From contig NC_044291.2 of the NCBI RefSeq assembly GCF_004027225.2, positions 10,524,707-10,588,706 on the forward strand: a stretch of DNA of 64,000 nt, given 5' to 3'. The stretch is from Strigops habroptila (Eukaryota > Chordata > Aves > Psittaciformes > Psittacidae). Positions 1 through 64,000 of the stretch are shown one piece after another; position 1 is the stretch's first letter; the number at the start of each line of letters is the position of its first letter. A program made the position numbers and the translations under genes. Below the pieces are notes generated by a model. That model saw nothing but the letters and a program-made list of their open reading frames with translations. It was not told where the DNA came from and did no database searches.

Positions 1-180
1 CCTCCTCACCAGCCCCATGTGCAGCAGAAGCTGCTGCGAGCTGCAGAGTCCCTCTGCCCAGCCACAGCACCCACATGGATGAGGGCACCGGGGTCTTACA
101 GCCTCTGTGTGCTCCATGCAGAAGGATAGTGGAGATGCAGAGAGGCTGCAAGAGTGCTGCGATAAGGGGACACTGCACCA
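1..180. other. Unassigned left edge
   Basis: No exon, repeat or RNA gene is recognised here. If the promoter near 950 belongs to a minus-strand gene, as I infer, this stretch would lie in the first intron of that gene. Confidence 0.4.
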
Positions 181-618
181 TAGAATCCCAGCCTGGTTTG
201 TGTTGGAATGGACCTTAAAGCTCCTCCAGTTCCAACCCCCTGCCACGGGCAGGGACACCTTCCACTAGAGCAGGTTGCTCCAAGCCCCTGTGTCCAACCT
301 GGCCTTGAACACTGCCAGGGATGGGGCAGCCACAGCTTCTCTGGGCACCCTGTGCCAGCACCTCAGCACCCTCACAGGGAAGAGCTTCTGCCTCAGAGCT
401 CATCTCAATCTCCCCTCTGGCAGGTTAAAGCCATTCCCGTTGTCCTGTCCCTACAGGCCCTTGTCCAAAGCCCCTCTCCAGGTTCCCTGGAGCCCGTTTA
501 GGCACTGGAGCTGCTCTAAGGTCTCCCCTTCAGGAGCCTTCTCTTCTCCAGGCTGCCCCAGCCCAGCTCTCTCAGCCTGGCTCCAGAGCAGAGCTGCTCC
601 AGCCCTCATCCTTCCCCG
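181..618 (-). mobile_element. CR1 LINE fragment, 3' end, minus orientation
   Basis: The copy begins at the family's 3' terminus, seen in reverse complement as a TAGAATCCCAGCCTGG-type start, and runs about 440 bp into the upstream part that ends near AGAGCTGCTCCAGCCCT. It is 5'-truncated, as avian CR1 copies usually are. The open frames across it are by-products of the low-stop CR1 sequence and are not genes. It is nearly identical to the copies at 7331, 22864 and 31318. Confidence 0.9.
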
Positions 619-769
619 CACAACCATTTACCTTCAGCCCTGCAGATACGCAATGCCTAGGGGGCCTGCAATTACATCGCAGCATCACACGCTGCTCGGT
701 GCTTTACCGAGCCAAACCCGAGCTGCCCTTATTGCGCTACCGAGAGCTGCCCTTGCTGTCTGCACCCAA

Positions 770-1090
770 GCGGTGTCTCCTTGCTCGGCCGGACCCTATC
801 CCTCGAGCTATCCCGATCTCCGGCCTCAAGGCAGCCCTATAAGAGGACGGGGTCGGGGACCGGGGGCCGGAGCCGGGGCGAATGCCCCGGCTCCAGTCCC
901 CCCGGTCCCCGACCCCGTCCCCAACACTCACCGGCCGCCGCGTCCTGCTCTGTCCGTATGGGTCTCCTCGCGCCCTCTCTCGATTTGCATAGTCCCGCCC
1001 CCTTATTAGCATAGATACGCCCACATGAGCGGGGTGGTGGCGGGAAGTCTCGCGCGAAATAGCGCGGGAAAGGGCTTGGAGGCGGGGTGG
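770..1090 (-). promoter_or_regulatory. CpG-rich promoter, probably with a non-coding first exon (candidate ALAD)
   Basis: The stretch is rich in CpG and has GC boxes (CCCGCCCCC), an octamer ATTTGCAT at about 983-990 and a second AT-rich TTAGCATA. On the minus strand a strong splice donor reads GGCCG|GTGAGTG, with the exon ending at 932, which suggests a first exon starting upstream at about 950-1000. In human the minus-strand gene next to the POLE3 3' end is ALAD, which has non-coding first exons, so ALAD is the synteny-based guess. No ALAD coding sequence is visible, so the gene identity is inference only. The plus side could also be transcribed. Confidence 0.45.
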
Positions 1091-1099
1091 TGAAGGACG

Positions 1100-2230
1100 G
1101 TGGGTGTAGGGGCGATATGAGGTGCTCGAGCAGGACTTTGGGGTCCCGTAGGGGCCGGGAAGTAGAGTTTGGCTATTACAGGAGAATCTGGAGTGAGGTT
1201 TTGGGATGCTGGAGGGGGCTGGAGCAGGGCTGGGAGTGCTATGGTGGCATGGAGCAGGGTTTTGGGGTGCTGGAGGAGCCTGGAGCAGAGCTCTGGGGGG
1301 CTGCAAAGGGCTGGAGCAGCACTTTGGGCTGCTGGGGGAGGTAAGGAGACAGGTTTTGGGGTGCTGTAGGGAAACCTGGAGCCAGGGTTTTGGGAGGGGG
1401 GCTGGAGTAGGACTTTGGAGTTCTGGGCAGCCAGGAGGTAGGTTTTAGGTTGCTGTGAAGAACCTTGAGTGAAGTTTTGGGGTGTTGGGGGGGAGCTGGA
1501 GCACAGCTGGAGGTGCTGGGGGGGGTAAGGAGGCAAATAGTGGGGTGCTGTGGTAGGATCTGGAGCCAGGTTTTGGGGTATTGAGGGGGTTTGAGCAGGG
1601 CTTTGTGGTGCTGGGGGGGTGATCAGGAGGCAGGTTTTGGGGTGCTGCAGTGGAACCTGGCTCCAGGTTTTGGGATTCTGGCGGGGCTGGAGCAGAGCTT
1701 TGGTGTAAGGAGCATGGCTGCGGGTGCTATGGTAGCATGGAGCAGGGTTTTGCAGCTCCATGGAGCTGCAGGAGCCTGGAGCAGAGCTCTAGGGTGCTGC
1801 AAAGGGCTGGAGCAGGGCTTTGGGGTGCTGGGGCGGGGGGTAAGGAAGCAGGTTTTGTGGTGCTGGGGAGAAAGGAGGCAGGGTTTGGGGTGCTGCAGGG
1901 GGATCTGGAGCCAGATTTGGGGGTTTGAGAGGGCTGCAGCAGGGTTTTGGGGTGCTGCTGGCATAAGGCAGCAGGGTTTAGGATGCTGTGGGGTGATCTG
2001 GAGCCAGGTTTTGGGGGTTTGAGGAGGCTGGAGCAGGGTTTTGGAGTTTGGGAGAAGGGCCTTGTGGTGCTGAGGGCGTCAGGAGGCAGGGTTTGGGGTG
2101 CTGTTGGGCAATCTGGAGCTAGGTTTCAGGATGCTGCTAGGGCTGGAGAAGGGCTTCAGGGTGCTGGGGCATAAGGAGCCAGGTTTTGGTGTGATGCAGG
2201 GGGACTTGGAGCCAGATTTTAGGTGCCTTT
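1100..2230. repeat. G-rich minisatellite with higher-order repeats
   Basis: About 1.1 kb is built from diverged units of roughly 30 bp related to GGAGCAGGGTTTTGGGGTGCTG. These alternate with units carrying AAGGAGGCAGG and ATCTGGAGCCAGG. A larger period is visible: the block at about 1228-1320 (GTGCTATGGTGGCATGGAGC, then AGCCTGGAGCAGAGCTCT and GCTGCAAAGGGCTGGAGCAG) recurs at about 1712-1817, so a roughly 490-bp segment was duplicated. Purine and G-run asymmetry removes stop codons, so long frames appear on both strands. They have no recognisable domain and are not called as genes. Confidence 0.85.
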
Positions 2231-2385
2231 TTGGGTTATCCTTCGCTGACTGGAAGGCTCCCGGTTTTCCAAGCCTCTGCGCTCCCCTCACTCCTGTCAC
2301 TCCAAGGCTGGGCTGCAGCAGCCTCCAGCCTCCCTTCACTCTCAGACATATCAATAGTTTGCTTCTGCCCTCTCCACAACTTCAT

Positions 2386-2391
2386 TTTATT
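2386..2391 (-). terminator. Candidate POLE3 polyadenylation signal (second of a pair)
   Basis: The minus strand reads AATAAA and is followed by a GTTGTGGAGAGGG-like downstream element. The signal is plausible as the distal cleavage signal of POLE3, with no transcript evidence. Confidence 0.4.
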
Positions 2392-2433
2392 ACTGACAGG
2401 AACAAGAGACTCCATTTGTGTAAAAAACTGGCT

Positions 2434-2439
2434 TTTATT
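2434..2439 (-). terminator. Candidate POLE3 polyadenylation signal (first of a pair)
   Basis: TTTATT on the plus strand is AATAAA on the minus strand. A second copy lies 48 bp further along the transcript at 2386-2391. Tandem signals are common at the ends of housekeeping genes. The assignment rests on position only. Confidence 0.4.
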
Positions 2440-3983
2440 TGGATATTGTTCCCTTCCAGAATATGCCACCGAGTGTGAAAGGAGAGGAAAAAAGAGGACA
2501 AAGAGCGAGCAGAAAGGCCTTTTTGTTATGGGGGATCTTGAGAAGACGCCGTCAGCTCCATCTGTTCATCTGACTGTGCATCACGAGGAACCAGGCAGCA
2601 CAAAACCTTTGTTGGTTCAGTTCTCTTCAGGAGCTGGGCTCTGCGTGTGCCAGGAAGGCACAAAGGTGAGAAGCTCTTGTGGGTGGTTCTGCGTCCATTT
2701 TGTGGTGAAAGGGACATTCTGTTCCTCACAAGTGCTGTTTTAAAACTGCAGATGAGCGAAACTCGGGGGTTTCATTTAAGCATACCTAAAACTTCCCTCA
2801 GGTTTCCCTTGTTAAGTTCAAATAGTAGGTTTATTAGTCTTCAAAAAGCTCAACTAATAAAGCACTTTTCCCAAAAGGGCCCTTATTCTAATGGATGCTT
2901 TCTCAGAGAGAGAAAGGCATCAAAACTAACAAGAAGTATAAAAGCACAAACCTACATGAGTACAAGGAACACAAACAGCTTGTTTCAGTCCGTCTGTCAT
3001 GAACGAGCTTTGGAAAGCCCCGGGCCTGAGGCTGCAGCCCCAGAGCCCAGCCGGAGGCAAGGCTGTGCCTCTGGGATGGCTGTTGAAGGCTATGGAAGGA
3101 CCTTTGAGCTAATTAGTCTGTTCCAATCAGGTGCAGAAAACAAACGTACTCAAGCCAACGAGATCCACCAGTTTTCTATCCCATTTAAACCCGCTGCAGC
3201 TCTGCAGGGGAGGGAGGTGAGACAGTGAGCTCCACTGTACACCCCAATACACAGCTCTGCTGTTCATTTTGCTTCAGATCCTAAACAAAATTCCTCCGGG
3301 TCTCCCAGGGCTTTAAAGACACAAAGCAGCACTTTCAGTATTCAGTTTACATCATAAAGTGCTGTGAAGTTTGTTCATTTGGGTGAGCAAGGTGAATGGG
3401 CCACTGGCCCTTGTGCAGTCGAGCCTCATTGCTGCACATGACTGATGTGGTTGAAAGACACAGTAGCTCTGCCAGAGTCACAGCAGGAGGAGAAGGCACA
3501 GCCAGAATGCAAGAAAATGAAGGAAAATAAAGCAAGTCACGGGGATAAAAGCTTCAGTGTTCAGCTTCCAAGCCCCCTGACATCATCAGGGAGATTCTAA
3601 ACCCCAAAGGGTTAATGACCTATTTGCTTCAGTGCCTGACATGCTTTAATGAGCTTATTCAGGTCTCTCAAGTTCTTGCTCCAGATATTTCTTCTGTCCT
3701 CTTATTTCAGAGCCAAGCCAGTGTGAAAAGCTCAGTTCTGTCACTGTTCAGACCCCGAGCACAGGGAGGAGGGGTCCTTCCACCAGAAAACCTTTAGCAG
3801 GAGTCCTTCACATCTGAGCAAAGCTTTAGCCAAAGTCCTTTATGTACAAGTTAAAGCCAAAAGAGAGAGGCTGCAGAAGAGCAGAGCAAAGCTCTACTGG
3901 AAGCAAGAGGGGACACAGCAGAGCTGATTTACAGCATTTAGAGCCCTCTGACCAAAACCCAGCCCCTGCACACATCAGTGAGC

Positions 3984-4144
3984 TCAGTTGTCCACCTCTT
4001 CCTCATCATTCTGCTCTTCTTCATCCATCCTTTCGTCATCATCATCATTCTCTTCCTCTCGGCTCTTATCCTGCTCCTCTGAGTCTGCCTTCTTGTCTTT
4101 GTCTTTCCTTGCTTCTTTCTTTCCTTTCTGCTCACGCCTGTAAA
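3984..4144 (-). CDS. POLE3: POLE3 exon 4 (C-terminal acidic tail and stop)
   Basis: The exon follows the acceptor TTTGTTAG and encodes [10 protein letters not shown] and a Lys/Asp/Glu-rich tail, with a run of four Asp, ending in VDN and a TGA stop at 3984-3986. The first codon is Val where human has Ala. Confidence 0.96.
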
Positions 4145-7100
4145 CTAACAAAGAGAAAGAGAACACTGAAAGATGACACGTTGGTGTCCCCACGGCACGA
4201 ACCACACAGCAGCTGGAGTCCCACGGCCACTTCAGGGGAGCAGTGACCCCACAGCAGCCACTCACCCTATGGTCTGAGCTGACCAGGAAATCAGGTTAAG
4301 TTTCAGCAGAAACCTGCTGAAAAGGATGCAGGAGCTCACATTTACAGGCAGCACCTAAGACTTCCCTTAGATAAACATAATAGGGGGGTGGCAGCAGATG
4401 AGACTTTCTCAATCCTCATCAGTTGTGACATACAATGTTATCCCAGTCCTGTTAGGGCGCACATTAGTTATCCCCAGGCAGTGTAGGATGCTGGGCAAAG
4501 AGAAGAGAAACAAGACAGGCAAGTAAGTGTTGCTTGTCCAGTGCTCGAGGAAAACAGGGCTTGATGCTATAGAGTCCCTCCATGTGAATGAGGCCTGTAC
4601 CTTCCAGTGATTCCTTCAGAGGGGTTACAAATCGCTGGAACTCCATCTCCTCCATGGCAGAGAGAACATCACCAGCATTCAGGGTTTTCCTCTTCCCCTT
4701 CATGGCAAAGTTATTTGCACTAGTCAAAAACAAGAAGTAAACAAGAGGGAATTGGTAACTGGCATCAGTTTAGTCTTGTTTATTAAAGTTACAAGCAACT
4801 TAAGAAAAAAACTCCATCTCTCAAACACGTGGGGTTTTGAATCTCCTACTGGCAGTTGAAGGCACCTCCTTGTCTACACTGGCTGTTTGTTGGCTGGACC
4901 TTTTCCGCAACCAGGGGGAAGGAGCAAGTCAGAACACTGGCTGCAGGGTGACAATTCCACAAAGCCATTCCATACCCGACACCAGGGCAGCAGCTGCCTG
5001 CACAGCATCTTCTGAGCTGCTCCAGGAGCGTTGCTGTGTGCTCTGGGCTGATAAGGTTGGCTCCCACTTGCCCTAAGCCTGCTGTGTAGGTAGCAGCCTG
5101 GAGAGGGAACCAAACGCTCCTCCCTTTCCTGGGAAAGGCCACGCAGCTGAGTTCTAAGGGAATGGCAGTCTGGGACCCCTTGTGTCCCTGGCAGGATGGG
5201 GTCTCCATGTCCAGAGCCCAAAACTGCCTTCCCTGGGGTAAGTGAAGAGCAGCCTGAACCCCACTGCTGTGATCTGGTAAACTGGGCAGCACTAAAGATT
5301 GTTTGGCTGATTGTCCTGGGTTCAGCTATAGCAGTCATTTTTCTCCTGCTTAGTAGCTGGTGCAGTGCTGTGTTTTTTAACTTTCAGCCTGGGAACAACG
5401 CTGATAACACCGATGTTTTTAGTTGTTGCTAAGTAATGTTTATTCCAACCAAGGACTTTCTCAGTCTCATGCTTTGCCAGGGAGGAGGGGAAGCCGGGAG
5501 GAAGCAGAGACAGGACACCTGACCCAAACTAGCCAAAGGGGTATTCCATACCACAGCACGTCATGCCCAGTATATAAACCGGGGGGAGTTACCCGGAAGG
5601 CCCAGATCACTGCTCGGGTCGGGCTGGGTATCGGTCGGCGGGTGGTGAGCAATTGTATCCTCTCCCCTTGTTATTTCACTAATCATTATTATCACTGGTG
5701 GTAGCAGTAGTGGTTTTGTGTTATACCTTAGTTGCGGGACTGCTCTTATCTCAACCCATGGGAGTTACATTCTTCCCATTCTCCTCCCCATCCCTCCGGG
5801 AGCGGGGGGAGGAAGGGGGGTGGGGGGGGAGTGAGCGAGCGGCTGTGTGGTTCTGAGTTACCGGCTGGGCTCAAACCACGACAGCTGGGTATTTCTACTC
5901 CTGTATCAAAAACTGCTGATATTTGCTGTAGGTAAGGAAATGGTTCAGCATTACAGGCCATCTTTCAGAATGTTGTCATATAATGCATCTCAGGAGCACC
6001 GGGTTCTCTCTAACTCTCCCGATACCACCACTATCAATACTGATTTAGCCTTCTCACTCTTTTAAGTACAACAACCCCATAAAGCATTCAGCCCTAAGAA
6101 GGCAGCTGGCTCCTACCCCTTTTCAAACCCACGCCATCGAAATGACTGGAGCTTGCCCCTGTTCCAGTGCAGTCTGGATCAATCCATGGCAGATGGTAGG
6201 GCTGTGTTTCCACCCCTGGGGCAGTTGGTTCCAAGTGTACTGGACGCCCCTCCAAGTGAAAGCAAACTGTGGCCTGCATTCTGCTGCCAAAGGGATTGAG
6301 AAAAATGCATTGGCAATGTCAATTGTGGCATACCACTTGGCTGCCTTTGACTCCAGTTCATACTGAAGTTCTAACATGTCCGGTACGGCAGCACTCAATG
6401 GTGGTGTGACTTCGTTCAGGCCACGATAGTCTACTGTTAATCTCCACTCTCCATTAGACTTTTGCACTGGAACAGGGGCAAGCTCCAGTCATTTCGATGG
6501 CGTGGGTTTGAAAAGGGGTAGGAGCCAGCTGCCTTCTTAGGGCTGAATGCTTTATGGGGTTGTTGTACTTAAAAGAGTGAGAAGGCTGAATCAGTATTGA
6601 TAGTGGTGGTATCGGGAGAGTTAGAGAGAACCCGGTGCTCCTGAGATGCATTATATGACAACATTCTGAAAGATGGCCTGTAATGCTGAACCATTTCCTT
6701 ACCTACAGCAAATATCAGCAGTTTTTGATACAGGAGTAGAAATACCCAGCTGTCGTGGTTTGAGCCCAGCCGGTAACTCAGAACCACACAGCCGCTCGCT
6801 CACTCCCCCCCCCCCCCCCTTCCTCCCCCTGCTCCCGGAGGGATGGGGAGGAGAATGGGAAGAATGTAACTCCCACGGGTTGAGATAAGAGCAGTCCCGC
6901 AACTAAGGTATAACACAAAACCACTACTGCTACCACCAGTGATAATAATGATTAGTGAAATAACAAGGGGAGAGGATACAATTGCTCACCACCCGCCGAC
7001 CGATACCCAGCCCGACCCGAGCAGTGATCTGGGCCTTCCGGGTAACTCCCCCCGGTTTATATACTGGGCATGACGTGCTGTGGTATGGAATACCCCTTTG

Positions 7101-8832
7101 GCTAGTTTGGGTCAGGTGTCCTGTCTCTGCTTCCTCCCGGCTTCCCCTCCTCCCTGGCAAAGCATGAGACTGAGAAAGTCCTTGGTTGGAATAAACATTA
7201 CTTAGCAACAACTAAAAACATCGGTGTTATCAGCGTTGTTCCCAGGCTGAAAGTTAAAAAACACAGCACTGCACCAGCTACTAAGAAGGAGAAAAATGAC
7301 TGCTATAGCTGAACCCAGGACACTGATACAGACAATCCCAGCCTGGTTTGGGCTGGAAGGGACCTTAAGGCTCCTCCAGTTCCAACCCCCTGCCACAGAC
7401 AGGGACACCTTCCACTAGAGCAGGTTGCTCCAAGCCCCTGTGTCCAACCTGGCCTTGAACACTGCCAGAGATGGGGCAGCCACAGCTTCTCTGGGCACCC
7501 TGTGCCAGCGCCTCAGCACCCTCACAGGGAAGAGCTTCTGCCTAAGAGCTCATCTCAATCTCCCCTCTGGCAGGTTAAAGCCATTCCCCTTGTCCTGTCC
7601 CTACAGGCCCTTGTCCAAAGCCCCTCTCCAGGTTTCCTGGAGCCCCTTTAGGCACTGGAGCTACTCTAAGGTCTCCTCTTCAGGAGCCTTCTCTTCTCCA
7701 GGCTGACCCAGCCCAGCTCTCTCAGCCTGGCTCCAGAGCAGAGCTGCTCCAGCCCTCAGAGAATCAATCTGTTAACAGACACTGGGAATAAAACCAACTC
7801 TCCAGGACAGCCAGCACTGAGGTGAATTACAAATCAAGAGCACTGGTTATGTGGTGCAACAAATTCTTACCATGATGTTGCATAAAGCACAAACACACTC
7901 GCTGCTCGCGATATCGCGCTCCGAGCTTCTTTAGAGATGTTCACTCCATCAGGAAGCTGAAAAACAAATTAAACTTTTATCATCAGCTGCTAGAAATGAC
8001 TTAAACATTCATAATTCACGTGTCAGCCCCATTAAGGCATTCAAGGGGCTCAGCCTAACTGGAGGTGAAGCAGTGATCTCTGTCATTTTCACAACAACTT
8101 TGATGCCAGCTGGAAGCCAACCTCTGACCACATTGTCCTAAATGCAATGAGCTACACGGGAGTGAAAAAACGTCTGGATCAGGGGTGGGTTTGAGCACCA
8201 TCTCCAGGGCAATTTGTCTGATGACTCCCAAGTTCCCGATACTGGCTGATCCCTGAACACATCTGAATCCATCTGGCCACAGCTCAATGCGTAGGACCAA
8301 ACACACCACCAGTGACTGGGGATTAGAACCACATACTGGATTGTGTTGGAAGGGACCTTAAAGCTTACCCAGTTCCAATCCCCTGCCACGGGCAGGGACA
8401 CCTTCCACTAGAGCAGGTTGCTCCAAGCCCCTGTGTCCAACCTGGCCTTGAACACTGCCAGGGATGGGGCAGCCACAGCTTCTCTGGGCACCCTGTGCCA
8501 GCGCCCCAGCACCCTCCACGGGGAATTACCCCACATTCCCACCAGGACCCGGTTCCCTTCGCTGCCCGGACACAGCCACAGTGCCCCGGGGCTGCGCTGC
8601 CGCCGCCGAGCGGGACCGGGGGGTCGGGGCCGTCCCTCCCGCACCCCCCCCGGGACCTGGGCTCGTTCTGAGCAGCCAAACAGCAGCTCAGCGGAGCCCC
8701 TGCAGGGGCTGCCCGCGGAGAACTCGCTCCCCTCCACCCTGGTGCCCCCCCGGGCCCGGCACCCACCGCCTCCTTGATGATGCGGGTGATGACGGCGTTG
8801 GGCAGGTTCAGGTCCTCCGGTCTCTCCGCCAT
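3984..8832 (-). CDS. POLE3: POLE3, DNA polymerase epsilon histone-fold subunit 3 (four exons, complete)
   Basis: Small histone-fold protein that pairs with POLE4 in DNA polymerase epsilon and also serves as the CHRAC17 subunit of the ISWI chromatin-remodelling complex; nuclear. Exons on the minus strand are 8767-8832, 7871-7956, 4601-4719 and 3984-4144. All junctions have GT/AG and phases agree, giving 432 nt, or 143 aa plus stop, against 147 aa in human from memory. Residues 1-22 ([20 protein letters not shown]...) begin the fold, residues 23-90 complete it ([20 protein letters not shown]), and the C-terminal third is a charged, D/E-rich tail ending EEEVDN. The tail is slightly shorter than in human. 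Intron 2 hosts the palindromic ERV. The gene is divergent from RGS3 and driven by the CpG island above its start. Confidence 0.97.
4145..4600 (-). other. POLE3 intron 3
   Basis: The 456-bp intron has no recognised repeat or gene. Confidence 0.9.
4601..4719 (-). CDS. POLE3: POLE3 exon 3
   Basis: The exon begins after ACTAG, completes the split Cys codon and encodes [20 protein letters not shown], then [19 protein letters not shown]. These are the last histone-fold helices. The donor is GAAG|GTACAG. Confidence 0.96.
5307..5311. repeat. Target-site duplication, left copy (CTGAT)
   Basis: Five bases CTGAT directly abut the left TG terminus of the palindromic ERV. The same five bases lie at 7323-7327 directly after its right CA terminus. 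A 5-bp duplication is typical of several ERV classes. Confidence 0.9.
5312..5883 (+). repeat. ERV LTR, left copy, plus orientation
   Basis: The 572-bp LTR starts TGTCCTGGG and ends CACGACA. A TATA box, TATATAA, is at 5571-5577, so U3 is to the left and transcription from it would point into the element. A G-rich tract lies at about 5804-5829. No convincing tRNA primer-binding site follows the LTR end. Confidence 0.92.
5884..6171 (+). repeat. ERV internal sequence, left arm
   Basis: About 288 bp between the LTR end and the loop are repeated inversely at 6463-6750. Frames contain several stops and no recognisable gag. The element therefore lost nearly everything between the LTR and pol before, or together with, palindrome formation. 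Confidence 0.85.
6123..6467 (-). pseudogene. ERV reverse transcriptase fragment (ERV-L-like pol)
   Basis: The minus strand encodes the N-terminal palm and fingers part of a retroviral reverse transcriptase. Visible blocks are [10 protein letters not shown], the first catalytic Asp motif in [12 protein letters not shown], and [14 protein letters not shown]. This block combination resembles ERV-L (class III) elements; the class call is moderate. The RT-like reading stops near 6150, where the sequence runs into the inverted left arm. The YxDD active-site motif and everything after it are therefore missing. The fragment is non-functional. It reads in the same direction as POLE3. Confidence 0.9.
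6463..6750 (-). repeat. ERV internal sequence, right arm
   Basis: Inverse copy of 5884-6171. It runs collinearly into the reverse transcriptase fragment, so this arm preserves the original order: LTR, short remnant, pol. Confidence 0.85.
6751..7322 (-). repeat. ERV LTR, right copy, minus orientation
   Basis: The exact inverse counterpart of the left LTR, also 572 bp. The TATA box on the minus strand is at 7057-7063. The polyC tract at about 6805-6819 (15 C) is interrupted in the left copy by one T. The promoter also points into the element, so the two LTR promoters converge. Confidence 0.92.
7323..7327. repeat. Target-site duplication, right copy (CTGAT)
   Basis: Perfect match to 5307-5311, directly after the terminal CA of the ERV. 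Confidence 0.9.
7331..7758 (-). mobile_element. CR1 fragment, minus orientation, next to the ERV
   Basis: It starts within about ten bases of the ERV target site with ATCCCAGCCTGG and extends to AGAGCTGCTCCAGCCCTCAG. The sequence left of the ERV is not CR1, so the retrovirus landed just at the 3' edge of a pre-existing CR1. Confidence 0.9.
7871..7956 (-). CDS. POLE3: POLE3 exon 2
   Basis: Eighty-six nt begin after TTTCAG and encode [20 protein letters not shown], then VFVLYATS, the central histone-fold helix. The donor is ATG|GTAAGA and the exon leaves two bases of a Cys codon. Confidence 0.96.
8333..8519 (-). mobile_element. CR1 fragment in POLE3 intron 1, minus orientation
   Basis: The 3' part of a CR1 starts at about 8333 (ACTGGATTGTGTTGGAAGGGA) and breaks off at CAGCACCCTCC. 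The CpG-island sequence that contains exon 1 begins directly after it. The missing next part of the same consensus appears at 9215-9445 on the far side of the promoter. Confidence 0.88.
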
Positions 8833-9050
8833 CCTGGGCCCTATGCAGGCGAAACAGGGGTCCCGGAGCCGGGGGGGTCACGGCGTGTCCGGGCCCTGCC
8901 CGCCCGCACCAAAGCCCGCGCTCAGCCGCTGCCCTCTGACCCTTCCCGGCGTTCCCGGCCCTTCCCGGCGTGCAGCGCGGCGGCGGGGCCGGGCCCCGGC
9001 GGTTCCCGGGGAAAGGGGCGGGATGTGCCCGGATCGGCCGGTTTCGTGTT
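8520..9050. promoter_or_regulatory. POLE3 CpG-island promoter
   Basis: Very GC- and CpG-rich sequence covers POLE3 exon 1 and about 220 bp upstream of its ATG (8833-9050). No TATA box is seen, as expected for a housekeeping gene. Such islands are often bidirectional, and in human a plus-strand gene starts head-to-head with POLE3. No plus-strand coding exon is recognised here. Confidence 0.75.
8767..8832 (-). CDS. POLE3: POLE3 exon 1 (coding part)
   Basis: Sixty-six nt encode 22 residues from the initiator Met to KEA. The donor is GCG|GTGGGT. The start lies inside the CpG island and the sequence matches the known POLE3 N-terminus. Confidence 0.96.
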
Positions 9051-9051
9051 A

Positions 9052-9140
9052 GGGAGAAGCTCTTCTCTGTGAGGGTGCTGAGGCGCTGGCACAGGGTGCC
9101 CAGAGAAGCTGTCGCTGCCCCCCCGCTCCCTGGCAATGGC
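9052..9140 (+). mobile_element. Short CR1 piece, plus orientation, at the POLE3 island edge
   Basis: The block GGGAGAAGCTCTTCTCTGTG, then GAGGGTGCTGAGGCGCTGGC and CAGAGAAGCTGTCGCTGCCC, matches the middle of the CR1 3' region in plus orientation. It decays after about 9130. Confidence 0.8.
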
Positions 9141-9214
9141 TGGGCCCTTTTTAGCAAGTCGTGTGTCCAGGGGGCTTTCTTCTTCCTTGGATGCTTTTGC
9201 CACTGCTATGTGAT

Positions 9215-9445
9215 TGAGACCTCATCTCAGTCTCCCCTCTTGCAGGTTAAAGCCATTCCCCTTGGCCTGTCCCTCCAGGCCCTTGTCCAAAGCCCCTCTC
9301 CAGGTTTCCTGTAGCCCCTTTAGGCACTGGAGCTGCTCTAAGGTCTCCCCTTCAGGAGCCTTCTCTTCTCCAGGCTGCCCCAGCCCAGCTCTCTCAGCCT
9401 GGCTCCAGAGCAGAGCTGCTCCAGCCCTTGCAGCATCTTTGTAGC
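9215..9445 (-). mobile_element. CR1 fragment, minus orientation, upstream of POLE3
   Basis: Runs from CCTCATCTCAGTCTCCCCTC to GCTGCTCCAGCCCTTGCAGC. It lacks the CR1 3' end that is present in the piece at 8333-8519. Confidence 0.88.
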
Positions 9446-10479
9446 TCTCCAAGTGCATCTGTCTCCAAACTTAACTCTAATGCCTGGAATAATTCCATCT
9501 TTCCTTTCCCTAAAGATAAAATAGGCACTGGAACGAGGAGCCCGGCTTCCAGTGGAGTGTGCTATCTTGTAGATGTCACTCACACACCTCTTTTCCTGCC
9601 TTGGGTTTTCTAAGGTTAGATCATCTCTGATGAAGGCCTCCAAATACAGCAGTTTCATCCTTAAAATACCTTATTTGGATCCTGTTTTACCATAAACTAA
9701 TTCATCGGTTTTGATTATCAAAAAATTGCCAGCCTAAAATCCTACTGGCTGAGTGGACTTTTCTCTCTGACCTAATAAAGATACTTGGGCAAATTGAGTA
9801 CACCAGTGAGGAAGCTATTTTCAGCTACGTGGACTGAGTATTACGTTAATGCTGGCTTTGTTAATTCATTTTGGAAGGCGCTTTGCAAAGGAGACCTGTA
9901 GGCTAAGCTCTGAGCCGCCTTTCCTACTGTTCATTCGAATTGGTTTCACCATGAATCTTGCTTTTCTTTGTATTGTGGTTCAGAAAGACCTATTTTTCCA
10001 GGTCTGAACTCTGCTGCAGGGTCAGACGTTACCTCACCTGGACAGATGAACCTCATGCTCTTCTGTAACACTTATAGAAGTGAGTGCTTTCAGTGCCTTT
10101 CTGACTGCAGAGAATATGATCATTGTGACTATGCAGTAATCAGGCTGTGCTCTGCTAAATGAGCCAGAATACAAATTCATTCACATAGGGGCTTAAAGTG
10201 GCCACAGTGAGGCTGAACTCCTGGTGTGCCACCACCCAAACGGGATCCAACTCCTTCTGTGGCTGCAAAACGTAAAGTCAAGTTGACCCTATTGTAGTGG
10301 AAACTCCTTGAATTGGAAATTGCTGGGGGCTGGGCAACTATTTTTGGAAAACATGTCATGCTTTGTTCTTGTTTCCCCCCCAGGCATCACCTTCTGGCAT
10401 GGAACAGGACATCAAGCTGCACAGACCTGGTCTGATCCAGTATGTCTGCTTTTATTTCGTTACATATCCTTGAGTTCTG
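9446..10479. other. Intergenic, nothing recognised
   Basis: Moderately AT-rich sequence with no exon, RNA gene or young repeat that I can identify. Confidence 0.6.
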
Positions 10480-10676
10480 TAAGGAAAAGGTTCTTCACTG
10501 AGAGGGTGGTTGGTCACTCCCCAGGGAACTGTGACCAAGCCTGTCAGAGCTCCAGGAGCATCTGCTCTGTGCCTTTAGTTGTGTGGTTTAATTTTAGGTA
10601 GTCCTGCAAGGAGCAGGGAGGTGGACTCCATAGTCCTTATGGGTCCCTTTCAACCTGAGATATTCCATGATTCCAT
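10480..10676 (+). mobile_element. Old CR1 fragment, plus orientation
   Basis: It has the CR1-like order AAGGTTCTTCACTGAGAGGG, TCCCCAGGGAACTG, GGTGGACTCCATAG, TCCCTTTCAACC and terminal GATATTCCATGATTCCATG. It is far more diverged than the other copies, so it belongs to an older subfamily. Confidence 0.7.
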
Positions 10677-11699
10677 GTGCCTGCTCCCATGCTTGGGCAA
10701 AAGTGGGGAGTCAGTATCATGTAGTTAGGGGAGAGAAAAAGGGCAGGTGCCCTTTCAGCGGCAGCTTTCAACTAAATTAGCTTCATCTGGACACAAAAGT
10801 GTAGGAGAACCGTGGTATGTTTTATTTGTGTTTGTGCAGACCAGACGTGGGACTTCACCAGAAGATGAAGCAGATCTCTACCAGCAGAAAGGGCAATTTA
10901 CCCCTTTCTGTCGTCTGATCTCTGTCTCCTATTGTGTGCCCTGTCCAAATCTTTTTTGCTATGCCAATGCCACCAATACTTATTTTTCTGTCAAATTAGT
11001 GAGCCAGCTTGGCCCTGAGAGGTTGAATAGTGCTGGACCCTGGGTGAATCTGTGGGAAGTAGCACCCAGTTGCCTGGTGTCAGTGAGCTGACAGAGCAGC
11101 TCAACTACTTCATGTAGCTTCAGACTGTGTCTCAGTTCAGCTCAGGTAACAGGCAGTGACTTTTTAAGCTGTTGTAACTTAATTACTTTGATCCATGTGA
11201 CCATACTAAGCACAAAATCATCATTCCCAAGAGATCTTTTGCTATATTGAAACCTATCTCTTCTGTGAGAATTGTCACTAAACTTTGTAAAGACCCAGCT
11301 TGATTATTATATTATTTTTATTGCATTAAAATATAAATCAGGCACAGATGTATCCTTAACATTTGTCCAAATCCAGTAATCCCAGCAGCACTGCAGGCTC
11401 AGGAAAGCTGGATCCCAGCCCCATGTGCAAGGCAGCAGGGGCTGAGAGCAGGGACTCAGCATTGCAGACCTGGGGATCACGTAGCCCCAGTGTCCACAGG
11501 AGAGTTTCTAAGTGGCAGAGGCTGCTCTGGTGACCTGTGGGACTCGGTGGTCCCTGTTGCTGTTCCTCACCTCTTGCTGCTGCAGTTTTTGCTCTACTTC
11601 CACTGTATATATTATTTTGTATGTTTCTGCTTTACCTAGGTCAGCTTATTTGTCAGATGGAATGTGCCCTAGAGCTGCTGCAGAAGGGGAACTAGATGT
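10677..11699. other. Intergenic, nothing recognised
   Basis: Includes an AT-rich patch at about 11290-11340. No gene is supported. Confidence 0.6.
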
Positions 11700-11845
11700 T
11701 CATAGAATCACAGTCTGGTTTGGGTTGGAAGGGACCTTAAAGCTCACCCAGTTCCAACCCCTGCTATGGACAGGGACACCTTCCACTAGACCAGGTTGCT
11801 CCAAGCCCTGTACAACCTCCAAGAGACCTGGAATGTCTCACCGTG
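11700..11845 (-). mobile_element. CR1 fragment, minus orientation
   Basis: Starts CATAGAATCACAGTCTGGTT and reaches the CAGGTTGCTCCAAGCCCTG region, where it is truncated. Confidence 0.85.
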
Positions 11846-13087
11846 CTACTCTTCACTAGTGTAATCAGAGGTAAAGAGCCCATGGGGCAGAATGGTGCTG
11901 TGAGTTTGTGTAGTGCTGTATTAGCTGTGCTTTTATTCAGGTTAAAGCCTGTTGGACAGGTATGTGTTAAACACCCTGCCTGTGGAAATCCCACTGCCTT
12001 AAAGAAATGCAAAGCCAAGGCCAAAGCCTCCTGGTAAAACTGTGAGGTGTTTGGGTGATGTTCCTAAGTTAGGGGGGTGCTGAGCCTACTGTTACTCTGC
12101 AGGCTAGAAATAGCGAAGGGATAAAAGGTGGAAAACCAAGGAGAAAAACATAGTTTATTGTGACGCATTGGTGCCCTGGGGTCTGTATCTCCTCTCAGCC
12201 CTCTGAGAGTTGGACTGTGCCGTGCTGCTGAGGCTAAGCCAGGGGTTGCTCCGACTGCCACTATCCTCTGTGGCTGCTGTTTCCTCACTAGAAAGGGTGA
12301 CAGTAGGAGGCTCTGCCTGGCCCCGCAGGAGATATTTTGTACAGGATGTTTCTGGAGTTATCAGGAAGTGTTGCTGTGCTTCAAAGGGATCCCTTTGGAA
12401 TTAAGCAGCCCCAGGGCAGGCAAGGGAAGCAGCCAGGCAGTTACTGCAGCCTCGGAGTGCTCAACACAGGTGAAAATCTTCAACAACTGAAAATGAAAGA
12501 GCTCCTTGCTCTCCCATCTGTTCCTCTGCTGTGACTGCCTCGTGGAGGGAAGCTGACTGATGGAGTAGCTCTAATACAAACCACAGCCTACTTGTGGCTG
12601 CCTTAGTGGGCAGTTTTGGCCACAGTTTAGCCTTAGCAGTAGGAAAGGGTGAGAGACAAGACAAACTGTTTTGAGTTCAGCCAGCTTGGCCCTGCTGAAA
12701 GATGGGCATGGGAGCAAGTAGTTGTGCACACAGAGTGCTCTGTGCTCTGCATTCCTGGTTTGTAACAGCTCCTGCCCACGTGGAATTCCTTACAGATCCT
12801 TTTGCCTGACCTAGATGTACTTGCCATGCTTTAAGCCTGAGTTCTAACAGCAACCCCTCCCCAGTGCAGAGGCCAGAATCGCTGTGGTTAGTCCCTTTGC
12901 ATGTTTCAACTGTTCATTTTGGGGGGGAAGGGGCAGAGAGAGAAAGACGTAGAAAAGGGATCAGCCAAAGAAGTTTGTAACCCAAAGCTATGGGTGAAAG
13001 ATGCCAAACACATCAAGTCCTATAAAGATGCAAAGAGAAGGTTCTTGTAAAACTCCAGACATCACAGAGACTCTGGTATCTCAGCAG
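11846..13087. other. Intergenic, nothing recognised
   Basis: Unique-looking sequence. Frames are short and lack domain similarity. Confidence 0.6.
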
Positions 13088-13636
13088 GGTGCTGAGATGT
13101 GGACGGGCTGGAGAGGGTCCAGAGAAGGGCCACAAAGATCATCCCAGGACTGGGCAGCATGTGAGGAAAGGCTGAGAGAGCTGGGACTCTTCAGCCTGGA
13201 AAAGAGAAGGCTCCGGGGAGACCTTATCCCCATGTTCCAGTATTTAAAGGGTGGCTACAGAGAAGATGGAGGCTCCCTTTTTACAAGGAGTCCCATGGAA
13301 AAGACGAGGGGTGATGGGCACAAGTGATTCCTGTGGAGATTCTGGTTGGACACAGGAGGAAAATTTTTCCCAGTGACAACAATCAGCCATTGGAATAATC
13401 TCCCCAGGGAAGTGGTGGATGCCACAACACTGGACACTGGGTCCAGGGTGCTGGGACATCTAGACTAGGTAATGCTTTGCCTAGAAAGGTTGGATCAGAT
13501 GATGCTTGAGGGCTCTCCCTACCCATGTTTCAATGATTTAGTGACATGGTTTAGTGGTTGACTTGACAGTGCTGGGGTGAAGATTGGATTTGGTGATCTG
13601 AAAGGTCTTTTCCAACCTGTTTGATCCTGTGATTCC
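13088..13636 (+). mobile_element. Two CR1 3' ends in tandem, plus orientation
   Basis: One copy (about 13088-13540) contains GGCTGGAGAGGGTCCAGAGA, AGCCTGGAAAAGAGAAGGCT and ends near CAATGATTTAG. A second 3' end follows (about 13548-13636), with GACAGTGCTGGGGTGAAG, TGATCTGAAAGGTCTTTTCC and terminal GATCCTGTGATTCC. The second belongs to another subfamily, shared with 19745 and 24030. Confidence 0.8.
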
Positions 13637-14320
13637 TCATTGGCATTTGTTGGAACGACTCAGCTGTGCTGGCTGCAGCAGTGGTGCTGGGGACAGGAGC
13701 AGCCCAGCCCTGTGCTCAGTGTTGCTCTAGACCCTGGGGCACACGAGGCTGCAGCAGTCCCACCACTGGGACAGTGCTGAGGTCTGCCCTGTGTGGCAGA
13801 CTGTGCTAATCCCAGGAATCTGCCCTCAGGATTCCCCAGAAATAGCCCAAACCCTTTCTGTGCCAATTCTCTTACTACCTGGAAAGCCAAGTAATTTTCC
13901 CCAGGCTGATTTAGTCTCTTTAGTTTCAAAGCCAGCTTCAACCTTGTGGGTTTTCTTTGTGTGTACGTTACCCTTTTGCCTGGACTAACTGCCTAGGCAC
14001 GTGTCTGGGTTTGAATATCCAGCCAAAGGCAGATCCTAGTGCTGGGAAACTGAAATCTGTGACTGAGAACGTGTTAAATTTTAAAAGAAAGCCATTAACT
14101 CCCGGGCCAAGCAGCTGAATGTGCAGTTTGCTGCAGACTCTAATGGAAATGCAGGTTAAGGTCAGACCCTGGGGGTTTGGATGTGGGGAGGGAAGGCAGA
14201 AAGAGTCTATCCATCCCTGTTGGGAGCCAGGAAAGGGGCTGTTGCAGGCGCCACCGCCACCATCTCTTCCCAGCATACCATTTAACTGGTAACTTCCTAG
14301 GACTGGAGCTCTGATCCCTT
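13637..14320. other. Upstream of RGS3, nothing recognised
   Basis: No exon or repeat identified. Distal RGS3 regulatory sequence would be expected here, but none can be read directly. Confidence 0.5.
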
Positions 14321-14326
14321 GGGACA

Positions 14327-14334
14327 TTTATATA
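14327..14334 (+). promoter_or_regulatory. TATA-like box upstream of a candidate RGS3 first exon
   Basis: TTTATATA lies about 120 bp before an ATG in good context at 14452. The distance fits a promoter with a 5'UTR of about 90 nt. Confidence 0.35.
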
Positions 14335-14451
14335 GTGGGGTTTTTACCTGTGGTGCCAAGGTCAGAGGCTTGTGGCAGCCAAACCACAGCCTGAGCACAG
14401 GACGCTGGTGCCTGGAGGTGGCTGGAGAGAACGACCATCCCGCGCGGAGCC

Positions 14452-14494
14452 ATGGAGCAGCTGGGAGAGCCAGGGATCACACCGGAGTGCTCAG
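14452..14494 (+). CDS. RGS3: Candidate alternative first coding exon of RGS3 (TATA promoter)
   Basis: An ATG in strong context (GGAGCCATGG) opens a 43-nt frame encoding MEQLGEPGITPECS and ending at the donor TCAG|GTGATT with one base over. The exon at 18771 needs exactly one incoming base, so the join is in phase and would make an N-terminus continuing into the 18771-18917 exon. I do not recognise this short peptide in human RGS3. Support is phase, start context, donor and the upstream TATA box, so this is a prediction. Confidence 0.35.
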
Positions 14495-17400
14495 GTGATT
14501 CTCTGCTTAGTTTGCAGTGCTGCTGTCTCCTGGTGAAGGGTGGGTGGATCATGGCTGTGCAGGTGCCTGGTTATCACCACTGAATCCTGGTGCTTGGAGA
14601 TGAGGGACTGTAGCTCCCACATGCTCTGTGGGGTGTTGGAGGTGCCCTGCTCTTTGCAGGATCACATTTGAACTCAGGGCTCTCTGCTAGTGGCTTGTGC
14701 TGCAGGATGGAGCAGACTGGAATCTGCTGGGTTTGAGAGTTAGGAGTGATTTTTGCAGTGAGCAGCAAACCCTCTGGGAGGGGGATTTGGGGACTCCCAT
14801 GGCCTTGGAATCCTGCAGTCCCACAGAGACTTTTATTTTCCTTTATTAATGTTATTTTATTACTATTTGTAAACCCCCCTATCTCGTGGGATTCCTTTTC
14901 CCAAACCTGTGAGACTGCTTGATTTAGACAGAGACACTCTCCTGTTTGTCTTTCCTTTTGCCTCTTAGAAGCATTTTGCCATGGAGAGGGGAGGCTTTGT
15001 GTGAGCCTGGGCAGCTCCTAGGAGACAGGGCCATGTCAAACACCTCTCACCACTTGCTGCCTGTGCTGGGGAGGAACAACACAAGCCATAGTCTTGACGC
15101 TGTCGTGGGGACTGTGGTGAAGGAGACAAGGACATGACAGGGCTGGGCTGGTGCACACTCTGCTTGCACTAGCAGGGGTTCAGGATACCTGGGACTGCAG
15201 AGAAGATGGTTTGCTTGTTCCCTCACAGGACTGCTTGGTGCTGTGTGTGCTGTGGGTTGAGATGTGCTGGTCACTGATGGCTGGGGATGCTGTGCACTGA
15301 AACATGCAATCCTGGGCTATTTTTTTGGGGGGGTAAGTAAATTTGCTGGGATAAAGCTTTAATTTGGATGGGTGGCACATGGAGATCACTGGGAATGTCA
15401 GCAAGTGGGTTCAGCTCAACAAAGGAGGGGAAGAGCTTTTGATAAGCCTGAAGGGAGGAACATTTTGAAGCACCTTGGAAATGACCCTGTACCTCTGAGC
15501 AGTGCTCATCCCACTTGTGTGCTGGTTCCTGATTGTCCAGGACAGCTTTTACACCATTTAACTGTGTCTGTGGTGCTCAGGCATCAACAGGGCTTCTGGG
15601 GGATGTGGTGAGAGATAGATGGATGTTGGGGACAGTGGCTGAGTCCTTCTTCAACCCTCTTGTCAGGAGGTGACAGCAGCACTGACAGTGACCCCAGCCA
15701 GTCCAGAGCCTCTCTCATGGGGACCTCCATCTGTGATCTTGCTGTTAGATGCAGCTGCAAGAGAGGGGGTTTGAGCCTCTGTGAGGTTCCTCTGCACACC
15801 CAGGGCTGGGGTGCTGACTGGTCCCCAGCCTGGGGACAGGAGGAAGGGCAAGCTCTTGCAATACTCTGTAATGTAAATACATGTGACTTGGTTCCTCTCC
15901 CAGGGTTGTTGCCAGTGCTGCCTGTGAGGAGAGGGGAGGAAGGTCAGGATGGGTGGAAGGGGTTCATTCTCTCCCTGGCTCTGTGTCCAGGGCTCTCTTA
16001 CATGTCAGAAGATGTGGTAAAGGGTGTGACACCTCTGGTTTCAGCTCGTTATGGTTTGGATGAGCTCTGATGTTGGTGAGCTGTGCTGGAGGTGAAGACT
16101 CCACTGCTGGGGAGAGCCAGGCCTGCTCCACTGATTGTACCTGGGTCTACAGGGAGAGCACAGAGCAGCCACGGGGATGTGTTTCTGAATGCCAAGGTGC
16201 AAATATCTCCTTGGGCAGCTGGGACAGGGAACTGCAGGATGTGATGGTACATGGAGATTTAGATTAGGCAGAAGCTCTTCCCTGTGAGGGTGCTGAGGCG
16301 CTGGCACAGGGTGCCCAGAGAAGCTGTGGCTGCTCCATCCCTAGCAGTGTTCAAGGCCAGGTTGGACACAGGGGCTTGGAGCAACCTGCTCTAGTGGAAG
16401 GTGTCCCTGCCCGTGGCAGGAGTTGGAACTGGAGGAGCTTTGAAGTCTATTCCAACACAAACCACTCTGGGATTCTGCTTGCCTCCCACACCTCTGACAT
16501 TGCCAGCCTTGCTGGGAAATGGGCATCCATCTCCCCCTGTACTCAAATCCAGAGGCATTATGAGAAAAGACAGATGTGTTGGAGCTGCTGAGAAACCCCA
16601 AATTATAGGGCTGCTGGTGCTCAGGCTCTGCCCGTCCTGCACTGCTTGTGTATCCCCTGCATCATGATTAGGGCAGCAAAGCCACTGCTGTGCTGAATGA
16701 GCAGCAATTAAAGACTAAATCACTTCTTTGCTATGGTTCCCTGTTTACCCCACCCTGAGCTCTGGGTGCCTGTGGTGGGGGCAGCTGGAGCCTGTTGTGC
16801 TCCCAGGCATTGCTGCTGAGAGGCTGGGCAGCAGGAGAGCAGCACAATGGTGCTACAGTTTCACCATGGTTGTGCCTGGTGCCATGGTTGTACCTGTGTG
16901 CAGGAGGCTCCAGTGGTGCAGTGTCCATGGGGATGGATGTGGGTGCTTCCCTGAGCAGGAAGGTGCCTCTGGCAGCCCAAGTGGTCTGTGTTCTGGGTCT
17001 TTTTTGCTCCAGTGATCTCTGAGCTGCACATCATCCACCTCACATCATGCTGTGCTGTGTGAAGCAGGGACCAGGAGGCACCTGACTCCTTTCCACCATG
17101 GGGCAGGAGCTTTGTATGGGAGCTGCCAGCAGAGAGTCCTGCAAGGCCTTCACAGGCTCTGGATGCCTTAGGAGGCACGTTACCAGTGAGTGGCATTAGC
17201 TGCCTGCTTGGCTGGGTGCCTTCTCAGGATCCTTGCGGGTTGTCAAGGCTAGGGCTGAGCACTGGGGGGGGCAGGCAGCCCAAACAGAGCCATGCTCTTT
17301 GTCTGGAGGCCTTTGGAGACTTCCAGATCATTATTTTTCTCTTCTCTGACACCCTGTGATTTATGGCAGTGGTACAATAGGTGTCCGTTGGCAGTGATTG

Positions 17401-18770
17401 TGCTGTCCAGAAAGCATCTCTCCCTCCCTCCTTCCTTCCATCCATCCCTCCCTTGCTCTGTCCCTTCTGTTGCTGGTCCTGCAGTTTCAGGCAGTTTTGC
17501 TGGTGTAAATTCAGCTGAATGAAACCTGTGCCCCTGCCAGAGAATGAGCCAAACTCTGGGGGAGAAGGCAGCTTTTCTAGGGAGCAAACAGCCTTTCCAA
17601 GCTGCTGCCTCTGCGCCAGGCCCCTTGGGCTGGGGGTTGTGATGGTGGAGCTGGGGGGATGTTTTGGGGTACCTGGAGGCACTGAGCTTGGTGCTGTGTG
17701 TCCTGGCACAGCCTGCCATGGGCTCGGTGGCACATCCTGGCTTCAGACGGCTCCATCTTGCACCAGAATCACAAGTTGGGCTCTTCTGCTTTTATGGATA
17801 GGGGTGTGTGTGTCATGGGTCCACTATGGGATGAGGGACACTGCTCTGCCCTAGTGGGGGGATTAACCTGAGACCCCACAGCTTGGGCTGGAGTGTTTGC
17901 ACTGGGTCTGCATAAGGGCAACATAAGAAGTTGTGTTGCACTAATCCTGCACTGTTCACCTCTGTGGGAGAAGCCTGGGTGGGTGTTTCTGATCCTGAAG
18001 GGCTACTGGGCTGTGCTGGTTCCCCTGCTCTGTGGCTGGGAAGATCTCTCCATCAAGGCTCCCATTTGTGTGTCTGTGCACTTCTCCCTGTCAGATTGGA
18101 TCCTGTGGCAGGTTCCTGGGTGGTGGTTTGATGGCTGTGGGTGAGGAGGGCAGAGGGGTGCCACTGTACCATCTGCAGGGTGCTGGCCACAGGGAAACCA
18201 TGCAGTTCCTCCTGGTGCAGAGCCTCCCTGCTGCTCTGAGCCCCAGCACACCAGCAGGTTGTGGGCTGGAACTGGAGCCTTGCAAGGCTGTCCTGAGCAC
18301 CCAGCAGCAGCAGGGCAGCATCTCCAGTGTCCTGGAGAGCTACTTATGGACTAGTGAAGCCCTGATGGGGCTGGTTGTCTGTTTTAAATGCAATGAGGGT
18401 GCTGAGCAGAGCCTCTGGGGTGCACTTTGTGCATGGCACATGAAGGGCCGTGGCTGCAGCTGAGCATGGGTCTGTGTTCTGCTGTCTGTGACACTGGAGC
18501 TAGGGAATCTCCACCCCTCCTCTCCTCTCTGCATGCAGGCAGGGCTGGGCAGTGCGGTGATGGTGGGGGGCAGATGTGCCCCATTTGTGCAGAGCTGGCC
18601 AGGGAAGCTCAGTGCAGGGGACCTGGCAGCAGGGTGTGCAGGGGAAGGCTGGGGCAAGGCACAGACATACCCTTGCGGCAGGTAAAAACGAAGGGTGCTG
18701 CAGAGCCTGTGATGTCCCCTGTGCACAGCTCCTCGTCCTGCTGTGTCTCATCTCCTCTTTTCTCTGGCAG
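14495..18770 (+). other. Interval between candidate RGS3 first exon and exon at 18771
   Basis: Apart from a CR1 at 16265-16480 I see no exon. A GT-rich to C-rich transition with a TCCC/TTCC run lies at about 17420-17460. Human long RGS3 has further N-terminal residues whose exons I could not locate here. Confidence 0.5.
16265..16480 (+). mobile_element. CR1 fragment, plus orientation
   Basis: Begins at GGCAGAAGCTCTTCCCTGTG, 5'-truncated, and ends after ACAAACCACTCTGGGATTCTG. Confidence 0.9.
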
Positions 18771-18917
18771 GGACAGGGCAGAGTCCTCAGTTGCTGGAGC
18801 TGGAGCATCTGCCCCTGGCGAAGGGGCGATGTGGGGCTGCACGATCCCCCCCACAGCAGCAGAGGGGAGCCTCGGGGAGCAGGAGGAAGATCAGCCATGC
18901 ACGGGTGAAGGGGAAAG
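18771..18917 (+). CDS. RGS3: RGS3 N-terminal exon of the longest form
   Basis: The exon is 147 nt between acceptor TCTCTGGCAG and donor GAAAG|GTGAGTG. It enters with one base borrowed and leaves one base over. It encodes a low-complexity, Gln- and Ser-rich stretch ending RRKISHARVKGKG. That C-terminal motif parallels RKRITHAK in the human long RGS3 just before its C2 domain, from memory. Its last base joins the 25191 exon to give GQLKLSIE. The front half is not conserved with what I remember of human. Confidence 0.75.
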
Positions 18918-20250
18918 GTGAGTGATGGGGTGTGAGGGGAGTGGTGGGCCAGTGGAGGCCCAGCCAGGAGTGTGTGGAGCCATGGGGGGGATGGCATCGG
19001 TGTGCATCCAGCACCCTGGATCTACAAGAGATCGTGTCCTTTTCCATCCCAGAGAGGTCAATATATTTAGTATTACTTCAGCTGGATGCAGGCTGGGAAA
19101 TGGAGCTGGCCACACAGCACTGACAGCAGCATCCACACTGGCAGCAGGTCTGCTCAGAACCTGTGCTGGGCTGCACCCTTGTCCCTCTGACCTTCACTTG
19201 TCAGGGCTGAGCTCTCCCATTGCTCACCTCTGCCCAGGCCCAGGGCAGTGGGAGCTGTGAATTGGCCACTCGCACTCTGAAAGCCTCTTGTGGGGCTGGT
19301 CCAGGCTCAGCACAGCCCCCGATGCTGCTGGGACCCTGCGGCCTCGCAGCAGTGCCACGAGGAGCCAGAGTCATTGAGTGTGGTGTTTCCTGCAGCACGG
19401 GATGGTGTGGGAGCACGTCCACCCGGCTGGGGACTGCTGGAGATCAGCCTGGGGGTCCTGGCACTGTGGGGAGCAGGACTGCTTGGGTTCATGGGTGGGA
19501 AGCAGAGAGTGGGACAGTCCAGCCTTTGGGGAGGTTTGTTGGGGTCTTTTCAGAGGAACATCTCTATCATTCCCCTGCATTCTCCAGAGCTGTTGTTAGC
19601 TCTGAGTGCCTCCCAGTGAGCTGTGGTGCAGCATCTGGAGCTGGTGGGTGCATCGCCAGCTCCTAGGTGATGGAGGGGGCAGCTCTGGGCCCCTGCAAAA
19701 TGACCCCATGAGCCTGGGGGGCTGAGTGTCTTTGTCTTGTCAGATGGAGCCAGGAGAGGGCTGGTCTCTGCTCCCAAGGAACAAGGGACAGGACAAGAGG
19801 AAACGGCCTCAAGCTGCACCAGGGGAGGTTTAGATGGAGATGAGGAACAATTCCTTCCCCAAAGGGTGCTCAGGCATTGGAACGGGCTGCCCAGGGCAGT
19901 GCTGGAGTCACCGTCCCTGCAAGTGTTCACACACTGTGTAGGCAAGGCCCTCAGTGCCATGGGTTAGTGGTGGCCTTGGCAGTGCTGGGGAATGGTTGGA
20001 CTTGATGATCTTAAAGGTCTTTTCCAACCCAGTTGATTCTGTGAATCTGTGAGAGCCGAGCAGGCACCCCATGCCCTGCCATCTCTTTCTTGGGTCACCC
20101 CACAGACTAATTCTCTGCACCCTTTCCTTGCCCGCAGTAATTTCCCCAGAGCTGTGGGTTCTGCTGTGGGACATGTGGTAGCAACCCCCCTGGCACTAAC
20201 AGCCAGGGGGTTACTTCCAGCCTGGCATGCTGCAGAGGAGGGCAAACGTG
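18918..20250 (+). other. RGS3 intron sequence
   Basis: Contains a CR1 at 19745-20052. No other exon is recognised. Confidence 0.6.
19745..20052 (+). mobile_element. CR1 fragment, plus orientation (second subfamily)
   Basis: Features are GGACAGGACAAGAGGAAACG, GAACAATTCCTTCCCCAAAG, GGCTGCCCAGGGCAGTGCTG and terminal GTTGATTCTGTGAATCTGTG. Its 3' sequence differs from the main group in this window. Confidence 0.88.
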
Positions 20251-20720
20251 TCAAGGTTTCCCCTTTCCCGGTGCATGAGCAGCGTGGCCGTGGGGCGGTG
20301 CTGCCGTGGGGTGCTCGGGGAGCGCAGGGCCCTGCCCGCATCCCCACCCGTGCCTGTGGTTGGGGCTCGGGTCTGTTTGCTCAGGCAGGTGCGGTCCCCG
20401 TTCAAACCCGCGGGGCCAATGGGAGCGGCGCTGTCCCAACGGGCGGCGGTTGGACGCGTCCCATGGGATCCCGCTGCCGGTCCCTGCCTGCGGAGCGGCC
20501 GCCCGGCTGTCCCGGCTGGGCAGGGGCGGCTCCGGGTACTGCCGGCTTAGAGGGGTCCTGCCATGGAGCCCGGGAGCATCCGCAGGGTCTCGCTGTGCAC
20601 CCGCCGCGCTGCCCCCCTCGGAGCTTCTTTCTACCTCAGCACGTTCGGTAAGCGGCGAGCCTGCAGCGCCGGCAGCAGGCGCTGCCCGGGGACGTGGGGC
20701 ACAGGGAGCTACAGCACGTC
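20251..20720 (+). promoter_or_regulatory. CpG-island promoter of RGS3 (C2-containing form)
   Basis: CpG-rich with GC boxes such as GGGGCGGTG and CAGGGGCGGC, and without an evident TATA box. It surrounds the first coding exon at 20563 and so is the likely ubiquitous promoter of the C2+PDZ form. Confidence 0.75.
20563..20647 (+). CDS. RGS3: RGS3 alternative first coding exon (C2+PDZ form)
   Basis: The ATG in CTGCCATGG opens an 85-nt frame, [20 protein letters not shown] followed by ASFYLSTF, ending at donor TTCG|GTAAGCG with one base over. An in-frame TAG lies at 20548-20550, so the ATG is the start. Joining to 25191 gives [12 protein letters not shown], matching the N-terminus of a known mammalian RGS3 form (LTTFGQLRLSID) as I remember it. 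Together with downstream exons, 1,575 nt (525 codons) of this form are in the window with no phase error. Confidence 0.9.
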
Positions 20721-23700
20721 ATGGCCAAAGCTCTGTGGCGGGAATGGGCTGCAGAGCTGCTCCCTGAAGGCATTAACGCTGAGCTGCTTGCTTCTGCCTC
20801 GCTGAGCTGGAATGTGGCTCATAGAGCTGGCAAAGTGGGGAGCGCCCTGAAACCAAGCGGCAGGTGCTGAGGTGTGCGGCAGCAGCCGGATGCGAAACAC
20901 CCAGGTCATTCTGCCCCTTGGATGGGCACGAGCTGGGATTGCTCCTAGGGGTGGCTGGAGTGTGGCCCCCACTAGGGCAGAGCCCCATCTTCCTTCTGTG
21001 CTCCGTGTGGAGGGTCTTTCTGTGGCTGCCTCAGTTTTGCTGCATGGGTTCGAGGAAGCCCGTAGGCAGTGGTGGCTGTGTGGGCTGGAGCTGGCCCAGC
21101 AGCAGTGCCATGGCTGTTGCCTGTGGTGTGTGATGGCTCATCAGATGGGTGCCCTTCGCAGTGCCACTGTTTAAGCAGCAGTTTTCTTTCAAAGCTTCTG
21201 CTTGTTTTAGTGAGCAGTGTTAGATTGTGCAGTGTGCTGTCAGAGAGGGAACCAGGGGGGGTTACCTGAGCAGAGCGGGGTGTCCCTTCCCAGGGCAGCC
21301 AGGGATACTGCTCCTTCCTCCTTCTGGCTTGGGAGCATCCATCTGCTGAGGATAGCCTAGCCTGGGAGCTGAAGCCCTCCCATCTTTGTCCGCAGGACTT
21401 ATCCATGCCAAATAATGTGAGTTTTGTGGTGCCTCTTGGCTCTAAAGTCCAGGCCAAGCATCATCTCTGCAGCCACAGTTCCCTTCATGGGCTGACCATC
21501 CCAGCAAGATGTGGTTGTGTTGCGCTTGGAGCAGGAGAGCAGTAGCAGGACAGGGCCAGCTCTGCCCTGTCCATGTGGGTGACCAAAGAGAGGGCCTTCA
21601 AAAGGGCCAGGGCCAGGGCCTGAGGTTGTAGATGGTATCTGGGGGTGCTCTGTCTTGTGCCCATGGGGACCTCCCGCCCCAGCAGTTCTCTGACACTGCT
21701 TTCTTCTGGTAAGAATCCCCTGATGTGTGCACTGATGCCTCTTGGCTGTCCCAGCCAGGGCAAAACCTGCTTTTTTCCTATAATAAACCAAAAAAGGATT
21801 TAAAGAGCAGAGCCCCAGATTTTCTATTTGTCAGAGATCATCAGTAAGGAACAGATTTTCCTGCCTGCCAGGTCTGTTCCCAAAGGAGAACATTCACATG
21901 TCCCCTCCCTGAGCCTGGCAAACTTCTCTCATGGGTGGGAATCTGTTTGATTACCATCTTGTGCTTGTTCATAGCTGGTTTTCCCCTGTTCTCCTTGTGC
22001 CAGCTTTGTTCATCAGCTTGAATTGCCTCTCCCAGCCCTGTGGGGTCCAGATAGATGGCGGCCTGGGCACCCTCTCTGCTGCAGCCCTGCTCTCTGTGAT
22101 GGGGTGCGCACCCAGGTGCTGCCTGCAGATCCTGTTGTGAGGCGAGCTGTCTGCTCTTCTGTTTCCCTCTGGCCTTTCTCTGCACCTACTTTCATTTGCA
22201 TGAAGCTTTACTGAACACTGGTGGCCTGGCCAAGCTGTGCCAGGGCCTCTCTGCTGAAGCTGTTTCCCTTAGGTCAGGTTAGAGATGCATCCAAAGAGAT
22301 AAACCCGGGGAATAGATAGTGGTTCTCTGACCCTCTGGTCTTGGAGTGAGGTAGGAATGCAGCCCAAGAGCTTGCCTTGTGTTTCTACCCAGCCAGATCT
22401 GGAGGAAGGTCACTGCCCCGTGCATCTGAGAACATGCAACTGGTCTGTCCAAGGGCAGACACTTGTGTAGCAGATCCCTTCTGCCAGCTGAGGCTGGGTC
22501 AGCTCTTTCTGACAGCATCTTCCCTCTCTGATCCCAGCCCCATCCAAGCACTGGAATTTTTACGAAGCCAATGGGTGCTTCCCTGGCATGAGCAGGCTGG
22601 GAACCCTTTCGGGCAGAAGGGCTGGCTGGGGTGTTCTGGGGTGTGTGATTTGACCCTTCATGTACTTTGGAAACACTTGGGAGCAAATGCATTGAGAAGG
22701 GTCATCTGTTCCTCATGGGAAGGAGAGGACCTTTCCCACTCATACTCCCAGACCTTTTCTACTAGGGGCCAATTTGTGGTACTTCTGAAGAAGGCAAAAT
22801 GCCCATTTTCTCCCAGCTCTTTGGTGCTGCTGAAGCCTACGGCACAGAGGCCGCAGGCACTCTCATAGAATCCCAGAATGGTTTGAGTTGGAAGGGACCT
22901 TGAAGCTGATCCAGTTCCAACCCCCTGCCACGGGCAGGGACACCTTCCACTAGAGCAGGTTGCTCCAAGCCCCTGTGTCCAACCTGGCCTTGAACACTGC
23001 CAGGGATGGGGCAGCCACAGCTTCTCTGGGCACCCTGTGCCAGCACCTCAGCACCCTCACAGGGAAGAGCTTCTGCCTAAGAGCTCATCTCAATCTCCCC
23101 TCTGGCAGGTTAAAGCCATTCCCCTTGGCCTGTCCCTGCACCAGAAGCAGCAGTCCTGCACACGATGCACGAGGCTGTGGTCCTGTGTGACCTGACCTGA
23201 TTTACAGAAGCCTGAGCCCCATGAGCTGCCCCAGGAGCTGAGCAGCCCCAGCCGTGCCCAGGCCAGTGCTGGGTTTAGAGCCTCCTCCCCTAAAGAACCA
23301 GCACAAAAGCTTCCTTTCTCCTCCCTGGGGCCCATTCATCACCGGGCTGACTCCTCGTCATGCTTGGTTAGTTGGGGGCATTTTGCTCTCGGGTTGTAAC
23401 GGTTGTTACATGCTAATAGAGGAGCAGTGAGAGTGTTCCCACAGAGCCAGAGATCTGGAGATAGCAGGGGGGTTACAGCCTTGGTCCAGAAGGCTGGGAT
23501 GGCAGCGTGAAACAGGGGTCAGTGTTCTCACTGTTGTACAGCAGTGTTAGCTGCAATAGAGCTCTCCTGACCTACCCTGCCTGGGGCTTGTCCTCACTTT
23601 CTCACCTTGCTCTCACTCATATGTAACTGCACACGAAGCCATGCATTTCCACATGTGCACACACACATGGGCACACGTGTGAGCTGAGAGAGATTTGAAA

Positions 23701-26700
23701 ATGTTTTGGTTTTTTTTTTGAGTGACAAAGGAGTTTTCTGGTTGTTTCAGGTTGAACAATCCCGTGAGTTATCCCCCCTCAGCAGGCCAGGCCCTTCCGT
23801 GTGTGTTTTGCAAATGGAAATGTTGGGGTTTAATTTGCAAGCTGTTTAGGTGTCTCTAAATGATGTTTCCGTGTTTGTTTGTTGTGTTGTGTAAGCTGGA
23901 AGTCAAATGAGAAGGGGATATTTTGCTTTGGACTAAATGAAACGTTGTGCTAACTGTACTTTCAATCTTTTAATTCTCCGGGAGCGTTGGGAATGATTTA
24001 GTTTTGGGTTGGTTCAGAGCAATTATGCAGATTTCGTGGTGGCCTGGGCAGTGCTGGGGTAAAGGTTGGACTTGATGATCTTAAAGGCCTTTTCCAACCT
24101 GCTTGATTCTATGATTTCAGACCCTTGAGATCTGCCCATCCTATCCAGGCTGCAGGCGGCAGCTCCCAGGGAATCTCTTGGGAATTCAGAGCCCTCTGAG
24201 CTGCAGTGTTTCACCCAGACCCTGGCAAACACCTTGGGCCGAGTCTTTGTGCCAGTCTGAGCATTGTGGAAGGACTTCAGGGCTGATGCAGGGTTCCTGG
24301 TGCACGCGAAGGCCGGTGTGTGGCTGTTGGGAAGCTGGAGGAGCAGAGCTGCTGCCCTGGGCCCGTGCCCGTGCTCAGCGGGGGTTACACGTGGGGCTCT
24401 CCCAGAGCTGGCACAGGGCTATGACTGCTCTGGTTTTCAATGCTGGGAATCAGTTGCTGGCAGACAGGTCCAGGCAGTGCTGGAAAAGCACAAACTGCAG
24501 CTCCAGATGAAAGGTGGGAGCTCAGGGACCTGGCGTGGGCATTTCAACAGGCAGTGGGAGCTGCAGGTGGGATTTGGAGCTGTGCGAAGGCTGGATTTTG
24601 TTCTTGGCTCTGCTGTGAGCAGTGTGTTCTGCAGTTGTGGATGCTGCATGGGCTGCGGTGTCACTGCGTCCTCTCTGCTCGATAGTGCCACTGAAAATGA
24701 ACTGTTGCTGGATGTGACAGTCGGGGAAGGAATTGTTAAGGCTTTTCCACTTCCCAAAGCCATCCTGGGCAGATGAGGGATGCAGTGGGGCAAGCAGAGA
24801 GCAGGTCCTGCAGCACTGGATAGGCAAAACCAGGTTAGTGCCGTGGCGCAGGCTGCCCCTGCAGACCCTGTGCTGGCGTGTACCTGCCACCAAAGGCACC
24901 AGTTGTCCTTCTCCTTTGTCCAGGCTGTCTGCAGCTTGGCCCACTGTCACCTTCTGCAGGGGTGGCAGCCCCTTGCCCACCAGCAGCTCAGGGGAGAGGC
25001 AAAGGGGAAGTTTAATCTGGGCTGGGGCAGGATTTGAGCATCTCCATCCCTCTTCAACCAGGGCTAATTCACCCCATGGCGACTGTTTCATCTTGGTGCT
25101 TCCACTTCCCTGCTGCCATGGGCTCATGTCTCCTGCCATCAGTTTACTGTGTGCTGAGAAAACAGTATCCTCTCCTCTCCTTTCCTCTAGGCCAGCTGAA
25201 GCTGTCCATCGAGGTGCAGAGCCGCATCCTGGTGCTGCACAGTGAGTATCTCCATGGGGCTCATGGCAAGGTGGCCCCAGAGCCAGGGTGGGCTACTGAT
25301 GAGGACAGCACTGCCATGCCCTGTCTTCAAGCAATTTGGAGCTTCATGGCAGGTTCCATGTGGGGAACAAAACAGTAGGGAACAACTGTGGTAGAGTGGC
25401 ATGACTAGGAGCTCTTTGATTTAGAGGCCAACCTGAAATTTCTGGAGACCATTTCTGGGTGGCCACGGTGTGTTTTGCATCTGCTTGTCTAATTTCTTTT
25501 TTTTTTTAACTCCATGTGAAGAGAAAAAAGGCAAATATGGTTTGGAAAAGAAAATCTGAAATGTCTCCACTGAAATGTCTTTTACATTGGCTAAACCCAT
25601 TTGCCAGGGTTTCCAAATCGTTCCATTACCTCCAAATGGTGCTTTTTTAACACCACCAATATTTCTCAACACAAGTATTTCCCCTGGTCCAGGTTGGGGT
25701 TGCTGTCCCTCAAGCTGTGGCATGTCCCACTGGGTACAAGAGATGCTTCTCTATCCTTGGGGGCTCAGGCCTGGCCACTACTGCTGGGTGCTGGGGCAGG
25801 AGAGTGATGCAGCACTTGGGACACCAGCTCCATCACAGCCATGAGACAGGTCCCAGGGAACTGCATCACTGCAGCTTTCATGGTGATCATTAGAAAGGCC
25901 AACAAGAGTGTCAGGACTAGCTCTGTTCTTCAAGAAAAACCTATCTGGAGACACTTGGGGAGTCCCTTAGGGTTGCTCCCACAGTGAAGGATGTGCATGT
26001 CCTGGTCTCCTGGCACAGAGATCTTTCTACCAGGGGCTCATCAGGGCTTTGTGGTAAGTAAATGGTTAAAGAATCAAGGACAAAGCCTTGAAAAGGGTGT
26101 AAAAAAACCTCTTCAAAAAGAGTTTAAGAAGGTCAGAGTGAAAATTCCCTCCCTGTGCACAGAGGAAGTTTGTGCTGTCCTGGGCTTGGGCTCTGCAGGG
26201 TGAAAGGGGACAGCAGGGCCCTGGGGCTCCCAGTGCCCTTAGGGGTGGCCGTGCTCTGGGGGGGAAGCACCCCCATGCCAGAGACCTCCACAGCAGGGCA
26301 GGAGGGGATGGAAAAGGCTTTCTCTTGAGCAACATCCCACCTTACAGAACAGCCTCACCCTGCCTGGGTGTGATGAAATGGGGGCACAGGATGGCCTGAG
26401 CCTGGTGGGGCTGTAGGACTGGGTAAGCCACATGCAGCCCTCTTCTTCACTCTGCAGCCACAGGAGCTTGCTGCCCTGTTCTGGCTGTGCAGGCAGGCTT
26501 TGGGAGGAACCAACAGCAGGATAATGTGTTATGTGGTTTGTTTTGGGTTTTTCTCCATGCTGTGTGTGGTTCTGAGGGTCTGGCACAGGCTTTACCCCAA
26601 ATTCCTCCGTCTGGAGCAGCACCAGCATGAACTGAATGTGAGTCACTGTCTTATTCTGATGTTGTCTCAAAAAGAGGGTCTGGGAAGAGGGAAATGGTCC

Positions 26701-29700
26701 TGCAAAGAGGCCAAGGAGGCTCAAGGTGTGGGACCTGACACCCTGCTGCACATGCTGACTGCTCAGGGTACTCAGTGTTGCAGGAGGAGGCTGGTGATGT
26801 GGCGTGATCTGTCTTACTTTTTCATTCTCCACCCCAACATCTTAAAAAACCCAAAGGAGGAAGCTCTTGGTGCAGCCTGTCTGGAGTAACCTTACAAACT
26901 GCTTCATGAAGCACCAGGGGGTCTTGCAGAACCCCTTTGGCCTTATGCACTGGGGTTTCTGTTGGGCTGACCATGTTTATGAAGAGCATGTATCTGTCTC
27001 TGAGAGAGGCAAAGTCACTGCTGCCCTGCTGGGCATTTTAAGAGGGAGTTTAGTGTCATTCCACAGCCCATCCTGGGCAATCCAGGCTGCTGCACATCTA
27101 TTGCCTCCAGCCACGTGGCTGTAAGTGCAGGGTTCCTGACCTGGCGGGGCTGCCATCGGGATGTGCCTGTTGGTGTTAACTTGCTGATACATTTGGCTCT
27201 GGGGCAGGAAGCCCAGAGCTGTGTGAGGTCAGGCAAGTAAGATGCAATTTGCCTTCCAGACACTGAGCTGCATCTGCCACCAACCTCACCACAGGCACTT
27301 GTCTTTATAGCAGGGGTATGGTAAAGAAAACAAATACAATAAACCCAAACCCTGCATGTGTCTGTGGGTGCCCAGTGAGAGCAGGCTGCTGGGGAGGTGT
27401 GTTCAGGGTCCTGTTGGGGTAGGAGCTGGGTTCAGTCCCGCATGGAGGGAGCACCTCATGGTGCCTTCCTGCTGCTTTGGGGCATGACCGTTCTGTTTCC
27501 TTTCCAGTCATGGAAGCAAAAGGTTTGATGGGAAAGGAGCACCGGCCATGCGACTCCTACGTGAAGGTGGGTTCTCCTCAGGCTTTGCTCTGGGAGCTTC
27601 ATACTTTCTTGGGATTTTGTGGTTGGCTTCTCCAAGCATGCTCTGGCCCGCCTGTCCCTTCGCTTTCCCACTCTGCCCTGCTCTGGCCAAGCACCCACAG
27701 CATGCAGGGAGGTAGCTGGTCTCTTACCCAGTGCTGGAGGGCTCATGGGTTTTGTTGGCACAGTGTCTGGATGGAGCCAGAAAAGCAGAGGACAGGACCC
27801 TGCTAAGGGCTGTGTCAGCCATTCATTGTAGGAGCATCCCACTGATGATGAGGACTGGTGGGGATAGGTGTGTGGCCAGCACAGGGTGGCTCTGGGCTCT
27901 TCTGGAGCTCCCCTTGTCAGGCTGCTCCCCCCGTGGTGTGCACAGTGCAGGAAGCATCTCCCCTACGAGGGGGCTGCAAGTCAGAGACCAGCCAGCACCA
28001 TTCATGTACATCAGTCCTTGATTCTTCTGCTCTTTTCCTGCCCTCCCCCGGCCCGAGGAGTTCTGTGGTGCAATTACTGGACACCATAGAGTGATCTAAT
28101 CCACTGTCAGTACAGGCTCAGCTGGAGCTTTGAGGCTCAGCCGCCCATGGCAGTGGCTGTGCTGTCTCCTGCCACCACAGTGGCAGCTCTGTGCCAGGGC
28201 TGGCTTTGGGAGCACTGACACGCTGCTTGTTTCCCTCCCTAAAGATGTCCATCGTGCCAGATGCTGACTGGAAGTGCAGGCAGAAGACAAAGACTGTGCC
28301 AGACAGCAAGAACCCTGTCTTCCATGAGCACTTTCTCTTGTGAGTATGAGAGGGCAGAGGCAGCTCTGGCCCATCCATCACCGTGTTCACGTGGGGGACC
28401 CACGTGGCTGCTGTCCTGGGGCACCCTCTCGAAGCCAAACCCCGTGTTTGTTGTGCATTCTGATCCATAACAAACATGCATCACGCATGAGCAGGTCTGC
28501 TGCTGAGATGAGGAGTGACAGACATTATTCTGCTGGGTTTTTATAGCTGAAATGCCTTGAACTTTTGGGCAGAGCTTGGTGGAGGCTCACAGAGCTGTCA
28601 GCACACAGCATGGCAGCAGTGCTCCCGCACGGTTTGACTTCCTTAGTGGGCAGGAGTTGGGCAAACAGACTCCATTTCCTACCCCTTGCACCTGCAGCAG
28701 TGTGGGCATCAGGATGAATGAGGAAGGTAAAAGGATTTCCTATAGCTACAGCACGTCTCTGCATGGGAATGGAACTGTGTGGCTCAGTGCTTTGGTAGAG
28801 CTTGGCATTGCTCACTAACCAGTCTGTGTCAGACCTCTGTCCCTGTGCACCATTTAATTTGGTACAGGGTTGTTTCAGAGCATGAACTGTGGCTTGTTCC
28901 TTGCATTTACCCTTTGATGTTGGATGTGTGTCTCTCTGCAAGGTTATTTTCCCCCTTAAACCACCTGAGCAGTGTCCTCAGTGCCTGCCTAGGAGAGGTC
29001 ACATCCCCTTGCAGTTGGCTGTCAGGAACAAGGGAATTAGTGGATCAGTGGCTTGTTTGAGGAGGTTGCCATTTGGGGTGATGCTTCAGTGCTCTGGGCA
29101 GAGCATGGAGGAAAACACCTGGCTCTGAGGAGGGTGAGGGGTCTCTGGCTGCGAGGGGAAGATGGGTGCTCATGGGCTCTTCCCTTTGCTTGTTACAGCC
29201 CAGTGCAAGAGGAGGATGAGCAGAAACGTCTCCTTGTCACAGTCTGGAACAGAGACAGAAACTCCAGGTAAGGGGCTGCCAGCCTGCCAGGCAACCTCTT
29301 TCAAATGGGGCTGGCACGGCAGTGAACCTGCCACTGCTCTGCCCACCCCATGCAAGCTCCATGAGGTCTGGCCCTGATGTCAGGGCTGCCCTGCACGGAG
29401 GCTGTGGGTTGGTGGGGCAGAGGCATGAGCAGTGGGGCTGGGACCCGCTGGGGCACACTCCAGCAGCCGGTACTGGTGAGCCCCGCGCCACCTGCAGGCT
29501 GGTGGAGAGGAAGCCCTGCCCTTGCTGTGCTCTGTTGGCTTTGCTGCTGCTTGGCAGCCATCAGCTGCGCCAGTGTTTAGAACTCCTGCAGCCACTCGTG
29601 CCTGGGCTGCTGGCTAAAGCCGAGTGGGGCTGGAGCCTGGCTGTGTGCTGGGGACCTTCCCTACCCCTGAGGGCAATGCGGTGAGGAGGAGAGCCCAGCA

Positions 29701-32700
29701 GCAAAGGGTCTGGCACCTTGCAGGCTATGCTGCCTGCTCAGGCAAGTGGCATCTGCCTCCTTGGCCAAACTCCTGCCAGCATTGGGTAGGCTGGAGGGGA
29801 CCAGGATGTTGAGCCCAGCTCCTGCTGCAGCTCAGCCATGTGGTTACACCGTGCTTGCTCACAACATGGACAGGGAGGCACATCCCGGGCACTGCCTGGC
29901 TCCTGGTGTGGGCAGTTTGGGATGTCTGTGGGCTCCCTGCAAAGGGATGCACGTGGGGAGCTGGTGCCTGGGGAGTTCTCACAAGTGTGTGCTCATGGTC
30001 TGTGCCTCTCCTGCAGACAGAGCGAACTCATCGGCTGCATGAGCTTTGGTGTGAAGTCCCTCCTGACCATGGACAAGGTACCCCCATGCCGGAGCGCAGT
30101 GTGTGGGTCTGGGGTCTGACTGTTGGGTCAGTGGGTGGATGTGGTGCATCCCTGGGGCAGGAGCAGGCTGCTCCCACCTTGGACAAAGCGTGCCCACGGA
30201 GTTCCGGGGTCCCATTCCCAGGTCGTGCCGCTGAGACTGATGTTGGTATGATTGCAGGAGGCAGGGGCAGGGAGGCTGTGAGAGGAGGGGTCCTAGGACA
30301 GGGGACTGTCACTTCCATCTGTAGGGGCACGCAGAGTAGCAGCAATTTGGGATGCAAAGAGGTGGCCCCAGTGAGTGCTGCCTGCTGGGGGGACAGGAGA
30401 TGGGGTCAGCCTCTCTCAGTCTGGCATGTGTCACATCTGACATGTCCTGAGCAGTGGCCAAGTGGGCACGATGGTGGGGACATGCTCCTCTGAGAAGGAA
30501 CCTGCCTTATTCCCTGCACTCAGCAGCCAGGGCTTCACTGGTGGAGGTGATGGTGGTGGACAGAGGGCAGATGCAGAGGTCTCGGGCTGTTCCTGGAGGC
30601 AGTGGTGCTGTCAGGCTGTCTCAATCGATGTCCCCACTGCTGCGGGTTTGGTCACAGTGCTGCTGCCCCAGCCTGGCTGCTGCTTGGTAATACAGCTTTC
30701 ACATCAGCTGGGTTTGCTTGCGTGGAGTACCCTGCAGGGCTGCTGCTGGGAATGACTCTGCTGATCCACTCAAACATGGAAATGTTTCATCCTGGCTGCC
30801 ACTGGGCAGAGATTTCTGCCCTGGTCATGTCCTCTCTACATCAGAGTGTCTCGGCATGCTGGAAGTGTTTCGTGCAAGTGTTAATACATCACCTGGGGTG
30901 TGGAAATTCACTCCCTAGCAAGAGGTTAAAAAGAAGCAATTTGTGGCAATGACCTGAGAAGGGAGTAAGAGGCAGCTGTAACATGGCCTCCTCTGAGTGT
31001 TGGACTAGTGAGATGCAGCTTTCCTATAACAGTGAAGATACTAAGGCTCTGAACTGCGGCTCTCCCATGGAGGGGCCTCCCCAGAGATGTCCTTTCCTCC
31101 TCAGATTTTGGCAGTGAGTTTCATGAAGTGTCACTGTGTGCAGAGGACAGAGTGTTCATGTGCATAGCACCCATGCACAGCACCCTGCTCTCACAGGGAT
31201 GCGAGAAGGATGCTGGGGCATGTGGTCCTTCTGGGACCTTAGCAGGGACTGAGATGAGCTGGCCCTGACTCCTGGGTGCTGCATGATGCTGCTGGATACC
31301 TCCCCTTTTCTCAGTTTCATAGAATCATCATAGAATCCCAGCCTGGTTTGTGTTGGAAGGGAGCTTAAAGATCATCCAGTCCCAGCCTCTTGCCACGGGC
31401 AGGGACACCTGCCACTAGAGCAGGTTGCTCCAAGCCCCTGTGTCCAACCTGGCCTTGAACACTGCCAGGGATGGGGCAGCCACAGCTTCTCTGGGCACCC
31501 TGTGCCAGCACCTCAGCACCCTCACAGGGAAGAGCTTCTGCCTCAGAGCTCATCTCAATCTCCCCTCTGGCAGGTTAAAGCCATTCCCCTTGTCCTGTCC
31601 CTACAGGCCCTTGTCCAAAGCCCCTCTCCAGGTTTCTTGTAGCCCCTTTAGGTATTGGAAGACTGTTATAAGGTCTCCCTGGAGCCTTCTCTTCTCCAGG
31701 CTGAGAAAAGAATGGAGGTGAGTATCTGCCCTTTCATCAACAGCTTCTTTCCTCTCCCCAGGAGATCAGTGGCTGGTACTATCTCCTTGGGGAGGACCTG
31801 GGCAGGACCAAGCACCTGAAGGTGGCCATGCGGCGGCTGAAGCAGAGCAAAGGTGTGTTCCCCAACTTGCGTGTCCCATGGAGTGCTGGCATGGTTTGAA
31901 AGAGGACTCAATCCTCATGGCATGGAGCAGCCCCCAGCCCGAGAGCACCTTCTCCCCCATGGGCAGCCCTGTGAGGCTCAGTGGGCTCTGGGACCCCAAA
32001 AGACTGGCATGGTGGATCCTGGCTGCTTCAGCAGGCTCTGCACAGGCACTGAGCTTTCCCCTTCAGCCCTCACTCCTGCTTATTGGGGCTGTCTGGGGCT
32101 CTGTGGAGACCCCAGCACTGCAGCCACTTCTCTCCCTCTTGTTGGCCTTCCATTGTGCTGATTCCTGCCTCTCAGACTTGGGGCTGAATCCCATTGCCAG
32201 ACTCTGTCTGGCTTCTGGGGTCTGTGCAGCGTGATGGGGAGCTTGTTCTCCTGCCTTGGCCTTGCTGTGCTGCCAGGGTGTGCGGAGGAGGCACAGACCA
32301 GAGACGGCAGTGCCTGTCCCCATGTGCAGCCACACCACAGCTGCTGCCATGCAGGGCTGCCCCAGCCTGGAGGAGACGTGCCCATGACATGTAAAGATCT
32401 TCTATAGAGTGTGTAGATGAAGTGTGGAAGGAAAGGGATTGTCAGGAGATGTGTGTTGTCAGACTGAAAGGCCTTTCCCTGTTTTTTTTAAGAGCCCATG
32501 CTGGGAAGTCAGAGCGCAGCACAGGAAAGCCGGGATGATGTGACCATGGAGCAGCTGAAGGTAGGTATGACAGGGCTGAGACCCACCAGGGATGTGAAGA
32601 CATGGGGTAGGGAGCTGGCTGGCAGCAGAGCAGGCAGGGATGGGTGGCAAAAGAGCCAAGGGACAGAGCATTTGTGAGGGTGATGCTGAGGTGGGAGCTG

Positions 32701-35700
32701 TGGGAGTCTCCCTGTTGACACCATGGCTTTTATAGGGAATTAGTTATCCCAACTGAGGTGGAGGTAGGTGATGTGGGTAGTAACTCTACGCTCACTCCCC
32801 ATTCCCATACAGAGACCTGCTGTTTTTCCAGTCTATTACCACAGAGACAAAGCAGCGGCCATTGACTGGGAGCGATGGGAACTGGGAGCAATGGGGACAG
32901 GGCTGGCCGCCTGCCTGTCACACGGCATCGGTCCCTGGCCGGCTCCGTGTCTCCATGGACGGGTGTATCTGCTCCTCTTCTCCTTTCAGGGCCATTTGCT
33001 CTGGGAAGGGAAAGGCCCACACTGGAGCCTTGGTGATTTATAGGAAGGCAAGGATGGGAAATGGGAACACAAACACATGGCTTGCATCGGAAACCGGGCT
33101 CGGCCGGCCCCGTGATTTATCTGTGCCGAATTCCGCTTTGCTGCTTCCCTCAGCTGCATTTTCAGTTACTTGCTTTAAAGCGTAGGATTGAGCAAGACAA
33201 ACAAAGCCAGCGCCCCTCTCCTCCCTTCCTCCCCGGCAGCGCCACGGCTTGGGAGATGGTGGCTGGGAAGGAAGAACGATCCCATCCAGCTCCAGCCTGG
33301 CGGTGCGGCCGCTGGGACAATGCGCCCGGAGCTGCCCCGGGCAGCATCCCCTGGGAGCGCTGGGGCTCCTTGTGCTCCCTCCCAGCCCCCTGGCCCTGCC
33401 ACCCCAGGGAGCCCAGGGTCTGTGTCCCTTGAGCCTTTCCTCTTGTTTCCATCCCCATGTCTGAGTGGGGAAGGTGCTTTCTTCTCCATTGCAAACCCAC
33501 CTCCATGGGGTTGTGCTGCAATGCTGGCAGTCAGGGCTGCGCAGTGCACACTCACTAAATCCTGCTTTGTGCCCTGCTGCTGCCTGAGGGAAGAGTTTCT
33601 CTTTAACTCCAAAATTACACCATGGGTGCAAGTGAACTGACCTCTCTGCTTCCCCTTCCATGACTCTGTGAGCACAAAGCATCAGGATGTGCTTATCCTC
33701 TGGGTCTGTGCTTTCAAAAACAAACTCTGCTTTTGCTTTTTCCCCTTTAAACCCTCTCTTACCCTGATGCCTGTAACAAGCACAACTCCTCTCTTTAGTG
33801 CAGCAAAGCTCACAGAGCCTGTGAAACGCCGCTCAAACATCCTCCAAGTGTTTGTGAGAACGTTGCAATAACAAAGTGCTCCGTGCGGCTGAAGAATGCT
33901 GCGGGAACAAAAGCCCCATCAACAGAGCAGGGACTAGGGAATACTCAATAGTTGACAGGAATCTTAATATAAAACTCTCTCTCTTCCTTGTCAGTTAGGG
34001 TTTTCAGGAAGCCCTCTGGCTTATCGTCAAGCGGCATACAGCACAGACAGGGGCTGGGGAGGTGAAAGGTGGCTTCCTGCCATTCTTCTCTGGAGCTGGG
34101 TTCCCATGGGCGGTCATGCCAGTTTGACTGTGGTTTGTTCCACACTCGTGCGATACGAGGAGCTCGGGATCACGCCTGCTCCAGGGGACTGGATTTTCAT
34201 GGGCTAACGGCGAGTTGAGGGTTTCCAGCCATGAACCGCTTCAATGGACTCTGCAAGGTGTGCTCGGAGCGGAGATACAGGCAGGTCTGTGTCTCCCATG
34301 GGAAGGAATCCACGTGCCAGCATGAGTGTGTGTGCAAGTCTTGGCTAAGTTTAGGAGTGTCTGTGAGCTTTCTTGCCATTCCTGGGCTGTGTGTGCTGGT
34401 TCCAGGGTGTTGGTTTGCTGTTGTTGTAGTTCGTAAGTTATAATATTGGGAACACATGGGAAACATCCTCAGGTAGGTGTCTCTGCTGATCTCTTGCTGC
34501 AGTATGTAAATGGGGACAGACGAGGAGCATTTACTGTGTAACGTGAGGGTAATGGGGTTGGAGCTAGATAATCTTAAGGTCCTTTCCCACCTTAAGTGTT
34601 CTATGATTCTGTGATGGTGGAAGCGTTGAGCTGCGAGGTGTTGTCTCAATTCACCACTCATTAGAGGTGAGGCAGGCACGGCTGCAGCCAAGTCTCTGCC
34701 AGGCTGCTGCTATACCTCTTAAAACTTGTTTTAAGTGTGTGAATGTATTTGTGTGTGAATAGTATTGGGAATCAAGGGCTGTGAATGTATTTGGGAATCA
34801 AGGGTTGCTCGAAGCTGGTTGCAGCCGATGGGGACTTGCTTTATGAGAAGCAGATTGCTGTGAACGCTGCTGGAAGCTGTCTTGGACCTGCTCAGTGGGC
34901 AATGCCTGGTGCTGGTTTCGCTTGTGTAGGTCCTAGTCTCCTGCACTTTCGAACACAATTTTCCCTCTGTGGTCTGTACAGGGGCTCCTGATTCACAGTC
35001 AGCTTTTCTCTGCATTCCTGTGCTGATCTTCCATGTTGGGAAAGGTGCTGTGGGGCACAGTGTATTCTGGGCATTGCACAAAGAACCAGCTGAACTGAAA
35101 ATGCCCACTTCTTGTTGGGGCTGTAGTGACCATCTCATGCAGGAAGGCTGCTCTGCTTTGTATTAATGCCAATGGACCGTGATTTGTGTCTTAAACCTCC
35201 TCAATTCTCTCTTTTGGTAATTTCTTCTGCATTTTTGACAAAGTTATGGCTAGAGAGAGCTCCTGTGGTGCTGGAGTCTCTCACCACCTTCCCACCCACC
35301 TTCCAGCTTATGTCAGATGCTCATATTAGTTCTGTGCACAGTGGCAAAACGGCCATTCAGCTCCTTGTAATGGCTGTGGTGGTGGGAGCTGAGGAAAGGG
35401 AACCAGCAGCAGTGAGGAGCTGCTATTTAGCAGCACAGGGAAGCATCCACTGGTGGTGGACAAGAGGCAGCAGCTCAGGGAGAAGGAGCAGGAGCCCTCT
35501 CATCATGGGGAGAGCTTTGGGCTGGGAAGTGACCATGGAGTCTCCATGGTGGGAATGATGCTGGGCTGGCTCCTGAGGTGATAACACAGAACTCACATCT
35601 CACATCCCTGTGCTTTGTGTTTGAGATGTGAGGTTAGTTTGAAGCTGCAGAGCCACAAGCAGCCTCCTCCCCTGTTTGAGAATCCAGCAAACTCCAGAGA

Positions 35701-38700
35701 AGAACACTCAGTGTAGTGGGACTGGACCTGTTTTATATCCTGCCAGGGAAAGAGTTTTCTCTTTTGAAGTCTGGCTTTATGCAGAGCAATCAAACAGGGA
35801 TGAGGTGCAGCGAAATGGAAGCTTGTTGCATTTACCCTCCCATGGTAAAGGAGTGAGGAGCCAGTTCCTTCCTTGGCAGCTTCTGCTGAATTCTTCATCT
35901 TTTCTCTGGCTGTTTGTTCTCAAAATAGTAGAGGTCAGATGTTGGATTTTTCTTTTCTTTTCCCTGTCAGTAAAACAAGGATCTTGACAAATGTCTTGGG
36001 GGATAATCAGGTATTTACAGGAGCCGTCCTGCTGAGCTGCTGCTGGGAGCCAGCATCACAAAATAAATATCATTGTGGTAATAAGCTCAATGGCTCTTGA
36101 ATCAGGAGGAGAAATGAACCGAAATCAACAGCATCCATCCTCTCCAGGCTCAGTGAGAGAAAACATGCACAGCTGATGGGGTGCTGTGCACAGAGCCCGC
36201 TCCAGCATGGGTGCCTGTGCCCATCCGCGGGGCAGAGGAGTGCTGCTATTTCTGGAAATGAAATGTTTAAGTGACTTGTGTAGAGAAGCCGTGTTGGAAA
36301 CCAGCATCAGAGCCAGGCTGCCAGGTTTCCCTTCCTAATGGCTTATCAGACCTTTCCTTACCCTTGCAGGAGTCTTGAGTGGAGACTTGTGTGCGCTCAA
36401 TAAACAATATTGCGCAGCACTCCGTACCTCCTCAACTTGATTTTGCATTGCTTTTAGCACCCTTTCCACCCTGTTGGGTGCAGCAGAGGAGACCTGCTGT
36501 CCGTGGGGCTCACAGGGTGACAGTGGTCACTGTGATAGCCCCTCGGGCAGGGTGTGGGTGAGGGGGGTGCTCACTGACTGCACACAGCAGCTGTTTCCCA
36601 CCTAACAGTGACTCTGGTGTCTCTTTCAGATCACGATCCCTCGAGGGAGTGATGGGTTTGGCTTCACCATCTGCTGTGACTCCCCTGTCCGTGTGCAGGC
36701 AGTGGACTCGGGTAAGAGAGCAAGTCACTTTTATCCTTCTTGATGTGAAGGATGACTCTGCTGCTGTTTTGCTTCCCGGAGCATGCTGCGGTTCAGAAGC
36801 TCCAGTGCCTTGCAGGACCCCGGTTACCTCCGAGAAACTTCACTTAGTGAATTCTCTGGTGCCTCTGATGAGGTCAGAGGCCACTGGGTTAGTGCTGGGT
36901 CGCTATTTTGGCAGTGTTTGCAGTCATTCGCAGAGGTTTTGTTCCCTCTCCAACCTGAGAACTGGCTGGTTGGGAAACCTATGGAAAGTATCTATGGGGG
37001 GGTGTCAGATGGGGGCACAGAGGGGAGCAGGATCGTGGAAGCCCTCAGTTACCTGAGTAAACCCCTTCGTGTGGATCTGCAGGATGCACTTGGTGTCTCT
37101 GTTGTGGCCTGGTGCTCCCCACTGCACACCAGGAAGCATGGGAAGTTCATGCAATAGCTCTGAGAGAGCATTTATGACTTTGTCCCAGGCACTGTGTGTG
37201 TGTTTTCACATTGGAAGGTGAAGCTCCAGGCTGGCTGACCCCACTTCAAATGTGGGTGTTAAAGGAAACTGTGGGCGGCTGGCATTTGTCTCTTCTCTCT
37301 GTAGGTGGCCCAGCAGAAAAGGCAGGTCTGCAGCAACTTGACACGGTGCTGCAGCTGAATGAGCAGCCTGTGGAGCACTGGAAGTGTGTAGAGCTGGCAC
37401 ATGAAATCCGGTGAGTATTCCCCAAAAGCATCACTGCAGGGCTGTGGGAGAGATGGTTTGAGAGCAGTGCCCTGCCACTCAGAGCTCCAAGGCAGGGCAG
37501 CAGGAGCTTTGAGTGGGAAGGAGCTTGGAGGGGTGCAGGAGACTGAGAAAGGATTCTTTGGTGTAGAAGAAAGGGTGCAGGGGCTGGGAAGGGCAGGACA
37601 TTAGAGAGCAGAGGCATTAGAGGGAGAAAGGACTGCAGGGCTCATGGCTGAGTGATGCAGGGGCCTCACTCCCTACGGCTCCATCCCTGACTTGCCCCAT
37701 GCCGTCCCTTCCAGGAACTGTCCCACTGAGATCATCCTGCTGGTGTGGCGGCTGGTGCCGCAGGTGAGGACGGGGCACGAAGGCATGATCCGCAGATCCT
37801 CCTGCAAGTCTGCCTACGACCTCCAGTCACCACCCAACAAGCGGGAGAAGAACAGCACCGTGCCCCCCCGGCCTGAGCAGCGCCGGAGCTGCCACGTCCT
37901 GTACGATGGGAGCGACGGGCTGGTGCTGAACAGCTGGGAGAGGTACACGGAGCTCGGCAAGCGGGGCCAGAGCACCATGCCAGCCCTGTCCCGGGTGCCC
38001 TCTGCTGCAGACCACAACTACATCATCTTAGCCCCTGTGAACCCTGGGAGCCAGGTAGGGCTGCTCTCCAGCCCCACACTCAAGTTAGTGCATGTGGCTG
38101 TTGGCTGTGCTTGCTGCATCCTCTCTTGCTGCAGTATTACTGAGCATCATCTCTAAATGTTTCTAGAGCACATGTCATTTTTACAAGCCAGATCTGTGTC
38201 CCTTGGTGGAGCTTTCACTATGTTCCTAAACCTCTTACATTAGGGCTGCAGAGCTGGGGTGAATGACCTGCAGCCTCCTCTCAGGGCTCACTCAAGGGGT
38301 GAGGATATGGGAAGTGTTTCCATTGCATAGACCACAGTGCAAGTCAGTGTTCTCCTGTTCTGCTGGAAACAGGGCAAATGTGATTTTCACCTCTCTGGAG
38401 TGCTTTGGCTTTGCTGGGGTTGTCATGCTAACATTTGCAGTTGGTTGTTGTGAGGTCTGCCTCAAGCCTCCTTCAGGTGACTGTGTCCTTTCTGGGTTGT
38501 GTCTTACAGCTGCTGAGACCTGTCTATCAAGAGAACAATGCGACTGTGGGTAAGTTGCTGATGTGCTGAAAACGCTGCTCAGAGCACCCAGCAGAGCTAA
38601 ACATGGTCTTTCTAGTGCTATTGAATCCTTGCCCTTAGCCCTGCAGTGCTGCAGTGGAGTCCCTCATGTTTTCAGGACAGTGGCAGAGGCCTTGGGGCTT

Positions 38701-41700
38701 TTGGTTAGGATCATCTTCCCACTCTGGGTCAGAGAGAAAAGCAAGAGCCCTACCCCAGGCCCAGAGGTGAGCACAGTGTCACAGCCTCGCGCTGAGGTCT
38801 CTGTGGGAGCTCACACAGTGGCTGGAGGGAGGCTGGTGGCAGGGACTTTCCGTCAGGGGCATGACGGAAGCATGAAGTGTGACAGTGTTAAGTCTTGCTG
38901 TTGTGGCTGTTCCCCAGATGTGTCCCTGGGCCCGTCCATGACGTGTTTCCCTTCTCAGGCATGATGCTTTGCTGGGGGTGCTAATACTGTGACCCCTGCT
39001 TTGATGTTCACTTTATTGCTAAGGGAGCGAGGATGGCCATGACTCAGATTTGTACAAACAATAGTGCGGGTTGATGTGCCAGGTTTGGGGAATGCTCATT
39101 TCCTGGCTGCTGCAGGTCTCTGCAGTCTCTGGACCAGCTCTTCTCAAACCCCCTTTGAAACATAAACTCATTTTCTGCAACAAGTTTGCTGGGTCTTGCT
39201 GGAGAACCAGGTATAGTTGGGCTTGAGGGAAGAGTGGGATGAAGTGTGGCAGGGCTGGGGACTGCATGAACCTGCCTCATGCAGAACCATTTGTTTCCTG
39301 CTCAAATTTGGGAGCTCTGGGAGGCTGTGCTTGCACCCTGGTGTGTTGGGATGCCCTTAGGATCAGCTGCATGTCCACAGAAGAGCTGACTTCCCAGGCA
39401 TGATCTTCCAGGGGTGTCTTTACCTCAGCTAGAAAATGTTGCGCTGCCTGTAAAGGTGGGACAGTGTCCACTGAAGGCAAAGTGTGGGGCTGGCACAGGT
39501 GTGGTGGGGATGCTGGGGAGGAGGAGGGAGCAGTGTGGGTCCAAGCCCCTGTGCCCTGTGTGCTCCCAGCCCTGGAGCTCTGCAGCCAGAAGTATTTCCA
39601 CAGCTTAGCTGCAGGGGATGTTCTGTACTGAGGATTATTGCAGCTCCTTCCTGCTCTTTGTGGATGCTGTGAAAAAATGAGCTGGACTATGGGGACTTGT
39701 TCTTACAGCAGGGTGGAATTTGAGAGACTCAGCTTCTTCCCATAACACATTTTAGTGATGGTTTTCAGTGTATTTCATGTTAAGTCTTCAGAGGGAGGGG
39801 TGCATTAGTTATCCTGAGCAGTTACTAAGAGCTGGCCACCAGTCCCACAGTGACAGGAGCTGACACTTGGGGCAGGCTGGATGTGTCTCTGTGCCAGGGT
39901 CCAGAAAACAGGATTCCTGCAGGTGAATTCCTCTGATAAAATGAGGTGATCTAGGGATAAAAGGAAAAGCAGATCCTGCATTCCCAGCCAGATTGTATCA
40001 TCTGTCCCGTGTTGAGCTGTCTCTCGTGCTTTGATTTTATCTGCCAGTGCAACCATGACAAAGGGAAAAGAGAAAATGTCAGGTTTGTTGCACTTAGAAG
40101 TGGAAACAACCTTTTAGGTCACCAGGGCCACCCCTCTGCCAAGGCAGGCTGTTAAAGCAAGCAGTAAACAGCAGGTCTGTGTTGCCAGCAGAGCACGGGC
40201 TGGCTCTGCTGGTGCTTATCTGAAAGTAAATGTGCTATTTCCTAATACTTAATGGAATATGTAATGTTGGGTAAGTTCGTTTATTTGCTTTGGATGAGAC
40301 CTTATCTGCTCTGAGCCATGGTTAGAAGTGTTTTGACTCGTTTCTGCCTGGGAAGGTTGTGGGTATCCGTTCAGTGCAGAGGCAGGAGCCACTGTGCAGA
40401 AAGCTGCTGTGCTGGGAGCAGAACCCCCCGGGGCTGGGTGGCTGGGAAGGGGTGTGGGGCAGGGGGGTCTCCGCTGGGAACCCCTCTAGCAGGGGCGGCA
40501 GGAGGGTTTGGGCTGCACCCCCAGAGCATGAGCAGCAGGTCAGGGAGGGGATTCTCCCCCTCTGCTGCGCTCTGGGGAGACCCCCCCTGCAGTCCTGATC
40601 CAGCTCTGGGGCAACAGCACAGGAGGGACGTGGAGCTGCTGGAGCGAGGCCAGAGGAGGCCACGGAGCTGCTGCGAGGGCTGGAGCAGCTCTGCTCTGGA
40701 GCCAGGCTGAGAGAGCTGGGCTGGGGCAGCCTGGAGAAGAGAAGGCTCCTGAAGGGGAGACCTTAGAGCAGCTCCAGGGCCTAAAGGGGCTCCAGGAAAC
40801 CTGGAGAGCGGCTTTGGACAAGGGCCTGTAGGGACAGGTTAAGGAATGGATTTAACCTGCCAGAGGGGAGATTGAGATGAGCTCTGAGGCAGAAGCTCTT
40901 CCCTGTGAGGGTGCTGAGGCGCTGGCACAGGGTGCCCAGAGAAGCTGTGGCTGCCCCATCCCTGGCAGTGTTCAAGGCCAGGTTGGACACAGGGGCTTGA
41001 ACAACCTGCTCTAGTGGAAGGTGTCCCTGCCCGTGGCAGGGGCTTGGAACTGGGTGAGCTTCCAGGTCCCTTCCAACCCAAACCAGCCTGGGATTCCATG
41101 ATTGTGTGTTCCTGAGACATGTGGTGGGGAAGAATGGGCCAATGTGCCAGCTTCTCAGCTGGGTATGTTCAAATCCAAGTGGAGAGGTCTGCCTGCTGGA
41201 CCTGAGCTCTCTTGGTTCAGCCTCAGGAGGCAGGGAGGAAATACTTGGATTTTTCAATGGGGTTTCTTTTGAAGAAGGCATGAATTTTTGGTTAGAGATA
41301 TTCAGTTCCTGTTGGAGTTACTGCCTGTGAGTTCTAGGTTCGGCTCCCAGCAGTCTGAGATGGTGCTGAGAAAATGGTAGTTTCTATCCAAGCAGAGCAC
41401 CTCCAGAACACCCCACATCCCATGCCTGAACTTGTGAGACAAAATGCTGGTGGGAGCTTGCTGGGTGTATCCAAAGGCATTCCTCTGGGATAGGAGGAAA
41501 GGGCTTAGAAATCCTGTATAGCAGCAATTGCCTGGCAGTAGGGGAAGGAAGGACTCCCCCACACAGCAGCCTGCAGGCACAAGGATAACTGTAGATAATT
41601 ATCAATAATGCTTTTAATTACAGGATTATCAATTGCACTAGAGATTCTGGGGCTGGTTTGACACATCACCTGGTGTCTCCTGGCCTCTAGTGATGCAGAC

Positions 41701-44700
41701 TGGCGGGTTTGGGGTGGCTGCAGTAGCTGGTGTTAGATGTTGGGCAAGTCAGAGCTGTGCTCGAGCAGCTGAGGTGGGAGGCTGCAGGGGAAAGCTCCTG
41801 TGTAATCCCTGCTCGGAGTGGGGATATTGGCCCTCTGCAATGGAGAGGGACAGTGTGAAATCCAGTCAGGCTGCTCGGGCGTTTTCCAGCACTGAGATGT
41901 AATGCTGAACCCAGTGGCTGGTGTCGTGCCAGCCTCATGCAAAATGAGCTCATCCTTTATAAATACACCCCTATGTCTGAGCAGCCATCACATCCCTGGG
42001 AGTGATTTAGAAAGGATAGATCGAGCCCATGCCATGAATGTGTTTGTCACTTCTGTTCCCTTCTCTGACACCTCTAGTCTTAGTATCTTCTAAAAACTGT
42101 GATTAACCCATCACCAGGCACCCCATGATGTGAAATTCCTGCACTTTGCTAATTCCCGTGCCCAGGATCCAGAGCAGGCAGGGCTTGGGCAGATAAAAAT
42201 GTCCCAAGGTTTAAATTTCCAGTATTTCTCCCCACACTGAGTTAGTCACAGCGGGTTTTCGCCTCCCTTCAAAGGGAAGGGTCATACTTCCATGGTATTC
42301 CCCGATGGTGGGAACCTCCTTGGTGCTCCTGTGATTCAAGAATGTCCATTTAAAGTCATGTTTGGGGTTGTTCTGTACTTTCAGTACTGCACAGGGAGGT
42401 GTGTATAATAGCACCACATCTCTTCCTCCAAACTACTGTGTTCATATATTGTGTGGAAGGCAATGAACACCCAAACAGTGACAGAGGCACTGCCCTGCAG
42501 TTGGGCTTGCTGTGACTTGCTAGGACAAGGGGGAACGGGTTCAAACTTAAACAGGGGAGATTTAGGGTGGATATAAGGAAGAAGCTCTTCCCTGTGAGGG
42601 TGCTGAGGCGCTGGCACAGGGTGCCCAGAGAAGCTGTGGCTGCCCCATCCCTGGCAGTGTTCAAGGCCAGGTTGGACACAGGGGCTTGGAGCAACCTGCT
42701 CTAGTGGAAGGTGTCCCTGCCCGTGGCAGGGGGTTGGAACTGGAGAAGCTTTAAGGTCCCTTCAACCCAAACCAGGCTGGGATTCTATGACTTCCTTGGG
42801 TTTTCATTTGCACACACACAGAGGTGTTTGTGCTGCTGGTGTGATGCCGTTAAGTCCTTGGTCCAGCAAGCGAGTAGCTCTTGAGCAGAAATGTCCAAGG
42901 ACATGTCATTTTGCAGTAGGAAAAGTGAAGTCAGTGCTGTTATTACATGGATTCCTGGGAAACTTAGTCAGCAGCGTGACGGGTGTCCCTGCAGCTCTCG
43001 GCTCCAGCTCTTTCCCTCGGGCTCTACATGCCCTCCTGCAGCCTGTGGGAGCAGGAAGCAAGCTGGCAGCATGCAGCAGTTCTGCAGGAGCTCTCCTCTG
43101 AGTCTGGGTTTCTCTCTGCTTCCTCTGTCGCTCCAGGAAATGCATGTAAAGGGAAATCACACACAGGCTCTGGGAGAAAATCCAGGCTCATGAAGACTGT
43201 GCAGACAATGAAGAGCTACGGGAACTACCAGAACTGCACCATAGTGAGGCCGCACATCCCGCACTCCAGCTACGGCACCTACGTGACGCTGGCTCCCAAA
43301 GTGCTGGTGTTCCCCATCTTTGTGCAGGTAAGTGCAGCTGGCAGCGAGGTGTTACGGATCTAATGCACTCAGTGCTTGCTGCTGGAGGTTGGGTCCTGGC
43401 TGCCATGCAAGGTGGATCTATTTCCCAGCAGTATATACCATGAATGCATGGATCCCCTCTGGAGCTGGCTGTACTCAGCACAGTGCTGGGTACATTCTCA
43501 AAGGGAATTGTGTCCTGCCCAAGCAATTCTCCGTTGGAGTTTTTTCCCTTTTCAGCTTTCAGATCTGGTCCTCAAGTGTTTGCTTGAGTCAGGAGAAGGT
43601 ATCCCAGCTTCTGGGCTTCAGCCACCAACTTGGGAATCTGGGCTGTTTCTGCAACTTTAGGAACTGGTTTTATGTTCTCACATACTGCAAGGCCCCTGTG
43701 CAGGTCCCCTCGAGTGCCTGCTGACCATGTGGCTCAGGATGATCGTCCTGGGCTGGTTTGTCAGGGTTTGTTCTGCAGCTGGGACAATTGAACCTGTCTT
43801 GTTCTCCTCCAGCATTAAACAGGGAGGCACGAACCAGGGAGCTGGGTGCTCAGTGTGGCAGCCTTCTTGAAGTCACTTTAACTTACTGTGAGAGTAATGG
43901 CTTTAACCTGCCAGAGGGGAGATTGAGATGAGCTCTTAGGCAGAAGCTCTTCCCTGTGAGGGTGCTGAGGTGCTGGCACAGGGTGCCCAGAGAAGCTGTG
44001 GCTGCCCCATCCCTGGCAGTGTTCAAGGCCAGGTTGGACACAGGGGCTTGGAGCAACCTGCTCTAGTGGAAGGTGTCCCTGCTCATGGCAGGGGTTGGAA
44101 CTGGATGAGCTTTAAGCTCCCTTTCAACTGAAACCAGGCTGTGACTATGATTCTAATCCATAAAATCATATAGCAAATATTCTTGTCTGTGGGGTGTGAG
44201 AACCCAACGTGCCACTGTTGTGGTTGCGTTTCCTGCTAAGAAGCACCCATCACCAAACCCACGCTGCAGAGCAGTTAACATGTAGAGGCAGGAGGCTGAT
44301 GGTCTTTTTATAGCTGGGTCTGACGTAGGTGTTGAGTGTTCAGCCTTCTTTTTATCGTGTGGCTGGACTGCAGACTTGCTGTCCTTCTGAGCACACTGTG
44401 GGGTGGCTTCTTCCTGAATGACTTACAGCTCAAAGTGAAGACAAAGTGGGTTTGGTGGGTGGAAAGCTTTTCTGGCAAGCCACGTTTCCAGTGGAAGGTT
44501 TGACTGATGCTTTTTCTTCTTTTCCTTTTTCCTTTCAAATGTAGCCCCTAGATCTTTGTAACCCAGCCCGGACTCTGCTGCTGTCAGAGGAGCTGCTGCT
44601 TCATGAGAGCAGGACCAGGACCATACAGGTAAGACTGAGCTTTCTAAACATGCTTTCTGCAGTCTTATATAGCAGATTGCAAAGAGAAATGTTTCACTGT

Positions 44701-47700
44701 GCAGTGCTGATATTAATATGATTTTTGGAAAACTTGTAGTCAGTATTTCATGGGATAAACTCAATATCAAAACTTTGCTCTGCTAGAAATCAACTTTTTT
44801 TTCTTGTCTTCCTTCATGTTCACAAAGAAACTGCACATGGCAAATGCCTGCTGGTCACAGCCTGGCAGTTGAGGCCACTCAGACCCAGAAAGAGGGAGCT
44901 GAAGAGTATTTTGGGCCAGGTTAGAGAACTAGACAGAGAACAGGAGCTTCCAGAAATTCAGCTTCTGAAACACATCACATGCCTTGTCCAAATTCCTCTG
45001 TCTTTTCCTTCTTTCTGTTGCTTCTCTGCAATGTTATCAGAGGGCTGTTAAAAACCTGGGGAAGCAGCTAAGCTTTGGCTACACCCTCAGCCTGTGTATG
45101 GGACAGCTTTCAGCATCCCAGCTGGCAGGGTTTGGATGTGTTGATTACATTTGCTGCTGGCTTCACTTGCATCCAACTGCAATGTCTGCAAAGCCCTAGG
45201 ATTTGGGGCAGAGGAAGCAGCAGCTGGGGGAGCCCACCCCAGCATTGCCAGTGCTGGGGGGAAACTGCTGCTTCTTTGGGGCATTTTCAGAGAGTCTCAC
45301 CACTGTACAGAATGATTTTGGTTTGAATTTGGAGGAAACAATGTGTCATCTTCACAGAGCCATAAGGAGTTTTTAATTGGCTAATCTTAGTTTCATAGAA
45401 TCATAGAATCCCAGCCTGGTTTGTGTTGGAAGGGACCTTAAAACTCATCCAGTTCCAACCCCCTGCCACGGGCAGGGACACCTTCCACTAGAGCAGGTTG
45501 CTCCAAGCCCCTGTGTCCAACCTGGCCTTGAACACTGCCAGGGATGGGGCAGCCACAGCTTCTCTGGGTTTTCTGGGTAACACCTTCTGGGTGGCCAACA
45601 GCAGAATCCCAGAGACACATCACATCACTGGCCTCTACAAAACAGTACAACACTGTGTTACTTCAAGTGTCTTTCTTTCTGGTTTTCAAAGTGTAATTAA
45701 TCCCTTGCTTTGACTTGAATCACTTTTCTTTTTTCTTTCTGCCGAAGTACATGAAAAATTGCCTGAGCAATTAGGAAACTTCGCACTGATCTGTAAAAAA
45801 ATCCTCTTTCCCTGTCTGTGCTGCTGTTCTTTGCTGCTCAGGGTCTTCTGGACACCCTCATGAATGAAAATCAGGTAAACTCATGGCCGAGTAGCAGCTG
45901 TGCTGTGATGGTTTGGAAATGCGGTGGCCAGCCTGACGTCAGGATGCTTCTCCTGGCTGGTTTGGAGTCTTTCAGGCCAGACTCAGAGGTCTGTAGTAGG
46001 AGCCAAATGTAGAATAACTGTGAATAACTAAGGCTGTTTGCAGCCTGGGTGGAGCATGTGTGTGTATGGGGTGTTCATATTTAGATGATGGAGAGCCTCA
46101 GGACAAGCATGTCCAGAGGAGATGTGCTGCTCTGTCTCCAGACGGCCATTCCAGAGACCCAGCTGTGGGCAGGATCAGGAGGAAGGACTGTTTGCTTATG
46201 ATACCCTGAAGAGGAGCATGAGGCTGGAAGAGGACTTCCCAGTTGGAGCTGCTGCCAGGGAAGGGCAGGATGCTGCATGCTGGCCAGGAGTGTGAGACAG
46301 CGTTCGGGAATGGTGGTGCCTTGAGGCTGTGATGCCTGTGCAAGCCTGGCAGAGGGGCAAGGCAAGAGGTTGTGACTAAGCAGAGTGGAAAAACAGAAGC
46401 AATGAATGGGAAGAAGCACATGGCAGTATCTGCTTTGGAAGGCAGGGGTCTTTCCCTTGGTGTGAACCCAAGCGTGGTGCTGTTGCGTGGCTCCCTGTTG
46501 CTGGGAGCTGACAGTTGTAGGCAGCAACACTGAACATCAGCCATGTCCCCATGGAAGGGCTGTCTCATGCCTGCAGTGTGTCACAGGATCAAGGCAGGCT
46601 TGGCAGAGCTCTGAGGGGTCAGTGCAGGTCTCTCTGGAAAGCCAGAGACTTCCCTTCTCCAGTGGAGCAATGGGGTCTGCTTTGGTCCTGATGGGCTGTG
46701 AGATAAGAGAACCTAAACTTCTGAAACCAGCAAGACCGAAACTGGCCTGGACACAGTGGAGCTTCCCCTGGTACAGAAGGGCTCTGCCTTCTCTTTTTGC
46801 TGGACTTGAGCTCTCCTCCTCTCCAGCCTCCTCTGCTGCCTGAGCAGAGGCTGTCTTTTTTCTGATGGGTCCTTTCTTTCTTGCCCCCTGGGGTTTTCCA
46901 CGTTCTCACTGCTCTTCCCACCCAATCTCTCTCAAACTGGACCATTGCTCCTGTGGTTTACAGGAGCTTTTTCTGTATGTTGTTCTTTTTTGGCTCAAGA
47001 GAGGAGGGCCCTGGTGCAGGGGCTGGAGATGGAGATCCTGGTTAATTCTGCTCCTTCCAGCCCTCAAAAAAACCCAAACCCACCCAGAATCTTTTCCCCT
47101 TGGCATTATCCACATCAATCTCCGCATCCTCATCGCTGAGCAAACTCTCTCCCATCTCCTGAAGGAGTCAACCTATCTCTCTGGAGACTTGCCAGGATCT
47201 GTCCTTTCCCTGACCTTACCTCTGGGGCAATCCTTATTCAGGCTTTAATCACATCCTGTCTAGACTTTGTTGCAATTCCTGTTTGATGGTCTTCTGAAAT
47301 CCCTCCAGCCTGTGGAGTGCCAGAGGAACCTGCGTGATGCTGCGATTGTGCATGAAGTGTCAAACATGGGCTTTGTCCTTGTCCTTGTGGGTCCATCTCT
47401 AATGTACCTGGAGGCAATTTGCCAAAGCCCTGAGGCACCTTCACAGCATGAATCGTGCTCATCCCCTTCCCAGCTCTTTTCCGCGGATGAGGATGGTCCT
47501 CCCTTGAGCTCTGAAAGCCCCCAGCTCTGCCAGGAGCCTGGAGGTCATGGACCAGCATGCCCAGAGCAGAGCAAGAGGCTTTGCTCTCTCATCCCAAGTG
47601 TTGCACTGCAAGTTCCTGGCACTCGTGGCCTGGGACAGGGCTCCCAGCTCCATGTTTCAGTGGGTGGCTGAGTTTGGCCAATGCAGTGGGTTGAGCAAAA

Positions 47701-50700
47701 CCCTTCTCCCTGTCACAGACATTTCAAGATGTTGTTTTCAGCCTTTTTTAGACACTTTCATTTCGGTGAGAACACCAGAAACCTGCACTTACCTATTCCC
47801 TCCACCACAATGGTCCCACTTACTCTGTCCCTTCTTCACTGCCTCTGAATATCCTTCTGTTCCTTGTTTTTCGCCATTTCCCCATCTGCACTGCCACTGC
47901 TTGTGCTGGTGTTTGAGCTGAAGAGGATGGGGTTAGGAACAGTTCTTAAGGTTGAATGTGAAGGTGCTGTGGCTGCAAGGCTTAATTTCTGTGCACTTTT
48001 CATAATGCTTTTGTTACCCTGCTTTGCTTTACAATGTGTGGTTATTGCATCCTGTGGCCAGGCTCTGCCAGGCATTGAGCTCCTGTTCTCATCCTGGGGA
48101 ATCATCTTGGGGGATGGACTGGATAATCTCCAGAGGTCTCTTCCAACCCTAATGATTCTGCGATTCTGTGAAGCACACTAACACACTGCTTTTCCTCCTG
48201 GCTTCCATGTTCTTTCTTCTTGTAGGAAACACTTTAAACATGGCCCTCCCTTGTGTAGCAATGCCTTGCTGGTTATATGTTCTGTAGTTAGTCAAATCTA
48301 TCAGCAGCTGAGGCTTTGCTGTTTGCTGCATGCAGAGCACACATGAACTGTGTCCCAGACATCAGTGTCAGCCTCTGTGAACATTTCTTCCCCCTGTAAA
48401 ATCTATTCCCATCCCCCTAAGGTCTGGGTGACATCTGCCATGTGGCTTCATCACTCCAGTAATAACACAGGTGAGCCTGTATCTGTCTTCAGAGTCCTGT
48501 CATCACATCACTTGTTCTATTTCTGATTTTGGGGTAGGAAATTAGGTCTGGGAAATACACAAAGACACTCTGACATGCCAAGGAGCAGCTCTGGTGGGTT
48601 CTGTGTCTTGCCTGAGTGAACTCAGGTGCTGCCTTTCTTTTCTGTTTGCTCTTTTTCTTTTATGAGCCCCGTGATTTTTCATGGTACCAGGTCTGTTTGC
48701 AAAGGGCTGTTCGAGACACGTTACAGCCTGTCAGCAGCGTGATGGCAACCGCAGGCAGAGCTCCAGGTTACTCCCTCCAGCCCTCCCCTCTGCTGGCTGC
48801 TGCCTTAGGGTCATCCATGCTTTGAGTTTCCCGTGCTCGGCTGTGCTGGTCCTGTTCCCACTGCTGTGAGCAGGGTCTGCTGGAGCCCAGGACGGTGCTG
48901 GGGTGCTCTTGGCAGGCTCTGGCTTTGTGGGTGGTAGGGACACTCTCTTTTTCCTCCTCCAGCACTTGGAGGAGCAGCAGGACCTCTGTGAACTGATTTG
49001 TGTGGAGCTGCTCTAAAATCAAGTGCCTTCCTGGAAGCAGCATCTGAGAGAGAGATGCTCTTATGTGACCCAAACTGGCTGCGCTTTTATCTTCTCTACA
49101 TCCTGAATTCAATCAGGTCCCCTCCAATCCAAATCACTCTGTGATTCTATCTTCTCATAAAAACACAATATTATCTGTAAATGCTTTTAGTGTATTTCTG
49201 TTTCCATGGTGCCCTATTTAAATCTGCTTGGTTTTGAAGTGATATTTTTATTCTTGCTGATCCTTCTACTCTTTCTTCTACCCTTTAAACTTCCATGTGT
49301 CTTCATTTTCTTTCCTCCATTTCCAGCATGACCACTTGTTGATCCTGCTTTTATCTCATAGAATCCCAGCCTGGTTTGTACTGGAAGGGACCTTAAAGCT
49401 CATCCAGTCCCAAATCCCTGCCACGGGCAGGGACACCTTCCACTAGAGCAGGTTGCTCCAAGCCCCTGTGTCCAACCTGGCCTTGAACACTGCCAGGGAT
49501 GGGGAATGATGGTGACCCCTTCACTTCAAGCTGCTATTGTCAAAATCCCTGGACATCTCTTCTTTGAGGCTGAGGGACTTGGGATGGCACCAGACACATC
49601 CCACAAGTTACCTCTGACACAAGATGGGCATGGAAGAAAGTTTATAGTGCAGTTTGTACTTTGTTATTCCTGGTATTAATAATAAGGTAGTAGTAGAAGT
49701 AGTGAAGAGGGTGAATGTGGGCACGAGGCCAACAGTGTGTTGAGAGCAGAGGAAGGGGTTTTCCCAGTAACACAGAGAAAAGCAGACCCTGTCTGGTTTC
49801 ATTGTCAGTTAAAGCTGTGCCAGTAGCTTTGTGCTTATTAAGAATCACACCAAAATGAATTGGCGCAGCAAGGAGAAATCCTGTGGCAAGGGCTTGATTT
49901 TGGTTTCACAGGCATATGCTGCTGCTCTGACATGAGCTCACCACCATGTGATAAACTGTTACCCAGCTTGTCCTCCCCCTGACACGTGTCCGTCAGCCAC
50001 TGGGCATGGAGATAAACTGTACTGGGACAGTGACGCAGTGCCTGCCCAGAGCAGAGTCACCTTTCAGAGGTGACTTGGTGCTGGCAGTGGTGCTATAGCT
50101 CCCAGTGAGCCCCTGGGATCATAGAATCCCAGCCTGGTTTGGGTTGAAGGGACGTTAAAGCTCATCCGGTTCCAAGCCCATCCCACAGGCAGGGACACCT
50201 TCCACTAGAGCAGGTTGCTCCAAGCTCTGTCCAACCTGGCCTTGGGATGCTGGGTTGTTTTCTGCTTTTGCAAAAGGGTTGCTAAAAGGCCACAAAACCT
50301 CTGTTGATTTGTGCAGTGTTGCAAAGCAGCTTTCCCTTTGCTGGGGGAGGTTTTGGGGAGCATCCCAGAGAGCGGTTAGAAGCAGTCATGTGCTCACATG
50401 TTGCATCCTGTGCCGAGAGCAGCGTGTGGTTTGGCAGCATGCAGAAGCTCTGGTATCCAGTATGTCCACTGGCGTATTGCAGCTGCTTCCTGGCATCTTC
50501 TGCATTTTGCTGCATGTCCCCAACTTCTGCTGGAGACAGGGACAGGCTCAAACCTCAGCTACTGGCACAGTGATTGCACTGAGCTACTTGCCCCCAGTAG
50601 GCTCCTGGGTCATGGATCTCCACTAGAGAAGCTCCATCCCTGCCCCATCCCTGGCAGTGTTCAAGGCCAGGTTGGACACAGGGGCTTGGAGCAACCTGCT

Positions 50701-53700
50701 CTAGTGGAAGGTGTCCCTGCCTGTGGCAGGGGGTTGGAACTGGAGGAGCTTTAAGGTCCCTTCAACCCAAACCAGGCTGGGATTCTTAATTTAAAGATCA
50801 CACTAATCTGTGCTGATTGAAGTAGGGACCTCAGGCAAGAGCCAGAAGCAAAACAAAATCTCCCTTCTGAGCTGTGAGCGCTTACCACTGCTCTGGAGTA
50901 GCTCCCAGGCTCTAGGACACTGCTCAGGCACCGAGCTGGGCAGAGGCTTGGTTCAGTGTTTGCTTTCCACCCGTCTACGTGGTTTAAAGGTGTCAAGTTT
51001 GTTCTCTACAACTGCTGTTGTAAAATCCAAACTGTTACTTTCCCAGAGGGAGCACTGGGAACAGTGAGAAGTGTCCAAGGAGATCACGTTTGCTTTTAGG
51101 TTGCGACTTCTACAACGTGCTGGGATTAGTCGGCAGCTTATTCCCTCCTCCTGCTCCTCTGATTTATAACTTATGCAAATGGGAAGTGACACGAGCGAGC
51201 AGAGGGTGTGTTTGTGTGGAGTTAAACTGTCGGGCAGGTCTGTCCCTCTTGTCACGGGACACCACAAGGTTCAGTAGGTGGCTGCCGAGTGGAGGGAGCC
51301 TGGTCTGGAAGCACCCCGAGGGGTGTAGCAGGGATCAGCCCTTAGGGAAGGGTGCCTGAGCTGCCTGCCATGGCTGGTATGTCTCCCCAAGGCAGAGAAC
51401 CTGCCCAGGACCTTCCCTTGTCTCAGTACCAAGAGGTGAATGTCTCACAGCTTCTGATATTTTGCTTCCAGGTGACTCTCTTTGTCTACTCTGACCTGCT
51501 GCTCTTCACCAAGGAGGACGAGCCTGGGCGCTGCAACGTGCTGAGGAACCCTCTGTACCTGCAGAGTGTCAAGCTCCAGGAGGGTGAGTGTCTGCAGGCA
51601 GCAGTTTGCTGCATTTTCATGGCCACTAGCTACATTTCTAGGCAGCAGCAGGATAGCACCCCGTTACTCCACTGTTTCCAGTATGTAAAGTACCATCTAA
51701 CTGGTGCTGCCAAATCATCCTGCAGTGGGAGGCAGGGCCAGCATCACCCTTCCTGTCCCTGCATTAACACAGTCCCCAGGAGCTCCATCTCCTGGGACAC
51801 CTTGCAGGCACTTGGATACCACCACTTGCTTTCCAGGGCTTTGTGGTGCATCTCTCAGGGGCTTGGGGCTGGCATTCCCAGGCTCTGGCTGTGCGGGGCT
51901 GTTCCCCTGCTGGTGTTACCCTGCCTGCAGCCAGGACTTGCTGGGGCAGAGAAGGGGAAGTCTGAGGTTTCCCACAAGGGAGTTCAGAGGTTGTCTCTTG
52001 GGGAGCCTGGCTGAGCCCTGCTGACCTTTACTCTGCTACTTCTCCCTTCAGCCACCCACAGTTTCCCCCTGCGCCAACATCCTCCCCCATGCAGGAGGAT
52101 AGAGCAAACCCTGAGCAAACCTCGAGCAAACCCTGGCCTCGGTGGCAGGCTGTGGACCATGCCCTTCTTCTCTTCACATTGCTTGGGCTTTCACGTGTAG
52201 CTGAGGGCTCAGAGAGGGCTTCTAGGGCAGAGGGTGACCTGAAATCAGTTATCATCTGAAGTTGAAACGAGCCTGTACAAAAGATGGCCTTTAGCTACTC
52301 AGGGTCAAAAGTAGAACAAATGAATTGCTCTACCACATCCTATTTGCTACCATGGAGCCACTTCTTGGCCCCGAGCCTGGTCCCACCTTGTTCCTTCTTT
52401 GGTGCAGTCACTTTTGGGTACGGGTTTGTTTTGTGTGCAGTCCCCTGACTGTGTCAGCGTGGGGCTGGTGCCCCAGTTCCTCCTCAAGCCCAGGCAGTGG
52501 GACTCACTGGACCAGGACCTGATGGGGGAAGTTGTCATTAGATTAAGGAAAAACTTCTCTATGGTGAGGCTGGTCAAAGTTGCCCAGGGAAGCTGTGGGA
52601 CCTCCATCCCCAGAGATGTTCAAGACTCAGCTGGGCATGGCACTGAGGGCCCTGATCTGGGTGCTTCGGGCAGGGCTTGGACTCGACACCACCAGAGGGG
52701 CCCCTTCCAGCCCAAATTACTCTGTAACTGTATGAGCTGATATTATGCAGTCCTGTGGCCCTGACCAAAAGGGGTTCATCTAGATCCAAGCTGCTTCTCC
52801 AAAGGGATGGTTTTCTGGTTGGATTTTGCCCCTTCCCATGACTCTGTGGATGAGCTGTGTTTTCCATGTGTCCCATGTTGTTGTGAGCCTCACTGCTGGT
52901 GATCTGCAGTGCTGAGCAGGACGCCACAGGCTGCCTCTCAGTTGTGATTTCCCATTTCCAACATTTCTGCTCCCAGATTCACTCACTGACCTATTTGATG
53001 GGGGCAGAAACACAGTGAGGGTGATAGGGCACCACAGCATGAGCCATTTAGAAAAGCCTCTGGAGCTTCCCTGGGGTTTTCCTTGGTTTCCACCAAGTTT
53101 GTTCTTGGTGCTGCTTTTTTCTAAGAACCAGACAAAAGAAACTGTTCCTGGTTGGAGTGCTCAGTTGTTGGTCAGTGTCTGCTCCTGGAGCACGTGTGTA
53201 CCACCCGGCTGCTCTCCAAGCCTCTGGAATAACTCTGCTCTTGTTCACCTCCTTGAAGGAATCAGCTTCCCTGGTGCTGGTCCCGGCTCTGTGCACCCAG
53301 GTCTGTTCACAGCTCGGCACAGGAATGTGCCTCCTAACCTCAGGCAGAGCAGTTGGATTTCATGAGTGCTTTTCTGCCACTTATTTCCTTGTTGCCATAA
53401 TAACTTGGCTGGCTCACATCTGGAATAGCTTTAACAAGCCTCTCTGAAGGGGGTGTTTGTCTTTCCAGCACTGAACTAACCACCCCCCATGCACCAGGAA
53501 TCCAGCATGGTCGGTTTTGAGGCAGCTCACCCTCCTGGTTTGGGCAGGGCTGCTTCAAAGGCGGGTGGAACGAGCTAAAGATGTCCATCCCTTCTGGCAG
53601 GGCTCTTCTGTTGGTCTCCTAAAGGACTGAATGGCACATGAATAGGAACAGGCGTATTGCTGAGTACAACAATCGGGACATCTCCGGTGCACTACAGACC

Positions 53701-56700
53701 ATTGTGATGTTTCCTGTTGCTGCCGCTCGCTGCGCTGTGCAAAAGCAAATCAGTATAATCTGCTGTACAATGCGCCGTCTTCCTGCTTTAGAAGCCGAGC
53801 AGGGCTGATGAGCACCACACCAGCCAATGTTTCCAGTGTGACAGGGCTGGCTTCCTCACCAGATACTGTGGGAATTTCCACGTGAAGGTCACCGCCTCGC
53901 GGGGATCCTGCCCCCCTCGGGTGGGTGCACTCGGCTTTGGGATAGGGAAGAACGCTTCTGTTCTGCAGCCAGAATGAGGAACCCCAGGATCCAGCTGGGA
54001 TCCTGCAAACAAGGACTTCTCATGTGCTGCTTTGCTGTCCTTGACATCTCAACCCAGTGTATCTTGCAGCAAACAGCTCCAAGATAGAGGCCAGGGTGTG
54101 ATTTGTGAGTTTTCTGCCTTGCCACAGCTTCTCCCTGCTGCCCAAGGACGCTGGAAAGAAAGAAACCTGGAGAGGGGCTTTGGACAAGGGCCTGTAGGGA
54201 CAGGCCAAGGGGAATTGTTTTAACCTGCCAGAGGGGAGATTGAGATGAGCTCTTAGGCAGAAGCTCTTCCCTGTGAGGGTGCTGAGGCGCTGGCACAGGG
54301 TGCCCAGAGAAGCTGTGGCTGCCCCATCCCTGGCAGTGTTCAAGGCCAGGTTGGACACAGGGGCTTGGAGCAACCTGCTCTAGTGGAAGGTGTCCCTGCC
54401 CGTGGCAGGGGGTTGGAACTGGAGGAGCTTTAATGTCCTTCCCAACACAACCCAGTCCGGGATTCTGTGATAGCACCCAGGGCTTGCACCCTGCCCCACC
54501 TCCCCAGGGACATGTGCCACAGAGAGTGACAAGCTTGTCCCCTCTTGGTGGCCAGGTTTGCATATGCATAACAGTCTTCCTCTCTCTTCCTGCACCCAGG
54601 GCCCTGCATACCCTGCCCTGTGACCAATCCTTGTGGAGCAGACATGGGGGGCAGTCAGGAGGGTTTGCCCTGGGCATTGCCTGGCTATGCCAGGAGCTGT
54701 GGAATGGAGCCAGGACCATCTTCATTTTTTTCCCATCTTTTTGACCCAGTTCCTGGCATGCACCACCCAAACCCTGCAGTCAGTGGGTGTTTTCCTGGGG
54801 TTGCACAGGAGGTGTGGGGCGGTGCTGAAGGCTGCTGCTGTGCTGGCTGAGTCCTGCCCCACACGTCAGCGTGGGATGAGGCTGAGCTGAAGAGGGGGAT
54901 GTGTCCCCACAAAACTCACACCTCCTCTTGTGGGTGCTGAGCACTCGCAGCAGCCCAGCCCTGGGGCAGGGACGGCTCCAGTTAACACAAGCCAGTCCCC
55001 GTCACAACAGAGCAGGAAGGAGCTGAAATATCCTCAAGTGAGTTTGTTTTTTTCTCCTGCTTATTTCCTTTAGTGTTTCACTGAATCTGGCTGAGCCTGA
55101 GCACTGTTCAGCTGTCAGAAAGGTGTGGACGTAGCTCTCCATAGGGAATGGAGCCCCGCATAAGCCCAGGCTGACACCTCCCCAGCATGAGGATGTGCCT
55201 CTCCCCTTGTCTTTGGTGGCCTCTGTGATCTGGGGTGCAGGAGATGAGCAGAGCAGGTCGCATGGCTCCGGGGCACAGCAGCCTCCAGCGCTCCAGCCTC
55301 ACCCTCTGGAAACTGGGAAAAGCTCCATGGAAGAAATCCTGGTTTGTGCTGAAATCTGGGCTCGGATCTGCCCTTCCCAGCTCTGCCCTCGCTGGGGATC
55401 CGCGCTGGCTCAAACCCAGCTGCTGGGTTGGGGCCAGTCTCTCACCTCCCATTTATTGTCTCTCTAAAGGCAATTCCTGGTAGAAAATGGGATTCAAGCA
55501 GTTCCTTAGCTGAGGCTGGCTCCCTGCTTTCTGTGTCCCATGGGCACTTGGCCACGTGTAGCAGTGAGTGTTGGAGGGACAGGAGCTGCTGGTTGTGTAG
55601 GTTGCTAATGCCAAGATTGAAAGCTCAATGGAGAGGAATTTGAAAAAGAACTGAATTCTGATGGTTTGTTGCTTTGTTGGGATCACTTGTTACTGCAGAA
55701 GGAATAAAGAGAGGCTCAAAGGAAGCAGGGTCATTCCCAGGGCTGCTACACTCCAGCATCACATTTCTTTCTGAGGGTGCTTGTCTCTAGAGGGTGACTT
55801 GTTCCTCACATCAGCCTGGTTAAAGCTCCTGAAGGAAAGTGTCTGGGACATGTTGTTCTTCCACAGTTTGCTTTGCAAGGCAGCCTTGTGAGCTTTGGTT
55901 GTGTTGCAGGGAGCAGCAGGGACCCCGGTGGAGAAGATGGGGTGGTTTTTGTACTGGTGACCGCTTGGGAAGCAGAAGCTGCAGAAGGGGATGGTGGACT
56001 CGTGGTGTGCCAGCAGCAGGCTCAGATCCTGCCTCCAAACACTCCCTCGAGGGGAGAAGCAGTGGCTGAGAGGCTCCCATCAGAGGCTTTGGCTTTGAAA
56101 AGAAGATGCTCCCTGATGGTCCTGCTGGGATTTATGGAAGAGGGTGCTGGGAGAGCTTGGACATTGCTGTGGAGAGCGGTGAATGGTTTTCGTGTGGTGC
56201 AGAGGTGAGATTTGGCTCCCAGCCAGCCCCGTTCAGCATCTGCTCTCAGGGTTCAGCATTGCTCCCCTTCAGGAAGTGAAGATTTGAATGCTGGGCAGCT
56301 GTGGGGCCAGGCTGCTTCCCTGACTCTCACACTGTCCAGGGTGGAGTGGAGAGAAGCTCATTAAAACACACAGGGACCTCATCCAAGAGGTCCACAGCAG
56401 CTCTCCAGGTGGCCCTGGCTCCAGCAGCCGCTGTGGCACAGTGTCCTGGTGTCCCCATAGTGGTGTCCCAGCCCATATCCTGCCATGTGCATTGAAAGTG
56501 AAGCTGGCAGAGGCAGGTCTACGATCCCAGCTGGAAGAGACACCCAGCAAATGGCTCCAGGCCGTTGCACTTCTTCATGGGTTCCACATTGTCCATGGAG
56601 TGACTCAAGAGGCATCAGTGGGTCACAGCTCTTATCTTGACACTTGGGCTGCTGCCTGCAGCAGCAGAATTGCTTTCCTCTGGGGAGCAGGGTGTTTCCA

Positions 56701-58019
56701 CCCCTGCACAGAGCCTGTTCCCATCATTAGTGCAGCCCAGGCTGTTGAAATGAAGCAGAGCTTGTGCTGACACCGCTCTGAATGGATCTGCAGCGTGCCC
56801 AGGCTGCGGCTCTGACCTCATGGCACAGATCATTAAAAGGGTGATGATAGCTGCAGCCCAGCTACCAAGGGCAAAGCCGGTGCAGGGCACGGTGGTGAGG
56901 AGAGAGCCGGCTCCAGGAGATGGGATGTCCTGCTTCAGAGTTGGGGTGACCCTGAACTGTGGCAGCTTCATGTCCTCCTGCATGGCTGATGTGTGCCAGG
57001 AGCTGGCTTTTCTTGATGCTGGGGGCACTCATATCTCGCCAACAGGGATCAAAAGCCAGGGCAAATCTTCAGGAGTGTCTTCTTGTTCCTTGTGGGTACA
57101 GGGAAGGCCAGCCCTGCAGAAACCAGCGTGTGGAGCAGCTGGGGTGTGACACATCCCTTGGGATAGCTGGGAGCAAGATGAAGAAATGTACTGGGATTCT
57201 CCATAGTCTAGTAAGATGTGGATCGCAGTGTTGGTCATTGCATTGCCTCCAACACCATCTTCTTTCCCAAAGCTGTGGAAATGCAAGTCTCTTGGTGAGG
57301 CCTCCTGAGCTCCACAGTGGTGGGAGCTTGGTGAGTTTGCCCTCAGCCTGATGGAGCAGGATGGACTCTGCTCCATGTCAGCCACTTCCCATTGCCCTGG
57401 GATTTGGTTCCCTTTCCTTGGAGAGGTGCTGACCCCAGCCACTGGCACTGGTGGAGGCTGGGCCAGATAGCACTGGGCAGAGCTGCCACCAGCCTACGAA
57501 GGGCCTGGGGCTGCAAGCTGGGAATGAGCAAGGATGTAGGAACAGGAACTGCTCTGGTCAGTGTTCCTGGGAGTTCCCCTGGGAACAGAGGGATGAGACC
57601 CGAAGGTGCCAAGGATGGCTGCATGTGCACTGCGGGGCCTCTGCACCCCCAGGGAGGAATCGGGCTGCACGTGCCATGGCAGGTTGGGCAGAAGAGCCTG
57701 GACATGGCCTCTGAATGAAACAAACCTTTATCCCAAAGGGCAATCCCAAAGGAGAATCCATGATAGCACAGTGAGTCCATGCAAATACCATGCGACGCAG
57801 CCTGCCCGGCGCATGGCCCTGCAAATGCAGCATACATCACATCACAGCCTGGTACTGTGGGGTGACAACAATAAATATTCATTAAAGGCTGTCTCCTCGC
57901 CAGCTCCTCTGCCCGTGGCTCTGCCTGCAGAAATGCAGTTGTAGATAAATTCTCATCCTGGTTTTTCCTTCTTTACAGGTTCAGAAGATCGGAAATTCTG
58001 CATCCTTTACCTTGCAGAG
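20563..58019 (+). CDS. RGS3: RGS3, regulator of G-protein signalling 3, 5' part (16 exons, 3' end outside window)
   Basis: RGS3 is a GTPase-activating protein for Gi and Gq alpha subunits. Longer forms add a C2 domain, for membrane and signalling partners, and a PDZ domain that binds ephrin-B tails. In-phase exons: 20563-20647, 25191-25241, 27508-27566, 28245-28339, 29199-29267, 30017-30077, 31762-31852, 32493-32560, 36630-36711, 37305-37410, 37715-38054, 38510-38549, 43137-43327, 44545-44628, 51472-51583, 57979-58019. C2 spans about residues 29-165, PDZ about 194-270, then a polar linker and a PH-like segment. The acidic repeat region and the RGS box lie to the right of the window. Alternative starts are listed separately. 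All junctions are GT/AG. Confidence 0.95.
22864..23140 (-). mobile_element. CR1 fragment, minus orientation
   Basis: Starts CATAGAATCCCAGAATGGTT and is truncated after GGTTAAAGCCATTCCCCTTG. Confidence 0.9.
24030..24116 (+). mobile_element. Short CR1 3' end, plus orientation
   Basis: Only the terminal 85 bp: GGCCTGGGCAGTGCTGGGGT, GACTTGATGATCTTAAAGGC, then GATTCTATGATTT. Confidence 0.8.
25191..25241 (+). CDS. RGS3: RGS3 exon: start of C2 domain
   Basis: Fifty-one nt after TTTCCTCTAG encode [17 protein letters not shown], the first two C2 strands. Both upstream alternatives (18771-18917 and 20563-20647) splice into it in phase 1. Confidence 0.95.
27508..27566 (+). CDS. RGS3: RGS3 exon: C2 domain
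   Basis: Encodes [20 protein letters not shown], the typical C2 strand and first loop with the conserved Asp in CDSYVK. Acceptor TTTCCAG, donor AAG|GTGGGT. Confidence 0.96.
28245..28339 (+). CDS. RGS3: RGS3 exon: C2 domain
   Basis: Encodes [20 protein letters not shown] followed by [12 protein letters not shown], the C2 motif in which K-T-x-T-x-P is followed by NPxF. The donor is CTT|GTGAGT with two bases over. Confidence 0.96.
29199..29267 (+). CDS. RGS3: RGS3 exon: C2 domain
   Basis: Encodes [20 protein letters not shown] followed by NSR. The segment holds the C2 strand LLVTVWN and the third loop with an Asp. Nearly identical to the human sequence I remember. Confidence 0.97.
30017..30077 (+). 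CDS. RGS3: RGS3 exon: C2 domain
   Basis: Encodes [20 protein letters not shown]. The donor is AAG|GTACCC. Phase 2 in, 0 out. Confidence 0.97.
31318..31705 (-). mobile_element. CR1 fragment, minus orientation, in RGS3 intron
   Basis: Begins with a doubled end (CATAGAATCATCATAGAATC) and runs to TTCTCTTCTCCAGGCTGAG. It lies only about 55 bp before the 31762 exon, so its C/T-rich end sits near that exon's acceptor. Confidence 0.9.
31762..31852 (+). CDS. RGS3: RGS3 exon: end of C2 domain
   Basis: Encodes [20 protein letters not shown] followed by [10 protein letters not shown]. The motif GWYxLL closes the C2 fold. The donor AAAG|GTGTGT is a weaker match than its neighbours. Confidence 0.97.
32493..32560 (+). 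CDS. RGS3: RGS3 exon: C2-PDZ linker
   Basis: Short linker [20 protein letters not shown], then LK, ending in phase 0 right before the PDZ exon. Acceptor is a long T run followed by AAG. Sequence is poorly conserved, as in the human linker. Confidence 0.88.
32561..34230 (+). other. RGS3 intron, upstream region of the PDZ-form promoter
   Basis: No repeat recognised. A moderately CpG-rich stretch lies at about 32860-33420. An AT-rich segment with a TATA-like box lies near 33968. Confidence 0.55.
33968..33974 (+). promoter_or_regulatory. TATA-like box of the PDZ-only RGS3 form
   Basis: TATAAAA lies about 260 bp before the alternative start at 34231. It would give a 5'UTR of about 230 nt. Supported by position only. 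Confidence 0.35.
34231..34284 (+). CDS. RGS3: RGS3 alternative first coding exon (PDZ-only form)
   Basis: The 54-nt exon encodes [18 protein letters not shown] and ends at donor CAG|GTCTGT in phase 0. It splices to the PDZ exon at 36630 ([12 protein letters not shown]). This N-terminus matches the known mammalian PDZ-RGS3 form as I remember it. An in-frame TGA at 34216-34218 fixes the start. The form would skip the C2 domain; 350 codons of it lie in the window. Confidence 0.95.
34540..34615 (+). mobile_element. Short CR1 3' end, plus orientation
   Basis: Terminal piece with GGTAATGGGGTTGGAGCTAG, TCTTAAGGTCCTTTCCCACC, GTTCTATGATTCTGTGATGG. Confidence 0.75.
34733..34805. repeat. Small tandem duplication
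   Basis: GTGAATGTATTTG followed by GGGAATCAAGGG occurs twice in diverged form. No function implied. Confidence 0.6.
34806..36629 (+). other. RGS3 intron, nothing recognised
   Basis: Unique-looking intronic sequence between the PDZ-form first exon and the PDZ exon. Only a short 10-bp stem-loop near 35592-35632 stands out. Confidence 0.6.
36630..36711 (+). CDS. RGS3: RGS3 exon: PDZ domain, first part
   Basis: Encodes [20 protein letters not shown] followed by [12 protein letters not shown] is the carboxylate-binding loop of the PDZ domain. Both the C2-linker exon (32493) and the PDZ-form first exon (34231) splice into it in phase 0. Confidence 0.98.
37305..37410 (+). CDS. RGS3: RGS3 exon: PDZ domain, middle part
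   Basis: Encodes [20 protein letters not shown] followed by [14 protein letters not shown]. The AGL...D.VL.LN pattern is diagnostic of PDZ strands D and E and helix B. Confidence 0.98.
37715..38054 (+). CDS. RGS3: RGS3 exon: end of PDZ domain and polar linker
   Basis: The largest exon seen (340 nt). It starts with [16 protein letters not shown], the last PDZ strand, then a basic, Ser/Pro-rich linker with [12 protein letters not shown] and [17 protein letters not shown]. The donor is CAG|GTAGGG in phase 0. Confidence 0.97.
38510..38549 (+). CDS. RGS3: RGS3 short linker exon
   Basis: Forty nt encode [13 protein letters not shown] with one base over. LLRPVYQE matches human RGS3 as remembered. 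Acceptor TCTTACAG, donor TGG|GTAAGT. Confidence 0.93.
40605..41104 (+). mobile_element. CR1 fragment, plus orientation (longest copy in the window)
   Basis: About 500 bp. It begins upstream of the usual truncation point with GGGACGTGGAGCTGCTGGAG and runs through AGCCTGGAGAAGAGAAGGCT to the end at GGGATTCCATGATTGTG. Confidence 0.93.
42515..42790 (+). mobile_element. CR1 fragment, plus orientation
   Basis: Starts near ACTTGCTAGGACAAGGGGGA and ends GGCTGGGATTCTATGA. It carries a one-base deletion (CCCTTCAACCC), shared with the copy at 50640. Confidence 0.9.
43137..43327 (+). CDS. RGS3: RGS3 exon: conserved linker
   Basis: Encodes [20 protein letters not shown], then [20 protein letters not shown] and [19 protein letters not shown]. 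Highly similar to human RGS3 as remembered; basic and Tyr-rich. Acceptor GCTCCAG, donor CAG|GTAAGT. Confidence 0.97.
43893..44155 (+). mobile_element. CR1 fragment, plus orientation
   Basis: Starts TGGCTTTAACCTGCCAGAGG and ends AAACCAGGCTGTGACTATGA. Confidence 0.9.
44545..44628 (+). CDS. RGS3: RGS3 exon: start of PH-like segment
   Basis: Encodes [20 protein letters not shown] followed by ESRTRTIQ, 28 codons in phase 0. LLLSEELLL precedes the VTLF..SDLLL strand of the next exon, a pattern seen in the PH domains of guanine nucleotide exchange factors. Confidence 0.95.
45393..45570 (-). mobile_element. CR1 fragment, minus orientation
   Basis: Begins CATAGAATCATAGAATCCCA, the tandem ATTCTATG end in reverse complement, and breaks off after CACAGCTTCTCTGGG. 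Confidence 0.9.
48085..48177 (+). mobile_element. Short CR1 3' end, plus orientation
   Basis: ATCATCTTGGGGGATGGACT, CTCTTCCAACCCTAATGATT and terminal CTGCGATTCTGTG; an older subfamily. Confidence 0.75.
49110..49150 (+). mobile_element. Very short CR1 3' end, plus orientation
   Basis: CAGGTCCCCTCCAATCCAAA followed by TCACTCTGTGATTCTAT. Only about 40 bp remain. Confidence 0.5.
49358..49506 (-). mobile_element. CR1 fragment, minus orientation
   Basis: CATAGAATCCCAGCCTGGTT through CACTGCCAGGGATGGGG, truncated there. Confidence 0.9.
50119..50246 (-). mobile_element. CR1 fragment, minus orientation
   Basis: CATAGAATCCCAGCCTGGTT through CAACCTGGCCTTGGGA. It has small deletions relative to its neighbours and lies about 390 bp from an inverted copy at 50640. 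Confidence 0.88.
50640..50787 (+). mobile_element. CR1 fragment, plus orientation
   Basis: Starts CCTGCCCCATCCCTGGCAGT and ends GGCTGGGATTCTTAATTTAA. Forms an inverted pair with 50119-50246. Confidence 0.9.
51472..51583 (+). CDS. RGS3: RGS3 exon: PH-like segment
   Basis: Encodes [20 protein letters not shown], then [17 protein letters not shown] with one base over. [14 protein letters not shown] is the PH strand pattern. The following intron is in frame for some distance, so a long apparent frame through it is read-through. Confidence 0.97.
52495..52735 (+). mobile_element. Older CR1 fragment, plus orientation
   Basis: TTAGATTAAGGAAAAACTTC, GGCTGGTCAAAGTTGCCCAG and CACCAGAGGGGCCCCTTCCA mark a diverged CR1 3' region. 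Confidence 0.78.
54158..54470 (+). mobile_element. CR1 fragment, plus orientation
   Basis: Starts AACCTGGAGAGGGGCTTTGG and ends CAGTCCGGGATTCTGTGATA. Confidence 0.92.
57979..58019 (+). CDS. RGS3: RGS3 exon: PH-like segment, last exon in window
   Basis: Encodes [14 protein letters not shown], matching the human SEDLKFCVLYLAE region as remembered. Acceptor CTTTACAG, donor GAG|GTGAGT, phase 0. The next expected exon (KAECLFTLEA-like) is not found before 64000. Confidence 0.95.
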
Positions 58020-59261
58020 GTGAGTGCTGCTGTTTTCCAGATGAACTTTCTAGTGGGAGCTGAACACGTACTAACAACTCTGACCCTTTCTGCTGGGGCA
58101 GGAGCACTGAGCGGGCTGGTTTTAACTTCCTTCTTAATATGCCAGAGGTCTGGAAAGGAAATGTAATGGCTGCAGTCACAATGTATTAGTGAAAAGCTGC
58201 TAAAAGGAATCTGTGAATGGGGAGGCTGGGCAGCAGTGAGGCAGGTTTGCTTTTCCCCTTCCGCTGTGCACAGCGTCTCACTTTGTCTTATCCTGGGATT
58301 CTTTCACCCGGGGGCAGATTTCCTTGCCAACTGTTTTGTCTTTATTTTTTAGGCATCTTGCTTTTCTTGTCTTCAAGCACCCGGGTGTGAAGCCCTTAAA
58401 TAAAATAAGCTCAGTCTAAAAGACATATAATCATAGCTCTAAAATCATGACTGGTACATGGCTAAATGCTCTAAACAGATTTGAGATCACTCAGACATTG
58501 GCACAGTTACATTTGTGCTGTGAAGCAGCCAAGGAGACTGCAAAATTGGCTCATAGTGACTGGACCCATCTAATCGTTTGATGCTGGGGCTTTTTTTCCT
58601 TTTCAAGTGACTTATCTGTGTTCTTGGTTTCAAGGCTTTGTGTTTCCAGAGGTGGAAATGTGGATGTGGGAAAGATCCCCAGGGCACAGAGGAGAAAGGC
58701 AAACTTTGCTCAGCAGCACTGTGAAATAATAAGCTATTGTGAAAGTTGGGTGAAAATGTTCAGAATGAAAGTTGTTCACCTCAAGTGGCTGGGATCTGGG
58801 CCAGGGCATGACTTGCTGTGTAACCATCTCTTATGTTTTCCTCCTGTTCCTTCGTTGTCTCCTCTATTTCTTCCTGGAGCGGTCGGGCAGGAGCTGCCTC
58901 CTCAGAGGTTTGCTCAGTGCGTGTCCCTGTGGAACATCAGACGTTGATGTCTCCATACCCTACTCCTGTGCTGTGACTCAGAAGGGCTGTGGTGGGTGTT
59001 CCTCAGCGACATCCCGGCAGCGGGATGAGGCACCCGGCACTTTCTCATGCATTTGGAAAAATGCATTCCGAGCCTGACATGTAATTCAGAGCTTTGGGCC
59101 CCTTAAGCAGAAGTGACTGAAAGAGAGATGGATGTTTCATGAGATCTGAGAGGTGAAGATTTGTCTTTATTAAGACTTAATGAACTGCTTAAGCTTTTGA
59201 GAGGCTTAAATGGCTCTAATTGCTCTGGTCATTAAGATCAGAGAATGGCTTTAAAATGAAA

Positions 59262-59510
59262 AAAGGGAGATTGAGATGAGCTCTTAGGCAGAAGTTCTTC
59301 CCTAGGAGGGTGCTGAGGCACTGGCACAGGGTGCCCAGAGAAGCTGTGGCTGCCCCATCCCTGGCAGTGTTCAAGGCCAGGTTGGACACAGGGGCTTGGA
59401 GCAACCTGCTCTAGTGGAAGGTGTCCCTGCCTGTGGCAGGGGTTGGAACTGGATGAGGTGTAAGGGCCTTTCCAACCCAAACCAGGCTGGGATTCTGTGA
59501 TTCTCTGATC
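59262..59510 (+). mobile_element. CR1 fragment, plus orientation
   Basis: Starts AAAAGGGAGATTGAGATGAG and ends AGGCTGGGATTCTGTGATTC. Confidence 0.92.
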
Positions 59511-62500
59511 AATGACATCCATTGCAGTTGGAGTGTAATAGTTGTATAGAAAATGTGAAACATTTGCTTTCCTTCATGCATGCTCTTCCCAGAGGACAGT
59601 AGGTCTGAAGTGGCCCTGGAGGGATTCTCCGGTTCCTCCTAGAGGTATTCTGGAGCAGGTTGCAAATGGAGCAGGAGTTTCCTGACCTGCAGTGACCAGC
59701 AGGTTTGCTGCATTCCCGTACCCTGGAGTGGCCACTCACACCCTGTGCTAGCCCAGGGCTTTCAGGTGATACTGCTGGCTCAAAACCAGCACCTTGCTGT
59801 GCAGAACATCCCCTGTGCCACCCCTTCCCTGCCAGACCCCACGGGGCTGCTCTGAGGTTGCCAATCTGCACTGAAATCAGGCTGGTGTGAGGAGGTGAGA
59901 AAGTGATTCTCCAGCTGTGTGGTTTGGCTGCAAGGAAGGGAGAAGGTGTCTTCTGTGTGTGTACATAGCACAGATAGAAAGACCTGTCTTCATGCGTCGG
60001 GGGCCAATGGAGCAGTTTTAGTTGTAGGTCTCATCAGACTTTCCAGCAATGGGTAATTCTGGCTCAAAGGGGAAGCTGAGGTGCAGGGGCGCTGTGCCTA
60101 TGAGTCAGCAGTGAGCAAGGGAAGAATGGTTCCCTCCTGACTTCCCCATGGCTGCTCTTCTGGGAACAGTGACCTGCAGTGCTGGGAGCCATGTGGGGAC
60201 CAGGCTGCAAGGACAGGGCTGGTGAAGTAGGAGAGCAGAAATCTCTCACTTGTGCTGCGTAGGGGTTGTGTGCCTCAATGAAGTGTCCTCAGGCAAACAG
60301 GGACTCTAAACTGGTGGGATGCTGTTGTGGGAGCCAGCCTAGGAGCATCTGAGCATCTTTTTCCTGCAGGGAAGCTAAGAAGAGAGTCACGTTCAGGTAA
60401 TCTCTTTTCTTCTTCTCACTCACTTTTCAGGAGCAAAGGGTTGGGGTGGGGGGGATGTCACCAGGAGGTTTCAAGTCTTGGTGGCCTGTGGGAGGGAGAG
60501 GACAGTCTCCCTCAAAGGCATTCCTGCAGGCTGGCTGCACACAGTGGGATTGCAGGGGCTGGTGTGAGCATCAGTTTGTGGTGTTCAGGTTACTTTTTCA
60601 GTGGGGTGGGTTCAATCAAGGCATGGCCTGCTGTCAAATGAAAGCTGGGATTTGGGTCCAGTGAAGCACTGCTGCAGTGGCACGTGGGGGTCTCTGGGCC
60701 AGCCCAGAGTGGCTGTCCCCTTTGTCTGATGGATGTGATGTCCATGGGCTACTGTGGGACCTCCTTTTGCTGTGGTACAAGGCTCAGCCTCCTTCCCAAC
60801 TGTGGGACCGGGACAGATTCCCTCTGCAAGGATGGCTTCCCATGGAGAGGGCTGGCTCTGCTTTGGGGATGCACTCAGGCTGTCAGGGGTCATGGTGCTG
60901 GGAGAAGGCTCAGCAGGACACGCTGGCAGGGTGCTGGTGCTGGCACACTCCTGGCACCTTCGGGGTCCTGGTGATATGGTGCAGCAGTGCCCTGTGGCTG
61001 GGTGCTGCTGGCAGATGTGGCTGTCCCACTGCCACCCCTGCCACTGCTTGTGGCAGCTGGAAAGCTTTGTGTAAGAATGCAGAAGGGAAGGATGCTTGTG
61101 TGGACACAGCTTTTTTTGTCCCATGGCACCCTGAGGGTCTCTCCCCACCCTGATCTGCTCCTGTCCTGCTGTTTGCAGCCACTTCTCCATTCCTGGGCTT
61201 GCCAGCAGTGCTTCACCCTGCCAGGAACCTGTTCCTGCCTCAGCTCTGCCAGCTGGTCCTCTCCAAGGTGGATGTGATGGGTCTGGGGGGTTTGGTGCTC
61301 ATCACTACCTGAGCTCTTCTGTCACTGTGATCTGCGCAGACACATCCATTGCGCTGCTGTGACAGGGCCTGGAGGTTGCTGGACACTCTCATACTGCTGT
61401 TTGTAACCCACAAATCATCTGCAATGAGCTGTAATGTGTTTAGTGCTGCTGAGGGTTGAAAGGGAGCCCACGGGGCTGGGCTGATTTCATGTTTGCTGCA
61501 GGAATAGCTCTTTGCTGAGGCCTCGAGCTGTTTCCTCCTGCTCCTTCTCATCTGGAAGGTTTGTGGGTAATGTTCTAACCCATAAGGTTGTGTTTTTGCA
61601 TTTGGATCTGGCGTGATCCAAAAGAAAAGTATATTTCAATGTCTGTGAGATGCTTAATTGATTTTAAACAAGAAAGAGAATTCCAGCTTTGAGGGGAAAC
61701 TGGAGTGCCATAAAAAAGCCTCTGCTGCTCATCCTGCCTAATCATGTGTCAATAAATCACTCCGCAGAGCTTTGGTCCTGTGCATCCTGTTATTTACAGT
61801 GATCTTTACAGCTCGGTGCAGGTTACAGCAGAGGAGTGTTTGTTTTACGGCTCCCCAGAGTGTGAATTGCAGCGCTTGGAGGTCCTGAGTGTGGGTGGCC
61901 CCGATCCTGGTGGGACACGTGGCCTCCTGGAGGGGAAGGGCTAAATATAGGTTGGTGTTGGAAAGAATGCAGAAACAGAGGAAGGTTCTTCACAGAGCTG
62001 CCAGCTCTTGGGGCTGTTGCTCCTCGTGTGGTCATGGGGTAGCTGCAATAGTCCCAGCACATAAGCAAGCCAGGATTTGGGGAAGGAGGTGGTACCTTTT
62101 GATGTGAGGAATGCTGTGTATACCTGGAGCATGTCTAATTTTCCTACTTGCCAACTGGTATGTGAAGAAGTACTATAAGTGCATGCAAACCTGGTCCAGC
62201 ATATGTTTCATTTCAGTGTTTTAATTCCAAATGAAACAGTTTAAAGTCAGTTGAACAGATTCTGCCTCTGGAAGCTCTGGGCTGGTTCAGTGTGGACCCA
62301 TGTTTCTGCACCCTACAGAATTTGGATGTGGGAACTGGACCCCATTTCCCCCCTGCCCAGATGCTATTTCCTGCAGGACATGGACACCTCCTGTGATGAC
62401 ATGGTAAAACCTGTCAGAGAAAACATCTACTGTGGTGGGAATTAGTAGCCCCACAGTGCAGAGATGTGAATGTGATCCAGGGCTGTATTCACACCCTTCC

Positions 62501-62854
62501 CTGCTCCGGAAATATCCTACTGATAGGAAACTGCAGATCAGTGTTTTATTGCATTGTTAGAAGGTTTTGATTCAAACCCAACATATTCAGACTGAATTGA
62601 CTTAAAATCAAATAACTTGGTAAGCTTTTCATCTGAAAAGCTGTAGCAAATGGATCTTTTCCTCTGGAAGTTTTCATCTGCGGACACTGAGTTTCTCTTG
62701 GGAAGCTGCTCCCATAGCAACTTCTTGGCCTGCTATGATGAGCACACTTACATAGCTTAGTAATAGCTGTGAATCCATGGTTGATCTTGTTTTGCCTTGG
62801 AGATCACATCCTAATCCTGCATGGGAGATCCTCTAGGCAAGTGTTGGGGAAATC

Positions 62855-62965
62855 TTGGAATCACATACTTGTTTGGGTTGGAAGGAACCTTAAAGTTAAA
62901 AACTCTGGTCTGTAACCCCAACATCATGTTCCGTGAGCATTGCTCTGCCAGGGAGGGCTTGGAAG
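62855..62965 (-). mobile_element. Old CR1 fragment, minus orientation
   Basis: GGAATCACATACTTGTTTGG, then GTTGGAAGGAACCTTAAAG marks a CR1 3' end in reverse complement. The sequence beyond diverges quickly, so it is an older or different subfamily. Confidence 0.7.
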
Positions 62966-64000
62966 CCTGGCTCTTGCTTAACTGGAGGCAGTCAGCGTTG
63001 GCATGGTAGAAAACAGCAAATCATGCCTGGTAGAGTGTGCATCTGACTTGAAATTTGGGGAAGCAGGAGATGATAAGGAGAACAGTTCAGTGATAGAGCA
63101 CTAGAGGTTGGTCATTAAGGTGGATGTAAGCTGATGATGTGTTTTCATGTGATCATAGGGAGAACAGGACTGTACACACAGATCTGTGAGGGTCAGAAGG
63201 GACCGAGAAAAGCTTGTTGGGGGAAGGATGATCAGCAGCTGTGAGCTCCTGCAGCGGGAGGATGGCATCAGTAATGATAAGTTTGGGATTCAGTCAAATT
63301 TCCCATTCCTCTGTTCTCTGACCCCAAAGCGATAGCCAAAAGACCTGCATTTTGTATTGAATTTCTTTCCAACCGAAATGGGATGGTTTTGGCAAGGGCC
63401 CATAGCAAAGGAAGTTGTTCCCCTTTTCCTGTTTCCCAGCATTAAGGAGGACCTTGTGCCCTGGGTTGGGCTCTGCTGTTGTGGTTTCCACCCCATCTCA
63501 GTTAGTCAGCTTCTCAGTGGGGCTTGCGCAGCCTGCGAGGTGTCTTGCTCCCTCCTTTTCAAATGCTCCCTCTATACTTTTGTTGCTTAAATGCAAGAAA
63601 ATACTCACAAAAAGCAATGACACAAAGGTCAGGTTAGAGACATGAGCTCAGGAAACCTTGAGGCTGTGAATGAGACACAGAGCTGTGCCCAGCTCTGACC
63701 CCAAAGCAGCGCTGGCCAAAGGTGAGCCCCGACACACCTCACTGTAGGAGGGGTTTAACCATAGCCCCTTTACGAAACAGAGCAGTGATTTAGCAGTCCC
63801 TCAGCCTCATTGGAACAGAAAATCCTGAATTTGGTGCTGTGACAGTCACTCGGATGCCAGGGAAATTATAGCTGGGATTTACATTACTGATATGAGAAAA
63901 TCGAGTGTTGGCTGGCATTGGGTGCTGTATGCAGGATGCAAGAAGGTAGAAAAGATGGGTGCTTGTCTGTGGAGTGGACTATGTGCTCTGTGGGAATTGC

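Follow-up and report, generated by a model that had tools for sequence, protein, structure and literature searches.

Positions 5307-7327 of the window (the whole 64,000-nt stretch of DNA analysed here, C16:10524707-10588706 in a 1.15-Gb genome) are probably the product of a single germline insertion of aberrant palindromic retroviral DNA, formed by snap-back and integrated through two U3 ends. From left to right the unit consists of CTGAT, an LTR on the + strand, an inner arm, a 291-bp loop, the mirrored inner arm, an LTR on the - strand and again CTGAT; it measures 2,011 bp between the duplications, and the whole insertion, counting one CTGAT, 2,016 bp.

Architecture of the unit and of its ERV family

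The left target-site duplication, CTGAT (5307-5311), is followed by a complete LTR of 572 bp (5312-5883, + strand; TGTCC...CGACA), with U3 outside and U5 inside; no primer binding site follows its U5 end. The right LTR (6751-7322, - strand), also 572 bp long with U3 outside, has four differences from the left one and is followed by the right target-site duplication, CTGAT (7323-7327). These LTRs are the outer parts of two inverted arms of 860 bp each (left 5312-6171, right 6463-7322), which align with five mismatches and no gap (left/right: 5348 G/T, 5758 A/G, 5804 G/A, 5821 T/G and 6046 T/C) and enclose the loop (6172-6462). Inside the right LTR, the inner arm (6463-6750, - strand) carries the RT end, a junction stretch and a host segment, all mirrored from the left. 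Automated repeat detection returned arms of 875 nt at 99%, because its alignment extends ~15 bases into weakly matching flanks; the outer flanks of the unit differ from each other.

On re-alignment, the coordinates given in the preliminary description for the unit, LTRs, arms, loop and CTGAT proved exact to the base. Sequence comparison likewise bore out its two 572-bp head-to-head LTRs within 860-bp inverted arms, and its perfect CTGAT around the whole unit with U3 at both outer termini. Its label "pol" for the loop is right (Pfam RVT_1, E 4.4e-16); the arm inside the LTR is mostly host DNA. Three features had been passed over: the segment captured from C26, the opposite orientations of RT (antisense) and the LTR next to it (sense), and the position of the turn on an 8-nt inverted repeat.

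The polarity of the LTRs was read from other members of the family. With the first LTR query, the best 40 of 2,189 candidates were scored (98-100% identity) and the surroundings of all 40 were fetched, namely those of the window's own two LTRs and of 38 others. Manual sorting of these 38 loci gave 15 solo LTRs, 20 5' LTRs with a primer binding site and three 3' LTRs (L009, L024 and L031). In the 20 5' LTRs (of the 38 loci) the ...CGACA end adjoins the primer binding site, which is of tRNA type (TGGCGCCCAACGTGGGGC or near variants). The TGTCC end, on the other hand, is preceded by a purine-rich stretch in five of six LTR upstream stretches (L050, L059, L061, L062 and L063), the sixth, upstream of the rearranged L009, having none; before ordinary 3' LTRs this stretch ends in GGGGTGGATAC, and in L059 in GAGGTGGATAC. 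Thus TGTCC is the U3 end, and both outer ends of the unit are U3. Ordinary copies of the family have direct LTRs, with U3 at one end and U5 at the other.

Duplications of 5 bp are the norm in this family: they are perfect in 14 of the 15 solo LTRs (four of five bases agree in the remaining one) and are present in all four proviruses whose two ends were compared (L004/L061, L011/L062, L015/L063 and L038/L059), as well as around the rearranged element L064/L009. CTGAT itself also stands directly before six other fetched LTRs (L003, L009, L011, L015, L026 and L027), but such places were favoured by the first LTR query, which carried CTGAT. We rejected CTGAT as viral sequence adjoining a 3' LTR, the wider flanks being different between loci. 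The U3 tip (TGTCCTGG) and the U5 tip (TGTCGTGG) are alike at seven of eight bases, so that integrase may distinguish them only little.

The family appears to be young and class III-like (ERVL/foamy-like). This label rests on the RVT_1 match together with the best five PDB matches of the loop, which are PR-RT entries labelled Pr125Pol and Peptidase A9/RT/RNase H and which we take to be from foamy virus.

Several copies showed peculiarities of their own. In L003, L004, L010 and others, eight bases (GTTCTTTT) separate the CA end of the LTR from the primer binding site, where a few are usual; if the primer binding site is used as it seems to be, integrase would have to trim more than two bases. 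In the 3' LTR of L024 (2001-2573, + strand), the last U5 bases (GGCTCAAACCACGACA) are repeated once just downstream. The short rearranged element L064/L009 (C4:45228332-45231358), whose matching duplications are CAGTG, has in order a 5' LTR, a discontinuity close to the primer binding site, a shortened RT, a piece of the 5' leader and a 3' LTR, with no normal polypurine tract; it is another inserted product of several template switches.

The captured host segment and the turn

About 250 of the 288 bp inside each LTR are non-viral, and the last 26-27 bp match the ERV. The non-viral part (5884-6138, + strand) abuts the left LTR exactly at its CA end and is 98% identical to C26:18583473-18583726. 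A whole-genome search with 5884-6145 found the segment at three places, namely the two arms and this C26 source, with no further copies. When 5884-6145 was compared with fetched loci, among them three stretches spanning one provirus, its longest-scoring match covered only 34 bp (E 0.064), at a place beyond the 3' end of a provirus. At the C26 site the sequence continues as plain host DNA, and no ERV was found in 5.5 kb around it by comparison with the three stretches of one provirus; the source thus carries no LTR in the present assembly. The segment has no Pfam or PDB match that would give it a protein identity.

At the joint, the unit reads CGACA followed by GCTGGG and the C26 source CAGCA followed by GCTGGG, CA being common to both. 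Two routes could have led to this exact CA joint: i) a read-through RNA from a provirus formerly inserted at C26, which predicts a GCTGG duplication that is absent from the present assembly; or ii) a template switch over the 2-nt overlap. The first route would imply a lost or polymorphic LTR at C26:18583460-18583490, ending GCTGGGTATT and accompanied by GCTGG, and this one step could be tested by genotyping. Swain and Coffin are said to have modelled retroviral transduction of host sequence via read-through RNA, and the unit resembles such transduction in that host sequence follows immediately on an LTR's U5 end. Classical transduction, however, leads to sense virus after the host piece, whereas the RT in the window is antisense, so that a polarity-changing switch is needed. 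Two other origins of the joint were rejected: splicing of the LTR to a host exon, as the joint lies 2 nt off the expectation for splicing from the LTR tip (the C26 source has a splice-site-like TTCAG immediately before the segment), and autointegration, with the U5 end joined to pol, as the sequence inside the LTR is of host origin.

The host segment ends near 6138, past one changed and one inserted base, and RT starts at 6145. Between them lies a junction stretch of uncertain source (6127-6144, + strand, ~18 nt), the first part of which overlaps the host segment; it would be 7 nt instead if the overlapping part is assigned to the host segment, at the cost of one changed base and one insertion. 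It had no match in the loci with which it was compared. Both arms share one change against the C26 source, and at 6046 the right arm has the source base while the left arm departs from it.

From 6145 the + strand reads through a single, uninterrupted piece of antisense RT (6145-6470, - strand; Pfam RVT_1). This antisense strand reaches TGCACTGG (6463-6470), where copying turned back, and from there on is complementary to what lies earlier in the strand. With CCAGTGCA at 6164-6171 as the first copy and TGCACTGG as the second, the turn is located exactly on an 8-nt inverted repeat. The parental sense strand has ...GGCCAGTGCAAAAGTC... and, ~300 nt further, ...GACTGCACTGGAACAGG...; both copies of the repeat are present in all 17 proviral slices that retain the region, and an 18th slice, L050, has the first copy only. 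As 61 8-nt inverted pairs not more than 700 bp apart occur in one 3.5-kb proviral slice, such repeats are common: the repeat marks the turn and fits self-priming, and is no proof of it. A natural 26-bp inverted repeat in RT was considered and rejected, the parental repeat being 8 nt and the remainder copy-back.

Arm identity and origin of the palindrome

The two LTRs of the unit share uncommon bases. Both have A5685, found in three of 42 other LTRs, and C5695, found in five of the 42, and only L016 and L031 among these 42 have the two together; G5816 and G5817 are also common to both arms (four and five of the 42), at the edge of a G-run where the alignment is unsure. At each of the four differing LTR sites, one arm has the majority base of the family: the left departs from it at 5758 and 5821, the right at 5348 and 5804, and the departing bases are found in 4, 2, 0 and 1 of the 42 other LTRs. 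This pattern fits arms that were identical at birth, which the comparison supports without proving it. The left-arm base A5758 also occurs in L005, L007, L008 and L024 (four of the 42), and L005 is by pairwise count the nearest to the left LTR (two mismatches, against six from the right LTR), while L016 has three mismatches from each of the window's LTRs. Weighing the majority-base pattern against the link to L005, a single LTR template for both arms is favoured by the alignment and two templates are possible. Separately, the provirus L016 + L048 (C3:57628496-57634169), whose LTR carries the window's uncommon bases, has a family match that covers the leader and 67 bp of the 3' region and is then lost.

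The LTR pairs of five other elements have 0-4 differences per ~571 bp and the window pair has four per 572, suggesting that the palindrome is about as young as those elements. With general bird rates, the 5 differences in 860 bp would put the insertion at about 0.9-1.5 million years (95% range 0.3-3.6). Gene conversion could have kept the arms alike, in which case this estimate is too young.

Retroviral plus-strand synthesis starts at the polypurine tract, on the U3 side. The 5' end of the plus strand is therefore the U3 tip, and a plus strand that copies back to its own 5' end would have U3 at both outer tips; snap-back of the minus strand would instead place the U5 side outward. For the unit we infer a plus-strand origin, re-priming, a role of integrase and the following order of template switches: i) plus-strand DNA would have been initiated at the polypurine tract and would have copied the whole LTR; ii) the same strand would have run into ~250 nt of host sequence from C26; iii) it would then have switched to a sense RT template, yielding antisense RT; iv) its 3' end, TGCACTGG, would have annealed to CCAGTGCA, located 291 nt upstream in this strand; v) with the strand as its own template, synthesis would have continued to the U3 start; vi) retained polypurine-tract RNA may have re-primed synthesis and opened the hairpin into a linear duplex that has U3 at either end; and vii) integrase would have processed both U3 ends and joined them in one concerted step, producing the CTGAT duplication. 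That integrase made both joints is suggested by the exact LTR ends together with the target-site duplication. Snap-back before insertion also has weak points: the hairpin that snap-back produces has a single duplex end, so that the two-ended form would depend on the putative re-priming; the strand would have had to switch templates two or three times before it snapped back; and the expected C26 source provirus is absent from the assembly. Nonetheless the target-site duplication, the two U3 ends and the mirrored host segment support, as most likely, the proposal of the preliminary description that a self-complementary DNA formed before insertion.

A different account would have integrase join the U3 ends of two viral DNAs at once, with host repair patching the inner ends: the repair would have copied host sequence, added RT, folded back and closed through its homology to the second LTR. 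No read-through RNA is needed in this account to explain the C26 segment. It permits two slightly different LTR templates (as at 5758) and has a precedent, since aberrant HIV integrations with one end apparently joined by host enzymes are reported to take up sequence from other chromosomes (PMC5041404). More independent steps are needed, however, and since the arms mirror each other including the host joint, copy-back is required in this account too; we consider it unlikely.

We think it highly improbable that a normal provirus or a solo LTR inserted at CTGAT and afterwards acquired its present form there through template switching during replication. As the U3 and U5 tips (TGTCCTGG and TGTCGTGG) are alike at seven of eight bases, a switch at the right tip could have left the target-site duplication, but it must have hit the last few bases of the element exactly, and the host segment must have come from another contig. 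The chance of a fold-back artefact of assembly or library is very slight: fold-back reads are a known sequencing artefact, yet such a read would mirror the flank too, while the unit has unlike outer flanks, a matching 5-bp duplication and five differences between its arms. Scarcely credible is an origin from two ordinary, oppositely oriented insertions that later underwent a deletion or an inversion, a course of events which seemingly occurs in the family (the inverted pair at C2:52049434-52050579) but disagrees with the one duplication around the whole unit and with the uncommon bases common to both LTRs, and leaves the mirrored C26 segment unexplained; recombination between two insertions, doubted from the start, is indeed unlikely on the single target-site duplication, the shared bases and the mirrored segment.

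Frequency, precedents and meaning

For a survey of inverted pairs, eight LTR queries were run and the best 40 of 773-4,189 candidates were taken for each. Once eight partial rows had been removed, the full-length rows numbered 321 and stood for 256 distinct places; with five LTRs from the fetched loci the total was 261 LTR places, a lower bound that is biased to copies near the queries. Among these 261 places, neighbouring LTRs less than 12 kb apart were direct in 34 of 36 cases (19 of the 34 direct pairs being spaced 6.33-6.37 kb) and inverted in two, namely the window unit and C2:52049434-52050579. None of the 38 other LTRs fetched with the first query had an inverted partner within 1.5-2 kb on either side.

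The C2 pair belongs to a locus (L070/L071, C2:52042517-52050579) that consists of a provirus and an inverted LTR of another subfamily. Its right LTR is 95% identical to the left one and up to 98% identical to other LTRs. The left flank ends in ...CATGAGGGTGTCTGGGTTC, the seven bases CACCCTC lie between the LTRs, and the right flank starts with GGGTGGTGAGG. We favour an origin of this pair from two insertions that overlapped, one with the duplication GAGGG and the other with GGGTG, and a later LTR-LTR inversion; this involves one lost base at the left tip and accounts for CACCCTC as the complement of GAGGGTG. Less favoured is a second two-U3 unit with GGGTG on both sides, which involves three lost left-tip bases and leaves CACCCTC and the two subfamilies unaccounted for. 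Elsewhere, short inverted LTR fragments adjoin full LTRs at C25:18366381-18366441 and C25:20680726-20680773; these are possibly small fold-backs or nested copies.

The search for inverted LTR pairs that was first suggested yielded, in this genome, one other pair in 261 places, itself more probably two insertions. Of the overall interpretation in the preliminary description, the single unit with one 5-bp duplication and two U3 ends stands. With the host segment at three places and one other inverted pair per 261 LTR places, a distinct repeated class is unsupported so far.

The nearest known case is a Moloney murine leukemia virus (M-MLV) provirus with inverted LTRs, which Colicelli and Goff (1988) reportedly described, in the words of their title, as integration utilizing two U3 sequences. 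As far as that title goes, the window unit is alike in having inverted LTRs in one unit with two U3 ends: it has inverted LTRs, U3 cut at its exact tip and a duplication of the length usual in its family. It is unlike the murine provirus, as titled, in belonging to a class III-like ERV of the germline, in having captured host DNA and in showing an 8-nt repeat at its turn.

The snapback of adeno-associated virus involves no integrase and no 5-bp duplication. This virus also differs from the window unit in kind, polymerase and ends. The likeness lies in DNA genomes of a snapback, double-stranded form (PMC8235507). Inverted LTRs are shared with DIRS-type retrotransposons, DIRS-1 having, in addition, a tyrosine recombinase and circular intermediates (PMC5633606). 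Unlike DIRS, the window unit has a 5-bp duplication, and the ordinary members of its family have direct LTRs (34 of 36 pairs). A literature search by titles and the openings of abstracts, whose coverage excluded most subscription journals, found no animal-germline counterpart, which at that coverage is weak evidence of novelty.

The unit has the look of a rare accident, one for which there is a precedent from the laboratory, and is an instructive single event, the evidence falling short of a new class. It offers natural germline evidence, at base level, that a retroviral integrase can probably integrate a DNA whose ends are both U3; it also indicates that snap-back of a retroviral strand can take place, and it suggests a route by which host sequence may be moved to a new place as an inverted repeat. 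A stronger proposal is that reverse transcription in this ERV family regularly takes a side-path of plus-strand snap-back and re-priming from the polypurine tract; this seems to us distinctly doubtful. Were it true, linear DNAs with two U3 ends would be accepted by integrase as readily as normal ones, and host segments would be relocated as inverted repeats that could yield double-stranded RNA.

Around the unit, the window holds at 7338-7700, to the right of the insertion, what resembles a CR1 repeat, and at 1183-1702 a tandem array of 5.5 copies of a 97-bp unit.
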